This document shows positions 1 through 64,000 of a stretch of 64,000 bases of DNA, piece after piece. Source of the DNA: Flavihumibacter fluvii. GTDB taxonomy: Bacteria; Bacteroidota; Bacteroidia; Chitinophagales; Chitinophagaceae. A program made the translations under genes and the position numbers. Every line of letters begins with the position of its first letter. Position 1 is the first letter of the stretch. Below the pieces are notes generated by a model. That model saw only the letters and a list, made by a program, of their open reading frames with translations, was not told the DNA's origin and did not search any database. The stretch covers positions 2,380,001-2,444,000 of the forward strand of contig NZ_CP092333.1 in the NCBI RefSeq assembly GCF_018595675.2, written 5' to 3'.

Positions 1-1
1 T

Positions 2-739
2 AAATTAGACGGGCTGAAACTCGTTCAGCGGGAAAGATTATTCACGGCCCTGCCCTACTTTAAAAAACCCCTCCACCATGGCTCGCGACTCGTACTTAAA
101 GATGGCTACCTGTTCATCGCCATGGGTGAAAAAACAGACCTGCAGGATTCCGCTCAAACCCTGGGTAACCATTTAGGCAAAGTCCTGCGCATCTTTGAAG
201 ATGGCCGCGTACCGAGGGATAACCCATTTGTGGATACTCCTGACGCCAAACCAGAAGTCTGGACATACGGGCATCGCAATCCGAATGGTTTAGCCCTCAA
301 CCCGGCTACAGGTGATTTATGGGAACATGAGCATGGCCCCATGGGTGGTGATGAACTCAACCTCATTAAACCAGGGTTGAATTACGGATGGCCTGTCATT
401 ACATACGGATTAAACTATGACAGTACAAAGGTTGGTGAAGGCATTACAGAAAAGGAAGGGATGGAGCAACCCGTTTATTATTACAAACCATCCATTGCAC
501 CCAGTGGTATGCAGTTCTATTCTTCTGATGTGATACCCATGTGGAAAGGCAATCTGTTCATTGGTGCCATGGCGCTGAAACACCTGAACCGGCTGGTCCT
601 TGAAAACAATAAAGTCATAAAGGAAGAACGCTTACTCACCGATAAAAAATGGCGGGTGCGCTCAGTGAAACAAGGACCAGACGGCTTCCTGTATATAGGT
701 GTTGATGGCGGAAAGATTCTACGGATCAGGCCCAATTAA
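2..739 (+). CDS. PQQ-dependent sugar dehydrogenase (GSDH family), 3' part
   Basis: The reading frame is open from the window edge to a TAA at 737-739, so the 5' part lies outside. The visible 245 residues match the glucose/sorbosone dehydrogenase beta-propeller: HHGSRLVLKDGYLF followed by AMGEKTDLQDSAQ, LGKVLRIFEDGRVP, then GHRNPNGLALNP and WEHEHGPMGGDELN, which are the family's PQQ/calcium-site stretches. The C-terminus (KILRIRPN) is the usual end of the family. These are secreted or periplasmic enzymes oxidising aldoses with PQQ; the substrate cannot be told from the sequence. An internal ATG at 122 is not the start, because the homology runs upstream of it. The next gene is convergent. Confidence 0.85.
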   Translation, partial: KLDGLKLVQRERLFTALPYFKKPLHHGSRLVLKDGYLFIAMGEKTDLQDSAQTLGNHLGKVLRIFEDGRVPRDNPFVDTPDAKPEVWTYGHRNPNGLALNPATGDLWEHEHGPMGGDELNLIKPGLNYGWPVITYGLNYDSTKVGEGITEKEGMEQPVYYYKPSIAPSGMQFYSSDVIPMWKGNLFIGAMALKHLNRLVLENNKVIKEERLLTDKKWRVRSVKQGPDGFLYIGVDGGKILRIRPN

Positions 740-831
740 GCACCATGCCCAAAACCGATTATGGCCAGTTTTGAAAAAGCAGCCTGTTGATTAAAGATCG
801 TGTTGGTACAAAAGTGAAGATTAAATTAATC

Positions 832-1320
832 TTACAACTTTATTTTCAGCGATACCGCAGGCTGCGATTTTACCAAGAAATTGCTACCCTTCGGTAAATA
901 CAATTCCTGGTTCTTAAAACTTATAGCCGCCGCCTTCTTGGCATTGTTGCGGGAACTAATAAACAGCGGAATACTGCCCAAGGCGGTACAAGTACCAACT
1001 AAAAATAGAATGCCGCCGGTGTCGGTTTGACTGTCGCCTTCAAAAAGCCAGTCAGATTGGTTAAAGACAATTACACCAGCAATCCCCACTGCTACACCGG
1101 TTCCCAACAATACCCAGCCAACCGTTTTCTGGCTTTTACTTTTCTGCAGGTATTCTGCCTTTAGTGTGGAAGAATCACTGAAATTTCCCAGATTCATGCT
1201 GGCCTGGAAGGAGTAGCTGAAAGAAGCTGCTGCAAGTGAATTTTTATCATTTTGCTGTTGGGCAATTATGGAAATATTTACGCATAACATACCTGCGATG
1301 AGTATTAAACTATTTTTCAT
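832..1320 (-). CDS. Hypothetical exported or membrane protein, 162 aa
   Basis: I do not recognise a named family. The protein begins with a clear signal peptide (MKNSLILIAGMLCVNISIIAQ, cleavage after AQ). It then has two hydrophobic stretches, about residues 66-86 (VGWVLLGTGVAVGIAGVIVF) and 103-120, joined by an acidic loop, and a short tail with alternating hydrophobic residues. This layout is common among small Bacteroidota envelope proteins of unknown role. It faces the sugar dehydrogenase gene tail to tail. A perfect palindrome AAGATTAA-a-TTAATCTT (817-833) overlaps its stop codon and may form a weak transcript end, though there is no T-run. Confidence 0.6.
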   Translation of the reverse strand: MKNSLILIAGMLCVNISIIAQQQNDKNSLAAASFSYSFQASMNLGNFSDSSTLKAEYLQKSKSQKTVGWVLLGTGVAVGIAGVIVFNQSDWLFEGDSQTDTGGILFLVGTCTALGSIPLFISSRNNAKKAAAISFKNQELYLPKGSNFLVKSQPAVSLKIKL

Positions 1321-1498
1321 ACCCCTTCTTTTGTTGAGTACACTAAAGTAAATTTAAACCGCAATGCGGGTAATGATGGCTGTCAGGATTTTCGTTGATG
1401 GTTATCACATACAGACCTTGACTGATAGCCAGGCTGGTTATGCAAATTCAGCCCTTCTTTTCACTACTCTGTTAGCTGGTGACGAAGGCACCGCAGAA

Positions 1499-1529
1499 TT
1501 TGTAGAGTGATTTATTCTTCTTACCTTAT
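1499..1529 (+). promoter_or_regulatory. Candidate Bacteroidota sigma-A promoter for the beta-propeller gene
   Basis: TTTG at 1499-1502 is followed after 19 bp by TACCTTAT (1522-1529), which resembles the TAnnTTTG -7 element with two mismatches. The predicted start would lie about 8 nt before the ATG at 1544. Confidence 0.4.
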
Positions 1530-1543
1530 TTAAAATATGCCAT

Positions 1544-2572
1544 ATGTTTCGGCTGATTGCAATTCACATATTCCTGGCAACGGTAGTTTGCCCTGGTATG
1601 GGCTGTAAAGCCCAAACGGGTCCCCACAAATTTTTGCTGGCGCTTTCAAAGGCCAACCATACGCTGGCCATTGTAGATCCCGTTACATTAAAAGTGATTA
1701 CGCGCATTCCGGTTGGCGAAGATCCGCATGAAGTGGTGGCTTCTACAGACGGTAAGACGGCTTACGTCTGCATTTATGGCGGGGGAAGTTTTCATGAAAT
1801 AAACGTCATAGACCTGGTTGCGCAAAAACCATTACACAATATTGATACAAGGCCGTTGTTTGGCCCGCATGATATCACCTTTGTACAAGGCAAGGCGTGG
1901 TTTACTGCAGAGGGTTCCAAAGCTGTTGGTCGCTATGACCCTGCAACCGGCAAACTGGACTGGAGTATGGGTACCGGGCAGGACCGGACACATATGCTGC
2001 ATGTTACTGCCGATGGCAAAAATATTTACACTACAAATATGTCTTCCGGAACGGTTAGCATTCTTACAGCTACCGTGATACAACCCGGAAACATGGCACC
2101 GCCCGGAGCTAAGCCCCGCGAGGAATGGATGCAAACGGTAGTACCAACTGCCAGGGGATCGGAAGGATTTGATGTAACTCCCGACGGCACTGAATTATGG
2201 ACCGCAGCAAGTGAGGATGGGGCTATTTACATTGTAGATCCCGGGTCAAAAAAACTGGCGGCTAAAATTGATGCAAAGGTCTTTGGTGCGAACCGGTTGA
2301 AGATTACACCAAATGGCAAGCTGGCAGTCATTTCAAGTCTTAAAACCGGCGACCTGGCTATTTATGATACCAAGACGCATCAGGAGGTCAGGCGACTGAA
2401 ATTAGGGAAGGGTGCAGCAGGAATTTTGATGGACCCTGATGGTTCAAGGGTCTTTGTTGCCTGTTCCGCTGATAATAATGTGGCTGTAATTGACCTCAAC
2501 ACTTTCGAAATCAGCCAGCGCATTGATGTAGGTGGTACACCTGACGGGCTTGCATGGGCCATCCGGCATTAA
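1544..2572 (+). CDS. YncE-like YVTN beta-propeller protein
   Basis: 342 residues with an N-terminal export signal (MFRLIAIHIFLATVVCPGMGC); the Cys at 21 could be a lipobox but GMGC is atypical. The rest is a chain of about seven propeller blades with the YVTN pattern: 'VDPVTLKVITRIPVGEDPHE', 'DGKTAYVC', 'TPDGTELWTA', 'DPDGSRVFVACSADNNVAVI', ending 'VGGTPDGLAWA'. Members are exported scaffolds or lactonase-like proteins of mostly unknown substrate; no catalytic residue can be assigned. The gene stands alone, converging on the amidohydrolase downstream (37 bp gap). Start chosen at the ATG that gives the signal peptide and sits just downstream of a plausible promoter. Confidence 0.8.
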   Translation: MFRLIAIHIFLATVVCPGMGCKAQTGPHKFLLALSKANHTLAIVDPVTLKVITRIPVGEDPHEVVASTDGKTAYVCIYGGGSFHEINVIDLVAQKPLHNIDTRPLFGPHDITFVQGKAWFTAEGSKAVGRYDPATGKLDWSMGTGQDRTHMLHVTADGKNIYTTNMSSGTVSILTATVIQPGNMAPPGAKPREEWMQTVVPTARGSEGFDVTPDGTELWTAASEDGAIYIVDPGSKKLAAKIDAKVFGANRLKITPNGKLAVISSLKTGDLAIYDTKTHQEVRRLKLGKGAAGILMDPDGSRVFVACSADNNVAVIDLNTFEISQRIDVGGTPDGLAWAIRH

Positions 2573-2609
2573 GTTCCAGAACTGCAGGTGGCTACGTGCA
2601 CCGCGGCAT

Positions 2610-4319
2610 TTATTTTTTAAAAATGGTTTTACCATCCTTGATGGTTTCCAGCACGATAATGTCTTTGATAGCAAGGGCTTCGACCTTCAATGGATTTTTA
2701 TCCAGAATCACCAGGTCTGCACGTTTACCGGCTTTTAAACTGCCCTTGGAATCAGCTTCATCATATTGTGCAGCTGCATTGATGGTCATCGCCTGCAACC
2801 CTTCATAAGGTTGTACGCATTGGTTTAAACCAACATTTGCCCCGGCACGTGAAATACGGTTTACCGCACTCCATAACATAAACAGCTGGTCCAAAGGCGC
2901 CACTACAAAATCAGTATGATTGGTAGGTTTCAGGCCTGCATCAATAGCATCACGCATCGGGCTGATATATTGGGCAGCTGCATAGCCACGATTTTTCAGG
3001 TGTGCTTCATAGAAGTAATAAGTATGCAGTGTATAAAAAGAAGGGCGAACCTTATATTGAACAAATTTTGGGACCTGGTCTTTCCGCATGAACTGCGTAT
3101 GTATAGTAGTTACATTCCAGGGCTTGCTGTAATCGCCATTACGGGCATACTCATACGCTTCCAGGAAAGCATCAATTGAAGCGTCACCATTGCAATGCAG
3201 CGTCAGTGGCACATTCATATCATAAACTTTTTTCACCATTTGGTTGACCATATCCTGCGGGAAGGTTAATTCACCCTTCCAGTTTTTTTCCCCTCCCGGT
3301 CCACCTGTTAAATACGGGGTAGAGAAAAGGGCTGTTTTACCTTGCGGCGAACCATCGATGGTGATTTTCACCCCACCGATTTTGTGGCCGTTTGTATATT
3401 TCCCCCAATCTGATAAAGGAACCACCTGTACTATTTTATCAACTTCTGTTATAAATGGAAAACTAACCACATCAATAATATTAACACCGGCTTTCGAAGC
3501 CCGTTCAATGGTTTCCAGTTGAGCTAAATGTGTAGCACCTTCATGGGCAGTGGTAACCCCGGCTTCAGCATACAGCATTTGGCCAGCTTTGGTGGCTGCT
3601 ATTTCCTGCTCGGGGGTCATGGGTGATGTGGCTTCAAAAATGGGCATGAAAGCCGTTTCCATGATCAGGCCATAAGGTTCGTTAGTGCCGGGCTTACGAA
3701 CAATTACACCGCCCGGAGGTGTTTTGGTCGCAGCACTGAAACCGAATTTTTTTAATGCCAGACTATTCAGAACAGCGCCGTGCATGGAAACATGGTCCAC
3801 ACGAACAGGATGGTCAGGAAAAGCCTCATCCAGGTCATCCCTGTTCAGCAACCTGCCATTGGGCATAACGTTGTCATCGTATCCATACCCTATAATAAAT
3901 TCACCTTTGGGAATGTTGTGCGCTACGGCATAAGCCTTCAAGGCAGCAATGATGCTTTCCACATCTTTTGCCGGACCAGCGGGCGGTGCATATAATTTAC
4001 ACTGGTTGGCCACCACCAACGAATTGAAATAATGGCTATGTGCATCCAAAAAGCCGGGCAAAAGGGTTTTGCCCTGCAGGTCTACCATAGTATGGCCTTC
4101 ACCGGCTTCCTTCATAGCTTCATCTTTATTGCCGACAAAACTGATCTTACCCTCCTTTACTACCAGTGCTTCTGCATACGCTGGCAGATCACCTTCCATA
4201 GTAATTATGTCGCCGCCGAAATACAGGGTAGCGGCTGAACCAATTTCGGGATGATCATTACAACTCCATAGTAATGCTGCGAGTAATGTAATCGCCAGGA
4301 TCTTTTTAAGCATGGACAT
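2610..4319 (-). CDS. Amidohydrolase family 3 (YtcJ-like) lipoprotein
   Basis: 569 residues. A lipoprotein signal ends in LLWSC (Cys20), so the enzyme is probably anchored in the envelope. The composite beta-sandwich start (VVKEGKISFVG) and metal motif DAHSH (His94, His96) are those of the amidohydrolase superfamily. Further in, LTLHCNGDASIDAF and NHTDFVVAPLD supply the remaining metal and catalytic positions, and the tail KAGKRADLVILDKNP is the typical C-terminal sandwich return of the YtcJ group. These hydrolyse amide or related C-N bonds; the true substrate is unknown. It is monocistronic, with about 960 bp of gene-free DNA upstream. Confidence 0.85.
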   Translation of the reverse strand: MSMLKKILAITLLAALLWSCNDHPEIGSAATLYFGGDIITMEGDLPAYAEALVVKEGKISFVGNKDEAMKEAGEGHTMVDLQGKTLLPGFLDAHSHYFNSLVVANQCKLYAPPAGPAKDVESIIAALKAYAVAHNIPKGEFIIGYGYDDNVMPNGRLLNRDDLDEAFPDHPVRVDHVSMHGAVLNSLALKKFGFSAATKTPPGGVIVRKPGTNEPYGLIMETAFMPIFEATSPMTPEQEIAATKAGQMLYAEAGVTTAHEGATHLAQLETIERASKAGVNIIDVVSFPFITEVDKIVQVVPLSDWGKYTNGHKIGGVKITIDGSPQGKTALFSTPYLTGGPGGEKNWKGELTFPQDMVNQMVKKVYDMNVPLTLHCNGDASIDAFLEAYEYARNGDYSKPWNVTTIHTQFMRKDQVPKFVQYKVRPSFYTLHTYYFYEAHLKNRGYAAAQYISPMRDAIDAGLKPTNHTDFVVAPLDQLFMLWSAVNRISRAGANVGLNQCVQPYEGLQAMTINAAAQYDEADSKGSLKAGKRADLVILDKNPLKVEALAIKDIIVLETIKDGKTIFKK

Positions 4320-4782
4320 TTTTTTTGAAAATTTATAACCTCCTGAAAATGGGCAAAGAATTTACACATCCAGATCGTATAGGTCACTGTGTTATTAGAT
4401 AACCACAAACATATATTAAAAATAAATACCTTATTTGTGGAACTTACTCCCTGGCTGAAGTTTTCAGCATATCGAAGGCTTTTTCAGAGTGTTTACATTC
4501 ACACTGGGTGATCCGAATAAACACAACAAAACAAAAACCACAAGGTGAATGCACCCAATTACCCGGAGGCGATTTTGGCATTCATATGGATGGCAAGCTT
4601 TCAAACACCTAAACAATACACTGGAACAATAACTTAACCTGGCAGTTGAAGCAGGCGGTTAGCCAGGCAAGAAATTGAAATGAGAAAAAACGGTAACGAA
4701 AACGGAAAATCCGGGAGCGTTCTTCCTGTTGATGCAGCGGCTTTTTTTTACGCCATATTGATTTTTTGTGAAAAGTCAAAGG

Positions 4783-4834
4783 CAGATTATTACATGATAT
4801 GTGCAGATTATTACCAACTTCCGACAGATTATTA
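4783..4834 (+). repeat. Three direct repeats CAGATTATTA at exact 21-bp spacing
   Basis: The 10-mer CAGATTATTA occurs at 4783-4792, 4804-4813 and 4825-4834, start-to-start 21 bp each time, i.e. two helical turns, while the spacers differ in sequence. Conserved words with unrelated spacers and helical phasing are typical of binding sites for a protein array. About 21-22 bp is also the known period of paired LytTR-domain response-regulator sites, but the word itself does not match that consensus. Confidence 0.7.
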
Positions 4835-4888
4835 AATAAAGTTGGCGGCTAATTTTCGAATAGTTATTGTTATAGGAATAAATTTTTT

Positions 4889-4999
4889 ATGAAAAACAAC
4901 CATGTACTATGTAACCAAACAAGCACAATGCAGCGACCTACATTTAATTGGCCGATCCAGGCTCATGAAATTTTCCGGCTACCCAACAATTCCAGATAG
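4889..4999 (+). CDS. Possible 36-aa ORF downstream of phased repeats
   Basis: ATG at 4889 opens a 36-codon frame (MKNNHVLCNQTSTMQRPTFN...) ending in TAG at 4997. It lies about 55 bp downstream of the third phased repeat, where a controlled gene would be expected to start. No family is recognised and composition is not clearly coding. It may be the remaining 5' end of a lost gene or chance. Confidence 0.2.
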   Translation: MKNNHVLCNQTSTMQRPTFNWPIQAHEIFRLPNNSR

Positions 5000-5281
5000 G
5001 CAACCTTAGGGTAAGAGCCGTGAAAGTGCCGAGATAGTGCCGGGAATTTGCCCAAAAATTGATAACAAAGCGCCACAAAGAGCCTGCTGACCTACGCAAA
5101 ACCATATAGAAAGTGCCCAAATACCTACACAAAACCTAGAGAAAACTGCGTGAACGACAACTGTATACATGCGCGAACAACAAGTTTTGGATCGTTGAAC
5201 CGCCGGTGTATACATAATCCCGGACTGCCGGTCAGGAAAGGCTTGTATTTCTGTTGATAGGGTTGGACGGAATACGATTGC

Positions 5282-7069
5282 TCACTTAACAAGGTATGGT
5301 GCAAGGGCCTCCGACATCCGCTGGTATCCGGCCGCATTGGGGTGCACACCATCTCCATCAAAAAGAGAACTGTTGATTACACCCTTTGTATTCAGCAAAC
5401 CCTTACCAACTTCTGCATACCCGGCATGCAATGCGTTGGCCAATTTTTCGATACGCTTGTTCAGCTGCCCGATCCGCGGCTCCTTTTCTTCACGCGGGAT
5501 CAAACCAAGCACCAGGATTTTGCTGGCAGGCTGGCGGAACTTAATGGCTTCAATGAGTTGTTTCAATCCCAGGATGATCTCCTGGTCCGGATTATAATCC
5601 AGGTTATTGGTACCGATCAGCAGCACAACCTGTTTCGCAACTAAACCATCTAACTCGTCGTGATAAACCCGCCACAGTACATTTTCAATTCTATCCCAGC
5701 CAAATCCTGCATTGATTACCTGGTGGGGTTCAATGATTTTATCCCAGGATGCTTTACCCCTGCTAATTTGAGCAGTGGGGCTTCCACCCCAAAAATGCGT
5801 AATGGAATTACCGATAAAAACCGTTGTGGGTGTTTTATCCTGCAGCGCAAGTATTTCGTTATGACGGCTGATCCAATCATATGTATTGGCGTCCCGGTTT
5901 TGCGTACAAGGTTGGGTGGTCGTATAATTGCCTATGGGCTCATGCATTATTTCGCGCAACTTTCTTTCATAGGCTGCAGCATATTGAAACATCCCGCCAT
6001 CTGAAGGATGCACGCCGTCCACCATTGAATTATAATCAAGGTTGATCTCTTCCTTTTTAAGAAGAAAAATATTCTTCACCCCTTCCTGTTCCAACTGGTG
6101 GAAGGCAGCTTTCATCAGTTTATTTATATCGGCAACCTTTTTCCTGTTCTGCGGATTTATCAATTCATCGGTATAACCGCCATGCTCAGTTAACAGCACC
6201 GGTGCCAGCTTCCCAGAATTCCTGATACTATGCACAGATTCCATAATCCGCCTCCAGATCTCCGCTGCAGGCAGGTCCTGCCCTACCAGGTTAGGCAGGC
6301 AGTCCAGCACATACACTTTAGCATCAATTTCTGCGATCATATTTATCAATTCCTTTTCCAGCAATCCATTGCCCGAGAAGCCCAGGTTGATCAAAGGCCG
6401 CTCCAGTTTCCTGCCGAGGATGGAAGTCCAGGCGTTACCCGGTCTCGATGCACACCCACCTTGTGCTATTGATGTACCATAAACCAAAATCGGTTTATCC
6501 TTCCTGGGTGGTAGCGGGTTGAATACAGCACCAGGTTCAACGCCAATTTCGAGCCATGTAATATTATTGTATAGTGGCAGGTATAACCTGTATTCCCCGC
6601 CCTTTTTGTGGAAAGGATAGCTGGAATCATTAGCCTCTATATTTTTAAACGTATAGGTAATGGTATCATTAAATGAATAGGCCCCTTTGCACCAAAGCCA
6701 ATTGCCGTTTTCACCAATTCCATACAAGTCGAGCCCGCTAACACCAGTAGCCGGCATATGTGGGAAAGCGGTGCTGCCACTAACTTTGTACCTGACAACT
6801 ATTTCCGGGCTATTGCTCCTGAATGAAATAATTAGTCCCGCTGTATTCTGGGCCAATTCCCAAATATCGCGGCGCACCGTTTTTTCCGCCCGTGCAGGTA
6901 GCCTTTTATACGTTCCTTTCATTTCTGCTGGCCAGGCCTGCCCTTCAATAACAGGGAATTCATTTTTAGCAGGGTCCCACCAGGTATACTGTTTAACTGG
7001 CGGCTGTGCCAGGCAAAACAGGCATTCAAAAGAAGCGATAAGCAATAAAAGTGAAAGTTTATTCAGCAT
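5282..7069 (-). CDS. Exported protein with two SGNH/GDSL hydrolase domains
   Basis: 595 residues with a signal peptide (to about residue 21, CLAQ). Residues about 30-185 look like the beta-sandwich found before SGNH esterases. The first SGNH domain has its nucleophile in VYGTSIAQGG (Ser200) and Asp/His in DGVHPSDGG (Asp351, His354). A second, different SGNH domain follows: FIGNSITHFWGG (Ser422), the Asn block GTNNLDYNPD, and DGVHPNAAGY near residue 577 with the catalytic Asp and His. Both active sites look intact. Such proteins de-esterify (deacetylate) glycans or peptidoglycan; two domains suggest two bonds or two positions on one substrate. The neighbouring gene upstream is an aminotransferase 112 bp away in the same direction. 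Confidence 0.85.
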   Translation of the reverse strand: MLNKLSLLLLIASFECLFCLAQPPVKQYTWWDPAKNEFPVIEGQAWPAEMKGTYKRLPARAEKTVRRDIWELAQNTAGLIISFRSNSPEIVVRYKVSGSTAFPHMPATGVSGLDLYGIGENGNWLWCKGAYSFNDTITYTFKNIEANDSSYPFHKKGGEYRLYLPLYNNITWLEIGVEPGAVFNPLPPRKDKPILVYGTSIAQGGCASRPGNAWTSILGRKLERPLINLGFSGNGLLEKELINMIAEIDAKVYVLDCLPNLVGQDLPAAEIWRRIMESVHSIRNSGKLAPVLLTEHGGYTDELINPQNRKKVADINKLMKAAFHQLEQEGVKNIFLLKKEEINLDYNSMVDGVHPSDGGMFQYAAAYERKLREIMHEPIGNYTTTQPCTQNRDANTYDWISRHNEILALQDKTPTTVFIGNSITHFWGGSPTAQISRGKASWDKIIEPHQVINAGFGWDRIENVLWRVYHDELDGLVAKQVVLLIGTNNLDYNPDQEIILGLKQLIEAIKFRQPASKILVLGLIPREEKEPRIGQLNKRIEKLANALHAGYAEVGKGLLNTKGVINSSLFDGDGVHPNAAGYQRMSEALAPYLVK

Positions 7070-7181
7070 GGCCGCTCATTTTTGTATCCATTACCAATGT
7101 ATATGTTTTTCAATAAAGGCAATGAGGTTCACTGCCGTTTATAATAATACCTTCGAGTACCTGATATTTTGTGGATATGCC

Positions 7182-8528
7182 CTATTCACAAACTACTTCA
7201 TCCGCAATCTTAATTGCCGCACTTATGATGGCCAGCCCTTCATCAATTTGTTCTTTGGTAACACACAATGGCGGTGCAACAAATATATAACTCCAGCGCA
7301 CAAAGGTGTACATGCCCAGTTCCCTGATCTTTGCAGCCACTTTATTCATCACGACCATTTCACCAGGTTTTGCATTATAGGGGGCCATTGGTTCTTTTGT
7401 CTTTTGGTTTTTTACCAGTTCAATGCAACCCAACAGGCCGGTATTCCTGAAATCTCCAATAGATGGGTGTTTTTGCTTTAATGCTTCAACCTGCTGTTCC
7501 ATATACTTGCCCATTTTAATGGTGTTTTCAAACAGGTTTTCATCTTCATAGATTTTTAATGTTTCCAGTGCAGCAGCACAGGCAACAGGATGAGCAGAAT
7601 AAGTTAGTCCCAATGGCAATACCGCATCATCAAATATAGCTGCGATTTTATTACTTACCTGTAAACAACCAAAAGGCAGGTAACCACAAGTAAGCCCTTT
7701 TGCCATCGCAATCATATCCGGGATAATATCATGATTCTGGAAACCAAACCATTTTCCGGTACGTCCAAATCCGCTCATCACTTCATCCATGATGAGCAGT
7801 ATGCCGTGCTTCAGGGTTATTTCCCTTACAGCCTTCAGGTATCCGACAGGATATTTCAAACAACCGGAAGTGCCGGACTCTCCCTCCAGCAAAATCGCTG
7901 CAATATTTCCCGGGCCTTCATAAGCGATCAGGCGCTCCAACTGCGCCACTGCTTCTTTTAATAAATTTTCCTCGCCATATTCCCACCGGTATAAATATGG
8001 CAGGTCAAAATGCACAAAGTTGGGTGCCTGCTGAGCATCCACTGGCAATTTCCTTGGATCGCCGCCGGCAGAAATTACACCCATTGTTGCTCCATGATAA
8101 GCTTGATACCGGCATAATATTTTATGCCTGCCAGTGTACAACCTTGCCAGTTTGATCCCGTTTTCAATAGAAGTTGCCCCGCACAATGTGAAGAATGATT
8201 TATTTAAATCTCCCGGGCAAATTTCTGCCAGCCTTTTGCCAAGGTCACCACGCACCTTTGTTACACAAGATGGTGTTACATACGCCACTTCCTGCATTTG
8301 CTTTACCACAGCCTGCGTCACCCGCTGGTTACCATGACCAATATTCACATTCATCAATCCACTCGAAAAATCAATGTAGCGTTTTCCATCATAGTCGTAT
8401 AGATACACCCCATCGGCATATTTTACAGCAATGGGATGCGTTCCGCTTTGTTTGCTCCAGGAAAACAAAGTGTACTCCTGGCTGTCCCTAATTATTTCCT
8501 CAGCTTCTGATAAAGATTGTGTTTGCAT
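7182..8528 (-). CDS. Class III PLP-dependent aminotransferase
   Basis: 448 residues with the full class III (omega-amino acid) transaminase pattern: GKRYIDFSSGLMNVNIGHGN near residues 48-67, the YHGATMG motif (144-150), MDEVMSGFGRTG with the cofactor-ring Asp248, and the Schiff-base Lys277 in AMAKGLTCGYLP. It is closest in feel to taurine/4-aminobutyrate-type enzymes, but the amino donor cannot be fixed. The 5' side holds a dead transposase, and the SGNH hydrolase follows 112 bp downstream. Length is normal for the family. Confidence 0.88.
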   Translation of the reverse strand: MQTQSLSEAEEIIRDSQEYTLFSWSKQSGTHPIAVKYADGVYLYDYDGKRYIDFSSGLMNVNIGHGNQRVTQAVVKQMQEVAYVTPSCVTKVRGDLGKRLAEICPGDLNKSFFTLCGATSIENGIKLARLYTGRHKILCRYQAYHGATMGVISAGGDPRKLPVDAQQAPNFVHFDLPYLYRWEYGEENLLKEAVAQLERLIAYEGPGNIAAILLEGESGTSGCLKYPVGYLKAVREITLKHGILLIMDEVMSGFGRTGKWFGFQNHDIIPDMIAMAKGLTCGYLPFGCLQVSNKIAAIFDDAVLPLGLTYSAHPVACAAALETLKIYEDENLFENTIKMGKYMEQQVEALKQKHPSIGDFRNTGLLGCIELVKNQKTKEPMAPYNAKPGEMVVMNKVAAKIRELGMYTFVRWSYIFVAPPLCVTKEQIDEGLAIISAAIKIADEVVCE

Positions 8529-8667
8529 AAAATCATTTTAGCAATAGTGAATGTAATATACTTCTTAAAACAAATCTGTTCCCTACATCCCTTGTTTCGC
8601 TTTCTGTTCATTCATTTAGATCACTCCCTTAATTTGAGACCAAAAGAGCCGGCTATTAAGTTACCAA

Positions 8668-9254
8668 TCAAGCAGCAATTTGCATTGATCTTCGGTATCG
8701 CATATCAGGTGTTTCACGGATCGTATGATGGATTTTGTTGTGATAGTACCTTATATGGTTCTGAACGCCTTCAAATAGTTCAAAGCCAACTTCGGAAGGA
8801 TGTAGGTACACTTATGCGTATTTCAATGATTTCCAGACAAGCGCGATCCAGACATTATCCAGGGCCCACACTTTAGCATCCATTGATCCATGAATCTTTT
8901 GGCCTTCCGGGTATTGTGTACACAAAACGCTGGTGCATTGAGTACCTTGATCTGAGTGGACAATTTCAGGTGTTCCATGCGCAGCAATGGCTTCCTCCAT
9001 GACCTGTTTACACCTGGATGCAGCCAGTGAATTACTTATACACCAACCGATAATCTTTCGGCTTCGGTTTACACAGCAAAGTTCGCATTGGCGAAGGATA
9101 GAAATTTTCTTGATCCCGGGTATCAATATCCGGTTCAACAGACCTTCCTTCCTTCCCAAAAATGACGGACATGCTAGCCTGGAATCTTGCTTCCAACGGA
9201 AAATTACAACCTGATTGAGATCATAGTTCGTTACCAGCTCTAAAAACGCATGTT
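8668..9254 (-). pseudogene. Degenerate IS3-family transposase (orfA/orfB remnant)
   Basis: Reading the minus strand from about 9254, one frame first gives an orfA-like helix-turn-helix piece (LELVTNYDLNQVVIFRWKQ, ending FLGRKEG), then runs straight into an orfB integrase piece: RKIIGWCISNSLAASRC, HGTPEIVHSDQGTQCTS (second catalytic Asp), NVWIALVWKSLKYA, a TAA stop at 8812-8814, and then in the same frame VYLHPSEVGFELFEGV...HHTIRETPDMRYRR to a stop at 8668. The first catalytic Asp region is missing, most of orfA is gone, and a nonsense codon interrupts the 3' end where the catalytic Glu block should lie. No terminal inverted repeats were found. The element cannot move by itself. Confidence 0.85.
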
Positions 9255-10094
9255 TTACATCTTTCTATACTGGCCGGGTCTTATTTTTTTCTTCCTTAAA
9301 AAAATCCTGTTAAAATATGTTATCGATTCAAAACCAGACTCAAAAGCAATTTCACCAATTGGCTTATCAGTTTCAATTAACAATTGGCAGGCATGCGCTA
9401 CGCGGATATCATTGGTGTAATCAGAAAATGTTTTACCACTTGCCTTTTTAAAATACTTACAAAAAGCACTTTCGGACAAATGAATAATAGACGCTGCTTT
9501 CTTTAAGGAGATACTTTCCCTGAATTCTTTCTGCACATAAAGGAACACCTTATTTATGCGCTGTTGGTTTTCATTTCCTTTCATAGGCCTGAAATGGACA
9601 GAGGCTATAGGTAAAGATTTTACAATAGAAAGCTCATGAAGAACCTGCAGTAATAACGTGAAACTCATAAGTTCGCTGCACTGATGCATCCTTTGCAGTA
9701 ATGATAAAAGTCCACTTTTCTTTCCCATGATAAACTGTAGTCCCCTGCTGGATTTAACAAATAGTTTTTCGATGTTTTTCATTTCTGAAAACTGTAGCAG
9801 GCGCTCAACAAATTCATGTGAAAACTGAATGACGATTGCCCGGCACTTTTCACTATTTGACTTATCAGAAATCCACGTATGGGGCAACATTGGAGGTAAT
9901 AAAACAAGGTCGCCAGGACCAAAATCTTCATATCCATCCCCCACCAATCTTTTACCCTTACCCTTTAAAATATAGGTAAGCTCATACTCAGGATGGTAGT
10001 GCCATAAAAATTCAAAAGAAGGAACAATCACTTCATAGCAAATAAATGACCGGCTGGTTCCACGGTGTGACAGTTGCTCAAGCTTTGCTTTCAT
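9255..10094 (-). CDS. AraC-family regulator with N-terminal cupin
   Basis: 279 residues. Residues about 15-90 form an AraC-type cupin sensor (FLWHYHPEYELTYILKGKG, then GPGDLVLLPPMLPHTW). Residues about 175-279 carry the two helix-turn-helix units, with the signature IGEIAFESGFESITYFNRIF followed by KKIRPGQYRKM at the very end. The protein probably senses a small sugar and activates the glycan genes that run away from it at 10211-17020. The intergenic region is 116 bp. The transposase remnant abuts its 3' end. Confidence 0.9.
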   Translation of the reverse strand: MKAKLEQLSHRGTSRSFICYEVIVPSFEFLWHYHPEYELTYILKGKGKRLVGDGYEDFGPGDLVLLPPMLPHTWISDKSNSEKCRAIVIQFSHEFVERLLQFSEMKNIEKLFVKSSRGLQFIMGKKSGLLSLLQRMHQCSELMSFTLLLQVLHELSIVKSLPIASVHFRPMKGNENQQRINKVFLYVQKEFRESISLKKAASIIHLSESAFCKYFKKASGKTFSDYTNDIRVAHACQLLIETDKPIGEIAFESGFESITYFNRIFLRKKKIRPGQYRKM

Positions 10095-10190
10095 ACTATA
10101 TTATACATTTTAGCGAATAATATGACCATACCAGTCAATATAGTGCATCTTTTTGATTTCCATGTACTAAATAAACTTTATGTGCAGTGA

Positions 10191-10198
10191 TACATTTG
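10191..10198 (+). promoter_or_regulatory. Perfect -7 box (TACATTTG) without a -33 partner, upstream of the oxygenase gene
   Basis: TACATTTG matches TAnnTTTG exactly and ends 12 bp before the ATG at 10211, so the transcript leader would be only a few nucleotides. No TTG is found 17-23 bp upstream. An activator-dependent promoter would look like this, which fits the divergent AraC gene. Confidence 0.45.
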
Positions 10199-10210
10199 TA
10201 AAAATTATTT

Positions 10211-11035
10211 ATGGAAGTACCACCGCACATAAAACAATTGTTAGAGCAACCTTACCCTATAACAAGGGAACAGATTGCTTTTTACCAGGAAAATCGATAC
10301 ATCAAACTTAAGCAGGTAATGAACAAGGAAACGCTTGATTTCTATAATGAAGTTATTACCCGGCAGGTAAACAAGATGAATACGATGGAAACACCAATCG
10401 AAGAAAGAAGTACCTATGGTAAGGCTTTCCTGCAATTATTCAATCTGTGGCGGACAGAGGCCGTGGTAAAAGAACTTGTATTCAGTAAACGCCTTGCCAG
10501 CATCGCAACAGAGCTGATGCAGACCAGGGGTGTACGAATTTACCACGACCAGGCGCTATTTAAAGAAGGTGGAGGTGGGATTACCCCCTGGCATGCTGAT
10601 CAGTATTACTGGCCATTAGAAACAGATAAAACCATTACAGCCTGGATACCCTTACAGGCGACCCCATTGGAACTGGGTCCATTAGAATTTAGTGCCGGAA
10701 GCCATCAAATCGTGGAAGGACGTGACTTAGAAATAAGCGATGAAAGTGAAGCTATTATTCAGCAAAAACTAAAAATTACTGATTTCAGGCATGTGGTTGA
10801 GCCTTTTGATGCAGGAGAAATAAGCTTTCATTCAGGCTGGGTCTTTCATCGGGCTGGTGCCAATTCGACAAATGAAACGAGGAAGGTGATGACGATAATA
10901 TATATGGATAAGGAAATGAAGCTTAAGCAACCTGAGAATAAAAATCAAATTAATGATTGGAATACCTGGTGTCCTGGGGCTGAAATAGGAGTAGAAATCG
11001 ATACGCCTTTAAATCCAGTCATTTATCAAAAATGA
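10211..11035 (+). CDS. Phytanoyl-CoA dioxygenase (PhyH)-like Fe(II)/2-oxoglutarate oxygenase
   Basis: 274 residues. The iron triad is visible: His128 and Asp130 in TPWHADQYYW and His213 in GWVFHRAGANST; Arg224 in NETRKVMTIIY would bind 2-oxoglutarate. This is the PhyH family pattern, complete in length. The family hydroxylates varied small molecules. No lipid gene is near; the gene leads a run with three glycoside hydrolases (next start 9 bp after its stop) and is divergent from an AraC regulator. I infer that it acts on a sugar-derived or glycan-linked compound, but there is no direct evidence. No signal peptide, so cytoplasmic. Confidence 0.85.
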   Translation: MEVPPHIKQLLEQPYPITREQIAFYQENRYIKLKQVMNKETLDFYNEVITRQVNKMNTMETPIEERSTYGKAFLQLFNLWRTEAVVKELVFSKRLASIATELMQTRGVRIYHDQALFKEGGGGITPWHADQYYWPLETDKTITAWIPLQATPLELGPLEFSAGSHQIVEGRDLEISDESEAIIQQKLKITDFRHVVEPFDAGEISFHSGWVFHRAGANSTNETRKVMTIIYMDKEMKLKQPENKNQINDWNTWCPGAEIGVEIDTPLNPVIYQK

Positions 11036-11044
11036 ACAGCTGAA

Positions 11045-13009
11045 ATGCTAAAAAGCATAATATACTATCGTGTAATAATCATTACAATTTGCCTTCTTGC
11101 AAAGGAAAACCTGCACGCACAACAAGAAGGAACCGATCCTTTTGAAATAATCAACCCGCTACAGGCGGCATTTCATCCTCTTCCCTTAAATGAAATAAAG
11201 CCTGGTGGTTGGCTGCGAGACGAGCTACAAAAAAACATGAATGGCTTTACGGGTCATTTGGATAGCCTTGTGCCAGATCTGATACTGGATGATGATATCT
11301 ATGGAAAATACAGGCTGAGCAAAAATATAAAAAGCAAAACTGTTGGGGCCGTTGCCGAGGAAGGGGACTGGCAGGCACAATACCTCTGGTGGAATAGTGA
11401 AACACAAAGCAATTGGCTGGATGGCTATTTACGCACTGCAGTTCTACTTCAGGATAAAGGACAATTGCTAAAGGCAGAAAGAATTATAAACCGCCTGCTC
11501 TCTACACAAGACCCAGATGGATATATCGGCATCTATGACAAAGACCTCCGTTACAAATTTGACAATGAAAATGGTGAACTCTGGGCAAAGGCAACGCTAT
11601 ACAGGGCACTTCTTGGCTGGTTCGAGTACAAAAAAGAAAATAATATACTTGAGGCAGTTGAAAAGGCAGTTCAGAATGTTATGAAAGCATATCCCATCAA
11701 TCAATCGTATCCTTTCTATTCCCAAAATCCCAATGCAGGTGGACTAACACATGGATTGGCATTCACAGATGTACTTGAGCAGTTGTATGAGATTACAAAG
11801 AAAAAAGTATATATGGATTACTGCCTGTTTATGTACAAGGATTTTTCCAAACAGGTCCTGAACGAAGACGCGCAACTTGCAAAGCTTTCAGAAATTAATC
11901 TCCCTTTAAAAGGGCATGGTGTACATACATACGAACACCTCCGATCTGTAATTGCCGCCTATTATGCTTCAGGTAACCCAGCATTGAAAAAAGCAGTCAG
12001 CAATTTTCTTTCCAAGATAAATAGAGTGACCGCACCTTCCGGGGGTCCGGCAGGCAATGAATTTATTTTGGGTAAAACAGCTGATGCTTCCCTGGGTTAT
12101 GAATATTGCTCCCTGCAGGAACTAATGGCAGGTTGGATCAGCCTACTCGGAAAATCTGCTGACAACCAATATGCTGATCATGCAGAACATTTATTCTTCA
12201 ATGCTGCTGCAGGCAATACACATCCTACCGAAAGTGCAATATGCTATTTAAAACAAGACAACACTTTTTATCTGACTGGTGGGGATAACGGAGATACAAC
12301 AGACAAGCACCAAACCCGATACCGTTACTCTCCGGTGCACAAAGAAGCCGCTGTATGCTGTGTGCCGAATGCGGGAAGAATTGTTCCGTACTATATTCAA
12401 AATATGTGGATGAAGGAAAACAACACATTGGTTGCTACATTACTTGGTCCAAGTGAAGTGAATACAATTATTCATAACAAAACAGTGTCCATAAAAGAAG
12501 AAACAACCTATCCATATGAGAATACCATCCGGTTTACCATTAATTGCAACCAACCTAATACTTTCTCCTTGAAAATAAGAAAACCAGGATGGGCTGTATC
12601 AGTACAATCAACCCTGCCCTATAAAGAAGAAAATGGCTTTCTCATTTTTCGCCAATTATGGGGCAAGCAAACATCTTTAAGGGTTTCATTTCACACTGAA
12701 ATTGTAAAAAAAGAAACATCCAACAATGAAGTCTATTTTGAAAGCGGACCATTTGTCTTGTGCCATGAAATAAAGGCAGATCAGGAAATCACTAAAAAAT
12801 ACAGCGTTCCGGGTTTGTTTGAATCGATTTACCAACCAGTTCAATTAAAGATTTACCAATATGATAAAGATCAGACCTTACCTGAAGTAACCCATACTAA
12901 TACATTCAAAATTTCGATGATAAATAGTTCCACTGGGAAAAAAGACGAAATAAAGCTGGTACCAATGGCAAAAACTATCCTAAGGCAGGTGACTTTCAAA
13001 ATAAAATAA
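11045..13009 (+). CDS. GH127-type glycoside hydrolase (DUF1680, beta-L-arabinofuranosidase-like)
   Basis: 654 residues with a signal peptide (to about HAQ at residue 27). The start PLPLNEIKPGGWLRDELQ is typical of the DUF1680/GH127 group. The cysteine-zinc catalytic centre is recognisable: Glu353 and Cys355 in YEYCSLQEL and the Cys438-Cys439 pair in AVCCVPNAGR, with Cys438 in the position of the catalytic nucleophile of characterised GH127 enzymes. An all-helical (alpha/alpha)6 barrel is followed by beta-rich C-terminal domains (KIRKPGWA). It probably cleaves a beta-L-arabinofuranosyl or similar link in the periplasm; families 127, 142 and 146 cannot be separated by eye. The GH92 gene starts 6 bp after its stop. 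Confidence 0.85.
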   Translation: MLKSIIYYRVIIITICLLAKENLHAQQEGTDPFEIINPLQAAFHPLPLNEIKPGGWLRDELQKNMNGFTGHLDSLVPDLILDDDIYGKYRLSKNIKSKTVGAVAEEGDWQAQYLWWNSETQSNWLDGYLRTAVLLQDKGQLLKAERIINRLLSTQDPDGYIGIYDKDLRYKFDNENGELWAKATLYRALLGWFEYKKENNILEAVEKAVQNVMKAYPINQSYPFYSQNPNAGGLTHGLAFTDVLEQLYEITKKKVYMDYCLFMYKDFSKQVLNEDAQLAKLSEINLPLKGHGVHTYEHLRSVIAAYYASGNPALKKAVSNFLSKINRVTAPSGGPAGNEFILGKTADASLGYEYCSLQELMAGWISLLGKSADNQYADHAEHLFFNAAAGNTHPTESAICYLKQDNTFYLTGGDNGDTTDKHQTRYRYSPVHKEAAVCCVPNAGRIVPYYIQNMWMKENNTLVATLLGPSEVNTIIHNKTVSIKEETTYPYENTIRFTINCNQPNTFSLKIRKPGWAVSVQSTLPYKEENGFLIFRQLWGKQTSLRVSFHTEIVKKETSNNEVYFESGPFVLCHEIKADQEITKKYSVPGLFESIYQPVQLKIYQYDKDQTLPEVTHTNTFKISMINSSTGKKDEIKLVPMAKTILRQVTFKIK

Positions 13010-13014
13010 TACAA

Positions 13015-15135
13015 ATGAAAATATCTATCAGTGTCATTGGGTGGGCAGTACTCTCTTTTGTATATAACAACAATAAGCAGATTGATTACACTAAATATGT
13101 AAACAATTTTATCGGGACCGAAGGAACTGGTCATACATTCCCCGGACCCTGCATGCCGTTTGGCATGGTGCAGCCGGGTCCCGACAACGCAGATTTTGGC
13201 TGGGATTATACCAGCGGTTATCAATACAAAGATTCCATCATAATGGGGTTTTCCCAAACAAGGGCCAATGGTACAGGAATAAGTGAATTTGGCGATGTAC
13301 TTTTGCAGCCATTTACTGATGATAGTAAACAGACATTTGAAGAAGCCTATGCCAAAGAAACGGAAAATGCATCCCCGGGATATTACACGGTTCGTTTAAA
13401 CAATAAAGTCAAGGTTGAATTAACCTGTACAGAGCGGGTTGCCCTCCATCAATATACATATCCCCAAAGAAAAGCATTATTGCTTGTTGACCTGCAACAT
13501 GGCCTCCGTTTCCTGACAGATTCATTGGTACTGGAAAGCCAGGTTAAAATGGAAGACAATAAAACCATCAGCGGATATTGCCACACCAGCAATTGGGTGG
13601 AAAGAAAATATTTTTTCACCATAAGATTCAACCAACCCTTTACTTCATCTCAGCAACTGGAGCAAAAGCCTAAAGAAGCTGCGCAAAAGTTTGTATTAAG
13701 GTTTGACCTGGATGACAAGGTCCTTCAAGCGAAAATTGCCTTATCAACCGTAAGTGTTGAAGGTGCAAAAAGCAATTTACAAAAAGAATTACCCGGTTGG
13801 GATTTCAGTACAACAGTCGCCAATGCAAAAAGGGTTTGGAATAGCTACTTAAGCCGGATAGAAATAGAAGCAGGACAAAAAGAGAAAGGGATTTTTTACT
13901 CCTGCATGTACCGCTTGTTTCTTCAACCATCGAACATTACTGACATAGATGGAAGGTACAGAGGTGCCGATGATTCAATAAGAACAGCAAAGAATGGTGA
14001 ATATTATTCTACACTGTCACTTTGGGACACCTATCGGGCCGCGCACCCTCTGTACACATTGATTGCACCTGAAAAAGTAAATGGTTTTATCAACTCCATG
14101 ATCGAACATAGCAAAGCTGCAGGCTTTTTACCTATCTGGACCGCATGGGGTAAGGACAATTACTGTATGATTGGCAATCACGCTATACCGATCATTACAG
14201 ATGCCTACCTGAAAGGATTCACCGGATTCAATGCAGCAGAAGCCTTGCAACAAATGATACGATCCACCACCGAAAACCACATCAACAGCAATTGGACACT
14301 ACTGAATAAATATGGATACTATCCCATTGACAGCTTAGATAATGAAGCGGTATCAAGGACATTGGAGCATGGTGTAGATGATTACTGTATTGGCTTGATG
14401 GCGCAAAAAAAGGGTAACAAAGAAATTGCCGGAACATACTTTAAACGGGCAGCGTACTATAAGAATCTGTACGATACAACCACCAGGCATATGAGGGGAA
14501 AAGACAGCAGGGGTAAGTGGCGATCACCATTCAATCCCATAATAGCCACATCACCAATGAACAATCCGGGTGATTATACAGAAGGCAACGCGTGGCAATA
14601 TTTCTGGACGCCGGCACTGTATGATGTAGAAGGTATGATGCAATTACTGGGCGGAAAGAAATACTTTACCGCACAATTGGATAGTTTCTTCACTATAAAG
14701 GCACAACATCCAAATAAGCATTTAGGGCAGGAAGCTATGATTGGACAGTATGCTCATGGCAATGAACCAAGCCATCATATTGCTTACCTTTATGCATACT
14801 CAGATAAGCCGGAAAGAGGCAGGGAAATCATCACTAAAATCTGTACCGAATTTTATGGAAATACGTCCGGCGGGATGATTGGGAATGATGATTGCGGACA
14901 AATGAGTGCCTGGTATATTTTCTCCACATTGGGTTTTTATCCAGTAAATCCAGCAAGTGGTGAATACATTATCGGCCAGCCTCAAATAAAAACTGCAATT
15001 GTTCATTTGGAGGACAGTAAACTCCTGGTAATAAATAACCATAACACTGGATCCGTAAAATTAAATGAGATACAGATCAGTGATTTTAAATTAACCCATA
15101 AACAACTTTCCGCTGGAGGTTTACTGAATTTTTAA
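13015..15135 (+). CDS. GH92 exo-alpha-mannosidase
   Basis: 706 residues. The family hallmarks are all present: IGTEGTGHTFPGPCMPFGM near the N-terminus, NGTGISEFGDV, SLWDTYRAAHPLYTL, EGNAWQYFWTPALYDVEGM, GNEPSHHIAYLY, and the catalytic-base block GNDDCGQMSAWYIFS (Asp625-Asp626). GH92 enzymes are calcium-dependent exo-alpha-mannosidases, usually periplasmic or surface in Bacteroidota; the bond (1,2; 1,3; 1,4; 1,6) is not predictable here. A short hydrophobic N-terminus suggests export. It belongs to the oxygenase-GH127-GH92-GH13 run. Confidence 0.92.
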   Translation: MKISISVIGWAVLSFVYNNNKQIDYTKYVNNFIGTEGTGHTFPGPCMPFGMVQPGPDNADFGWDYTSGYQYKDSIIMGFSQTRANGTGISEFGDVLLQPFTDDSKQTFEEAYAKETENASPGYYTVRLNNKVKVELTCTERVALHQYTYPQRKALLLVDLQHGLRFLTDSLVLESQVKMEDNKTISGYCHTSNWVERKYFFTIRFNQPFTSSQQLEQKPKEAAQKFVLRFDLDDKVLQAKIALSTVSVEGAKSNLQKELPGWDFSTTVANAKRVWNSYLSRIEIEAGQKEKGIFYSCMYRLFLQPSNITDIDGRYRGADDSIRTAKNGEYYSTLSLWDTYRAAHPLYTLIAPEKVNGFINSMIEHSKAAGFLPIWTAWGKDNYCMIGNHAIPIITDAYLKGFTGFNAAEALQQMIRSTTENHINSNWTLLNKYGYYPIDSLDNEAVSRTLEHGVDDYCIGLMAQKKGNKEIAGTYFKRAAYYKNLYDTTTRHMRGKDSRGKWRSPFNPIIATSPMNNPGDYTEGNAWQYFWTPALYDVEGMMQLLGGKKYFTAQLDSFFTIKAQHPNKHLGQEAMIGQYAHGNEPSHHIAYLYAYSDKPERGREIITKICTEFYGNTSGGMIGNDDCGQMSAWYIFSTLGFYPVNPASGEYIIGQPQIKTAIVHLEDSKLLVINNHNTGSVKLNEIQISDFKLTHKQLSAGGLLNF

Positions 15136-15154
15136 ACTTCTATAAATTCCCATC

Positions 15155-17020
15155 ATGAAAATAAATCATCTTTTTAAAATACTGATCGGTATACAATTGA
15201 TCTGTGTGAATGCACATGCACAAATACACCATGTAGAACCCCTTAACTGGTGGGTGGGTATGAAAAATCCAAACCTGCAAATACTCATCAATGGTGAAAA
15301 TATAAGTGAAACTACCCCTGTTATTAATTATCCAGGTGTCACTATAAAAAAAATTAATAGGGCCGATAGTAAGAATTACCTGTTTATCGACCTTTTTATT
15401 GATAAAATAGCCCTGCCTGGTAGCCTTGATATAAGTTTCAGGAAAGATGGAAAAGTGGTTTATAGTTATCGCTACGATTTATTGAAACGGGAACAGAATG
15501 CCGCTCAATACCAGGGATTCAATTCATCGGATGCTATCTACCTGATAGTTCCCGATCGCTTTGCCAATGGGGATTACGTCAATGATGTTGTGGAAGGCAT
15601 GAAGGAACATACAGTTAACCGCAGCTTGCCGGGGGTCAGGCATGGCGGAGATATACGTGGTATCATCAACAACCTGGACTATATAAAAGATATGGGCTTC
15701 ACCGCTATCTGGCCCACACCAATGCTCGAGAATGATATGCCCGCATATTCATATCATGGTTATTCCATTACCAATCATTACAAAGTTGATCCACGTTATG
15801 GCACACTGGATGATTACAAAGAGCTTGCGGCAAAAGCAAAACAAAAGGGATTGAAACTGGTATTTGATGAAGTATTAAACCATACCGGTAGCAATTATTG
15901 GTGGACAGGTGATTTACCCTTTAAAGATTGGATCAATTTCGCGCCGCCTCATCCATATGTAGGCACGAATCATCGTCGCACAGTAAATCAGGATATGTAC
16001 GCCTCGGATTATGATAAAGAAATATGGAGCAATGGATGGTTTGATAAAACAATGCCTGACATGAACGGTAAAAATCCATTCATGTCAACCTACCTAACCC
16101 AAAACACAATCTGGTGGATAGAAACACTACAATTAGCTGGAATAAGGCAAGATACCTATGGGTACTCTGATAAGACATTTTTAAAAAACTGGAGCTGTTC
16201 GATTATAAATGAATATCCGAAACTCAGTTTAATGGGTGAAGAATGGAGTTATAATCCATTAATTACTTCCTATTGGCAAGAAGGCAAGCAAAACCGGGAT
16301 GGCTATACCAGCTGCCTCAATACGATAATGGATTTTCCGTTGCAGGATGCACTTGTAAAATCCTTAACCAATAAGGAGGATGCCTCATATAATGAACCAT
16401 TTACGAAAATATATGAAATGATGGCTAATGATTTTGTGTATGCCAATCCAAACCAAATGCTGGTCATGGGTGACAACCATGATATGGACCGGCTCTTCAT
16501 GCAATTAAACCAGGATGTGGCCTTAACCCAGATGGCATTGACATTCATACTAACAATCCGAGGTATACCACAAATATATTATGGCACTGAAATTTTAATG
16601 GATAATACCGGCCATCATAAAGTTGACGGATTAATCCGTGCTGATTTTACAGGTGGGTGGAAGGAAGATACAGCCAATGCTTTTACCGGAACCGGACTAA
16701 ATAACAACCAATTAAGCATTCAGTCCTACTTAAAAAAATTACTCAACTGGAGAAAAAATAATCCTGTAATTGCAACCGGGAAAACGGTGCATTTTGCACC
16801 CTTTAATGGTATTTATACCTACTTCCGGTACAACAAAGAAAAAATTATCATGGTTGTAATGAATATCAATAGCATGGCTACCGGCATTGACACAGATCGC
16901 TTCGCGGAAATACTAAAAGGAAAAACTACAGCTGTCAAAGTAATATCCGGACAAACAGTTGATATAAAAACAAACATCCTAATTAATCCCAAATCAGCGA
17001 TTGTATTGGAAATAAAGTAA
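15155..17020 (+). CDS. GH13 neopullulanase/cyclomaltodextrinase (SusA-like)
   Basis: 621 residues with signal peptide (ending HAHAQ). An N-terminal cyclomaltodextrinase-type domain (PLNWWVGMKNPNLQILI) precedes the barrel. The four GH13 regions are intact: DEVLNHTG, GIRQDTYGYSD (nucleophile Asp333), LMGEEW (acid/base Glu362), and MGDNHDMDR (Asp443). A C-terminal beta domain with YFRYNKEKIIMVVMN closes it. This matches periplasmic SusA-type enzymes that open cyclodextrins or cut pullulan and starch oligosaccharides. Notably no susC/susD pair, susB or susE is adjacent. Last gene of the glycan run, 19 bp after GH92; the next gene is convergent. Confidence 0.92.
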   Translation: MKINHLFKILIGIQLICVNAHAQIHHVEPLNWWVGMKNPNLQILINGENISETTPVINYPGVTIKKINRADSKNYLFIDLFIDKIALPGSLDISFRKDGKVVYSYRYDLLKREQNAAQYQGFNSSDAIYLIVPDRFANGDYVNDVVEGMKEHTVNRSLPGVRHGGDIRGIINNLDYIKDMGFTAIWPTPMLENDMPAYSYHGYSITNHYKVDPRYGTLDDYKELAAKAKQKGLKLVFDEVLNHTGSNYWWTGDLPFKDWINFAPPHPYVGTNHRRTVNQDMYASDYDKEIWSNGWFDKTMPDMNGKNPFMSTYLTQNTIWWIETLQLAGIRQDTYGYSDKTFLKNWSCSIINEYPKLSLMGEEWSYNPLITSYWQEGKQNRDGYTSCLNTIMDFPLQDALVKSLTNKEDASYNEPFTKIYEMMANDFVYANPNQMLVMGDNHDMDRLFMQLNQDVALTQMALTFILTIRGIPQIYYGTEILMDNTGHHKVDGLIRADFTGGWKEDTANAFTGTGLNNNQLSIQSYLKKLLNWRKNNPVIATGKTVHFAPFNGIYTYFRYNKEKIIMVVMNINSMATGIDTDRFAEILKGKTTAVKVISGQTVDIKTNILINPKSAIVLEIK

Positions 17021-17113
17021 TGGCTGATTTTTCTATCCGGAAACCCCCACATATACAGTTACAGCTATTTATTATTATAAACAAGACATGTTATTTGGGG
17101 GCCAAAAAGCAGA

Positions 17114-18670
17114 TTATCCCCCACGCTTTTTCTTTCCACTTTCACTCTTCCGCCTGATCACCTCCTGCACGGGCACACCCTCCACCTTACTTTCCAGCCA
17201 GCTAATTACATCCAGGTAAGCAAACGTGCGTGTCTCACGCGGGTCATTTTCGAATGCCTTTATCTTCTCCAGCAATAAACCAAACGCCGCCTTCTCCGAT
17301 CCTGCCGACAACGCCAGCGAATTCCGCAAGAACCGGAACATCTCCTCCTCCACCGGACTCAGGCTATTCATCTTCGCCATAAAGCGGTACACCGATTTGA
17401 TCAGGTACTCCAGTATTTCCGTATTCCCCAACTCATAATGCGCAATCAGGTGCAAGAGCCGGGCATAGCACTGCAAATCCGTCCGAAGGTCCACCTTCCA
17501 GTTAATGATCTTCTGCAGGTAATCGATCGCCCGTTCATTATCACCACTGCCGAAATACAAACAGGCGATCTTATAATAAAACACCAGCACCCGGTGCCGG
17601 TCTAATTGTAAATGGTACTCCGCCAGCTTTTCTTCAAGGTAAGGTACCAGTTCCAGGCCCTCCGTAAACGTCCCCTTCAAAAAATGATGGTTGATGCGCG
17701 CCAGTTGCAAATACACAAAGGCCTGTATGCGATTGTTATCGTTTGTCTGAACGACTTCAGAAGCCTCGAACTCTTCAAACATCGCCAGGGTGCGGGCAAA
17801 GCCGTCCTCATTCCGCAGGTCAAAATGGGCACCCAGCAAATTGTGCAGCCCTTTAATATACTGCAGCGTCTCCACCTTGATCATCTCAGGATGCTTCTGG
17901 AACAATTCCACCCATTTGCTGGTATAGCGGTAATACATCAGGAAATCCTGGCGGATAAAAGCATACCAGCAATAACTCTGGTGCATATACAACTGCTCGT
18001 AAAACTCCTTGCCGTTTGTGCTCTCCGGCGGCAGGTGCTTTTCGAAGAACACCTCCAGTTCCGCCTCATCCTTCTTATTCCGGGCATGCCCGTGCCGGAT
18101 GTACCAGTCGTACAACATCAGGCTCAGGTTCGAACAGGCATTGATCCGGTCGATCTGGTCGGCCACATCCGCACTCTCCTTGACCAGGGTCGCCGCCCGG
18201 TTTTCCGAGCTGCGGGTAATGTGCAGGGCTTCGATCTTCTTTTCGAAAAACAGGGCCTGCATTAAAAAACTCATCTGGTGGTGCTCCCGTGCCAGGTCCT
18301 TCAGCTTATCCAGCAGCTTCAGCGCCTGCAGGTACAAGCCCTTATTGTACAGGATCCGGGCATAGCCCATCTGCTCGTGTAACTGGATATCAATATTCTG
18401 GTCGTCGGAGATCAGTCGCAGGCTGCTGAGGATCAGCCGGTATAAATGCGCCTTCAGGTTGCTTAGCTGCTGTTTTTTGATGCCCGGGGTCCGCTTCAGC
18501 AGGGCTGCTTCATCATAGTCCACCAGCTTGTCCAGCGCGTCGAATAATTCGATCACCTTCAGCTGCTCCGCCGAGCTGTTCCGCGTCACAAACAGCTTGA
18601 AATTGCGCTTTTCGCTCTTTTCAAGACTTTTAACAAGTTGAAACAAGGTATCTACTGACCGGTTGGGCAT
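17114..18670 (-). CDS. Hypothetical all-helical (TPR-like) 518-aa protein
   Basis: I do not recognise a named family. The protein is nearly all helix, with repeated amphipathic pairs reminiscent of TPR or SEL1 solenoids (ALKLLDKLKDLAREHH, LYFGSGDNERAIDYLQKII, ARLLHLIAHYELGN). It starts MPNRSVDTLFQLVKSLEKSEKRNFKLF, has no signal or membrane segment, and ends in a basic tail (RKSESGKKKRGG). It is divergent from leuA with 180 bp between, so shares its control region with the branched-chain operon. A role as a cytoplasmic scaffold or regulator is possible but unproven. Base composition is G+C-rich like the leu genes, unlike the A+T-rich glycan block on its other side. Confidence 0.7.
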   Translation of the reverse strand: MPNRSVDTLFQLVKSLEKSEKRNFKLFVTRNSSAEQLKVIELFDALDKLVDYDEAALLKRTPGIKKQQLSNLKAHLYRLILSSLRLISDDQNIDIQLHEQMGYARILYNKGLYLQALKLLDKLKDLAREHHQMSFLMQALFFEKKIEALHITRSSENRAATLVKESADVADQIDRINACSNLSLMLYDWYIRHGHARNKKDEAELEVFFEKHLPPESTNGKEFYEQLYMHQSYCWYAFIRQDFLMYYRYTSKWVELFQKHPEMIKVETLQYIKGLHNLLGAHFDLRNEDGFARTLAMFEEFEASEVVQTNDNNRIQAFVYLQLARINHHFLKGTFTEGLELVPYLEEKLAEYHLQLDRHRVLVFYYKIACLYFGSGDNERAIDYLQKIINWKVDLRTDLQCYARLLHLIAHYELGNTEILEYLIKSVYRFMAKMNSLSPVEEEMFRFLRNSLALSAGSEKAAFGLLLEKIKAFENDPRETRTFAYLDVISWLESKVEGVPVQEVIRRKSESGKKKRGG

Positions 18671-18742
18671 CGTAATTCTTTAATGGGTAAATCCGCGCTG
18701 CTACTGCATTTCCCGACTTCCAGCCCCGGTTACCGGGTGTAA

Positions 18743-18778
18743 TATACGGGGCATTTTGATTTCCATACACCCCGTATA
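18743..18778. promoter_or_regulatory. Inverted repeat TATACGGGG / CCCCGTATA in the leuA divergent region
   Basis: A perfect 9-bp inverted repeat (18743-18751 and 18770-18778) with an 18-bp spacer lies between the 518-aa protein gene and leuA. Just left is a near-perfect palindrome CCCGG-TTA-CCGGG (18724-18737). Either could be an operator or an RNA hairpin in the leader of one of the divergent transcripts. No Leu-rich leader peptide was found here. Confidence 0.4.
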
Positions 18779-18850
18779 CCCGCTACTTTCGATAGGCTGG
18801 GTATTCCGCAAATTTACGGCACCCGCATTTTCAGACAAATTCCCCATCTT

Positions 18851-20017
18851 ATGGCGCAAAAAATATTCATCTTCGACACCACCCTTCGCGATGGCGAACA
18901 GGTGCCCGGCTGCAAACTGAACAAAAAGGAAAAGATCGAACTGGCCCTCGAACTCGAGGCCCTGGGCGTGGATATCCTTGAAGCCGGTTTCCCGATCTCC
19001 TCACCGGGTGATTTCGATGCCGTTCACGAGATCGCTACCCTGCTGAAAAAGACCGTGGTATGTGGACTCAGTCGCGCTGTACAGAAAGATATTGAAGTAG
19101 CCGCAGCCGCCCTGAAACCGGCCGCGCGCAAACGCATCCATACCGGAATCGGCACCTCCGATTTCCATATTAAGGCCAAGTTTAATTCCACCCGCGAGGA
19201 AATCCTGGTCCGCGCCGTCCAGGCCGTGAAATGGGCCCGGAACTTCACCGATGACGTGGAATTCTACGCCGAAGACGCCGGTCGCACCGATAACGACTAC
19301 CTCGCCCGCGTGGTGGAAGCCGTCATCAAAGCGGGTGCCACTACCGTCAATATTCCCGATACCACCGGCTACTGCCTGCCTTACCAATATGGCGACAAGA
19401 TCGCCTACCTTATTAATAATGTACCGAATATCGACAAGGCTGTGCTGAGCTGCCATTGCCATAATGACCTCGGCCTGGCAACTGCCAATTCCATCGCCGG
19501 CGTGATCGCCGGTGCCCGCCAGATCGAGTGCACCATCAACGGCTTGGGCGAGCGCGCCGGTAATACTTCCCTCGAAGAAGTCGTAATGATCATCAAGCAA
19601 CATGGCCACCTGGGCTTCTATACGGATATCAATGCCAAAGAACTGAACCCCATGAGCCGCAAGGTCTCCGACACCATGCGCATGCCCGTGCAGCCAAATA
19701 AAGCTATAGTAGGCGCCAACGCTTTCTCGCACTCCTCCGGTATCCACCAGGATGGTTTCCTGAAAGACACCACGACCTATGAGATCATCGCGCCTGAAGA
19801 AGTGGGTGCCGACAGTTCAAAGATCGTGCTTACCGCCCGCAGTGGCCGCAGCGCCCTGGCCTACCGGTTCAAGAACCTTGGCCACGAGTTCAACCGTAAC
19901 GATATAGATGCCCTCTACGAGGAATTCCTGAAACTGGCCGATACGCAGAAAGAAGTACACGACGAAGACCTTGAAAGGATGGCCAAAGCCTATGCGGTTA
20001 AAGCCCTGGTTTCTTAA
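18851..20017 (+). CDS. leuA: 2-isopropylmalate synthase, short form
   Basis: 388 residues. Condenses acetyl-CoA with 2-ketoisovalerate, the first step of leucine synthesis. The HMGL-like barrel is complete: [13 protein letters not shown] (Arg13, Asp14), [12 protein letters not shown], metal His202 and His204 in [29 protein letters not shown], and HSSGIHQDG. It ends after the linker subdomains: the C-terminal LeuA regulatory domain of about 130 residues that binds leucine in the classic 500+-residue enzymes is absent. Feedback inhibition by leucine may therefore be lost or work differently. Citramalate and homocitrate synthases are related; context favours LeuA. Its stop overlaps the next start (TAATG). 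Confidence 0.9.
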
Positions 20018-21348
20018 TGAGTGATATCAACACCATATTAGCCTATATCCGGCAGCGCCGGAGCAACCACCTGCTGATCGCCGGATCAGCCGGTAGTGGC
20101 AAAACACGCCTGGCCCGGGCCATCGCCAATGACCCGGAGCTAAGTTCCAGGGTGATTTTCGTGGCCCAGCACTACCATTTTACGAACCGGTCGCATGTGA
20201 ACCAGTTCTACTACCAGCAGCGTTTCAACAGCATCGATGCCGATGATTCAGCTACCGTCGCAGAAGAGCTCGATAAAATCGGCCTGCCCTCGACCGCCCG
20301 CACCCGGCTCCTGCAGGTCTTTGGAATGGAAGGCCGCCAGGATGCGCCCCTCCTTCACCTGAGCAGTGGCGAGCACAAGCGTTTCCAGCTGGTGAAAGCC
20401 TTCCTGCAGCAGCCCGGGATCCTGGTACTGGATGAACCGTTTACCGGGATGGACGCCCGCAGCCGAAGCCTCCTGCGCGCCCTGATGGCCCAACTGGCTG
20501 CCGGCGGTACACAAATTATCCTGGTCTGCAGCAAGGCCGATTGTCCCGATTTCATTGAACTGACCCACCACCTCGATGCGAACCCAGGGGGCGCGGCCCA
20601 TTTCGAGGTGCCTGAACATATAGAACCCCTTCCCTTCCTGGCTGATACCCTGGTGAAGCTCGATAACACCACCATCCGCTATGGCGAGATGACCCTGTTT
20701 GCCGACCTAAGCTGGGCCGTCAGTACCGGTGAACGCTGGTGGCTGAAGGGTGAGAACGGCTCGGGGAAATCCACACTCATCAGCCTGCTCACCGGCGATA
20801 ATCCAAAGGCTTATGCCAACCACCTCGAACTTTTCGGTAAGAAAAGGGGAAGCGGTGAAAGCATCTGGGACATCAAGAAAAATATTGGTTTTGTGTCGCC
20901 CGAACTGCAATGGTATTTCGATAACAGCATGTCTGTTTTCGCCACAATTGCAAGCGGACTTTTCGATACGATCGGACTCTTCCGCAAATTGAATGAGGAA
21001 CAGGACGGCATCGTACGGCAATGGTTGAACGCTTTTGGCCTCACCCACCTGCAGGACAAATCTTTATCGCAGCTATCCAATAGCCAGCAACGCCTCGCTT
21101 TACTGGCCCGTGCCATGGTGAAGAACCCGGCCCTGCTAATCCTCGATGAACCCTGCCAAGGCCTCGATGACCAGCAGATAGACAATTTCAGGAACATCGT
21201 CGATGCCTTGTGTGAGGACCCGAACCGCACCCTGATCTATGTGACGCATTACGACAACGAATTACCACGCTGCATCAATAAAAGTATCCTGTTGCACAAC
21301 CAGCAGGCAACCCTCAAAGCTTACCACTCAACACTCATTCCCGCTTAA
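20017..21348 (+). CDS. Twin-domain ABC ATPase, ModF-like, inside the leu operon
   Basis: 443 residues with two ABC domains and no membrane segment. Domain 1: Walker A GSAGSGKT (23-30), signature LSSGEHKRFQL, Walker B ILVLDEPFTGMDA, but where the H-loop His belongs it reads LVCSKADCPD. Domain 2: Walker A GENGSGKST (about 246-254), signature LSNSQQRLALL, Walker B LLILDEPCQGLDD, and intact H-loop YVTHYDNELP. This arrangement resembles ModF/PhrA, a soluble twin ATPase of unclear function. It overlaps leuA by one base and precedes leuB by 9 bp, so is translated with both. No molybdate transport gene is near. The role in or near leucine synthesis is unknown. Confidence 0.85.
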   Translation: MSDINTILAYIRQRRSNHLLIAGSAGSGKTRLARAIANDPELSSRVIFVAQHYHFTNRSHVNQFYYQQRFNSIDADDSATVAEELDKIGLPSTARTRLLQVFGMEGRQDAPLLHLSSGEHKRFQLVKAFLQQPGILVLDEPFTGMDARSRSLLRALMAQLAAGGTQIILVCSKADCPDFIELTHHLDANPGGAAHFEVPEHIEPLPFLADTLVKLDNTTIRYGEMTLFADLSWAVSTGERWWLKGENGSGKSTLISLLTGDNPKAYANHLELFGKKRGSGESIWDIKKNIGFVSPELQWYFDNSMSVFATIASGLFDTIGLFRKLNEEQDGIVRQWLNAFGLTHLQDKSLSQLSNSQQRLALLARAMVKNPALLILDEPCQGLDDQQIDNFRNIVDALCEDPNRTLIYVTHYDNELPRCINKSILLHNQQATLKAYHSTLIPA

Positions 21349-21357
21349 CCACAAACC

Positions 21358-22473
21358 ATGGAAAAAAAGATTGCAGTCATATTAGGCGATGGGATCGGAC
21401 CGGAAGTCACCAAGCAATCGATCCGGGTACTCGATGCCATTGCGAAACAGTTCAACCACAAGTTTACCTATGAGTATGCACTCATGGGTGCCGATGCCAT
21501 CGACAAGACCGGTTCGCCGCTTCCCGATGCCACCATCGAGACCTGTCTCAACAGCGATGCTATTTTATTCGGGGCCATCGGCCATCCGAAATACGATAAT
21601 GACCCCAGCGCCAAAGTAAGGCCTGAACAGGGTTTGCTGAAATTACGCAAGTCCCTGCAACTATTTGCGAATATCCGTCCTGTGCATACCTTCCCTGCCC
21701 TGCACCATTTGTCGCCGCTAAAATCCAAACAGCTCGAAGGCGTGGACTTCATCATCTACCGCGAGTTGACCGGTGGTATTTATTTCGGCAACAAAACCCT
21801 TAGTGAAGATGGCACCCAGGCCTCTGACGATTGCACTTACACAACTGCGGAAATTGAACGTATTGCGCACCTCGCTTTCAAAGCCGCCCAACAAAGAAAG
21901 AAAAAACTAACGCTGGTAGACAAGGCCAATGTACTCGAAACCTCCCGCCTCTGGCGCAAGGTCGTGCAGAACATTGCTCCCCAGTATGCCGATGTGAAAC
22001 TAGACCTTCTCTTTGTTGACAACGCCGCCATGCAGCTCATTGTAAACCCGAAGCAGTTCGACGTGATCCTCACCGACAACTTATTTGGCGATATCCTGAG
22101 CGACGAAGCTTCTGTCATTACCGGTTCACTGGGGCTCCTGCCATCGGCCTCGATCGGTAATGGCGGCGCTTTGTTTGAACCCATCCATGGTTCATACCCA
22201 CAGGCCGCCGGAAAAGATATTGCGAACCCGCTTGGCTCCATTTTCTCTGCAGCCATGATGCTTTACCATTTCGGCCTTACTGCCGAAGCGGCCAAAGTAC
22301 GCGCTGCTGCACAATGGACACTCGATAACGGTTTCGTATCAAAGGATATAGACCCGATGAATTTTTATTTCACCAGCACGATAGGCGAACTCATTGCAGA
22401 CTTCATCCAGGACAAGATCCCAAGTGAATTGCACGAAGAGAATATCCAGCTGAGGAAGTCGACGATTATCTAA
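21358..22473 (+). CDS. leuB: 3-isopropylmalate dehydrogenase
   Basis: 371 residues, full length. NAD-dependent oxidation and decarboxylation of 3-isopropylmalate in leucine synthesis. Motifs: GDGIGPEVTKQS at the start, the substrate-loop Arg residues in LLKLRKSLQLFANIRP, RELTGGIYFG, the catalytic Lys in LTLVDKANVLETSRLW, metal Asp residues in TDNLFGDILSDEAS, and the adenine-binding HGSYPQAAGKDIANP. leuC and leuD, which normally accompany leuA and leuB, are not in this window. The ilv attenuator follows. Confidence 0.96.
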   Translation: MEKKIAVILGDGIGPEVTKQSIRVLDAIAKQFNHKFTYEYALMGADAIDKTGSPLPDATIETCLNSDAILFGAIGHPKYDNDPSAKVRPEQGLLKLRKSLQLFANIRPVHTFPALHHLSPLKSKQLEGVDFIIYRELTGGIYFGNKTLSEDGTQASDDCTYTTAEIERIAHLAFKAAQQRKKKLTLVDKANVLETSRLWRKVVQNIAPQYADVKLDLLFVDNAAMQLIVNPKQFDVILTDNLFGDILSDEASVITGSLGLLPSASIGNGGALFEPIHGSYPQAAGKDIANPLGSIFSAAMMLYHFGLTAEAAKVRAAAQWTLDNGFVSKDIDPMNFYFTSTIGELIADFIQDKIPSELHEENIQLRKSTII

Positions 22474-22539
22474 AAAATAATCACAGTTCTTTTTTTAATT
22501 GGATTGGCGGCGTTATATTCGTTGGATAAACGTCCTCCA

Positions 22540-22632
22540 TTGACCTGTAAACTAGTACATACAATTTCTTCTTGCATCACAATTATTATTGTGGTCGTGC
22601 TAGTCATTCCTGTCATACACGGAGGAGGATAA
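22540..22632 (+). CDS. Ile/Val/Leu-rich leader peptide of the ilv operon
   Basis: In the leuB-ilvE gap, the frame ending in TAA at 22630-22632 reads ...TISSC-ITIIIVVVLVIPVI-HGGG-stop. Between 22576 and 22617, 11 of 14 codons are Ile, Val or Leu, including ATT ATT ATT GTG GTC GTG CTA GTC ATT. Such a run before ilv genes is the mark of an attenuation leader. There is no in-frame ATG; I take the TTG at 22540 (30 codons), with TTG at 22504 or 22522 as alternatives. A weak promoter-like TATATTCG lies at 22514-22521. It is followed 28 nt later by an intrinsic terminator. Confidence 0.75.
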   Translation: MTCKLVHTISSCITIIIVVVLVIPVIHGGG

Positions 22633-22660
22633 ACCATACAAGTAATTCAACTGAATACGA

Positions 22661-22693
22661 CGGTCCGCCTCCAAAAGGCGGACCGTTTTTTTT
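22661..22693 (+). terminator. ilv attenuator terminator with competing antiterminator
   Basis: CGGTCCGCCT (22661-22670), a 5-nt loop and AGGCGGACCG (22676-22685) form a perfect 10-bp stem followed by eight T (22686-22693), ending 27 bp before ilvE. The 5' arm can instead pair with GGAGGAGGA (22621-22629), the Gly codons at the end of the leader peptide: it is complementary to TCCGCCTCC (22664-22672) at 8 of 9 positions. A ribosome stalled on the Ile/Val codons leaves that strand free (antitermination); one reaching the stop codon covers it (termination). Confidence 0.85.
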
Positions 22694-22720
22694 ATATAAC
22701 CCCGCCAAAAAAAACAAACT

Positions 22721-23626
22721 ATGGCAGCATATTATAACAACGACACCATGCTCTACCTCGATGGCGCTTATGTAAAGGCCAGCGAGGCGAAGATCGATCT
22801 CTACAGCCAGACCATGCATTATGGTTATGGCGTATTTGAAGGCATCCGTGCCTATCGCACCGAAAACGGTGAAACGAAAATTTTCAAACCGGTGGAGCAT
22901 TATGTACGCCTGGAGCGCTCGGCCCGCTTCCTCAACCTGCCGTACACCTATACCGTTGAAGAACTGATCGAAGCCACCTATAAAGTACTCGAACTGAATA
23001 ACCTGCAGGATGCCTACATCCGGCCCCTGGTGTATGCACCGGCCAATATGAGCTTTGTGCCCAACACCGAATCACATATCACGATACAGGTTTGGGCCAT
23101 GCAGCCTTTCCTGGGCGAGAAATTATTGCGCGTAATGACCTCATCTTACCAGCGGCCCAATCCCAAAGGATTTCATATCGAAGCAAAAGCTTCCGGCCAT
23201 TATGTGAACTCTATCCTTGCCAGCCAGGAAGCGAAAGCGAATGGCTTTGATGAAGCCTTGTTGAATGATATGGACGGCAATATCGCGGAAGGTCCGGGTG
23301 CCAATATTTTCTACGAGAAATTTGGCCGGCTCTATACCCCATCTACCGGAAATATCTTACCAGGCATCACCCGCGCCACCGTGTTTGAACTCGCTGCCCA
23401 AATGGGTGTGGAAGTGGTCGAAAAACAATTCACCACCGCCGAATTGCAAACTGCTGATGCCGCATTTTTCTGTGGCACCGCAGCGGAAGTGATCGGATGG
23501 GAAAGCCTCGATAACACGGCCTTTGCCAATAACTGGAACGACAGCATCGGCAAACAAATCCAGCTCGCCTATAAAGCATTGGTTACAGAATCATCAATAA
23601 AGGAAACATTAAAAGAACTAGCCTAG
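22721..23626 (+). CDS. ilvE: Branched-chain amino acid aminotransferase
   Basis: 301 residues, fold-type IV PLP enzyme making Leu, Ile and Val from their keto acids with glutamate. Visible: [14 protein letters not shown] (32-45), Arg-rich substrate loop [12 protein letters not shown], the Schiff-base Lys156 in [24 protein letters not shown], and [13 protein letters not shown]. Full length. It is the first structural gene after the attenuator; ilvD follows after 2 bp. Glutamate needed for the reaction is made by gltBD at the far end of the same gene run. Confidence 0.95.
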
Positions 23627-23628
23627 TT

Positions 23629-25314
23629 ATGTCAACAGAACTGAACAAATATTCAAAGACGATCACGCAGGATCCCACACAACCCGCAGCACAGGCCATG
23701 CTCTATGGCATTGGCCTGACAGATGAAGACCTGGCGAAGGCCCAGGTGGGTGTGGTGAGCATGGGTTATGATGGCAACACCTGTAACATGCACCTCAACG
23801 ATCTCGCAAAAACCATTAAAGCAAGCATTTGGGAGCAAGACCTGGTCGGGCTGATCTTCAATACCATCGGCGTTTCAGATGGCATCAGTAATGGTACCGA
23901 CGGCATGCGCTATTCCTTAGTGAGCCGTGATATTATTGCAGATTCTATCGAAGCCGTTTGCGGCGCGCAATATTACGACGCCGTGATCGCTGTTCCGGGC
24001 TGTGATAAAAACATGCCCGGATCTATCATGGCCATGGGCCGGCTGAACAGGCCTGCTATCATGGTCTATGGTGGCACAATCGCACCTGGCCATTACAAGG
24101 GCCAGGACCTCAATATTGTGTCGGCTTTCGAAGCACTCGGACAAAAAATTGCCGGGCAACTTTCAGAAGCCGATTTCAAAGGTATCGTGATGAATTCCTG
24201 TCCGGGTGCCGGCGCCTGCGGTGGCATGTACACCGCCAACACCATGTCCTCCGCCATCGAGGCCCTGGGCATGAGCCTGCCCTATTCATCATCGAACCCC
24301 GCGCTCAGCGAAGAGAAGCAACAGGAATGCCGCGATGCCGGTAAAGCTATCAAACTGCTGATGGAAAAAAACATCCTGCCAAAAGATATTATGACCCGCA
24401 AGGCATTTGAAAATGCATTGGTAACGATCATGGTATTGGGCGGATCCACCAACGCCGTCCTGCATTTAATAGCAATGGCAAAAAGTGTGGATGTAAAATT
24501 GACGCAGGATGATGTGCAGGCCGTGAGTAACCGCATTCCGGTGCTCGCCGATTTCAAACCCAGTGGAAAATATTTAATGCAGGACCTCCACGAACATGGT
24601 GGCGTGCCTGCCGTGATGAAATACCTGTTATCAAAGGGACTGCTCCATGGAGATTGCATGACCGTGACCGGAAAGACCATTGCCGAAAACATGGCCACTG
24701 TGCCGGATCTTGATTTCGATGCGCAGAAGATCATCTATCCGCTGGAACAACCATTGAAAGCAACGGGACACTTACAAATTTTGTATGGCAACCTTGCTGA
24801 GAAAGGCAGTGTTGCAAAGATCAGTGGCAAAGAAGGTGAGAAATTTGTTGGTCCGGCTCGTGTCTTCGATGGCGAACAGGAACTCATTGCCGGCATCTCT
24901 TCGGGTCGTGTGCAAAAGGGTGATGTGGTCGTCATCCGCCAGGTAGGCCCGAAAGGCGCGCCGGGTATGCCTGAGATGCTGAAACCGACCTCCGCCATCA
25001 TTGGTGCCGGACTCGGTAAATCTGTCGCGCTGATCACCGATGGCCGGTTCAGTGGTGGCACTCACGGATTCGTTGTTGGGCACATAACACCCGAAGCTTA
25101 TGTTGGCGGATTGATCGCCTTCGTGCAGGACAACGATGTGATCGAACTCGATGCCGTGAAGAACACCATCAATTTGAAAGTGAGCGAAGAAGAAATTGCA
25201 AAGCGCAAATTGAACTGGAAACAACCAGAACTGAAAGCCAAAAAAGGCATTTTGTTTAAATATGCGCAACACGTGAAAGACGCCAGCGAAGGCTGCGTAA
25301 CCGATGAGGCGTAA
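23629..25314 (+). CDS. ilvD: Dihydroxy-acid dehydratase
   Basis: 561 residues. Dehydrates 2,3-dihydroxy-isovalerate and -methylvalerate, the third common step of Ile/Val synthesis. The three Fe-S ligands are Cys52 ([10 protein letters not shown]), Cys125 (PGCDKNMPG) and Cys197 ([16 protein letters not shown]). The Mg site and C-terminal motifs [10 protein letters not shown] and [16 protein letters not shown] are intact. Length and order are normal. Starts 2 bp after ilvE, so translation is likely coupled; ilvB follows after 28 bp. Confidence 0.97.
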
Positions 25315-25342
25315 AACTTTTGATCATCTTATTTGATTTTAT

Positions 25343-27088
25343 ATGAGTACTGTAACAGCAATAGAAAAGAAACCTGAAGCAACAACGGCACCGGCCACTA
25401 CTTCCATCAGCGGATCAGTAGCGGTCCTGGAAGCCTTCATCGCCGAAGGAGTTTCGACGATCTTCGGTTATCCGGGCGGCGCCATCATGCCGATCTACGA
25501 TGCCCTGTATGATTACAACGATAAACTGGAACATATCCTCGTACGCCATGAGCAGGGCGGCATCCATGCTGCACAAGGTTATGCGCGTACCTCCGGAAAA
25601 GTGGGCGTGGTCTTCGCAACCAGCGGTCCGGGTGCCACGAATTTAGTCACCGGTCTCGCCGATGCCATGATTGATTCAACGCCACTGGTTTGTGTTACCG
25701 GCCAGGTCTTCGCGCACTTGCTGGGAACAGATGCATTCCAGGAAACCGATGTCATCAACATCACAACTCCTGTTACCAAATGGAATTACCAGGTGACCGA
25801 TGCAACCGAAATACCGCATGTACTGGCAAAAGCATTTTACATCGCGGGCAGTGGCCGACCCGGTCCTGTGCTGATCGATATCACCAAGAATGCGCAGCTG
25901 CAGAAATTCGATTATGCGGGTTACCAGAAATGCACCCATATCCGCAGCTATCGCCCGAAGCCGATCGTACGCAAGGAATATGTAGAAGAAGCGGCGAAGC
26001 TGATCAATGCTGCAGAGAAACCATTCATATTATTCGGACAGGGAGTGATCCTCGGTCGTGCCGAAAAAGAATTCAAGGCCTTCGTAGAAAAATCAGGTAT
26101 ACCTGCAGCCTGGACCATTTTAGGCGAAAGTGCCATACCAACCGATCATCCGCTCAATGTGGGTATGCTGGGTATGCATGGCAACTATGGACCGAATGTG
26201 CTCACCAACGAATGCGATGTGTTGATCGCCGTGGGTATGCGCTTTGATGACCGTGTAACCGGCCGCCTCGATATATATGCGAAGCAGGCCAAGGTGATCC
26301 ACCTCGATATCGATCCAGCTGAAATAGATAAGAATGTGAAATCAACCGTACCCGTTTGGGGCGATTGTAAGGAGACCCTGCCGATGCTCACGGACCTGAT
26401 CCAGCCAAAAACGTATCCGCAGTGGCTGGCGAAATTCAATGAGTTCAGGAAGCAGGAAGAAGAGATCTGTATCTATCCCGAAATGCATCCTACCGACGAT
26501 GTGATGAGCATGGCCGAAGTGATGAACCTTCTGAATGAGCTGACCAACGGAGACGCAGTAATTGTTACTGATGTTGGTCAGCATCAGATGGTCGCCTGTC
26601 GCTACGCCAAATTCAACCAGTCGAAAAGCAATATCACTTCCGGTGGACTCGGCACCATGGGCTTTGGCCTGCCTGCCGCCATCGGCGCGAAGTACGGCGC
26701 TCCCGAGCGTACAGTTATCGCCATCATTGGTGATGGGGGGATCCAGATGACGATCCAGGAACTCGGCACTATTATGCAGTTCGGTGCCGCAGTGAAGATC
26801 ATCATCCTGAACAACCAGTTCCTCGGAATGGTACGCCAGTGGCAGCAGCTCTTCCACGACAAACGATATTCATTTGTGAATATCACGAGTCCCGATTATA
26901 TCATGGTCGCTAATGGCTACCATATTGCCGCGCAAAAAGTGGAACACCGTGAACAATTGCGGCAGGCACTAACCACCATGCTCAACCACAACGGCGCCTA
27001 CCTCCTGGAGATCATGGTAGGCAAAGAGAACAATGTATTCCCGATGGTACCACAGGGATGCAGTGTGGCGGAGATAAGGCTGAAATGA
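25343..27088 (+). CDS. ilvB: Acetolactate synthase, catalytic subunit
   Basis: 581 residues. TPP-dependent formation of acetolactate and acetohydroxybutyrate. A poorly conserved Thr/Ala-rich N-terminus of about 22 residues precedes the Pyr domain. The TPP-activating Glu70 is in LVRHEQGGIHAAQGYAR; GTDAFQETDVI and the FAD-binding middle domain follow; the TPP/Mg motif is GDGGIQMTIQEL with NNQFLGMVRQWQ (region contacted by feedback and herbicide ligands). It pairs with ilvN; the 102-bp gap to ilvN contains a perfect 24-bp inverted repeat. Confidence 0.97.
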   Translation: MSTVTAIEKKPEATTAPATTSISGSVAVLEAFIAEGVSTIFGYPGGAIMPIYDALYDYNDKLEHILVRHEQGGIHAAQGYARTSGKVGVVFATSGPGATNLVTGLADAMIDSTPLVCVTGQVFAHLLGTDAFQETDVINITTPVTKWNYQVTDATEIPHVLAKAFYIAGSGRPGPVLIDITKNAQLQKFDYAGYQKCTHIRSYRPKPIVRKEYVEEAAKLINAAEKPFILFGQGVILGRAEKEFKAFVEKSGIPAAWTILGESAIPTDHPLNVGMLGMHGNYGPNVLTNECDVLIAVGMRFDDRVTGRLDIYAKQAKVIHLDIDPAEIDKNVKSTVPVWGDCKETLPMLTDLIQPKTYPQWLAKFNEFRKQEEEICIYPEMHPTDDVMSMAEVMNLLNELTNGDAVIVTDVGQHQMVACRYAKFNQSKSNITSGGLGTMGFGLPAAIGAKYGAPERTVIAIIGDGGIQMTIQELGTIMQFGAAVKIIILNNQFLGMVRQWQQLFHDKRYSFVNITSPDYIMVANGYHIAAQKVEHREQLRQALTTMLNHNGAYLLEIMVGKENNVFPMVPQGCSVAEIRLK

Positions 27089-27091
27089 ATA

Positions 27092-27158
27092 GTGAATGGT
27101 GAATAGTGAATGGGAAAAACGAACCCCCTTTCTCTCCCATTCACTATTCACCATTCAC
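27092..27158. repeat. Perfect 24-bp inverted repeat (GTGAATGGTGAAT family) between ilvB and ilvN
   Basis: The left arm 27092-27115 (GTGAATGGTGAATAGTGAAT then GGGA) is exactly complementary to 27135-27158, with a 19-nt loop. The arms are themselves built from repeated GTGAATG/GTGAATA units. It starts 4 nt after the ilvB stop codon. In RNA it makes a very stable hairpin without a T-run, so more likely an intra-operon stability or processing element, or a short mobile repeat, than a terminator. Related, less perfect copies occur at 28964-29030 and 34911-34974. Confidence 0.85.
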
Positions 27159-27190
27159 TCTGAATTTAAGAACGTTCAAAAATTGTAAAA

Positions 27191-27781
27191 ATGCTTAAAC
27201 AGGAATACACCCTTACCGTATACACCGAAAACCAGATCGGGTTGCTCACGCGGATCGCGATTATTTTTTCGCGCAGGAAGATCAATGTGGAGAGCCTGAA
27301 TACATCGCCCTCTGAGATAGAAAATATCCATCGCTTCAATATCGTAATCAACGAGACCGAAGATGTGGTGCGTAAATTGTGCCGCCAGATCGAAAAGCAG
27401 GTAGAAGTGTTGAAAGCCTATTATAGTAGCAATGATGAGATTATCTGGCAGGAGCTGGCGCTTTACAAAGTGCCCACCGACCAGGTAGCCGAGAAAGTGC
27501 AGGTAGAACGGTTATTGCGCCAGTATGGTGCACGCGCCGTGGTGATCCGCAGTGATTACACCGTGTTCGAAGCCACCGGACACCGTGAGGAAACCGATAA
27601 GATCCTCGAGATCCTCGCACCATATGGACTCATCGAATTCGTGCGCAGCGCAAGGGTAGCCATCATCAAGAAAAGCAAAGGCTTCCACGAAAAACTGCAG
27701 CAGTTCGAACAAAGCGAACCCGGTGAAGAAGTGATTGAAAACGAATACCTCGGCGATAATGCAGGTGTTTTTTCAATGTAA
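27191..27781 (+). CDS. ilvN: Acetolactate synthase, small regulatory subunit
   Basis: 196 residues with an N-terminal ACT domain (YTLTVYTENQIGLLTRIAIIF, then RRKINVESLN) and a second ACT-like C-terminal domain (VIRSDYTVFEATGHREETDKI). It binds valine and confers feedback inhibition on IlvB. Longer than the E. coli ilvN type, similar to the two-domain ilvH type. Flanked on both sides by palindromic intergenic repeats. Confidence 0.93.
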   Translation: MLKQEYTLTVYTENQIGLLTRIAIIFSRRKINVESLNTSPSEIENIHRFNIVINETEDVVRKLCRQIEKQVEVLKAYYSSNDEIIWQELALYKVPTDQVAEKVQVERLLRQYGARAVVIRSDYTVFEATGHREETDKILEILAPYGLIEFVRSARVAIIKKSKGFHEKLQQFEQSEPGEEVIENEYLGDNAGVFSM

Positions 27782-27785
27782 AATA

Positions 27786-27861
27786 TCACGCAAAGTCGCA
27801 AAGAAGCAAAGCCGCTAAGGCAAAACTCTTTGCGCCACTGCTCCTTGGCGGCTTTGCGTGA
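27786..27861. repeat. Palindromic repeat (TCACGCAAAG family) between ilvN and ilvC
   Basis: TCACGCAAAG (27786-27795) and CTTTGCGTGA (27852-27861) are perfect 10-bp termini. Inside, AAAGCCGCTAAGG pairs with CCTTGGCGGCTTT with one mismatch, and CGCAAAG-like units recur. It begins 4 nt after the ilvN stop codon region and ends 43 bp before ilvC. A second member of the family lies between thrB and thrC. Confidence 0.8.
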
Positions 27862-27903
27862 AAAATAAAAACAACAAACAAAACCAATAAACAATCTAAA
27901 AAA

Positions 27904-28959
27904 ATGGCAAAGTTAAATTTCGGCGGCGTGGAAGAAAATGTAGTCACTCGCGAAGAGTTTCCACTCGCAAAAGCACAGCAGGTATTAAAAGATGAAGTTG
28001 TTGCTGTGATCGGATATGGCGTACAAGGTCCGGGCCAGGCCCTCAACCAGCGTGATAATGGTATCAATGTGATCGTAGGCCAGCGTAAAGACTCCAAAAG
28101 CTGGGATAAAGCCGTTGCAGACGGATTCGTTCCCGGCGTGACCTTGTTTGAAATCGAAGAAGCCTTACAACGCGGTACCATCATTTGTTACCTGCTAAGT
28201 GATGCTGCCCAGATCGCCCTCTGGCCAACTGTAAAAAAACACCTTACACCAGGTAAAGCATTATATTTCTCCCATGGCTTTGGCATCACGTTCAACGAGC
28301 AGACCGGTATCATCCCCCCTGCCGATGTTGATGTATTCCTCGTAGCACCAAAAGGAAGTGGCACATCATTGCGCCGCATGTTCCTGCAGGGCCGCGGACT
28401 AAACAGCTCTTATGCCATTTTCCAGGACGCCACCGGTAAAGCAAAAGACCGCGTGATCGCCCTTGGTATTGCAGTAGGTAGCGGTTACCTCTTCGAGACC
28501 AACTTCAAGAAAGAAGTATACTCTGACCTGACCGGTGAACGTGGTACCCTGATGGGCGCCATCCAGGGCATCTTTGCTGCACAGTACCAGGTGCTGCGCG
28601 ACAAAGGCCATACGCCTTCTGAAGCATTCAACGAAACTGTAGAAGAGCTGACCCAATCCCTGATGCCATTGGTAGCAGAGAACGGTATGGACTGGATGTA
28701 TGCCAACTGTTCAACTACTGCACAACGAGGTGCGCTGGACTGGTGGAAGAAATTCCGTGATGCAACTGCGCCCGTTTTCAAGGAACTTTATGAAAGCGTT
28801 GCTACTGGAAAAGAATCACAGCGTTCCATCGACCTGAACAGCCAACCCGACTATCGCGCAAAACTGGAAATCGAACTGAAAGAACTCCGCGATAGCGAAA
28901 TGTGGCAGGCCGGTAAAACAGTGCGTAGCCTCCGCCCGGAAAACCAGGCAGCGAAATAA
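27904..28959 (+). CDS. ilvC: Ketol-acid reductoisomerase (class I)
   Basis: 351 residues, short class I form. NADPH-dependent isomerisation and reduction of acetolactate. The N-terminal Rossmann motif is VAVIGYGVQGPGQALNQRD with the cofactor-specificity loop VIVGQRKDSKSW. Next come YFSHGFGITFNEQ and the metal-binding knotted domain with SDLTGERGTLMGAIQGIF (Asp and Glu metal ligands) and NETVEELTQSLMPLV. Flanked upstream and downstream by hairpin repeats. Confidence 0.95.
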   Translation: MAKLNFGGVEENVVTREEFPLAKAQQVLKDEVVAVIGYGVQGPGQALNQRDNGINVIVGQRKDSKSWDKAVADGFVPGVTLFEIEEALQRGTIICYLLSDAAQIALWPTVKKHLTPGKALYFSHGFGITFNEQTGIIPPADVDVFLVAPKGSGTSLRRMFLQGRGLNSSYAIFQDATGKAKDRVIALGIAVGSGYLFETNFKKEVYSDLTGERGTLMGAIQGIFAAQYQVLRDKGHTPSEAFNETVEELTQSLMPLVAENGMDWMYANCSTTAQRGALDWWKKFRDATAPVFKELYESVATGKESQRSIDLNSQPDYRAKLEIELKELRDSEMWQAGKTVRSLRPENQAAK

Positions 28960-28963
28960 AATT

Positions 28964-29030
28964 GGTGAACAGTAAACAGTAAACGGTGAACGGGAGATTC
29001 CTGTTTACCGTTTACCGTTCACCGTTTACC
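28964..29030. repeat. Imperfect inverted repeat (GTAAACGGTGAAC family) between ilvC and ilvA
   Basis: The left half (28964-28995) and right half (29000-29030) are built from GTGAAC/GTAAAC units and pair along about 30 positions. All the differences I see are A/G, so they can be G-U pairs in RNA. It fills nearly the whole 81-bp gap. Same general design as the ilvB-ilvN repeat with a diverged core word. Confidence 0.75.
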
Positions 29031-29040
29031 TTCTTATGAT

Positions 29041-30291
29041 ATGACCCTCAACAGCACGTCCATACTAGATTACACTTCCGCAGCACTACGACTAAAAAAA
29101 GTGGTGAATCGCACCCCCCTGCAATTCAACCACAACCTGTCGCGTCGCTTTGGTGCAAATATCTACCTGAAGCGTGAAGACCTTCAGGTGGTGCGGAGCT
29201 ATAAGTTGCGTGGAGCATACAACCTGATGAGTACCCTGCCACCGGAGCAATTGAAAAACGGTGTGGTTTGTGCCAGTGCGGGCAACCATGCGCAGGGATT
29301 CGCGTATAGTTGCAGCAAGCTGAAAGTTAAAGGCGTGGTCTTCATGCCCATCATCACGCCCAACCAGAAAGTATCACAGACGAAAATGTTTGGTGGCGAA
29401 TGGATCGAAATCAAACTGGTGGGCGATACCTTCGACGATTGCGCCATCGCTGCAAAAGCTTATACAGCAGAACATAACATGGCCTTCATCCCGCCTTTCG
29501 ATAACGAAAAGATCATCGAAGGCCAGGGCACGGTGGGTGTAGAGATCCTCGACGACCTGTCCGACATCGATTATGTCTTCATTCCCGTTGGCGGCGGTGG
29601 ACTCAGCGCCGGCGTGGGCCAATACCTCAAAACCTTTTCCCCGAAAACAAAGATCATTGGCGTAGAACCAGAAGGTGCGCCATCCATGTTCAAAGCCCTC
29701 AAAGCAGGCCATCCCGTTACGCTCGACAGTATCGAAAGATTCGTCGACGGCGCAGCGGTAAAACGGGTCGGCGAAATTCCCTTCGCCATCTGCAAGGAAG
29801 TGCTTGATGATATGTTGCTGGTGAACGAGGGCAAGATTTGCTCCGTGATCCTGAAGCTCTACAACGAAGACGCAATCGTAGCAGAACCGGCAGGCGCGCT
29901 ATCCATCGCTGCACTTGACCAGTATGCAGATAAGATCAAGGGTAAAAACGTCGTGTGCATCGTGAGTGGCAGCAATAACGATATCGATCGCATGCAGGAG
30001 ATCAAGGAAAGATCCCTGCAGTACGAAGGGCTTAAGCATTATTTCCTGGTCCGTTTTGCACAAAGGCCGGGAGCACTGAAAGAATTTGTGAACCATATCC
30101 TGGGCCCCAACGACGACATCACCCGCTTCGAATACATGCAAAAGCACAACAAGGAATCGGGTCCGGCACTCGTGGGCATAGAACTAAAAAATCCGGAAGA
30201 TTTCGATATCCTATTGAAAAATATGCAGTTATATAATATCAATTATACCGAGCTGAACAAGGATGATAACTTGTTTGGGTACCTGGTGTAA
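29041..30291 (+). CDS. ilvA: Threonine dehydratase (biosynthetic)
   Basis: 416 residues. PLP enzyme making 2-oxobutyrate from threonine, the entry to isoleucine. Schiff-base Lys55 in VRSYKLRGAYN, the substrate loop ASAGNHAQGFAY, the PLP-phosphate glycine loop PVGGGGLSAGVG, and the cofactor-ring Ser in CIVSGSNND. The C-terminal part from about 325 (LKHYFLVRFAQRPGALKEFV) is a single ACT-like regulatory domain, shorter than in the E. coli enzyme. It links the thr operon product (46-54 kb) to the ilv pathway. gltB follows after 105 bp. Confidence 0.94.
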   Translation: MTLNSTSILDYTSAALRLKKVVNRTPLQFNHNLSRRFGANIYLKREDLQVVRSYKLRGAYNLMSTLPPEQLKNGVVCASAGNHAQGFAYSCSKLKVKGVVFMPIITPNQKVSQTKMFGGEWIEIKLVGDTFDDCAIAAKAYTAEHNMAFIPPFDNEKIIEGQGTVGVEILDDLSDIDYVFIPVGGGGLSAGVGQYLKTFSPKTKIIGVEPEGAPSMFKALKAGHPVTLDSIERFVDGAAVKRVGEIPFAICKEVLDDMLLVNEGKICSVILKLYNEDAIVAEPAGALSIAALDQYADKIKGKNVVCIVSGSNNDIDRMQEIKERSLQYEGLKHYFLVRFAQRPGALKEFVNHILGPNDDITRFEYMQKHNKESGPALVGIELKNPEDFDILLKNMQLYNINYTELNKDDNLFGYLV

Positions 30292-30396
30292 TTAAACGGT
30301 TTTTCCGTATATTTAGAAGTTGCTTGCTGCATATATTAAATTCCATATAGGAAAAGGCATATTTTATTGAATAATTTCTAAACTGCGTTATCAACG

Positions 30397-33300
30397 ATGG
30401 CAAGTAACCTGGGATTATACGACCCCGCATTTGAGCATGATGCCTGTGGCATTGGTTTTGTCGCAAATATCAAAAACAGCAAATCGCACCAGATCATTTC
30501 CGACGCCCTTACTGTGCTCGAAAATATGGAACATCGTGGCGCCTGCGGCTGTGAGGCCAATACCGGCGATGGTGCCGGACTCATGATCCAGACACCCCAC
30601 GAATTTTATTTTGACGAGTGCGTGAAGCTCGGCATCCACCTGCCTTCTTATGGCCGCTATGGCGTGGGTATGATCTTCTTCCCCCGCGAGATCCGCCTCA
30701 GGGAAGAATCCCGTGATATCTTCAACCGGGCTGCAGAGAAACTCGGACTGGAAATACTCGGCTACCGGAAAGTGCCGGTGAATACAGAGGGTATCGGCCT
30801 CACCGCCCTTAGCGTGGAACCCGAAATGGAACAGGTTTTCGTAGCCTGCCCCGACCATATCACCAACCCGGATGATTTCGAACGCAAGCTCTTCATCCTG
30901 CGCAACTATTCCAGCCACACCATCAACAACACTGTAAAAAAAGACGCGATCGGGTTTTATATCGCCTCTCTATCCTATAAAACCGTGGTCTACAAAGGCC
31001 AGCTCACCTCCAAGCAGGTGCGCGGGTATTTCCCCGACCTCAGCGACAAGAGGATGGTGAGCGCCTACGGCCTCGTCCACTCCCGTTTTGCCACTAATAC
31101 TTTCCCTAGCTGGAAACTGGCGCAGCCCTTCCGCTATATCGCGCACAATGGTGAGATCAATACCGTGCAAGGCAACCTCAACTGGCTGCGTACCGCCGAG
31201 AAAGGATTCATCTCACCCTATTTCAGCAAGGAAGAAATGGAGATCATCCTGCCGATCGTTACCGATGGCCAGTCAGATTCTGCCTGCCTGGATAATGTGA
31301 TCGAATTGCTCACCCTCACCGGGCGCTCATTGCCGCACGTGATGATGATGCTGATCCCCGAAGCCTGGGATGGCAACGAGCAAATGGATCCTGTAAAAAA
31401 ATCCTTCTACGAATTCCACGCCGCCCTCATGGAACCCTGGGACGGTCCGGCTTCCATCTCCTTTACTGACGGCCGCATCATTGGCGCCACGCTAGACAGG
31501 AATGGCCTTCGTCCATCGCGCTATTGCGTGACCACAGACGACCGTGTGATCATGGCTTCCGAGACCGGCGTATTGCCCGTTGACCCGGCACTCATCAAGG
31601 AAAAAGGCCGCCTGCAACCCGGCAAGATGTTCGTGGTTGACCTCGAACAGGGCCGCATCATCAGCGACGATGAACTGAAAGCCGGCATCTGCTCACAGAA
31701 GCCCTATGCCGAGTGGCTCAACAAATACAAGATCCGTCTTGAAGAACTGCCCGAGCCACGCGTATCTTTCACCCACCTTGAACACGACCAGGTCTTCAAA
31801 TACCAGAAAGCCTTTGGCTATTCAACCGAAGACCTTGAAAATATCATCGCCCCCATGGCCACCGATGGCAAGGAGCCGATCGGCTCCATGGGTACCGATA
31901 CCCCGCTGGCCGTGCTGAGCGACCAGCCGCAGCACATCACCAATTATTTCAAGCAACTGTTCGCACAGGTGACCAATCCGCCGATCGATCCTATCCGGGA
32001 AAGACTGGTGATGTCACTCGCCACTTTCGTGGGCAACAATGGTAACCTGCTGGCCGAAGATCCACTGGCAGCGCACTGCCTGGCCCTGAAGCACCCCGTG
32101 CTGAACAACCACGAACTCGAAAAGATCCGCAGTATCGATACCGGTATCTTCCAGGCGAAAACCCTGCAGACCTATTTCCGCGCCGATGGCAAGAATGGCT
32201 CCCTGCAAAAAGCGCTGGACCGCCTTTGTCGCTATGCCGTTGATGCCGTGCAGGATGGCTTCGAAGTGTTGATCTTATCTGACCGCGCGATCGATTCTGA
32301 CCACGCACCCATACCCTCACTGTTAGCCGCAGCCGCAGTTCACCATCACCTCATCCGTAAAGGATTACGCGGACAGGTAGGTCTTGTGATCGAAGCCGGT
32401 GATGTTTGGGAAGTGCACCATTTTGCCTGCCTCATTGCTTTCGGTGCAACCGCCATCAACCCTTATCTCGCGCTCTCTACGATCCGCGATATGAAACTGA
32501 TGGACAAGATCGATTCCGAACTCGATCCCGATCACCTGAAGAAAAATTATATCAAGGCTGTGAATGAAGGCCTGCTGAAAGTATTCTCTAAAATGGGGAT
32601 CTCAACATTGCAATCCTACCAGGGAGCACAGATCTTCGAGATCATCGGCCTCAATAAAACCGTGGTCGATAAATACTTCACGGGCGCTACTTCGCGCATC
32701 GAAGGCATGGGCCTTGATGAGATCGCGAAAGAGTCTCTGGCCAAGCATTTCCTTGCCTTCAGCCGCAAGGACATCCCGGTGGATCGCCTGCCTGTTGGTG
32801 GCATCTACCAGTGGAAGCGCAAAGGTGAATTCCATCTGTTCAATCCGCAGACCATCCACTTGTTGCAATACAGCACCAGGATGAATGACTATGCGACATT
32901 TAAAAAATATTCCAGGGTTGTGAACGACCAGGGCGAGAAAGCCTGCACGCTGCGCAGCCAGTTGCAATTCAAAGTGAATCGTCCGGCCATTTCCATTGAT
33001 GAAGTGGAACCTGCTTCCGAGATCATGAAACGTTTTGCAACAGGTGCCATGAGCTTTGGATCCATCTCCCACGAAGCCCACTCCACACTGGCCATTGCAA
33101 TGAACCGTATCGGTGCAAAAAGCAATACCGGAGAAGGCGGTGAAGATGAAATGCGTTATACGCCGTTGCCAAATGGTGACTCGATGCGCAGTGCGATCAA
33201 ACAGGTGGCCTCTGCCCGTTTCGGAGTAACGAGCCATTACCTCACTATGGCCGACGAACTGCAGATCAAAATGGCGCAGGGTGCGAAACCGGGGGAAGGC

Positions 33301-34914
33301 GGACAGTTACCCGGACATAAAGTAGACGAGTGGATCGGTAAAGTGCGGCACTCCACACCAGGTGTGGGATTGATCTCACCACCACCCCACCACGATATTT
33401 ATTCTATTGAAGACCTGGCGCAATTAATCTTTGATTTAAAGAACGCGAACCGCGCCGCACGCATCAGTGTGAAGCTGGTAAGTAAGGCCGGTGTGGGAAC
33501 CATAGCAGCGGGTGTTGCGAAAGCCAAATCGGATGTGATCCTCATTGCCGGATTTGATGGAGGTACGGGTGCATCACCAGTAAGCTCCATAAAACATGCG
33601 GGCTTACCATGGGAACTAGGACTCGCTGAATCACACCAGACCCTGGTAAAAAATAAATTACGCAGTCGCGTCGTATTGCAGGCAGATGGCCAGATGCGCA
33701 CCGGCCGCGATATCGCCATCGCCACTTTACTCGGTGCAGAAGAATGGGGAATTGCCACTGCCGCACTCGTTGTAGAAGGATGTATCATGATGCGAAAGTG
33801 TCATTTGAATACCTGTCCGGTTGGCGTGGCCACACAAGATCCAGAACTGCGCAAACGCTTCACCGGTAATGCAGACCATGTGGTGAATTTCTTCCACTTC
33901 ATAACCGAAGAATTGCGTGAGATCATGGCAGAGCTGGGCTTCCGCACCGTTAATGAAATGGTGGGCCAGGTGGAATGCCTCGAACAGCGTACTGATGTAT
34001 CGCATTGGAAATATAAAGGCCTTGACCTCTCCCCGATCCTGTACAAGGAACCGGCATCTATGTATACCGGTTTGTACAATAAGGAATCACAGGACCATGG
34101 CCTGGAGGAAGTGCTGGACTGGAAATTACTGGCTGCGGCGAAACCCGCGCTGGAACAGGGCCAGAAGGTCTTCGCAGAATTCAATGTAAAGAATACAGAC
34201 CGTACGATCGGCACTATTCTATCGAACGAGATCTCTAAAATAAAAGGTGAAGCCGGATTACCGGAAGATACTATCCACTTCAAATTCACGGGAACAGCCG
34301 GACAAAGTTTTGGTGCATTCAATACCAACGGCGTGATGCTGGAACTGGAAGGGGATGCAAATGATTATTTCGGTAAAGGATTGAGCGGTGCCAAGCTGAT
34401 TGTGTATCCCTCCCTAAAAGCCGGCTTTGTTCCGGAAGACAATATCATCATCGGTAACGTGGCCTTTTATGGAGCAACATCCGGGTTATCTTTTATCAGG
34501 GGAAAGGCGGGAGAACGTTTCGCTGTGCGGAACTCGGGCGCCACGGCTGTTGTAGAAGGTGTGGGTGACCATGGTTGTGAATACATGACCGGTGGCAAAG
34601 TGGTGATCCTCGGAGACACCGGCCGCAACTTCGCAGCAGGTATGAGTGGTGGAATTGCCTATGTATATGATGTGAAAGGCCAGTTCCATATCAACTGTAA
34701 TACCGAAATGGTTGACCTTGATCCGGTGAGCGATGGGGATATCAAGGAACTGAAAGAGATGATCCAGCAACATTACACCTATACCGGTAGTACTGTGGCG
34801 CAGTTCATCCTAAAAGATTTCGATAACCAATTGCGGAACTTCATAAAAGTGTTCCCGAAAGATTATAAGAAGGTGTTGCAGGAGAAAGCGAAGGGTGCGG
34901 AGGTGAATAAGTGA
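30397..34914 (+). CDS. gltB: Glutamate synthase (GOGAT), large subunit
   Basis: 1505 residues. Transfers the amide of glutamine to 2-oxoglutarate. A 16-residue propeptide precedes the N-terminal nucleophile Cys17 ([11 protein letters not shown]) of the glutamine amidotransferase domain. The FMN synthase domain contains [25 protein letters not shown] and [13 protein letters not shown]. The 3Fe-4S ligands are Cys1129, Cys1135 and Cys1140 ([16 protein letters not shown]), and a C-terminal GXGXG domain has [19 protein letters not shown]. All domains intact. The 105-bp gap before it shows only a weak ACGG/CCGT hairpin after ilvA, so gltBD may be partly cotranscribed with ilv genes. Confidence 0.97.
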
Positions 34915-34974
34915 ATGGTGAATGGTGAATGGTGAATAACCAAAGTGCAGTGCCGTTTACCATTCTCCGTTAAC
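34911..34974. repeat. GTGAATG-type repeat between gltB and gltD
   Basis: Starting at the gltB stop codon, GTGAATG is repeated four times in tandem (34911-34938). It is followed by GTTTACCATTCTCCGTTAAC (34955-34974), which can pair back imperfectly with it. Same family as the ilvB-ilvN repeat, more decayed. Confidence 0.65.
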
Positions 34975-35007
34975 CAACTAATTAATAAATAAAACTCGAT
35001 TTTACAT

Positions 35008-36510
35008 ATGGGTAAGCCAACCGGATTTATGGAATTTACAAGGGAGTTGCCTGGCAAGCGACCAGTAGCTGAGCGGTTGAATGATTATGATGAATTCATC
35101 AACCGTTACAGCGACCAGCAACTGAATAACCAGGCTGCGCGTTGCATGGATTGCGGCATTCCTTTTTGTCATAATGGATGTCCCTTAGGTAATGTGATCC
35201 CTGAATTCAACGATGCGGTATACCGCAAGAATTGGGAAGAAGCCTACGATATATTAAGTTCTACCAATAATTTCCCCGAATTTACCGGGAGGATATGTCC
35301 GGCACCCTGCGAAACTGCCTGTGTACTTGGCATCAACCAGCCAGCTATCACTATTGAAGAGATCGAGAAACATATCATCGAGATCGCCTTCGATAAAGGA
35401 CTGGTAAAAGCCCGTAAGCCGCATATGCGCTCGGGCAAGAAAGTTGCCGTGATCGGATCGGGTCCAGCAGGACTTGCTGCTGCAGCGCAACTGAATTATG
35501 CCGGCCACCAGGTGACAGTATTTGAAAGGGATGAGAAACCCGGCGGATTACTTCGCTATGGTATTCCGGATTTCAAGCTGGAGAAATGGGTGATCGACAG
35601 AAGGATCACTTTACTGGAAGAAGAAGGTATTGTGTTCAAATGCCACGCCAATGTAGGTGTGAATGTGCGTGTGAACGACCTATTGCGTGAATACCAGGCA
35701 ATCGTGCTTGCTGGTGGTTCCACTGTTCCGCGTAACCTCGATATCCCGGGCCGGGAGTTAAAGGGTGTACATTTTGCGATGGACTTCCTGAAGCAGCAGA
35801 ACAAACGCAATTATGTGGGCGATCCGCTGGCCCACGCCGATATAGAAAGTAATATCCTCAGTGAAGAAGTGCTGGCCACCAAAAAACATGTGGTGGTGAT
35901 TGGTGGCGGTGATACCGGCAGTGACTGCGTAGGCACCTCCAACCGTCATGGTGCCTTGTCGGTAACCCAGTTTGAATTATTACCCAAGCCGCCTGAAAGC
36001 CGCACCCCCGCAATGCCCTGGCCAACCTACCCAATGGTATTAAAGACCTCTACTTCACATGAAGAAGGTTGTGAGCGCCAATGGGCAGTGGCTACTAAAT
36101 CTTTTATCGGTGATGAAAATGGCCACCTGAAAGCGTTGAAGATCGTGAACCTGGAGTGGACGAGCAGTGCAGATGGTCGCCCGGCGCAGTTTAAAGAGGT
36201 GGAAGGCAGTGAGCGTGAGATCCCCTGTGAGCTTGCCTTGCTGGCTATGGGCTTTGTATATCCTCAAAGGGTCGGATTACTGGAAGAACTGGACGTTGAA
36301 CTGGATGAAAGGGGCAATGTACGGGCCACTGAAAAGGCCTACCAGACAAATATTCCCAAGATTTTCACGGCCGGGGATATGCGGCGGGGCCAAAGCCTCG
36401 TGGTATGGGCGATCAGCGAGGGCCGCGAATGCGCCCGTAAGGTAGACCAGTTCCTGATGGGGCAGTCGGTCCTAGAAACAAAGGACGCCATGTTGTCTTT
36501 AATAAGCTAA
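35008..36510 (+). CDS. gltD: Glutamate synthase, small subunit
   Basis: 500 residues. Oxidises NAD(P)H and feeds electrons to GltB. N-terminal 4Fe-4S ligands: Cys46, Cys49, Cys54, Cys58 ([13 protein letters not shown]), with a second set at Cys97, Cys101, Cys105 (CPAPCETAC). The FAD motif is [17 protein letters not shown] near 147-163 and the NAD(P)H motif [15 protein letters not shown] near 296-310. C-terminal FAD block [18 protein letters not shown]. Full length. Followed by a strong terminator that closes the long + strand run. Confidence 0.96.
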
Positions 36511-36538
36511 CAAATTATATTTTTTAACTATATTATGT

Positions 36539-36564
36539 AAAAAGCAGCTTCGGCTGCTTTTTTT
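36539..36564 (+). terminator. Intrinsic terminator after gltD
   Basis: AAAAAGCAGC, a TTCG tetraloop and GCTGCTTTTT form a 10-bp stem running into TT, beginning 28 nt after the gltD stop. The complementary A-run on the left makes it usable in both directions. Confidence 0.93.
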
Positions 36565-36879
36565 ATTTTGGGGGGGATTTTAATGAATTCTGCAGGAAAC
36601 ACCTGATTAGAAAAACTAATACAGATAATTCTACCTTGAATTTGTTAAAAAAGTGGCTTGAACATTAACATATATGTATTTAACAACCAATTACTTGTGG
36701 TTTTCCCAGAAAAAATTGATTTTTTTTGGAGTAAATCATGGTAAAACCAAAAGACATTATTAATATTATGTTTTTACATATGTGAATATTTACGACGTAG
36801 TTGTACTGGTTTTATGGTTATTTTAGTGAAACGATTTCAAATTCTGATTTTTTATAATGTTCACTAAAAACAAATCGAA
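36565..36879. other. A+T-rich control region upstream of the ammonium channel gene
   Basis: 315 bp without a gene, very A+T-rich. It contains small palindromes (ACATATGT within TTTACATATGTGAAT near 36774-36788; CATATATG near 36668-36675) that could bind a regulator, and a promoter-like TTATTTTAGTG near 36818-36828. No sigma-54 -24/-12 pair was found, nor a clear TTG/TAnnTTTG pair. Confidence 0.45.
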
Positions 36880-38277
36880 ATGAGTAAACTGACAACCAAA
36901 CAGGTTGCCCCCTTCCTGGTTCTGGCAGGCGTAGCAATTGCATCATTGTTCATTCCTTCACTGCCTAACTTCGACGATGGCGGCAAATTGTACAGTGCGG
37001 CAGACATAGCCTGGATTGTAGTGGCTACTGCACTTGTATTCCTGATGACCCCTGGACTGGCTTTCTTCTACGGAGGCATGGTTCATCGTAAGAATGTAAT
37101 CTCCACCATGATCAAGAGTGTAGTTGCAGCTGGAGTGGTAAGCATTCTTTGGATTGTGGTAGGCTTTAGCCTTTGTTTTGGTGATTCCATCGGTGGTTTC
37201 ATCGGCAACCCGGGCACATTTGCTTTCTTTAAAGGCGTAACATCTGGCGCTCCCTGGAGCCTCGCACCAACTATCCCGCTGGGACTCTTCGCGCTGTTCC
37301 AACTGATGTTCGCGATCATTACCCCGGGACTTGTTGTGGGTGCTGTTGCGGAAAGGATCCGTTTCACTGCTTACATCCTGTTCATTGCCTTATTCAGCTT
37401 ACTGGTGTACGCCCCAATCGCACACTGGACATGGCATCCTGAAGGATTCCTGTTTAAAATGGGTGTTCTCGATTTCGCTGGTGGTACTGTAGTACACATC
37501 TCTGCCGGTTGTGCCGCCCTTGCCGGTGCCCTGGTTTTGAAACGCAGGCAAGTTCACCTGGACCATAAAGAAATCCCACCTGCCAATATTCCTTATGTTT
37601 TGATCGGTACCGGTTTGCTATGGTTCGGCTGGTTCGGTTTCAACGCCGGTTCTGCCCTGGGTGCAAACGCGCTGGCTGTAGGTGCTTTCGCAACTACCAA
37701 CACAGCCGCTGCTGCTGCTGGTCTGAGCTGGATGTTCTTTGATGTACTTCGTGGTAAAAAACCTTCCGTACTTGGTTTCTGTATCGGTGCTGTTGTTGGT
37801 CTCGTTGCCATTACACCAGCCGCCGGTTTCGTAGCCATCCCACAAAGTATCTTCATCGGTACAACCGCTGCGATCATTTCCAATATGGCGGTTTACTACA
37901 AACAAAAATCATCACTGGATGATACCCTCGATGTATTCCCTTGCCACGGTATTGGTGGTATGGTGGGTATGTTAATGACAGGTATTTTCGCCACCAAATC
38001 TGTAAATGGTGCCGGTGCTGACGGCCTGTTCTATGGCAATGCAGCTTTCTTCTTTACACAAGTGAAAGCCCTGGCCATTGTAGTAGGATATAGTTTCATC
38101 GTTTCCTTCGCTATTTTCAAATTCATCAACTTCATCTTACCACTTCGGGTAACTGTTGAAGAAGAAGAAATGGGTCTTGATGAGTCTCAGCACAATGAGA
38201 AATATACCCAGGGAACTTTGATCCTTTCCAAGAATGGTAAAATGGCTGAAGAAGAAATGCCAGTAGGTACTTTCTAA
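36880..38277 (+). CDS. amt: Ammonium channel (Amt/AmtB family)
   Basis: 465 residues with an N-terminal hydrophobic segment and about eleven further membrane helices. The pore twin histidines are His206 (AGGTVVHISAGCAAL) and His356 (VFPCHGIGGMVG). Also present are MTPGLAFFYGGMV and WFGWFGFNAGSALGANALA. The cytoplasmic tail (EEEEMGLDESQHNEKYTQGTLILSKNGKM) is charged. It conducts ammonium into the cell. No glnB/glnK (PII) gene, the usual partner, is next to it; a porin gene is. Terminators separate this pair from gltD upstream and close it downstream. Confidence 0.96.
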   Translation: MSKLTTKQVAPFLVLAGVAIASLFIPSLPNFDDGGKLYSAADIAWIVVATALVFLMTPGLAFFYGGMVHRKNVISTMIKSVVAAGVVSILWIVVGFSLCFGDSIGGFIGNPGTFAFFKGVTSGAPWSLAPTIPLGLFALFQLMFAIITPGLVVGAVAERIRFTAYILFIALFSLLVYAPIAHWTWHPEGFLFKMGVLDFAGGTVVHISAGCAALAGALVLKRRQVHLDHKEIPPANIPYVLIGTGLLWFGWFGFNAGSALGANALAVGAFATTNTAAAAAGLSWMFFDVLRGKKPSVLGFCIGAVVGLVAITPAAGFVAIPQSIFIGTTAAIISNMAVYYKQKSSLDDTLDVFPCHGIGGMVGMLMTGIFATKSVNGAGADGLFYGNAAFFFTQVKALAIVVGYSFIVSFAIFKFINFILPLRVTVEEEEMGLDESQHNEKYTQGTLILSKNGKMAEEEMPVGTF

Positions 38278-38306
38278 ATAAAAAAATGTCCCTTAATGAA
38301 ATAGAA

Positions 38307-38359
38307 AAAGGTACAGCTGATTGACAAACTTCTGACACAAGTTTATCGCCGTACCCTTT
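38307..38359 (+). other. Nested inverted repeats between amt and the porin gene
   Basis: An inner perfect pair AAACTT/AAGTTT (38326-38331, 38339-38344) lies inside an outer pair AAAGGTAC/GTACC(C)TTT (38307-38314, 38351-38359). There is no T-run directly after, so this is more likely an RNA structure adjusting the ratio of the two genes or protecting the upstream mRNA than a terminator. Confidence 0.4.
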
Positions 38360-38384
38360 CCCTTAACACTTAAAATGTATTACA

Positions 38385-39515
38385 ATGTTACAAAAAATAT
38401 TTGCAACTGGTATTGCTATTGGCCTATCAGTCTCGGGATTCGCGCAGTCACCTGATACATCCGCTGTGATTGCGTCTGCCACAACCCCTGAAACCACAAC
38501 TGCCGCTCCAACCCCTCCTGAAGAAAAGAAACCCTTCCTTACTATTTCAGGTTCCGCGGACGTCTATTACAGGGTTGATTTCAGCAAACAGGCCGCTAAC
38601 AACCGTACCAGTTTTACAGGCACCCACAACAACTTTTCCATCGGAATGGCCAGCGTAAAGCTGGAACATAAGGGTGAAAAAGTGAGCATGGTGGCTGACC
38701 TTGGATTTGGTCCGCGTGCCAAGGAGTTCGCTTACACCGACGAGGGTATCACCCAGGCGATCAAACAATTGTACATCAGTTATTCACCTGCCGACTGGAT
38801 TAAATTCACAGCAGGAACCTGGGCCACCCATGTTGGTTATGAACTGGTTGATCCGCAACTGAACCGCAACTACAGCATGTCTTACATGTTCACCAATGGT
38901 CCGTTCACGCACACTGGTATTAAAGCGGAACTGACTAAAGGTAAAAGTGGCTTCATGATCGGCGTGGCCAATGCAACCGATTACCGCATCTCACCTGATG
39001 GCTACATCAATAAAAAGTTCATTATCGCGCAGTACAGCCTCGCAGCAAGTGACAACGTTAAATTCTACCTGAACTATGTTGGTGGACAAAATCCGGATAC
39101 TTCAAAAATGAACCAGTTTGACCTCGTAGCTACTGCCAAAGTGAGCGACAAATTCAACATCGGTTTTAATGGTACGATTAATTCTACCAAAGTATGGGAT
39201 GGCGAGAAAAACATGGATGCAAAATCATGGAGTGGTGCTGCGCTTTACCTGAACGTTGACCCCAAACCATGGTTTGGCCTTTCCCTTCGTACTGAATATT
39301 TCAGCGATAAAAACCAGTTCAAGATTTCCACTGGAACCGAAAATGGTGCAAGTGTTTTCGCAACAACTCTGTCTGCTAATTTCAGGACAGGTGGATTCAT
39401 CTTTATTCCGGAATTCCGAATGGATAGCGCCAGTGAAGAAATCTTCATCGATAAAGATGGTAATGGGAAAAAAGGTGCGGGTAGTTTCTTACTCGCCGCA
39501 ATTTATAGCTTCTAA
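38385..39515 (+). CDS. Outer-membrane beta-barrel porin (bbp2/OmpL-like)
   Basis: 376 residues. Signal peptide to SGFAQ (residue 21), a Thr/Pro/Ala-rich linker (about 22-50), then a beta-barrel: alternating strands such as LTISGSADVYYRVDF, ASVKLEHKGEKVSMVADLGFG, QLYISYSPADWIKFTAGTW, ending with the aromatic C-terminal residue Phe (AAIYSF) used for outer-membrane insertion. It looks like the putative beta-barrel porin-2 group. Located 107 bp after amt on the same strand and before a terminator, so probably admits nitrogenous solutes across the outer membrane; that role is inferred from position only. Confidence 0.82.
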   Translation: MLQKIFATGIAIGLSVSGFAQSPDTSAVIASATTPETTTAAPTPPEEKKPFLTISGSADVYYRVDFSKQAANNRTSFTGTHNNFSIGMASVKLEHKGEKVSMVADLGFGPRAKEFAYTDEGITQAIKQLYISYSPADWIKFTAGTWATHVGYELVDPQLNRNYSMSYMFTNGPFTHTGIKAELTKGKSGFMIGVANATDYRISPDGYINKKFIIAQYSLAASDNVKFYLNYVGGQNPDTSKMNQFDLVATAKVSDKFNIGFNGTINSTKVWDGEKNMDAKSWSGAALYLNVDPKPWFGLSLRTEYFSDKNQFKISTGTENGASVFATTLSANFRTGGFIFIPEFRMDSASEEIFIDKDGNGKKGAGSFLLAAIYSF

Positions 39516-39562
39516 GATTTAGGACTAACAGCTGTTTCACATATGGCAAGCAATCGTTGAGC

Positions 39563-39594
39563 GTCCCCTGTTTCTACAGGGGACTTTTTTTCTT
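39563..39594 (+). terminator. Intrinsic terminator after the porin gene
   Basis: GTCCCCTG (39563-39570), a 6-nt loop and CAGGGGAC (39577-39584) form a perfect 8-bp stem followed by seven T. It closes the amt-porin pair. Confidence 0.93.
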
Positions 39595-39613
39595 ACATAC
39601 CTTTTACCAGTAA

Positions 39614-41767
39614 TTAATTCAGGAACATTTCATCAACCAGCAATAAATGCTGGTCTTTTTTGATCTTTAGCGGTTTCGCAATGATCTTTAGGTAAGATAC
39701 TGTATGTGGCTTGAATGCCCCTTCCACCATTTTCAAGGATGGCTTCTCGCCTTTTGCAGGAAGTGGGGGCTTAATGGTCAATAACAGCTTCGCCTGCTGC
39801 GCATTTTCTCCGCCCCATACTTCTACCAGAGCGGGTGGATAAATACCGGTCTCCTGTTCAAGCATATAATGAAGGCCGACAGAACTTACCGTAACGGGTT
39901 TGTAAAATATAGACACCAGCACCATGTCATTATCCCTTGCACCGGCCCAGTAGTTGGCCCATGCCGGATTATTTGCGCCGATCACACCCAGCTTTTTATT
40001 AAAAAAAGTATTGGCGCCTTCTGCCTTGTGTACGGGGTTTAACGGAAATACTATTTGTACGCTATCTGGTATAAAGGAGTTTTTCAGGAAATCAAAAGTG
40101 GCAACATCACTGGAATACCAACCTTCCTTAAATGCCTTTGCTTTCACTGTCGTATTCTTATTGATCACCGTGTTGCCATCAAATACCGGTGAACGGATAC
40201 TATCAGGTTCAGTACCGTCTGTCGTAAACCTGATCTGCACCCCCTTAATGGGATGGCGCAATTGAACAGACATATCCTGGTTAAAAACCATCAATGCATT
40301 TTTTACCTGTGGGGGGTTAAGTTTGAGCGGGTCTTTCCCTTCATCCTTAAATCCTTCAATGAAACTGATGTCCTTATGTCCCCGCCTCAATTGTTCCACC
40401 TCAGGCGAAGTAATGCCGGTGTTCCAGATAGAGATGGTCTTAATATTCTTAAGTTTTGCAATTTTACTACTCATGCCCGCGTAGGACAGTTTAGTTCCTG
40501 ACACTGAGAGCGTATGCAGGTACTTCAAAGGGATAAGTGCATCCAGGGCCTTGTCGGTGATTTCCGTGAAATTCAGGTCCAGCCTGCGCAGGTTTTCAAA
40601 CTGGCTGAGGGTATTAAGGTCTTCGTCCTTCACCGGCATCTTGTTCAGGCTCAGGGATACTACCTGTTTTCTGATAGGATCCAGTTCCTTTAATTGCTGT
40701 GCCGAAAATGTGCTCTTGTTGTATATATTCACATCCAATGCGGGCGATTCCCTGGCAATGGGTGAAATGCTCCGATCAAATGTATTCAGCTTTGCAATCG
40801 TCTTTGCATCCGCCGCCGAAAAATCAAATTGTTCCGCGACCTCTTCAGGTTGTAAAACTGCTGTGGCCAGCAGGCGTAATGAATCGTCTTCACTGCGATC
40901 TGTAACTTTCTGGTGAAAATCCGCATTCTCTTTGATCCACAATGCCAGCAGACTGATTTCTTCATTCGTCAGCTGTGGCTTGCCCGCCGGTGGCATGTGC
41001 TTTTTTTCATCCAGTGACAGGTGCACCCTTTCCAATAGTAAACTGATCTCCGGATCACCCGGCACAAATAATTTACCGGACTTTCCACCTTTAAGCAAGG
41101 ATAAGGAATCCGTTAATGCCAGTTGCCCTTTTAGCTTATTGGCATTATGGCAACCAGCGCATTTCCTCGCTAATATCGGCTGGATGACATGATCAAATAC
41201 GATCGCCTGCTCAATGGGCACCACAGGTGCTTTCTGATTGGCAATAATGGGCTCCAGTATAAAGTCTTCCCCATGCGATAAGGCAGCACCATAATGGCCG
41301 GTAAGGAGGAGTGCAGGAAACATCACAACTGCGCTTACCCACGCTGCCGTACGTGTGAACCACCGCTTATTGCCGGCCCAGTATATAACAGAAGCAATAA
41401 AAAATATACAAACGCCGGTCCACTTATGCCATACCAAAGTATCACCGGCATAGCCCTCTTCCCTTGAAAGGAATAATCCCATGATAACAGTGATGCCCGA
41501 CAGCAAAGCTCCGCCCAGCAAGAATCCGCGCGCCAGTTTATGATTTGGATTTGAAGTGCCGGCACCTGGACCGGACCGAAATAATTCCATACCTAACGCC
41601 AGGATGACCAGCACGATCGGGAAATGCAGCAGCATAGGATGCATCCTTCCCACTGGTTGTAACCAATAGGGTAACACCAGTTTATTGTCGAATAGCAGCA
41701 GGAATGCGATGAAAAAGTTAAGGACGATCAATAACTGTTCCGCATACAACTTTACTTTCTGGTTCAT
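39614..41767 (-). CDS. Membrane-anchored planctomycete-type cytochrome c with leucine-rich and chitobiase-C-like domains
   Basis: 717 residues. The N-terminal 165 or so residues contain four or five membrane helices of the DUF2231 kind (MHPMLLHFPIVLVILALG). Next is a PSCyt1-type haem domain with CAGCH (about 204-208) and HMPPAGKPQLTNEE. Then come short leucine-rich repeats (LRRLDLNFTEITDKALDALI, LHTLSVSGTKLSYAGM), and after about 480 a chitobiase-C-terminal-like sandwich (IRFTTDGTEPDSIRSPVFDG) with a further carbohydrate-binding-like tail. Last gene of a three-gene minus-strand operon, 16 bp after the DUF1501 gene. Probably an electron-accepting envelope protein; no substrate known. Confidence 0.82.
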   Translation of the reverse strand: MNQKVKLYAEQLLIVLNFFIAFLLLFDNKLVLPYWLQPVGRMHPMLLHFPIVLVILALGMELFRSGPGAGTSNPNHKLARGFLLGGALLSGITVIMGLFLSREEGYAGDTLVWHKWTGVCIFFIASVIYWAGNKRWFTRTAAWVSAVVMFPALLLTGHYGAALSHGEDFILEPIIANQKAPVVPIEQAIVFDHVIQPILARKCAGCHNANKLKGQLALTDSLSLLKGGKSGKLFVPGDPEISLLLERVHLSLDEKKHMPPAGKPQLTNEEISLLALWIKENADFHQKVTDRSEDDSLRLLATAVLQPEEVAEQFDFSAADAKTIAKLNTFDRSISPIARESPALDVNIYNKSTFSAQQLKELDPIRKQVVSLSLNKMPVKDEDLNTLSQFENLRRLDLNFTEITDKALDALIPLKYLHTLSVSGTKLSYAGMSSKIAKLKNIKTISIWNTGITSPEVEQLRRGHKDISFIEGFKDEGKDPLKLNPPQVKNALMVFNQDMSVQLRHPIKGVQIRFTTDGTEPDSIRSPVFDGNTVINKNTTVKAKAFKEGWYSSDVATFDFLKNSFIPDSVQIVFPLNPVHKAEGANTFFNKKLGVIGANNPAWANYWAGARDNDMVLVSIFYKPVTVSSVGLHYMLEQETGIYPPALVEVWGGENAQQAKLLLTIKPPLPAKGEKPSLKMVEGAFKPHTVSYLKIIAKPLKIKKDQHLLLVDEMFLN

Positions 41768-41783
41768 TGAAGATGAGTCCTTG

Positions 41784-43235
41784 TTAACTAATAATATCCT
41801 TCACCACTTTTCCCGAAATATCGGTGAGCCTGTAGCGTCGTCCCAGGTGTTTGAAAATAAGTTTTTCGTGATCCAGCCCTAACCGGTTCAACACTGTGGC
41901 CTGGAAATCGTGCACATGTACCGGATCCTTAATGATATTATAGCCCAGTTCATCTGTTTCACCATACACGATACCAGGCTTTACGCCACCGCCTGCCATC
42001 CAGATACTGAAACAACGCGGATGATGATCTCGTCCGTAATTGTCTTTTGTGAGTGTTCCCTGGGTATAACTTGTGCGGCCAAACTCACCACCCCAAATCA
42101 CCAGTGTTTCATCCAGCAGGCCACGCTGCTTAAGGTCCATCACCAATGCTGCAGAGGCCTGGTCCACATCTTTTGCCTGCTTCGCAATTTCAAATGGAAG
42201 GTTGCCATGCTGGTCCCATCCCTGGTGGTATAACTGCACAAAGCGTACCCCGCTTTCTGATAATTTCCTTGCCAGCAAACAGTTGGCGGCAAAGGTTCCG
42301 GGCACCAGGCAATCCGGTCCGTATAATTTTACAATGTCATCCGGCTCTTTCGAAAGGTCCATCACTTCAGGCACAGCCGTTTGCATGCGGTAGGCCATTT
42401 CATATTGTTTGATCCGCGTGGCAATTTCCGGATCACCAAACTCTTCATAAGACTGCTCATTCAATGCAGCAATATTATCCAGCATGTCGCGGCGTTCCTT
42501 CCTGTTCATACCCTCCTGGTCGCGCAGGTACAATACCGGGTCTTCGCCTTTACTGAACTGCACGCCCTGGTGTACCGAATCAAGGAAGCCATTGGACCAT
42601 AATTTAGAATAGACACCCTGGCCATTTCCAACGCCACGGGATAGCAATACGGTAAAAGCAGGAAGGTTTTTATTTTCATTGCCCAATCCGTAACTGAGCC
42701 ATGCACCCATACTCGGCCTGTTGCCCTGCTGCGATCCGGTTTGCAGGAAAGTCAATGCAGGATCATGGTTGATCGCTTCTGTATACATAGACCTGATGAT
42801 ACATAATTCGTCTACGATCTTCGCAGTGTAAGGCAAAAGGTCACTGATCCACGCCCTTGAATGGCCATACTGTTTAAAATCTACAAAGGAACCTACCAGT
42901 GGAAAAGAAGACTGGTCGGCAGTCATCCCCGTAAGGCGTTGGGTACCCCGCACGGAAGGCGGGATCTCCTTTCCGTTCATCTCCCTGAGCTTCGGTTTAT
43001 AATCAAACAGTTCCTGTTGTGATGGCGCACCATTCTGGAATAAATAAATGACCCGCTTTGCTTTTGGGGCAAAGTGCGGGATACCTGGTGCAAGACCATC
43101 CCCCATACCACCAGTGCTGAATAAATCCGGCATTAACAATGACCCCAATGCCATGCTGCCGATGCCCATACCCATCGTGGACAGGAATCGTCGCCTGTTC
43201 CAGCTAAAACCATGCTCTAAAATTTCTTTATCCAT
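41784..43235 (-). CDS. DUF1501 family protein with Tat signal
   Basis: 483 residues. The N-terminus carries a twin-arginine signal (NRRRFLSTMGMGIGSMALGSLL), so it is exported folded. The body is the DUF1501 domain, which has the alkaline-phosphatase/sulfatase-like fold: FQNGAPSQQELFDYKP, VLLSRGVGNGQGVYS, FVQLYHQGWDQHGNLP, VIWGGEFGRTSYTQG, GRDHHPRCFSIWMAGGG. Metal-type residues (Asp, His) of the fold are kept. Function is not established. DUF1501 genes usually sit next to PSD1/PSCyt genes, as here: 26 bp after the cytochrome lipoprotein and 16 bp before the membrane cytochrome. Confidence 0.9.
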   Translation of the reverse strand: MDKEILEHGFSWNRRRFLSTMGMGIGSMALGSLLMPDLFSTGGMGDGLAPGIPHFAPKAKRVIYLFQNGAPSQQELFDYKPKLREMNGKEIPPSVRGTQRLTGMTADQSSFPLVGSFVDFKQYGHSRAWISDLLPYTAKIVDELCIIRSMYTEAINHDPALTFLQTGSQQGNRPSMGAWLSYGLGNENKNLPAFTVLLSRGVGNGQGVYSKLWSNGFLDSVHQGVQFSKGEDPVLYLRDQEGMNRKERRDMLDNIAALNEQSYEEFGDPEIATRIKQYEMAYRMQTAVPEVMDLSKEPDDIVKLYGPDCLVPGTFAANCLLARKLSESGVRFVQLYHQGWDQHGNLPFEIAKQAKDVDQASAALVMDLKQRGLLDETLVIWGGEFGRTSYTQGTLTKDNYGRDHHPRCFSIWMAGGGVKPGIVYGETDELGYNIIKDPVHVHDFQATVLNRLGLDHEKLIFKHLGRRYRLTDISGKVVKDIIS

Positions 43236-43261
43236 CCGGAACGCTTTAGGTTATTGAAACA

Positions 43262-45583
43262 TCAGGATTTTGTTACTGCTTCTTCAAGGTTATAAATGGT
43301 GGTGACCACCCGCATTAATGCTGCAAGTTGCAACTGATCGATCTTTGGGGGAACTGGATACTCCCCTACCGCAAGCATTTTTTGCGCCGTTGCCTGGTCA
43401 ATACTTTTTATTTCCTTATTGAAATAATTCGTCAAAACGGCCATTTCCTTTTCACCTGGCTTCCGGCAAATGATCAACCGGAAGGCTTTTTCAATTTTAT
43501 CTTTTGAATCCGTTTTTTCAGTTAACAATCTTGCCGCAAGTACCCGTGATGCCTCCAGCACCGTTGGATCATTCAGCATCACCAATGCCTGCAAGGGGGT
43601 ATTGGTCCTTAATCTTTTCACCTCACACATATCACGGTTGCTTGCATCAAAAATGGACATGGATGGCGGTGGCACCGTTCGTTTGATCAGCGTATACATT
43701 CCACGCCGGTAAAGAGATTCACCATGGTCCTGTGTATAGATGGACAGCAAGCCACGACCCGATGTTGCGCCTTCCCACAGACCCTCCGGCTGGTAGGGTT
43801 TCACACTTGGCCCGCCGATCTTAGTGTTCAGCAAGCCACTGGTAGACAATACCATGTCCCTGATGAATTCAGCGTTGATGCGGTAACGCGGTCCATGCGC
43901 GAGTAAAATATTATCGGGATCAATGCCCAGCTTTTCTTTAGTTACCACAGCCGATTGCCGATAAGTTGCTGAAGTCACCATTTGTTTCACCAGGCGTTTA
44001 ATATCCCAGCCATGTTCCATAAAATCAACAGCCAGCCAGTCCAGTAATGCAGGGTGCGAAGGCAGTTCGCCCTGCATCCCAAAATCACCCGATGTTTTCA
44101 CGATGCCCCTTCCAAAAAATTCCTGCCATAAAATATTCACATACACCCTGGCTGTTAAAGGATTCTTTTTGTCGAATAACCATTCTGACAAGCCTAACCT
44201 GTTTTTCGGGTAAGCCGGATTGAAAGGAAGGATAGCCGCAGGCGTTCCGGGTTCCACAATATCAGTGGGTTGGTCATAGACGCCCCGCCTCAGGATATGC
44301 GTTGGGCGTATGGTATCGAGGTCACCCATCACAGAAACGATCAGCCTTTCTGTATCCGGCTTATTAATGAACGTGAGAATATTTTTTACATCATCATTGC
44401 TGATCTCCATCAGTGGCTTCTTAGCATAGGTATCCGGGCCACCGATTACCGATTCAATGCCTACTTCCTTTACGTTATTGAAAAACGCGAACATCTGGTA
44501 ATATTCCTTCTGGGAAAAAGGATCGTATTTATGGTCATGGCAATGTGCGCATTCCAGCGTAACGCCCAAAAGTCCTTTACCAAACATGTCGTTGCGGTCT
44601 GTCACATAACTGATCCGGTATTCTTCCGGGATCACCCCGCCTTCTTCCGTGATCTTATGGTTCCTGTTGAAACCCGTTGCCAGCAATTGTTCCTTCGATG
44701 CATCCGGCAACAGGTCGCCCGCCAATTGCCAGGTCACAAAGTCATTATAGTGCATGTTCTTGTTGAACGCATGGATCACCCAATCGCGCCATGGCCATTG
44801 GGTACGGTAACCATCATCCTGGTAGCCATGTGAGTCGGCGTACCTGGCCAGGTCTAACCAGTGCAGGGACATTTTTTCCCCGTAGGCCTTTTTCGCCATT
44901 AGTTCATCCACCACTTTTTCGTAAGCATTTGCACTTTTATCCGCAATGAAGGCATCCATCATTTCTAAGGTAGGCGGTAATCCGGTAAGGTCGAGGCTGA
45001 CCCGCTTCAGCAATCTTTCTTTATCCGCTTCTTCATTGGGGGTCAATCCCTTTTGTTCCTGCTTCGCAAGAATAAAATAATCGATTTCATTTCTCGGCCA
45101 TTCATCCTGCCGCACCTTCGGCAATGCAGCCTTTTGGGGTGCAACAAAAGCCCAGTGCTTTTCATACTTTGCTCCCTGCTCGATCCATTTTTTGATCAGC
45201 CCTATTTCATGTTGCGATAATTTCAGGTTGGAAGAAGGGGGCGGCATCAATATTGAAGTATCCTTTGATGAAATCCGCAGATAGGCGTCCGAAAATTCTG
45301 GTTCACCCGCAACAAGAGCATGGGCAGTTGGATTTTCCTTTAGTGCACTAAATGCGCTATCACCAATATCCAGCCTCAGGCCCGCTTCTCGTTTATTGGC
45401 ATCAGGGCCATGGCAAGCAAAACATTTGTCCGCAAGTATGGGTCGGATATCAAAATTATAACTCACGGAATCGGGCATTGACGCTGAGGCCAAATGGTCT
45501 CCACCACTATTACAGGCCTGGAAAATGGAGACCATCCCAAAAAGGAGCACAACAGGAAACAATATTTTTCCGGATAACATCAT
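43262..45583 (-). CDS. PSCyt1-DUF1549-DUF1553 (PSD1) cytochrome lipoprotein
   Basis: 773 residues. The signal peptide ends in a lipobox (SIFQAC). A PSCyt1 haem c domain follows with CFACHG near residue 56 and ILMPPPSSNLKLSQHE. DUF1549 (LKRVSLDLTGLPPTLEMMDAF, KMSLHWLDLARYADSHGYQ) and DUF1553 (NPLTARVYVNILWQEFFGRG, LLDWLAVDFMEHGWDIKRLV, ATSGRGLLSIY) complete the standard architecture. First gene of the triad. The family is abundant in Planctomycetes and Verrucomicrobia and is suspected to take part in polysaccharide oxidation, but no reaction is proven. Confidence 0.9.
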   Translation of the reverse strand: MMLSGKILFPVVLLFGMVSIFQACNSGGDHLASASMPDSVSYNFDIRPILADKCFACHGPDANKREAGLRLDIGDSAFSALKENPTAHALVAGEPEFSDAYLRISSKDTSILMPPPSSNLKLSQHEIGLIKKWIEQGAKYEKHWAFVAPQKAALPKVRQDEWPRNEIDYFILAKQEQKGLTPNEEADKERLLKRVSLDLTGLPPTLEMMDAFIADKSANAYEKVVDELMAKKAYGEKMSLHWLDLARYADSHGYQDDGYRTQWPWRDWVIHAFNKNMHYNDFVTWQLAGDLLPDASKEQLLATGFNRNHKITEEGGVIPEEYRISYVTDRNDMFGKGLLGVTLECAHCHDHKYDPFSQKEYYQMFAFFNNVKEVGIESVIGGPDTYAKKPLMEISNDDVKNILTFINKPDTERLIVSVMGDLDTIRPTHILRRGVYDQPTDIVEPGTPAAILPFNPAYPKNRLGLSEWLFDKKNPLTARVYVNILWQEFFGRGIVKTSGDFGMQGELPSHPALLDWLAVDFMEHGWDIKRLVKQMVTSATYRQSAVVTKEKLGIDPDNILLAHGPRYRINAEFIRDMVLSTSGLLNTKIGGPSVKPYQPEGLWEGATSGRGLLSIYTQDHGESLYRRGMYTLIKRTVPPPSMSIFDASNRDMCEVKRLRTNTPLQALVMLNDPTVLEASRVLAARLLTEKTDSKDKIEKAFRLIICRKPGEKEMAVLTNYFNKEIKSIDQATAQKMLAVGEYPVPPKIDQLQLAALMRVVTTIYNLEEAVTKS

Positions 45584-45611
45584 ATGGCAGCTAATCTAAC
45601 GGCGATTTACA

Positions 45612-45648
45612 CAAAATTAAATTGAAAACCATCCTGTCCCATCCTGTG
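45612..45648 (-). promoter_or_regulatory. Promoter of the cytochrome triad with tandem decamer
   Basis: On the minus strand TAATTTTG (45612-45619) matches TAnnTTTG exactly and lies about 30 bp before the start codon at 45583. Where the -33 element belongs there is no TTG but two tandem copies of a 10-mer, GACAGGATGG and cACAGGATGG (plus-strand CCATCCTGTC at 45629-45638 and CCATCCTGTG at 45639-45648). They look like an activator site in phase with one helical turn. Confidence 0.45.
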
Positions 45649-45824
45649 GCTATCCAATATCTGCATGCCCTGCACCTGATTTGAAAAAAAACCCTGAAAA
45701 ACCTGGCTATTGATAATTCGGCACAATAATTGCTGAATATTTGACATCCAATATTATTTGTCCCAAAAGCCACGAAATCCAATATTCAGAAAACCCATCA
45801 TTTGGGTACTCTAAAGAAAAATAA

Positions 45825-45857
45825 GTCCCGCAAATCAATTTGCGGGACATTTTTTTT
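45825..45857. terminator. Bidirectional intrinsic terminator
   Basis: GTCCCGCAAAT (45825-45835) and ATTTGCGGGAC (45838-45848) form a perfect 11-bp stem. On the plus strand it is followed by eight T; on the minus strand it is followed by TTATTTTTCTTT, so it can stop ppc-direction transcripts as well as any + strand RNA. Confidence 0.9.
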
Positions 45858-45907
45858 ACCAATACCCACGGCAATGGCTGCCCTTGTTCTGCTATATTTC
45901 GGGCCAC

Positions 45908-46045
45908 TCAGCCCAATTATCGACAATTCGCGCGCGATAATCGAAGAAGTTTCCGAAACCCAGAAACCTGAACCATCTTTGTTTCAGCAACAGCGCAATA
46001 AATCCTGATCCTTCGAAAAGCCCCAGGCACCAAATCCTAAGAAAA
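45908..46045 (+). repeat. 138-bp tandem repeat, copy 1 (putative structured RNA)
   Basis: Aligns with 46182-46318 with six substitutions and one 1-nt indel (about 95% identity). The indel shifts the reading frame of the best ORF, so the conservation is not for protein. Within it TCGAAG pairs with CTTCGA and CTGAA with TTCAG, a nested stem pattern kept in both copies. Copy 1 is followed by its own hairpin-T terminator (46129-46153). A tandem pair of small RNA genes is one reading; direction is inferred from the terminators. Confidence 0.65.
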
Positions 46046-46128
46046 AAACAAGAGCTTCCAATATCCAATCGACCATCGATCCAATCCTGCGTAAGCCAAT
46101 CGGTAAAAGTACCTCTCAAAGAAATTGT

Positions 46129-46153
46129 AGTCCCGCATTTCGTGGGACTTTTT
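46129..46153 (+). terminator. Intrinsic terminator between the two 138-bp copies
   Basis: AGTCCCGC, loop ATTTC, then GTGGGACT (one G-T pair) forms an 8-bp stem followed by TTTT. It resembles the hairpin at 45825 in core sequence (GTCCCGC), suggesting that hairpin and repeat were duplicated together. Confidence 0.75.
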
Positions 46154-46181
46154 GTTGTATCCCCCCAGGCTATCATAAAAA

Positions 46182-46318
46182 TCAGCCCAATAATCGACAA
46201 TTCGGGCGCGATGATCGAAGAAGTTTCCGGAACCCAGAAACCTGAACCATCATTGTTTCAGCAACAGCGCAATAAATCCTGATCCTTCGAAAAGCCCAGG
46301 CACCAAGTCCTAAGAAAA
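46182..46318 (+). repeat. 138-bp tandem repeat, copy 2 (137 bp)
   Basis: Second copy, start-to-start 274 bp after the first. It continues into further short repeats of CTAAGAAAA (46310-46345), then the 31-codon ORF and the terminator at 46501. See copy 1 for structure. Confidence 0.65.
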
Positions 46319-46406
46319 CTAAAAGAACCGAATTCTAAGAAAACCAAGAGCACCATATACACTGAGTACCTGTAATTCTTTTTCCAAAACCAAAAAATAT
46401 CGATCC

Positions 46407-46502
46407 ATGAAAAAGTACTGGTTGAAATCACGCAAACTTCATGTCCTCGTCGTATTGACGGGACTTATTGTCTTTCAGTTAGCAGAATTGGTTATTCTTT
46501 AG
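46407..46502 (+). CDS. 31-aa putative single-pass membrane peptide
   Basis: ATG at 46407 to TAG at 46500-46502. The product is MKKYWLKSRKLH, a strongly basic start, followed by a 19-residue hydrophobic segment (VLVVLTGLIVFQLAELVIL) reaching the C-terminus. This is the classic shape of a small inner-membrane protein with N-in topology. A terminator begins at the stop codon, as for a compact autonomous gene. No family recognised; it could also be a type I toxin-like or leader peptide. Conservation would decide. Confidence 0.5.
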   Translation: MKKYWLKSRKLHVLVVLTGLIVFQLAELVIL

Positions 46503-46528
46503 TCCTGCTTAATCAGGATTTTTTATTT
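46501..46528 (+). terminator. Intrinsic terminator after the 31-aa ORF
   Basis: TCCTG (46503-46507), 6-nt loop, CAGGA (46514-46518), flanked by A-T and G-T pairs, followed by six T then ATTT. It works on the plus strand; for the minus strand (ppc) no T-run follows. It touches the ppc stop codon. Confidence 0.75.
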
Positions 46529-49112
46529 ACGCTGAGTTCCTGCCCGCATTAATGATCCCGAATGAACATCGCATCACCAGCTTTTCGTAGGTGGATTTCA
46601 TTGCCGGATTGGACAAAGCTCCACCGGCATCTTCCATATCCCGCACTTTCGTTATCGCATATTGCTGAATGGTCGTCAGTGGCAATACGATTCTTTCGCG
46701 CATTTGTACCGACAATTGCTCGACCGGGTAATCGGCCATCAATTCATTTTTTCCTGACAACAATAGCAGGTATTTACGGGTCAGTTCATATTCCCGGTAG
46801 ATCATGTTCCAGATCTCCCCAAATGCAGGATGGGTGGACAAGTGTATGGTTAGTGGAAAATAACATTTCATCATGGCCATCTCACAATTATCGATGAGGG
46901 TGCGGAAGAACAGGGACTGCTGGTACATTTCCTTCAGTTTCTTCCACTCGCCGCGCTGCTCCGCTTTTTCCAGTGCTGTTCCAACACCATAGTATCCTGT
47001 TACATTCTGTTTCAACTGGCTCCAGGCTCCAACAAAAGGAATGGCACGCAGGTCTTTCAGGCTCAGCTTTGCAGCAGAGCCTCTTTTTGCCGGACGTGAA
47101 CCGATATTGGTTTCGGCATAAAAACGGACCGGACTGGCATGCGATAAATAGTCCACGAACATCGGATGCTCCTTCAACTGTACATAGGCACTGAAACCAT
47201 CCCTGGCCAGTTCCTGCAATAATTCTTCCTGTGCAGCTTCAAGGGTGGGTTTGGTAGGGTGTTTGATGAATCCTTTCAAACCGGCATTCAGCATCTGCTC
47301 CATATTATATTGGGCGGCATCGATGGTACCGAAATTGGAACTGATGGTTTGTCCCTGCACCGTAAGCTGGATCTCTTTGCCGGATACATCGTTACCCATG
47401 GAAGCATAAAACTTTTGTGTTTTTCCGCCACCACGTGCAGGTGGGCCACCCCTGCCATCAAAGAACAACACATCAATATCATAATTCCTGGAAAGGCTGG
47501 TGAGGGTCTGCTTGGCCAGCAGGATGCTGTAGTTCGCCATCAGGTAGCCGCCATCCTTGGTGCCATCAGAGAATCCCAGCATAATGGTTTGCCGGTTGCC
47601 CCTTCTTTTCAGGTGCTGGCGATACGCCGGTAAGCTATATAGTTTCTCCATGATATCACCGGCCTTGTGCAGGTCATCGATGGTTTCAAACAATGGGACG
47701 ATATCAACCGTCAGTGTTTCAGCCGTCCAGCCAGATAAAAGGAAAAGGCCATATACTTCCATCACATTCATGGCGCTATTGCATTGGCTGATGATATAGC
47801 GGTAACAACCCGCTTCGCCATTCCGTTCCTGGATGGTCCGGATGGCTTTAACGGTCTCAATGGTATCGGCATGGATCGCTTCAGCGAAGGACTGTGAATT
47901 ATCCAGCGGTTGTAATGCTGCCAGCACAGCCAGTTTTTCTGCTTCGGGCATGGACTCAAACCCATTTGGCAATGCGCTTGAATTCGTCGTCAGCGCTTTG
48001 TATAAGGCCACATGCACCGAGCTGTCCTGCCGAACATCCAATGCAGCATAAAACAAACCGAAGGCATGCATTTTCTGGATCAGGTTATCCACCAATCCGG
48101 CAAACAGGCCATTATTCTGGTACACCAGGGTATCTCGGATCTGGCGCAATTGCCGGATCATTTCTTCAGCAGATAAATTCTGGTTACTGTATTCCCCAAA
48201 CACTTCACTGTATAAACGCTTTTCAAGGTTGGCGATCAGGGTATCGGTCTCTTTGAAAGTAAGCCTGCGTTTGAGGCGGCGCACATCAATATAATAGGCT
48301 TTTACGATACTGCTGCGTAATGCGGCAGCGACCTGCAAAGTCGTGGATGCCGTTACAAAAGGATTGCCATCGCGGTCACCACCAGGCCAGAAGCCCATTT
48401 GCAACAGGGGTTTGTCACCAGGCAGCCAGTCTTTCAATTCATTATCTGCATAGGTGAGGATGCGACCAACTGCCGGATAAAATACATTATCGAGGTACCA
48501 CACCAGGCTCATGGCTTCATCAAATGGAGTGGGCTTTTGTTTCTTGAAAAAAGGCGTTTTTCCCAACTGCTGCAGGTAGGTATTCACCAGGCTGGTATTA
48601 TTTTCCTGCAAAGCTTTAGAGAGGTCATGGATGATGCCCAATACCGACCCGGGGTAAAACTGGGTGGGATGTGCAGTGAGCACCATTTTTACGCAAAAAT
48701 TCTCATCTGGTTTATTATCATTGGGGGTACCCGATTGCTCGAGGAAATTCTTGAGTTGTTTGAGGGTACCTGGACCACTCAGGTCATTGATTTTGCTGAA
48801 TGCGGCGTCTTCAAGGGCATCGAAAAGTACCACCTGGCGTTCTACATATTGTACAAAACGAAAGAGCAGGTCGGTCTGTTCCTGTTCCAGCCTGTAGCTG
48901 GTGTGGTTGGTAAAAAATTCATCCATGATCTGGACAGGGCTCTTCTTTTTCTTGTAGCCTTCTTCGCACACATTCAATAACATCGACAATAAGATGCCTG
49001 TCTTTTCAATGCGGTGAAAGGGTAAAGACGTAAATAAGCTGTTGTACAGCTGGAATTTGAGGGCGACCTCACTCTTAAAAGTCTGCAGGGCTGCCGGGTC
49101 CATACTGGGCAT
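46527..49112 (-). CDS. ppc: Phosphoenolpyruvate carboxylase
   Basis: 861 residues from the ATG at 49112 (MPSMDPAALQTF); an upstream ATG at 49181 adds 23 residues with no family similarity. Carboxylates PEP to oxaloacetate, feeding aspartate and the divergent thr operon. Key sites: VLTAHPTQFYPGS (catalytic His; the usual Glu of TAHPTE is Gln), FWPGGDRDGNPFVT, LGFSDGTKDGGYL, and the glycine loop FFDGRGGPPARGGGK, which differs from the common GRGGSVGRGG. The C-terminus ends AGRNSA rather than the near-universal RNTG. All catalytic residues appear present; the protein is a divergent, slightly short member. Confidence 0.92.
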   Translation of the reverse strand: MPSMDPAALQTFKSEVALKFQLYNSLFTSLPFHRIEKTGILLSMLLNVCEEGYKKKKSPVQIMDEFFTNHTSYRLEQEQTDLLFRFVQYVERQVVLFDALEDAAFSKINDLSGPGTLKQLKNFLEQSGTPNDNKPDENFCVKMVLTAHPTQFYPGSVLGIIHDLSKALQENNTSLVNTYLQQLGKTPFFKKQKPTPFDEAMSLVWYLDNVFYPAVGRILTYADNELKDWLPGDKPLLQMGFWPGGDRDGNPFVTASTTLQVAAALRSSIVKAYYIDVRRLKRRLTFKETDTLIANLEKRLYSEVFGEYSNQNLSAEEMIRQLRQIRDTLVYQNNGLFAGLVDNLIQKMHAFGLFYAALDVRQDSSVHVALYKALTTNSSALPNGFESMPEAEKLAVLAALQPLDNSQSFAEAIHADTIETVKAIRTIQERNGEAGCYRYIISQCNSAMNVMEVYGLFLLSGWTAETLTVDIVPLFETIDDLHKAGDIMEKLYSLPAYRQHLKRRGNRQTIMLGFSDGTKDGGYLMANYSILLAKQTLTSLSRNYDIDVLFFDGRGGPPARGGGKTQKFYASMGNDVSGKEIQLTVQGQTISSNFGTIDAAQYNMEQMLNAGLKGFIKHPTKPTLEAAQEELLQELARDGFSAYVQLKEHPMFVDYLSHASPVRFYAETNIGSRPAKRGSAAKLSLKDLRAIPFVGAWSQLKQNVTGYYGVGTALEKAEQRGEWKKLKEMYQQSLFFRTLIDNCEMAMMKCYFPLTIHLSTHPAFGEIWNMIYREYELTRKYLLLLSGKNELMADYPVEQLSVQMRERIVLPLTTIQQYAITKVRDMEDAGGALSNPAMKSTYEKLVMRCSFGIINAGRNSA

Positions 49113-49227
49113 AAGTCGTTTGTTTTTGGTCTGTCTGTGTGTGGCAGCAATCGGCCCGTGAATATAAGAAATCAGTAGCAATCCCCGTTTGGGGAAGGGT
49201 ATTCAGAAAAAAAATAAAAACTAACAC

Positions 49228-49257
49228 TTGTTATGTATCGAATGGATTGTAATTTCA
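49228..49257 (+). promoter_or_regulatory. Candidate promoter of the thr leader and operon
   Basis: TTG (49228-49230), 19 bp, then TAATTTCA (49250-49257, two mismatches to TAnnTTTG). The expected transcript start near 49264 lies about 10 nt before the GTG proposed as start of the threonine-rich leader peptide, which supports both assignments. Confidence 0.5.
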
Positions 49258-49273
49258 TCCCTCGAAAAAAATA

Positions 49274-49363
49274 GTGGCGAAAATTTTATCATACCAGTCC
49301 ATCTCTTCCTTCGGTGCCTCCGCATCGACTACCACCACTATTACCACTACAACAACCCGTTAA
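49274..49363 (+). CDS. thrL: Threonine-rich leader peptide of the thr operon
   Basis: A 29-codon frame from GTG (49274) to TAA (49361-49363), 95 nt before thrA. Product: VAKILSYQSISSFGASAS then TTTTITTTTTR, i.e. nine Thr and one Ile in the last eleven codons (49328-49360), very like E. coli thrL in content. No in-frame ATG exists; GTG is the start nearest to the predicted transcript start. A hairpin AACCC/GGGTT surrounds the stop codon, and a weak GGCC-TTT-GGCT hairpin followed by ATTTTT lies at 49391-49406, a possible but poor terminator. Stalling for lack of charged tRNA-Thr is the expected mechanism. Confidence 0.7.
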   Translation: MAKILSYQSISSFGASASTTTTITTTTTR

Positions 49364-49458
49364 GGGTTGCATATTTCCATATTACCATTGGGCCTTTGGC
49401 TATTTTTACAGGATCATCTCCTTAGAAAACAACAATCATTATCACTACAGAACATATT

Positions 49459-51903
49459 ATGCAGGTATTAAAATTTGGCGGAACATCAGTGGGTAGTCCG
49501 GAAGCCATCAGCAAAGTAATTGAAATTGTTGCGGAAAAAATCAAGCAGGAACCCGTTATTGTGGTTGTTTCAGCATTTGGTGGAACGACCGATGCACTTT
49601 TGCAATGTGGTGCCCAGGCAGCAGCCGGCAGTGAAGAATATAAAGAGCAGGTGAATGCCATTACATCACGTCACCTCAACGCAGTGAAACAGCTCATCCC
49701 GGTGCAGCAGCAAAGCAGCATGCTGAGTGCAGTTAAAAAATTATGTAATGAAGTGGAAGACCTTTGCAATGGCATCTTTCTGCTGGGTGAGATCACCGCC
49801 CGTACCAAAGACAAACTGGTGAGTTATGGTGAGCTGATCTCTTCACAGGTAATCACCGCAGCCTTCCAGTCGCGGAGCATCCCCGTTACCTGGTGGGATA
49901 GCCGCAGGAAGATACGCACTGATTCAGGGTTTGGTAATGCCGTGGTCGATTTTACCGTAACCCGTGAAAATTTTTCTATTGCAATGGTTAGTTTACAAAC
50001 GCCACTTGTGGTGATGCCCGGGTTCATCGCATCCAATGCAGCAGGTGTTACTACTACGCTGGGGCGGGGTGGCTCTGATTATACCGCTGCCATTGCAGCA
50101 GATGCAGTGGATGCTTCCTGCCTGGAGATCTGGACCGATGTGAGTGGCATGATGACCGCTGATCCGCGCTGGGTTACCAATGCCAAAGTGATCCCTTCCA
50201 TCTCTTACCAGGAGGCCATGGAGTTGTCGCATTTTGGTGCTAAAGTAATCTACCCACCTACCATCCAGCCCGTGATGAACAAAAATATCCCGGTCTGGAT
50301 CAAGAATACCTTTGCGCCTTCAGATGCAGGCACCCTGATCAAAAATGATAGTCCGCACAATGGCAATCCTGTTCGTGGTATTTCCAGCATTAATAACCTG
50401 GCCCTGCTGAGCCTGGAAGGCAGTGGCATGGTGGGCGTACCCGGATTTTCACGGCGCTTGTTTGAAGCCCTTTCCTCGCGACAGATCAATGTGATCCTGA
50501 TTACACAAGGTTCTTCAGAACATTCCATTTGTGTGGGGGTAGATATTGCTTACGCAGACCTCGCCAAACAGGCCGTGGATGAAGCGTTTGAGCCCGAGAT
50601 CAACCTTCAGAAAGTGGAGCCCCTGATCGTGGAGAAAGACCTTTCCATTGTAGCCCTGGTTGGTGAGCAAATGAAAAGCCATCCTGGCATCAGTGGAAAA
50701 ATGTTTGGTAGTTTAGGCCGCAATGGCGTGAACGTTCGTGCCATTGCCCAGGGTTCATCCGAACGGAACATCACTGCGGTAATATCTACACGCGATGTAC
50801 GCAAGACCATTAATTTATTACACGAAGAATTTTTCGAATCAGTATATAAACAGATCAATTTATTCATAACCGGCGTAGGCAATGTGGGTAGTCGCCTGCT
50901 GCAGCAATTGGCCCAACAGCAACAATACCTGTTGCTGCATAACCGCCTGCAATTACGGGTAGTCGGACTTGCGAACAGTAAAAAATTTGTGATCAACGAA
51001 GAAGGGATCGACCTGAAAAACTGGAAAGCAGCCATGGAAAGTGCAGCTGATGGCAATGTGCACAGCTTTACCGACCGTGCCATCCTGAGTAACCTCCGCA
51101 ATACCGTTTTTGTTGATATCACTGCAAGTGATGTAGTGGCTGGTGTTTATCCCAAACTACTGGAGAAGAGTATTGCCATCGTTGCCTGCAATAAGATCGC
51201 CTGTTCATCGCCGTATATATATTACCGCTCCCTGAAAGACAAAGCACATGCACACAATACCAGCTTCCTTTTTGAAACCAATGTGGGAGCAGCATTACCG
51301 GTGATCGGCACTTTGAATGACCTGCTGAAAAGCGGCGACCGCGTCCAGCGCATTGAAGCCGTATTAAGTGGTACCCTGAACTATGTGTTCAATAACTATA
51401 ATGGCAGCCGTCCATTTGCCGATGTGGTGAAACAGGCGCAGGATGAAGGCTATACAGAACCAGATCCACGCCTCGATCTGAGCGGCACGGATGTGATGCG
51501 CAAGATCATGATCCTGGCCCGGGAAGCCGGTGTGGTGATGGAAATGGAAAGTATCGAAAACAATAGTTTCATGCCGGCATCCTGCATGGTAGGATCTGTA
51601 GATGATTTTTATACCGAGATGGGCCGCCAGGAGACGCACTTCAAAGCTATTTACGATGCAGCAGTGGCCAACGGTTGTAAACTGAAATTTGTGGCAACCT
51701 TCGATAATGGAAAAGCGAAAGTGGGATTGCAGCAAATTGCTCCCGGACATGACCTCTACCACTTATATGGCAAGGATAATATTGTATTATTCCATACCGA
51801 TCGTTATCCCGATCAACCGCTGGTGATCAAAGGAGCTGGTGCCGGGGCAGAAGTGACAGCGTCTGGCGTATTCGCAGACATTTTGCGGGCGACTTTAAAT
51901 TAA
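49459..51903 (+). CDS. thrA: Bifunctional aspartokinase / homoserine dehydrogenase
   Basis: 814 residues. Aspartokinase domain from the start (KFGGTSVGSPEAI; LGRGGSDYTAA near 200), tandem ACT regulatory domains around 310-460 (VGVPGFSRRLFEALSSRQIN; HPGISGKMFGSLGRNGVNVR), and homoserine dehydrogenase from about 465 (FITGVGNVGSRLLQQL; VEAVLSGTLNYVFNNY; DPRLDLSGTDVMRKIMILAREAG). Catalyses steps 1 and 3 of the threonine branch. The fusion is the ThrA type, usually inhibited by threonine. First gene of thrABC, preceded by the threonine leader. thrB starts 13 bp after the stop. Confidence 0.97.
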   Translation: MQVLKFGGTSVGSPEAISKVIEIVAEKIKQEPVIVVVSAFGGTTDALLQCGAQAAAGSEEYKEQVNAITSRHLNAVKQLIPVQQQSSMLSAVKKLCNEVEDLCNGIFLLGEITARTKDKLVSYGELISSQVITAAFQSRSIPVTWWDSRRKIRTDSGFGNAVVDFTVTRENFSIAMVSLQTPLVVMPGFIASNAAGVTTTLGRGGSDYTAAIAADAVDASCLEIWTDVSGMMTADPRWVTNAKVIPSISYQEAMELSHFGAKVIYPPTIQPVMNKNIPVWIKNTFAPSDAGTLIKNDSPHNGNPVRGISSINNLALLSLEGSGMVGVPGFSRRLFEALSSRQINVILITQGSSEHSICVGVDIAYADLAKQAVDEAFEPEINLQKVEPLIVEKDLSIVALVGEQMKSHPGISGKMFGSLGRNGVNVRAIAQGSSERNITAVISTRDVRKTINLLHEEFFESVYKQINLFITGVGNVGSRLLQQLAQQQQYLLLHNRLQLRVVGLANSKKFVINEEGIDLKNWKAAMESAADGNVHSFTDRAILSNLRNTVFVDITASDVVAGVYPKLLEKSIAIVACNKIACSSPYIYYRSLKDKAHAHNTSFLFETNVGAALPVIGTLNDLLKSGDRVQRIEAVLSGTLNYVFNNYNGSRPFADVVKQAQDEGYTEPDPRLDLSGTDVMRKIMILAREAGVVMEMESIENNSFMPASCMVGSVDDFYTEMGRQETHFKAIYDAAVANGCKLKFVATFDNGKAKVGLQQIAPGHDLYHLYGKDNIVLFHTDRYPDQPLVIKGAGAGAEVTASGVFADILRATLN

Positions 51904-51916
51904 TAGAACAACAACG

Positions 51917-52861
51917 ATGAATCCTGAAGCAATAATTTACGACAAAACAATAACGGTCGAAGCACCTGCTACGGTAGCCAACCTGGTCTGTGGTTTTGAT
52001 ATCCTGGGTATGGCATTGAATGGACCATTTGATATCATGCAGATGAGCCTGAGCCATGAACCTGGTATCCGCATCAGCCATACAGATGGATACGACCTCC
52101 CCTCCGACCCTGCGCAGAATGTGGCGGGCGCTGCACTGCTTGATTTATTACAAGCGCTGGGCCTTCCTGTGGGTATAGATTTATCCATCACTAAACAGAT
52201 CAAACCGGGCAGCGGACTGGGTTCCAGTGCGGCGAGTTCTGCCGGGGCAGTGGTAGCTGCCAATCATTTGCTGGGAAATCCATTTTCAAAGGAAGACCTG
52301 GTACGATTTGCCATGGCCGGTGAAAAAGTAGCCAGCGGGGTGAAACATGCGGATAATATTACGCCCTGTATCTTAGGTGGTGTGACATTGATTCGTTCCA
52401 TATTTCCATTGGATATTGTACAGTTATCTGCACCACCCATGTATATAACAGTAGTACATCCGCAGATTGAAGTCCGGACTTCCGACGCGCGCCAGATCCT
52501 GCGAAAGGAAGTATTGCTGAAGGATGCGATCAAACAATGGGGCAATATCGCCGGTCTTGTAGCTGGTTTCCTGCAAAATAATTACGGACTCATCAGCCGT
52601 TCTCTGGAAGATGTAATCATCGAACCCGTGCGCAGTATGCTGATCCCTGGTTTCGATGAAGTAAAATCTCGCAGTAAGGAAGCCGGTGCGCTTGGTGGAG
52701 GTATCAGTGGCTCGGGTCCGTCTATTTTCATGCTGAGCGAACATGCAACCACCGCAGATGCTATTGCACTTATCATGCAGGACATCTATCATGGCCTGGG
52801 CATCGATTATAAAACGTATGTCACCACTTTAAACACACAAGGAGTAAGGATATGCAAATAA
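51917..52861 (+). CDS. thrB: Homoserine kinase
   Basis: 314 residues, GHMP kinase. ATP loop KPGSGLGSSAASSAGAV at about 96-112, substrate-site VEAPATVANLVCGFDILGMAL at the start, and the C-terminal motif LGGGISGSGPSIFML. Phosphorylates homoserine before ThrC. Complete. A palindromic repeat fills the gap to thrC. Confidence 0.95.
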   Translation: MNPEAIIYDKTITVEAPATVANLVCGFDILGMALNGPFDIMQMSLSHEPGIRISHTDGYDLPSDPAQNVAGAALLDLLQALGLPVGIDLSITKQIKPGSGLGSSAASSAGAVVAANHLLGNPFSKEDLVRFAMAGEKVASGVKHADNITPCILGGVTLIRSIFPLDIVQLSAPPMYITVVHPQIEVRTSDARQILRKEVLLKDAIKQWGNIAGLVAGFLQNNYGLISRSLEDVIIEPVRSMLIPGFDEVKSRSKEAGALGGGISGSGPSIFMLSEHATTADAIALIMQDIYHGLGIDYKTYVTTLNTQGVRICK

Positions 52862-52878
52862 TTTCACGCAAAGTCTGT

Positions 52879-52960
52879 TTTCACGCAAAGACGCAAAGGC
52901 GCAAAGACGCCAGGGGTTCCATTACTTCGCGGCTTTGCTCCTCTGCGTCTTTGCGTGAAA
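52879..52960. repeat. Palindromic repeat (TTTCACGCAAAG family) between thrB and thrC
   Basis: TTTCACGCAAAGACGCA (from 52879) pairs with TGCGTCTTTGCGTGAAA (ending 52960). The inner GGCGCAAAGACGCC is built from the same CGCAAAG word, with an extra TTTCACGCAAAG at 52863. Strongly related to the repeat between ilvN and ilvC 25 kb away. Confidence 0.85.
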
Positions 52961-53002
52961 TTTAACATGTAAATATCATTGCGTGCATTAAAAAACCAAC
53001 CC

Positions 53003-54298
53003 ATGCTTTACTATAGCCTCTCCCAACAATCACCTATAGCTGATTTCAAAACGGCCACCATCAATGGGCAGGCGCCTGATGGCGGATTATACTTTCCACA
53101 GGTATTGCCAAAGCTTACAGCCGACTGGGTCCGTGACCTGAAAGACCATTCGCGCGAAGCCATCGCTTATGAAGTGATCAAGCCCTTTGTCGGGGATACC
53201 ATACCGGCAAACACCCTGCAACAAATTGTACGCGAGACGATTGATTTCCCGATTCCTTTGGAAAAGATCAGGGACAATATTTATGCACTGGAATTATTTC
53301 ATGGACCAACACTGGCCTTTAAAGATGTTGGCGCACGTTTCATGAGCCGGTGCCTGGGCTATTTCGCAAGGGAGAAAAGCCAGCGCATCACCGTACTGGT
53401 AGCAACTTCCGGTGATACCGGCGGTGCCGTTGCCAGCGGTTTCCATAAAGTGGATGGTGTGGATGTTGTGATCCTCTACCCTTCGGGTAAAGTGAGTTCT
53501 GTGCAGGAAAAACAGCTCACCACTTTTGGCGATAATATCCACGCACTGGAAGTGCAGGGCAATTTCGATGATTGCCAGAAAATGGTAAAGCAGGCTTTTA
53601 CGGATACCGAATTGACGTCGAAAATATTCCTTACCTCCGCTAATTCCATCAATGTGGCCCGCTGGCTACCACAGCAGTTTTATTATTTCTTTGCTTTGCA
53701 GCAATGGCCGTTTGAAGAAGCACCGGTCTTCAGTGTGCCCAGTGGTAATTTCGGCAATATCTGTGCGGGCATCATGGCATGGACCGCCGGCTTGCCTGTT
53801 AAACAATTCATTGCGGCCTGTAATGCCAATGATGTGGTATACCAGTTCATGCAAACCGGCGAGTATGTCCCCAAACAGGCAGTACCTACAATTTCCAATG
53901 CAATGGATGTAGGTAACCCGAGTAATTTCGTCCGCATCCTCGAAATCTTCCGCCAGCAATCGCAAGACCTGAAGTCATTGCTTACGGCTTATTCCACCAC
54001 AGACCAAAGAACCCGCGAACTGATCCTGCAGGTATACCAGCAATACCATTACCTGCTCGATCCCCACGGTGCTGTAGGTTATGATGCACTGCAACGGTAC
54101 CAGCAGGATCACCCGGCAGACAAAGGAATTGTGCTGGAAACCGCGCACCCGATAAAGTTTTTGGATGTTGTTGAACCTGTGATCGGCGAAGCCATTCCGG
54201 TTCCGCCATCCATTGCAGGAACTTTGAAAAAAGAAAAAGCAGCTACCCTTATTGCTAATGAGTATGCTGCTTTAAAGGACTATTTATTGAAGGGTTAG
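53003..54298 (+). CDS. thrC: Threonine synthase
   Basis: 431 residues from the ATG at 53003 (MLYYSLSQQSPIADFKTATI). An upstream TTG at 52979 would add eight residues without support. PLP enzyme converting phosphohomoserine to threonine. Schiff-base Lys107 in LAFKDVGARFM, phosphate loop ATSGDTGGAVASGF, TSANSINVARWLPQ, PSGNFGNICAG. This is the longer threonine synthase class that reads NGQAPDGGLYFP near residue 21. Its end overlaps the convergent OmpA-family gene by 4 bp. Confidence 0.95.
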   Translation: MLYYSLSQQSPIADFKTATINGQAPDGGLYFPQVLPKLTADWVRDLKDHSREAIAYEVIKPFVGDTIPANTLQQIVRETIDFPIPLEKIRDNIYALELFHGPTLAFKDVGARFMSRCLGYFAREKSQRITVLVATSGDTGGAVASGFHKVDGVDVVILYPSGKVSSVQEKQLTTFGDNIHALEVQGNFDDCQKMVKQAFTDTELTSKIFLTSANSINVARWLPQQFYYFFALQQWPFEEAPVFSVPSGNFGNICAGIMAWTAGLPVKQFIAACNANDVVYQFMQTGEYVPKQAVPTISNAMDVGNPSNFVRILEIFRQQSQDLKSLLTAYSTTDQRTRELILQVYQQYHYLLDPHGAVGYDALQRYQQDHPADKGIVLETAHPIKFLDVVEPVIGEAIPVPPSIAGTLKKEKAATLIANEYAALKDYLLKG

Positions 54299-55164
54299 TG
54301 TTTTCCCGGTTCCAGCAGTTTAAAAAACTGGTCCAGTTGCGGTAGAATAATTATTCTTGTCCGGCGGTTCAGGGCCCGGTTTTCCTTGGTATCATTGCTT
54401 GCTACAGGATAATACTCACTACGGCCGGCAGCAGATATCTTTTGCGGACTCAGTCCATAATCTTTTTGCAGGATCCTTACAACGGAGGTTGCGCGTTTCA
54501 CACTAAGGTCCCAGTTATCCAGTAATACATCCCTTTTGAAGGGTACATTATCAGTATGTCCTTCCACCATGAACTCAATTTCAGGTTGGTTTTTCAACAC
54601 CAGGGCAACTTTTCCCAATACCTCTTTTGCTTTGTCGGTAACGGTATAACTGCCACTCTTAAATAAGAGCTTGTCAGAAATGTCAATATAAACAACGCCT
54701 TTATCCACCTTAATATTGATGTCTTCATCATCCATATTTCCGATAGCACCTTTCAGGTTCATGACCAGCGCCATATTCAGCGAATCCTTATACGCCATTT
54801 GCTGTTGCAGTGTCTGGATATACGCATCTTTAGCACCAATATTTTCCATGGAGCGCTTGATACTTTCCGCCTGCTGCGCACTGATCACCGACATGCTTTC
54901 TAATTGTGACAATGCCTGGGTACTGTTTTCCTTCAGGAATGCATTCTGGCTTTCAAGGTCTGTGATCTGCTTCTTCAGCAACCCGTTTTCACTTTGAAGG
55001 GTTGCCTTATCAGTATTACAGGTGGAAAGAGAGGATTCCAGTGTACGGTTTTTGGCTTCCGAACCAGCATACTGTGATTCAAGTGATTTGTATTTTTTAC
55101 TGCTGACGCAGGAGATCAAAACAAATGGAAGGACCAATGCCATAATAATGTTGCTACTTTTCAT
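54295..55164 (-). CDS. OmpA-family peptidoglycan-binding lipoprotein
   Basis: 289 residues. Lipobox LISC (Cys19). Residues about 22-140 are a long coiled coil (Glu/Lys/Gln/Leu heptads: SLESQYAGSEAKNRTLE, LLKKQITDLESQNAFLKE). The C-terminal OmpA/MotB domain (about 155-275) has VEGHTDNVPF, NWDLSVKRATSVVRIL and ENRALNRRTRIIILP, including the Asp and Arg that bind diaminopimelate. Likely anchors the outer membrane to peptidoglycan. Single gene, tail to tail with thrC. Confidence 0.9.
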   Translation of the reverse strand: MKSSNIIMALVLPFVLISCVSSKKYKSLESQYAGSEAKNRTLESSLSTCNTDKATLQSENGLLKKQITDLESQNAFLKENSTQALSQLESMSVISAQQAESIKRSMENIGAKDAYIQTLQQQMAYKDSLNMALVMNLKGAIGNMDDEDINIKVDKGVVYIDISDKLLFKSGSYTVTDKAKEVLGKVALVLKNQPEIEFMVEGHTDNVPFKRDVLLDNWDLSVKRATSVVRILQKDYGLSPQKISAAGRSEYYPVASNDTKENRALNRRTRIIILPQLDQFFKLLEPGKH

Positions 55165-55325
55165 CTTAATTTATTTTGATAGCACTAAAATTATAACATT
55201 TATTCGTCAAAAGTCCAAATGCTTTCGGATATGCACGCACATCAATTGCAATGAAAGCAAAACCATTTGGGGGAGATCATTGTTAATTATGATGAGGATC
55301 ATTTTTTTTCATTCAATTATTCTGT

Positions 55326-55556
55326 ATGAAAAAATCAACCATCGTAGTAGTATGTGTCACATTGTATATGCTTCTTTTTCATGCCAGCCCTTTTTTGGGC
55401 GTTCCGGATGAAATCATAACAGGTTTGTTTTTGCTTTCTCCCATTTTGGTTATATATATGGCGGTTGTGATTTTGAAAAACGGCAAACCTTCCGGCTATA
55501 GCTTTAATGAAAGGTTTTATGACGACTGGGATTATACAAGAAATGGAAAAGAATAA
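55326..55556 (+). CDS. Small two-helix membrane protein, 76 aa
   Basis: Not a named family to me. Two hydrophobic helices (VVVCVTLYMLLFHASPFLG, then GLFLLSPILVIYMAVVIL), followed by a charged, Tyr/Asp-rich tail (FNERFYDDWDYTRNGKE). The tail is probably cytoplasmic. Composition and the upstream A+T-rich region look like a genuine gene. Isolated between two minus-strand genes. Confidence 0.6.
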   Translation: MKKSTIVVVCVTLYMLLFHASPFLGVPDEIITGLFLLSPILVIYMAVVILKNGKPSGYSFNERFYDDWDYTRNGKE

Positions 55557-55726
55557 GGCTCGGCAGTTGATTATAGCCGCCTTCGACGCAGTGGCTCATA
55601 TTAAAGTAAAATATTACCGCAACTAAAAGTTTTGCTGTTTTTCAGTGAAAGGGTAATCCTCTTTGCAAGATTGCTGAACAACTGTTACCATCATCGATAG
55701 GATCACCTTTCTCAAACCCTTACTAT

Positions 55727-57703
55727 TTATTTCAGGTATTTATCAAACCAGGTGATATGCCTTTTGTACCGATCCACCAGGTAACTTGGCACGCTAACCC
55801 CATGGTTCTGCCCCGGATAGATCACCAGTCCTGTTGGGACTCCCAGTGTCTTCAGTGCCTGGTACATTTGTTCGGAACCAATCACCGGCACATTAAAATC
55901 ATTCTGGCTGGCCATGAACAGCGTTGGTGTTTTTATTTTATCCGCCTTAAAGAACGGGTAGGATAGCGCGATCCATTTGTCGGTATTCTTCCAGGGATAA
56001 CCCAGTTCTTTCTCGTATTGTGTGATATACTGGTCACTACCGTACATGCTTAGTTGCAGCGAACTTCCAGCACCACTTACTGCTGCTTTAAAACGCGGGT
56101 CGGTAGCAATGGTATAGTTGGTAGTGATACCGCCATAGCTCCAGCCTGCCAGTCCCATCCTGTTCGGATCAACCACACCAGTGGCTACCAGGTGATCTGC
56201 AGCGCCAATAATATCCATCACTTCCTTATTACCCCAGTCGCTGTAAATGGCTTTGGTAAAAGCAACTCCACGGCCACTGCTGCCCCGATAATTGACTGCT
56301 GCCACGGCATACCCTGCAGATGCATAGATCATACGGGTCATGTCAAAATCATAATCATCCTGGGCAACCGGGCCACCATGAATAAATATAATGAGGGGAA
56401 GTTTTGCACCAGCTGCAACATTTGCCGGACGATACAATATGCCCGATACGATTGTACCATCCTTGCTCTTGCTCTGGAAGCTTTCAACTTTCGGTAAGAT
56501 CAATGGCGCGAGGAAGGAATCCTGGACATTGGTCAGCTTCCTTAATTGGGTACCTTCAATGGCATATAGCTCACCCGGCACTGCAGGCCTGGCCATAACG
56601 GCCACCCAACCGCTTTTTGCTTTATTGGGTTCAAGGTCAGTAAAACTTTGTTCGCCGGTGATCACTTTTGTCATGTTACCGGTGGCTGGATCAAAACTCA
56701 CCACCTGTACCTGCCGGTCATCTTCCATCAAAGAAACAACCTGTTTGCCATCTTTGCTCCATTTCAGGTTGCGTATAGGCCGGTCAACTGCAGCTGATAA
56801 TATCCTGGGGGTTCCGCCTGTAGAAGAGACGACTGCTGCCAGGCTTTGGCCATACATGGTGAATTCCTCTTCACTGGAGCTTTGGGAATAGGCGATCCAT
56901 TTGCCATCCGGACTCCATACAGGGTGGCTATCCTCACCATCCCAGGTGGTCAGCTGTGCCGGAAGTGAGCCAACAACTGCGCTCATTACAAAAACATCAC
57001 TGTTGTCATTCTTATCGGGATTCTCAGAGCGGTTACTCACGAAGGCAACCCTTGTGCCATCTGGCGAAAACACCGCCTGTGTTTCGTTGTAAATGCCTTT
57101 GGTGAGGGTATCCAGTTTTTTTGTAGCCAGCGTATATAAATACAGGTGAGTGGTTGTACTGTCAAGGTATCCCTGGTAATCCTGCTTGAAATGATAACGG
57201 TCAATCACATAGGGCTTCCTGATCTTGGTACTGGACGTATCTGCATAACTCAGGTCTTTGATGGATAATAGTATTTGCAATCCATTTGGCGACCAGTCAT
57301 AGTCTTCGATCTCCCCTTTGATATCGGTCAGTTTTTTTGCTTCGCCTCCCCTTCTGTCCAGCAGGTAGACCTGGCTGTGTTTGTCATCACCACGGGAAGC
57401 AGTAAACGAAATATACTTGCCATCCGGACTCCAGTGTGCATTGCTTTCAGCACCCGGATCAAAAGTGAGCTGAACATTTTCCTTTCCATCCCAGCTCACC
57501 ATCCAGAGATCGGAACTGGATTTATCTTTTGCGCTATCTACAGAGCGCAGGCTATACAGGACCCAATTGCCGTCAGGCGAAACCTGCGGCGAAGAACTTT
57601 GCTGGAAGCGGTAAACATCTGCAGGGGCAAGCGGGCGTTTGGATTGGGCATGCAACCCTAATGAAAAGCATGCGGCGCAGAGCATGCAAAAAAGTGACTT
57701 CAT
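55727..57703 (-). CDS. S9 family prolyl oligopeptidase-like peptidase
   Basis: 658 residues from the ATG at 57703, which gives a clean signal peptide (MKSLFCMLCAACFSLGLHAQ). The upstream ATG at 57757 would add 18 residues and run the gene through the rpoB terminator stem, so it is rejected. An N-terminal WD/propeller half (SPDGNWVLYSLRS, SPDGKYISFTASRGDD, SPDGTRVAFVSNRSENP) gates a C-terminal alpha/beta-hydrolase: nucleophile in AGWSYGGITTNY (about Ser527), Asp in MASQNDFNVP, His in PGQNHGVSVP. Periplasmic peptide degradation. It occupies the place directly after rpoB where rpoC is normally found. Confidence 0.92.
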   Translation of the reverse strand: MKSLFCMLCAACFSLGLHAQSKRPLAPADVYRFQQSSSPQVSPDGNWVLYSLRSVDSAKDKSSSDLWMVSWDGKENVQLTFDPGAESNAHWSPDGKYISFTASRGDDKHSQVYLLDRRGGEAKKLTDIKGEIEDYDWSPNGLQILLSIKDLSYADTSSTKIRKPYVIDRYHFKQDYQGYLDSTTTHLYLYTLATKKLDTLTKGIYNETQAVFSPDGTRVAFVSNRSENPDKNDNSDVFVMSAVVGSLPAQLTTWDGEDSHPVWSPDGKWIAYSQSSSEEEFTMYGQSLAAVVSSTGGTPRILSAAVDRPIRNLKWSKDGKQVVSLMEDDRQVQVVSFDPATGNMTKVITGEQSFTDLEPNKAKSGWVAVMARPAVPGELYAIEGTQLRKLTNVQDSFLAPLILPKVESFQSKSKDGTIVSGILYRPANVAAGAKLPLIIFIHGGPVAQDDYDFDMTRMIYASAGYAVAAVNYRGSSGRGVAFTKAIYSDWGNKEVMDIIGAADHLVATGVVDPNRMGLAGWSYGGITTNYTIATDPRFKAAVSGAGSSLQLSMYGSDQYITQYEKELGYPWKNTDKWIALSYPFFKADKIKTPTLFMASQNDFNVPVIGSEQMYQALKTLGVPTGLVIYPGQNHGVSVPSYLVDRYKRHITWFDKYLK

Positions 57704-57746
57704 AAATAAAGATGTGTTTGGCAGTATAGTGTTGGCTAAAGATAAC

Positions 57747-57778
57747 AAAAAAGCCACCCGGATGTTCCGGATGGCTTT
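57747..57778 (-). terminator. Intrinsic terminator after rpoB
   Basis: Read on the minus strand: AAAGCCA, mismatch, TCCGG, loop, CCGGA-type return, TGGCTTT, then TTT. The stem is 12 bp with one mismatch and lies 32 bp after the rpoB stop. It separates rpoB from the peptidase gene and confirms that rpoB is not cotranscribed with anything downstream. Confidence 0.85.
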
Positions 57779-57809
57779 ACAATTATAGTTGACCTAAAGG
57801 CGAAAAATA

Positions 57810-60800
57810 TTAATCAAATTTCAGGTCGAGACCAAGACCTCTCAATTCGTGGATCAATACGTTGAAAGATTCCGGTACTCCCGCTTTCGGGATATTGTCA
57901 CCCTTAACGATGGCCTCATAGGTCTTCGCACGTCCGATGATATCATCGGACTTAATGGTAAGCAATTCCTGCAGGATATTCGATGCACCGTAGGCTTCCA
58001 GTGCCCATACTTCCATCTCACCGAAACGCTGACCACCAAACTGGGCTTTACCACCCAACGGCTGTTGCGTAATGAGAGAGTATGGTCCGATTGAACGGGC
58101 GTGCATCTTGTCATCCACCATGTGGTGCAGTTTGATCATGTAAATGATACCTACTGTTGCCTTCTGGTGGAAACGATCTCCGGTTTCACCATCATAAAGA
58201 TGCGTGTGTCCCATCATCGGAATGCCAGCCTTTACACAATACTCTTCGATTTCATCTGTGGTAGCTCCGTCGAAGATCGGGGTAGCGAATTTCACACCCA
58301 GTTTTTCTCCGGCCCATCCCAATACAGTTTCATAGATCTGGCCGAGGTTCATCCGGCTTGGTACGCCCAATGGATTCAGTACGATATCCACCGGTGTTCC
58401 ATCTTCCAGGAACGGCATATCTTCTGCACGAACAATTTTCGCAACGATACCTTTGTTACCGTGACGGCCTGCCATCTTATCACCCACTTTCAGCTTACGC
58501 TTAACAGCGAGGTAAACTTTCGCCAGTTTCAATACACCTGCAGGTAACTCATCACCAATAGAGATATTGAATTTCTCGCGCTTATAGCGACCCAGTTCTT
58601 CGTTGTACTTGATGCTGAAGTTGTGCAGCAGGATATTGATCTGGCTGTCGATCTTCTCATCGCCTGTCCAACCCAAAGGATTGATGTTCAGGTAATCGAG
58701 GCCGGCCAGGTTTTTCGCTGTGAACTTCGCGCCTTTACCGATCTGCATTTCACCGAAGTTATTGCTTACACCGGCAGAAGGTTTTTCCTTCAGCAGGGTT
58801 TGCAATTTGCTCAGTAATACTTCCTGCAGGTCAGTCTCGTTCTTCTCGTGTACTTTCTCTACTTTCTCCAGGGCTGCTTTTTCACGCACCTTGGTGTTCT
58901 TATCTTTCTTCGCACGCTGGAACAATTTCTTATCGATCACCACACCTTCCACTCCATTCGGGGCTTTCAATGAGGCATCTTTAGCATCGCCGGCTTTATC
59001 ACCGAAGATCGCACGAAGCAGTTTCTCTTCAGGGGTAGGATCGCTTTCACCTTTTGGTGTGATCTTACCGATGAGGATATCTCCTTCCTTAATGTGCGCC
59101 CCTACACGAATGATACCATTCTCATCGAGGTCTTTGGTGGCTTCTTCAGAAACGTTCGGGATATCTGGTGTCAGCTCTTCTTCTCCGAGTTTGGTATCCC
59201 GGACTTCCAGTTCATATTCAGAAATATGGATAGAAGTAAAGAGGTCTTCGCGAACCACTTTCTCATTGATCACGATCGCATCCTCGAAGTTGTACCCTTT
59301 CCATGGCATGAACGCCACTTTCAGGTTACGGCCGAGGGCTACTTCACCACCTTGTACTGCATAACCTTCTGTAAGGAAGTCACCTTCTTTCACACGCTGG
59401 CCTTTCTTCACGGCAGGCTTCAGGGTGATAGATGTTTCCTGGTTGGTTTTTTGGTATTTGGTGAGTTTATAGATTACAAGGTCTTCTTCAAAGCTTACCA
59501 GGCGCTGCTCTTCGTTGCGTTCGTAGCGGATATGGATCTCATTACCATCTACGTATTCGACAACACCATCACCTTCAGAAATGATCTGCACCCTTGAATC
59601 GCGGGCAGCCTTTCCTTCCAGTCCGGTTCCTACAAATGGCACCTGTGGTTTGATCAATGGAACAGCCTGGCGTTGCATGTTTGATCCCATCAGGGCACGG
59701 TTGGCATCATCATGTTCCAGGAACGGAATCAATGAGGCACTCAACCCTACGATCTGGTTAGGGGCAACGTCCATATATTCAACATCGGCTTTATCGAGGA
59801 TCGGGAAATCACCGGTTTCGCGGCTGATTACCTTGTCTTCAATAAATTCACCTTTTTCATTCAGGGGTGAGTTTGCCTGGGCAATCTTGGCGCTATCTTC
59901 TTCTTCCGCACTCAGGAAGGTCAGTTCCTTCATGTTTACTTTACCGTTCTCGATCTTGCGGTAAGGGGTTTCAATGAAGCCCATCTCATTGATCTTTGCG
60001 TGTACGCAAAGGGTTGAGATCAGTCCAATGTTTGGTCCTTCCGGAGTTTCGATGGTACACAGGCGACCGTAGTGGGAGTAGTGTACGTCACGAACCTCGA
60101 AGCCGGCGCGCTCACGACTCAAACCACCTGGTCCGAGTGCAGAGATACGACGCTTGTGCGTGATCTCAGAAAGCGGGTTGGTCTGGTCGAGGAACTGCGA
60201 CAACTGGCTGGTTCCGAAGAAGGAGTTGATAACAGAAGATAAGGTACGCGCATTGATCAGGTCAACCGGCGTAAATACTTCATTATCGCGAACGTTCATA
60301 CGCTCCCGGATGGTACGCGCCATACGCGCCAGACCCACACCGAATTGTGCATACAATTGTTCACCCACAGTACGTACCCGGCGATTGCTCAGGTGATCGA
60401 TGTCATCGATCTCTGCTTTCGCGTTGGTTAAACGTACCAGGTATTTGATGATTTCAATGATATCTTCTTTCGTCAATACCTTATGGTCCAACGGATATTC
60501 CAGGTTCAGTTTGCGGTTAATTTTATAACGCCCTACTTCACCAAGGTCATAACGTTTGTCGGAGAAGAACAGTTTGTCGATGATTCCGCGGGCGGTCTCA
60601 TCATCCGGCGCATCGGCACCACGCAATTGGCGGTAGATGTGCTGAACCGCTTCCAGTTCACTGTTCGATGTATCTTTATTGAGGGTGTTGTAGATGATCG
60701 CATAATCACCGCCCACGTCTTCACGCTGCAGGAAAATGCTTTTTACATCCATGTCCACCACCATGTCAATGGCTTCTTCATCGAGGATGGTATCACGCTC

Positions 60801-61613
60801 CAATACCACTTCATTCCTTTCGATAGATACTACCTCCCCGGTATCTTCATCTACGAAATCTTCCACCCATGTTCTCAGTACGCGGGCAGCGAGTTTCTTA
60901 CCCAGGAATTTCTCGAGGGCTTTCTTCTCTCCTTTCACTTCGTCGGCCATACCGAAAAGTTCCAGGATATCTTTATCTGTTTCAAAACCAATAGAACGCA
61001 ACAAGGTGGTTACCGGGAATTTCTTCTTACGGTCGATGTACGCGTACATCACATTGTTGATATCGGTAGCAAACTCCATCCAGGCACCCTTGAAAGGGAT
61101 CACACGGGCAGAGTAGATCTTGGTTCCGTTCGGGTGAATGGATTGTCCAAAGAATACGCCGGGTGAACGGTGTAACTGGGAAACCACCACACGCTCAGCA
61201 CCGTTGATCACGAAGGTTCCACGCGGGGTCATGTAAGGAATGTTTCCGAGGAATACATCCTGCACGATCGTCTGGAAGTCAACGTGCTCTTCGTCATTAC
61301 AACTCAGGCGCAGTTTTGCTTTAAGGGGAACAGCGTAAGTAAGACCGCGTTCCATACACTCTTCGATGGTATAACGTGGCGGATCGATGAAATAATCAAG
61401 GAATTCCAGCACGAAGATGTTGCGGGTATCGGTGATCGGGAAATTTTCCTTGAACACCTTGAACAAACCTTCGTTGTTACGTTTGTCGGGAGTGGTTTCT
61501 AATTGGAAGAAGTCTTTAAACGATTGAATCTGCACTTCCAGCAGGTCAGGAGCTTCAGCGAGGTGTTTGATCTTACCAAAGTTGATCCTGGTGTTCTGTT
61601 TAGTTGAAGACAT
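57810..61613 (-). CDS. rpoB: RNA polymerase beta subunit
   Basis: 1267 residues, complete and intact. N-terminal [39 protein letters not shown]; the rifampicin pocket (about residues 465-505) reads [21 protein letters not shown] and then [19 protein letters not shown], with the residues that usually mutate to resistance in their sensitive state; [58 protein letters not shown] near the end. It looks like the housekeeping gene. Unusually rpoC is not downstream and rplL is not upstream; the gene has its own promoter and terminator. Confidence 0.98.
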
Positions 61614-61771
61614 ATGTATTTTAAACCGGTTTTAAAGCTTTATAATATCGTCGACAGTATATTTCCGTTGGGCAGTTTTGTTGCCCAGTGCGCTGATTAT
61701 AAGGAAGTTACAGTAAAATGGCCATTCCATAACCTCCCCAGACAATAAGCCGAACATATTAAAACGGACGG

Positions 61772-61802
61772 CAAAGGTAGGGATTTGGGAGGATTAGAAC
61801 AA
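61772..61802 (-). promoter_or_regulatory. rpoB promoter
   Basis: On the minus strand TTG (61800-61802), 20 bp, then TACCTTTG (61772-61779), a perfect match to the Bacteroidota TAnnTTTG element. It gives a 5' leader of about 150 nt before the ATG at 61613. The leader can form GGGCA-7nt-TGCCC (near 61675-61691). No ribosomal protein gene shares the transcript. Confidence 0.75.
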
Positions 61803-61891
61803 GAAATTTTATAGAGAAAGCAGTGCGCAGGAAGCAGGTAGCAGGTACTTGTTTTAGCCTCGCCTACTATAACTATACAGGTTTGCGAAGT

Positions 61892-63181
61892 TCACTGCTT
61901 CCTCCTACCCTCCACCCATCCGGCCAGTACCACGAAAAACAGGGAAAATCCGCCTAAAACAGCCAGGTTTTGCCATATGGTAACCAGGCTGCCATTGCGC
62001 AGGAAGAGGGCATTGATAGCATCCAGCGACCAGTATAAGGGGGAAACCTTCGCCAGTTGTTGCAACCCGACCGGCAGGATTTCCACAGGTACCCAGATGC
62101 CGCCAATAGCGGAAAGGATTACGATGGAAATGGCGCCAAACGGCAGGGCCTGGTTGGGTGTTTGGAAAAGTGCCCCAATGCAAACCCCGTAAGCGGTGGC
62201 TGTCATGGCGATCACCATGGCCGTCAGCAGCACACTTACCGGTGCATGGCCCAAATACAAGGCGGGCAATCCCAACCGGGGGAGGATGACCAGTCCAGCA
62301 CCTATCATGAGGTAAAACTGGGCGATGCCCAGTAATATGTAAAAGGATAATTTGCCAAAGAGGATCGAAAAATAGGATCCCGGGATCAGCCTGATCCGCA
62401 TCAGGCTCCCCTCCTCCCTTTCCCTGATCGTATTCCCGGCAATGGGAATGATGATGAAAAACAGGCCGAAAATCGCCCAGGCAGGCACATTGTGCTGCAC
62501 TGAATTGGTATTGAGGTTCACTTTGGTCTCTTTATCGGCCATAAATTCCTTAATGGTGACCGCCTGCATTTTCTGTTGCAGGTCAAATTCAGGTCCAGCA
62601 ACTGAATCGCTCCCCTTCATGCGATCAGACAACCGGCCCATGATCATTTCAGCCTGCACCTTGGTGAGTTGTTTGTCGAGCGCTGCCTGTAAAGACATTT
62701 TCATGGCCTGCTTGGTCACCGGGTCAAAATAGAGTTCAAGGGTTGCAGTCCGGGTTTCCCTTTGCGGCAGTTTGCCGCTGATGCCCATCCGGCCAGCCAT
62801 ATCATTGGCCACCTGGTTTGCACTGTTCACCACTTCGGCAGTAATGCCCGGCGGGACGATAATAGCGATCTTGTATTCACCCGACTGCACCAATTTACGG
62901 GCCCGGTCGGCATCAACCGGCAGGCCTTCCACAGTTTTCACCAGCCTGAACTGGGGAATGGCCGACAAACCTTCTTCCATCTTTCCTGCCAGCCGGCCAC
63001 TGTCATTATCTACCCAAAGGATATCGAATGTAATATCCTGGTATTCCCGGAAGGGTGCATCCTGGATCAATGCCATGATAACAGTGAGGGCCAGCGGCAT
63101 CAGGAATAGCAGGGCCACACCTGTAAGGTCTTTCCGGAAAAGCCGGAACTCATTGATCAGGGTGGCTATTACTTTTCGCAT
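61892..63181 (-). CDS. ABC-2 type transporter permease
   Basis: 429 residues. One N-terminal membrane helix (FLMPLALTVIMALI), a large extracytoplasmic domain (about 45-225), then five helices in the C-terminal half, with the ABC-2 signature region IIIPIAGNTIREREEGSLMRIR and LPFGAISIVILSAIGGIWVPVE. This is the YbhR/YhhJ-like layout of exporters for drugs, lipids or polysaccharide. Begins 1 nt after the stop of the ATPase gene; the two make one transporter. Substrate unknown. Confidence 0.9.
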   Translation of the reverse strand: MRKVIATLINEFRLFRKDLTGVALLFLMPLALTVIMALIQDAPFREYQDITFDILWVDNDSGRLAGKMEEGLSAIPQFRLVKTVEGLPVDADRARKLVQSGEYKIAIIVPPGITAEVVNSANQVANDMAGRMGISGKLPQRETRTATLELYFDPVTKQAMKMSLQAALDKQLTKVQAEMIMGRLSDRMKGSDSVAGPEFDLQQKMQAVTIKEFMADKETKVNLNTNSVQHNVPAWAIFGLFFIIIPIAGNTIREREEGSLMRIRLIPGSYFSILFGKLSFYILLGIAQFYLMIGAGLVILPRLGLPALYLGHAPVSVLLTAMVIAMTATAYGVCIGALFQTPNQALPFGAISIVILSAIGGIWVPVEILPVGLQQLAKVSPLYWSLDAINALFLRNGSLVTIWQNLAVLGGFSLFFVVLAGWVEGRRKQ

Positions 63182-63182
63182 A

Positions 63183-63917
63183 TCAGTCTCTTACAGAATA
63201 TCCGGTGAGGTTTAAAAAGACCTGTTCCAGGCTGGCCGCACCATGGAGATGCATCAGTTCACCCGGCCGACCCTTTACTACCAGTTTACCATGGTCGATA
63301 ATGGCTACCACATCGCAAAGCTGCTGGGCTTCTTCCAGTAAATGCGAAGTGTACATGATCGAGTGCCCATGCTGGTGGTATTCCTTCAGGAACTTCAAAA
63401 TCATATTGCGGCTTTGCACATCCACGCCGGCCGTGGGCTCATCCAATATCAGCAATTGCGGATCATGCAGCAATGACGCGATGATATTGGCCCTTCTTTT
63501 CATACCGCCCGAAAAATGGCGGATGGCCTTGCCCGCACTTTTTTCCAGGCCGAAAAGGTGCAGGTAAAAAGCAATTTTTTCCCTGATCACGCTGTTTTTC
63601 AGTCCATATAATTTGCCGATATATTCGAGGTTTTCCGTTACCGTCAGGGTCGGATACAAGGCAATGGATTGTGGTACTACACCGATTGCTTTTTTAATAG
63701 CTTCCGCATCCTTGTTAATATCCATTCCCATCACTTCCACCTGGCCTTCATCCGCTTTCACCAATCCGCAGATGATAGAAATGGTTGTCGTTTTGCCGGC
63801 ACCGTTAGGTCCAAGTAAACCGGCAATGATATTATCCTCAAAATCGATGGACAACCCGCTGAGCGATGGCTCTGCGGCCTGGCGGTAAGTTTTGTGTAAA
63901 TGGCGGATGGATAACAT
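63183..63917 (-). CDS. ABC transporter ATP-binding protein
   Basis: 244 residues, complete nucleotide-binding domain: Walker A LLGPNGAGKTTT, Q-loop GVVPQSIALYPTLTV, signature HFSGGMKRRANI, Walker B LLILDEPTAGVDV, H-loop MYTSHLLEEAQQLC. CcmA/DrrA-like subfamily, partner of the ABC-2 permease downstream. An upstream gene of the same direction ends 19 bp before its start. Confidence 0.93.
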   Translation of the reverse strand: MLSIRHLHKTYRQAAEPSLSGLSIDFEDNIIAGLLGPNGAGKTTTISIICGLVKADEGQVEVMGMDINKDAEAIKKAIGVVPQSIALYPTLTVTENLEYIGKLYGLKNSVIREKIAFYLHLFGLEKSAGKAIRHFSGGMKRRANIIASLLHDPQLLILDEPTAGVDVQSRNMILKFLKEYHQHGHSIMYTSHLLEEAQQLCDVVAIIDHGKLVVKGRPGELMHLHGAASLEQVFLNLTGYSVRD

Positions 63918-63935
63918 GGGTGCTATGTCGTAAAC

Positions 63936-64000
63936 TTATAGCAGTTTTTTTAACCGGGTGAAAAAGTCTTTCTCCCGCACCGATAAAGCAATGAGCATAT
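63936..64000 (-). CDS. 3' end of an unidentified gene at the window edge
   Basis: On the minus strand one frame reads ALSVREKDFFTRLKKLL then TAA at 63936-63938, and is open to the edge. It is placed as the preceding gene of the ABC operon (often an outer-membrane factor, membrane-fusion protein or TetR regulator), but about 20 residues are too few to identify it. Confidence 0.35.
   Translation of the reverse strand, partial: MLIALSVREKDFFTRLKKLL

Follow-up and report, generated by a model that had tools for sequence, protein, structure and literature searches.

The gap between leuB and ilvE in the window (the whole 64,000-nucleotide stretch of DNA analysed here) most probably holds a ribosome-mediated transcription attenuator. 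Judging from its sequence and that of its relatives, the element would set the expression of ilvEDBNCA according to the supply of charged tRNA-Ile and tRNA-Val and, slightly, of charged tRNA-Leu. Between the two genes lie a promoter-like box, a frame of 30 codons ending in ITIIIVVVLVIPVIHGGG-stop, and a 12-bp terminator with eight T (Table 1). The same switch recurs in many related bacteria and is therefore very probably real.

Layout of the locus and proposed mechanism

The genes under control are those for Ile and Val synthesis, as identified by NCBIfam matches in the window, and the upstream side consists of leuA, a ModF-like ABC protein and leuB. The ModF-like gene, a double ABC ATPase (20017-21348; best match, under its cut-off), occupies the leuA-leuB interval, in which two other genes are found in the three relatives read. 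A sequence-only reading of positions 22540-22720 (181 bases) had described a short frame at 22576-22632 with its stop, a perfect 10-bp stem, eight T, and a competing strand at 22621-22629. Every element reported was found in place, exact to the base; the codon at 22576 is ATC and the stop codon is TAA (22630-22632).

Table 1. Features of the candidate attenuator and the genes downstream of it, in window coordinates.
Feature	Position	Strand	Basis
-33-like promoter box GTTCTTT	22486..22492	+	read from sequence; similar boxes precede most aligned leaders
-7-like promoter box TATATTCG	22514..22521	+	script and alignment
possible strand 1 (TCCTCC directly before start codon)	22533..22538	+	MFE fold; partner is strand 2 when ribosome absent
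leader peptide frame, TTG start, LTCKLVHTISSCITIIIVVVLVIPVIHGGG-stop	22540..22632	+	sequence; TTG aligns with ATG of relatives
regulatory codon run Ile-Ile-Ile-Val-Val-Val-Leu-Val-Ile	22582..22608	+	codon composition of 43 leaders
strand 2, antiterminator GGAGGAGGA	22621..22629	+	sequence, pairing statistics, swap test, folding
strand 3, terminator 5' arm	22659..22670	+	antiterminator partner is 22663-22672
strand 4: terminator 3' arm 22676-22687, T run 22686-22693	22676..22693	+	sequence, covariation, folding
ilvE, first downstream gene	22721..23626	+	NCBIfam TIGR01122 and NF005146 above cut-off
ilvD, ilvB, ilvN, ilvC, ilvA	23629..30291	+	NCBIfam TIGR00110, TIGR00118, TIGR00119, TIGR00465, TIGR02079 above cut-off

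From this arrangement we infer the following course of events. RNA polymerase would start at about 22526-22530, and a ribosome would initiate at TTG 22540 without a Shine-Dalgarno sequence. When Ile and Val are ample, the ribosome would reach the stop codon and cover strand 2, leaving strands 3 and 4 to pair as the terminator, and the transcript would end at about 22693. Upon starvation for Ile or Val the ribosome would stall within 22582-22608, where its front edge does not quite reach strand 2; the freed strand 2 would pair with strand 3 while strand 4 is still to be transcribed, thus allowing the polymerase to continue into ilvE.

The two boxes in the window, 21 nt apart, are promoter-like under what we take to be the Bacteroidota promoter consensus. 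Among 43 aligned leaders (see below), a script placed a TAnnTT-type box 14-21 nt upstream of the start codon in 38, and 30 and 33 nt upstream in L032 and L034, respectively; in L013, L026 and L042 such a box is visible by eye in the alignment. The element thus has a promoter-like box of its own (22486-22521); transcripts reading through from leuB would cross the attenuator too, so the ilv genes would be attenuated from both transcript sources.

Conservation of the leader in relatives

A search for IlvE in 117 genomes of the family gave matches in 42 at E <= 1e-40, and the upstream regions of 40 of these were read (G043 and G076 were left out as fragments, and in G047 the second, weaker IlvE piece was used, since the gene start lies on it). 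Six further genomes of the same genus were added, with L048 of G127 left out as a fragment, giving a total of 46 regions including the window. One region from the genus, L044, is identical to Flavihumibacter sp. ZG627 over 3879 bases.

A leader frame, strand 2 and a terminator precede ilvE in 43 of the 46 regions, the window counted. The sequence-only reading had proposed that an attenuator operates here in a Bacteroidota and had suggested aligning relatives; the alignment argues for the proposal, with the Ile/Val codon run, the antiterminator strand and a terminator with compensatory changes all conserved.

The three regions that lack the leader (L027, L030 and L037) have the gene order leuA, two more genes, leuB, ilvE, and a stretch of nine codons with eight for Ile/Val was not found in any of them. 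One of these three genomes, G004, carries a strong copy elsewhere (E 4.4e-16), before a gene for a 98-residue ACT-domain protein with a weak, below-cut-off match to the acetolactate synthase small subunit; this ilv-type leader lies away from ilvE, at about 3231-3349 of L132 on the minus strand. The other two, G057 and G077, gave no match to the ilv model. In all three genomes the region ahead of leuA was searched for a Leu/Ile/Val leader; the script gave a few weak matches, none of them convincing. The stretch before leuA in the window, also considered as a leader, does not look like one.

The 43 leaders share a clear codon signature. In the 15 codons before strand 2 (645 codons in all) Ile occurs 226 times, Val 176, Ala 54, Leu 38 and Pro 37, so the short frame is rich in codons for the products of the pathway. 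The second codon position is T in 91-100% of the leaders across nine consecutive codons. On average the commonest base takes a share of 0.66 at the first, 0.82 at the second and 0.54 at the third codon position. This three-base periodicity across the codon run points to translation, and a scan of the window against Rfam gave 0 matches at gathering score; both speak against the view that the small frame is incidental to a ligand-binding riboswitch or T-box, a reading that we find hardly credible even if a terminator ahead of biosynthesis genes is the plan of a riboswitch too. By script, 38 leaders start with ATG, and inspection by eye adds L013 and L026. GTG is the start codon of L025 and, again by eye, of L042, and the window has TTG. 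A non-AUG start, as had been suggested, is plausible because TTG 22540 aligns with the ATG of the relatives.

The terminator

The stem between the leader and the first gene consists of ten perfect pairs (22661-22670/22676-22685), or 12 with the two outer ones (22659-22670/22676-22687), and is followed by eight T, as expected of an intrinsic terminator. The segment 22642-22693 folds at -24.6 kcal/mol (z -6.17), a value equalled by 0 of 200 shuffles. Nine terminator pairs were scored in alignment A1, which contains the 43 leader rows. Pairing was retained in 95.9% of cells and 62 cells were changed on both sides, and 0 of 500 shuffles reached either number. Two-sided changes were seen in seven of the nine pairs (0 of 500 shuffles reached seven), and the number of further pair types was reached by 1 of 500 shuffles.

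Leader peptides acting on translation exist, and the leader stop codon lies only 88 nt upstream of ilvE, so the leader could be imagined to control ilvE translation or RNA stability through stalling rather than termination. We give this very little credence, because a terminator with a T run was found in 43 of 46 regions, and an Ile/Val frame then proved to be present before each of the 43. Moreover, the distance from terminator to gene is not constant: ahead of ilvE it runs from about 9 to 133 nt, and ahead of ilvD it can be as long as about 216 nt.

The antiterminator

Strand 2 is complementary to TCCGCCTCC (22664-22672) at eight of nine positions, as the sequence-only reading had stated, with one A:G mismatch (22626 with 22667). 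When the terminator 3' arm is omitted, 22619-22676 folds at -16.3 kcal/mol (z -3.27; 1 of 200 shuffles equal), with GGAGG paired to CCTCC and, past one mismatch, four further pairs. As the antiterminator is weaker than the terminator (-16.3 vs -24.6), it must win by timing.

Eight strand 2/3 pairs were scored in A1. They form in 93.3% of cells, compared to 50.9-72.1% for versions slid along the alignment, and their covariation score was reached by 2 of 500 shuffles. Double changes occur in two pairs (reached by 62 of 500 shuffles) and four cells (1 of 500), and the slid versions give up to four doubly changed pairs and seven such cells. Covariation of strands 2 and 3 within the family is thus modest, because strand 2 hardly varies there; a divergent couple is GGAAGTGG with CCACTTCC in L120. 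Beyond the family, strand 2 and its partner change together: GGGAATGG with CCATTCTC in L111, TGCGGGA with TCCCGCA in L113, and GTGAGA with TCTCAC in Chryseobacterium.

The match between strand 2 and its partner was also assessed by a swap test on 20 hand-picked divergent leaders, in which the tested stretch was cut ten bases past the stop. Own strand 2/3 pairs had a mean of -13.4 kcal/mol vs -9.2 kcal/mol for swapped ones, and 0 of 5000 permutations were as good. The own partner was not favoured in four of the 20 (L110, L112, L114 and L115); in L112 and L115 at least, strand 2 follows the stop and lies partly outside the stretch tested. In all 43 aligned leaders the own duplex beats the mean of 50 strand 2 shuffles. 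An antiterminator whose pairing would exclude the terminator is consequently predicted throughout the alignment, with modest covariation in the family and four of 20 leaders failing the swap.

The whole leader (22528-22693) folds at -52.3 kcal/mol (z -5.52). This fold contains the terminator, and in it strand 2 pairs with the TCCTCC before the start codon, the possible strand 1; in an attenuator such a hairpin would serve for pausing and for termination by default. In the window this predicted pairing of strands 1 and 2 was matched by 0 of 100 shuffles. Over 40 leaders the hairpin is weak on average (median -8.1 vs -6.0 for shuffles), and a search for a conserved strand 1 among them gave a weak signal, conservation of the hairpin not being clear.

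Ribosome geometry

Strand 2 begins 0-18 nt before the stop in 43 of 43 leaders, so a ribosome that has reached the stop codon would sit on it. Measured from the start of the last codon in the longest Ile/Val run, the distance to strand 2 is 15 nt in 35 of the 43, 12 nt in three, and 14, 18, 24, 24 and 32 nt in the remainder. By a strict Ile/Val count the window is one of the two leaders at 24 nt, because Leu interrupts its run; with Leu allowed, its last run codon, ATT 22606, starts 15 nt before strand 2. Given the usual size of a ribosome footprint, a ribosome stalled in the main run would end just before strand 2. Further on in the window leader come a Val codon (22612) and an Ile codon (22615); a ribosome halted there would lie over strand 2. 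The geometry put forward earlier, in which stalling frees strand 2 and a ribosome at the stop codon covers it, hence fits as spacing, on the usual footprint size.

This spacing bears on whether the frame encodes a small hydrophobic membrane protein, with the terminator merely dividing leu from ilv transcription. The peptide is indeed hydrophobic and conserved, and leuB lies directly upstream. Such a protein gives no reason, however, for the 15-nt distance to strand 2 or for the covariation of the strand 2 partner in other families, and a terminator located 3' of an internal promoter-like box would only lower ilv expression. In addition, L006 and L046 retain strand 2 with the reading frame across it shifted (EVV instead of GGG), and therefore the RNA, not the peptide, is kept there. 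We consider a membrane protein very improbable, and the arrangement far better explained by attenuation.

Distribution and controls

Model R1 matched 64 of 298 genomes of the order (E <= 0.001, strict filters), of which 51 belong to the family and 13 to other families; the remaining 234 of the 298 gave no match to the model. All 15 genomes of the genus match. The own genome has one R1 match; a second ilv leader was sought in it at E <= 10 and none was convincing, the next best having E 1.1. Of the 66 R1 places listed, 27 were read. The majority (18) lead into ilvE or ilvD, in agreement with control of the genes for the same amino acids that are prominent in the codon run. Of the rest, one lies ahead of an ACT-domain gene, one ahead of a cysteine-synthase-like gene, and two, with Phe/Tyr leaders, ahead of a pheA-like gene. 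The five others (L117, L118, L125, L128 and L129; E 2.9e-4 to 9.4e-4) look like chance terminators. Outside the family, 11 of 13 R1 places were read, comprising six ilv, one cys and four chance places.

The leader can precede ilvD in relatives where ilvE is not adjacent. An Ile/Val detector matched 40 of 80 named ilvD loci, a set that overlaps the IlvE-derived one (L163 = L044). Dropping one locus that lacks upstream DNA makes this 40 of 79; the reverse strand gave 1 of 79, and each of five shuffles gave 0 of 79. Matches include Niastella, Longitalea, Segetibacter, Sediminibacterium, Ferruginibacter, Chitinophaga, Chryseobacterium and Elizabethkingia; Pedobacter (L227, L228 and L237) was added through a relaxed scan and the model, and L232 gave a weak model match only (E 0.015). 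The detector found no match at 40 of the 80 named loci; among the 14 of these 40 that were read, ilvD lies directly 3' of leuB or ilvE in several. Other amino-acid pairs gave 0-3 matches in 79 loci, except Leu/Phe with 12 and Leu/Ser with 16. Eight of the 12 and 13 of the 16 sit at the terminator of an Ile/Val match and are therefore the same leaders in another frame; most of the remainder are Leu-rich Pedobacter frames.

When both strands of the 64 kb were searched for frames enriched in any of 12 amino-acid sets and followed by a terminator and an antiterminator strand, the attenuator site was the only place returned. A search of the own genome for the GGAGG/CCTCC/GG.GG pattern found the attenuator site (as two overlapping rows) and one bare-pattern match on the reverse strand; reversed as a control, the pattern matched twice.

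Other candidate leaders in the phylum

A search for PheA-like proteins in 60 family genomes matched 42, and the best 30 of the 42 loci were analysed. A Phe/Tyr-rich frame (at least six in 25 codons) and a terminator precede pheA in 30 of these best 30, compared to 2, 0 and 2 of 30 in controls; by script, nine of the 30 lack an antiterminator strand. As a Phe/Tyr leader is present in all 30 family pheA loci read, attenuation would not be peculiar to ilv here. In the own genome a Phe/Tyr-rich leader, MIKANAFSRFYFYFYFFTSRRPAMLCVGSTK, and a terminator precede a prephenate dehydratase gene (L246 1340-1482; C1 about 917560-917703).

Leaders of other kinds were encountered as well. At about 250-370 of L116, a leader frame with five consecutive Cys codons and a terminator precede a cysteine-synthase-like gene, and from its sequence this may be a cysteine attenuator. 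Eight of eight Chryseobacterium loci (L216, L218, L220, L221, L222, L225, L226 and L229; about 1080-1440) show, by eye, two ilv attenuators in tandem, which differ in peptides and in strand 2/3 sequences. In six of these eight loci both attenuators are also detected by the ilv model, with weak scores for the upstream one (E 0.002-0.03). In Pedobacter L227, L228 and L237, a Leu-rich frame ending like LLNLLLLNILGKK lies before a terminator more than 1 kb 5' of ilvD; it is possibly a leucine leader, distinct from the short ilv leader adjoining ilvD.

A broader reading, which we regard as possible and, on balance, somewhat doubtful, is that leader-peptide attenuation is a general and old form of control in Bacteroidota, for Ile/Val, Phe/Tyr and perhaps Cys, that works without Shine-Dalgarno recognition. 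It would rely on close coupling of the leader ribosome to RNA polymerase and on a 15-nt ruler from the last regulatory codon to the antiterminator strand, with two such devices in series in Chryseobacterium. With the anti-Shine-Dalgarno hidden in ribosomes of this class, GGAGG, a perfect Shine-Dalgarno core, would be free to act as antiterminator. According to the accessible parts of two reports, Bacteroidota ribosomes ignore Shine-Dalgarno sequences (PMC9976891, PMC6847099). A conserved leader with a fixed ruler would offer a direct in vivo test of ribosome-polymerase coupling in Bacteroidota, and annotators would gain a control element that has no Rfam gathering-score match in the window.

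Comparison with known systems

Amino-acid attenuation is textbook knowledge in Proteobacteria and is known in Actinobacteria. Within the phylum, the Bacteroid-trp RNA motif (RF01692) is linked with trp genes; its covariance model had no match in the own genome or the window. The motif is listed as a likely cis-regulatory RNA of Bacteroidetes in the part of PMC2864571 available. A paper from 2010 states, in its accessible part, that leader peptide systems were then known only from Proteobacteria and Actinobacteria, to which it added Firmicutes (PMC2965389), and the available text of another describes leader genes across many phyla including Bacteroidetes, citing Lopatovskaya 2010 (PMC4833913). 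Leader-like short frames are mentioned in Bacteroides (PMC7366714, in part), and strong clues for leader-peptide attenuation before amino-acid operons are noted for Flavobacterium psychrophilum (PMC9723704, in part). The latter case resembles ours in phylum, in the type of operon (amino-acid biosynthesis) and in leader-peptide logic; the passage available names no operon or sequence, and an ilv leader may be included. Given this source, as far as its accessible part goes, the logic of attenuation is not new for the phylum. For Bacteroidota, the print found, as far as it was accessible, holds only remarks (PMC9723704, PMC7366714) and the Bacteroid-trp motif (PMC2864571). Among the literature matches listed, with most subscription papers outside the coverage, none described an ilv attenuator of Chitinophaga or Bacteroidetes. 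Judged from its sequence, the ilv attenuator is very likely functional, was not found described for this lineage within the literature covered, and follows an old principle.

The tandem ilv leaders of Chryseobacterium can be compared with the tandem attenuators of Salmonella mgtCBR, which likewise have two short frames in one leader and differ in genes and signals, according to the part of PMC3641672 available.

The closest counterpart of the window leader is ilvL of E. coli K-12 (leader of ilvXGMEDA, NC_000913.3), which also has an Ile/Val-rich peptide and a terminator-like hairpin with a T run ahead of the same pathway. The motif VVVIIIP is common in the family (22582-22614 in the window), in several members as GTGGTGGTGATTATTAT at the DNA level, and it is shared by the ilvL peptide (MTALLRVISLVVISVVVIIIPPCGAALGRGKA) and IIIVVVIIIPATHGGG of L010 and L040. 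Because it occurs in both, common descent with E. coli ilvL was considered, alongside convergence, as the origin of the likeness. The two leaders differ in start codon, ATG in ilvL and TTG in the window, and, unlike ilvL, the window leader has its own promoter-like box and is embedded in a leu-ilv run.
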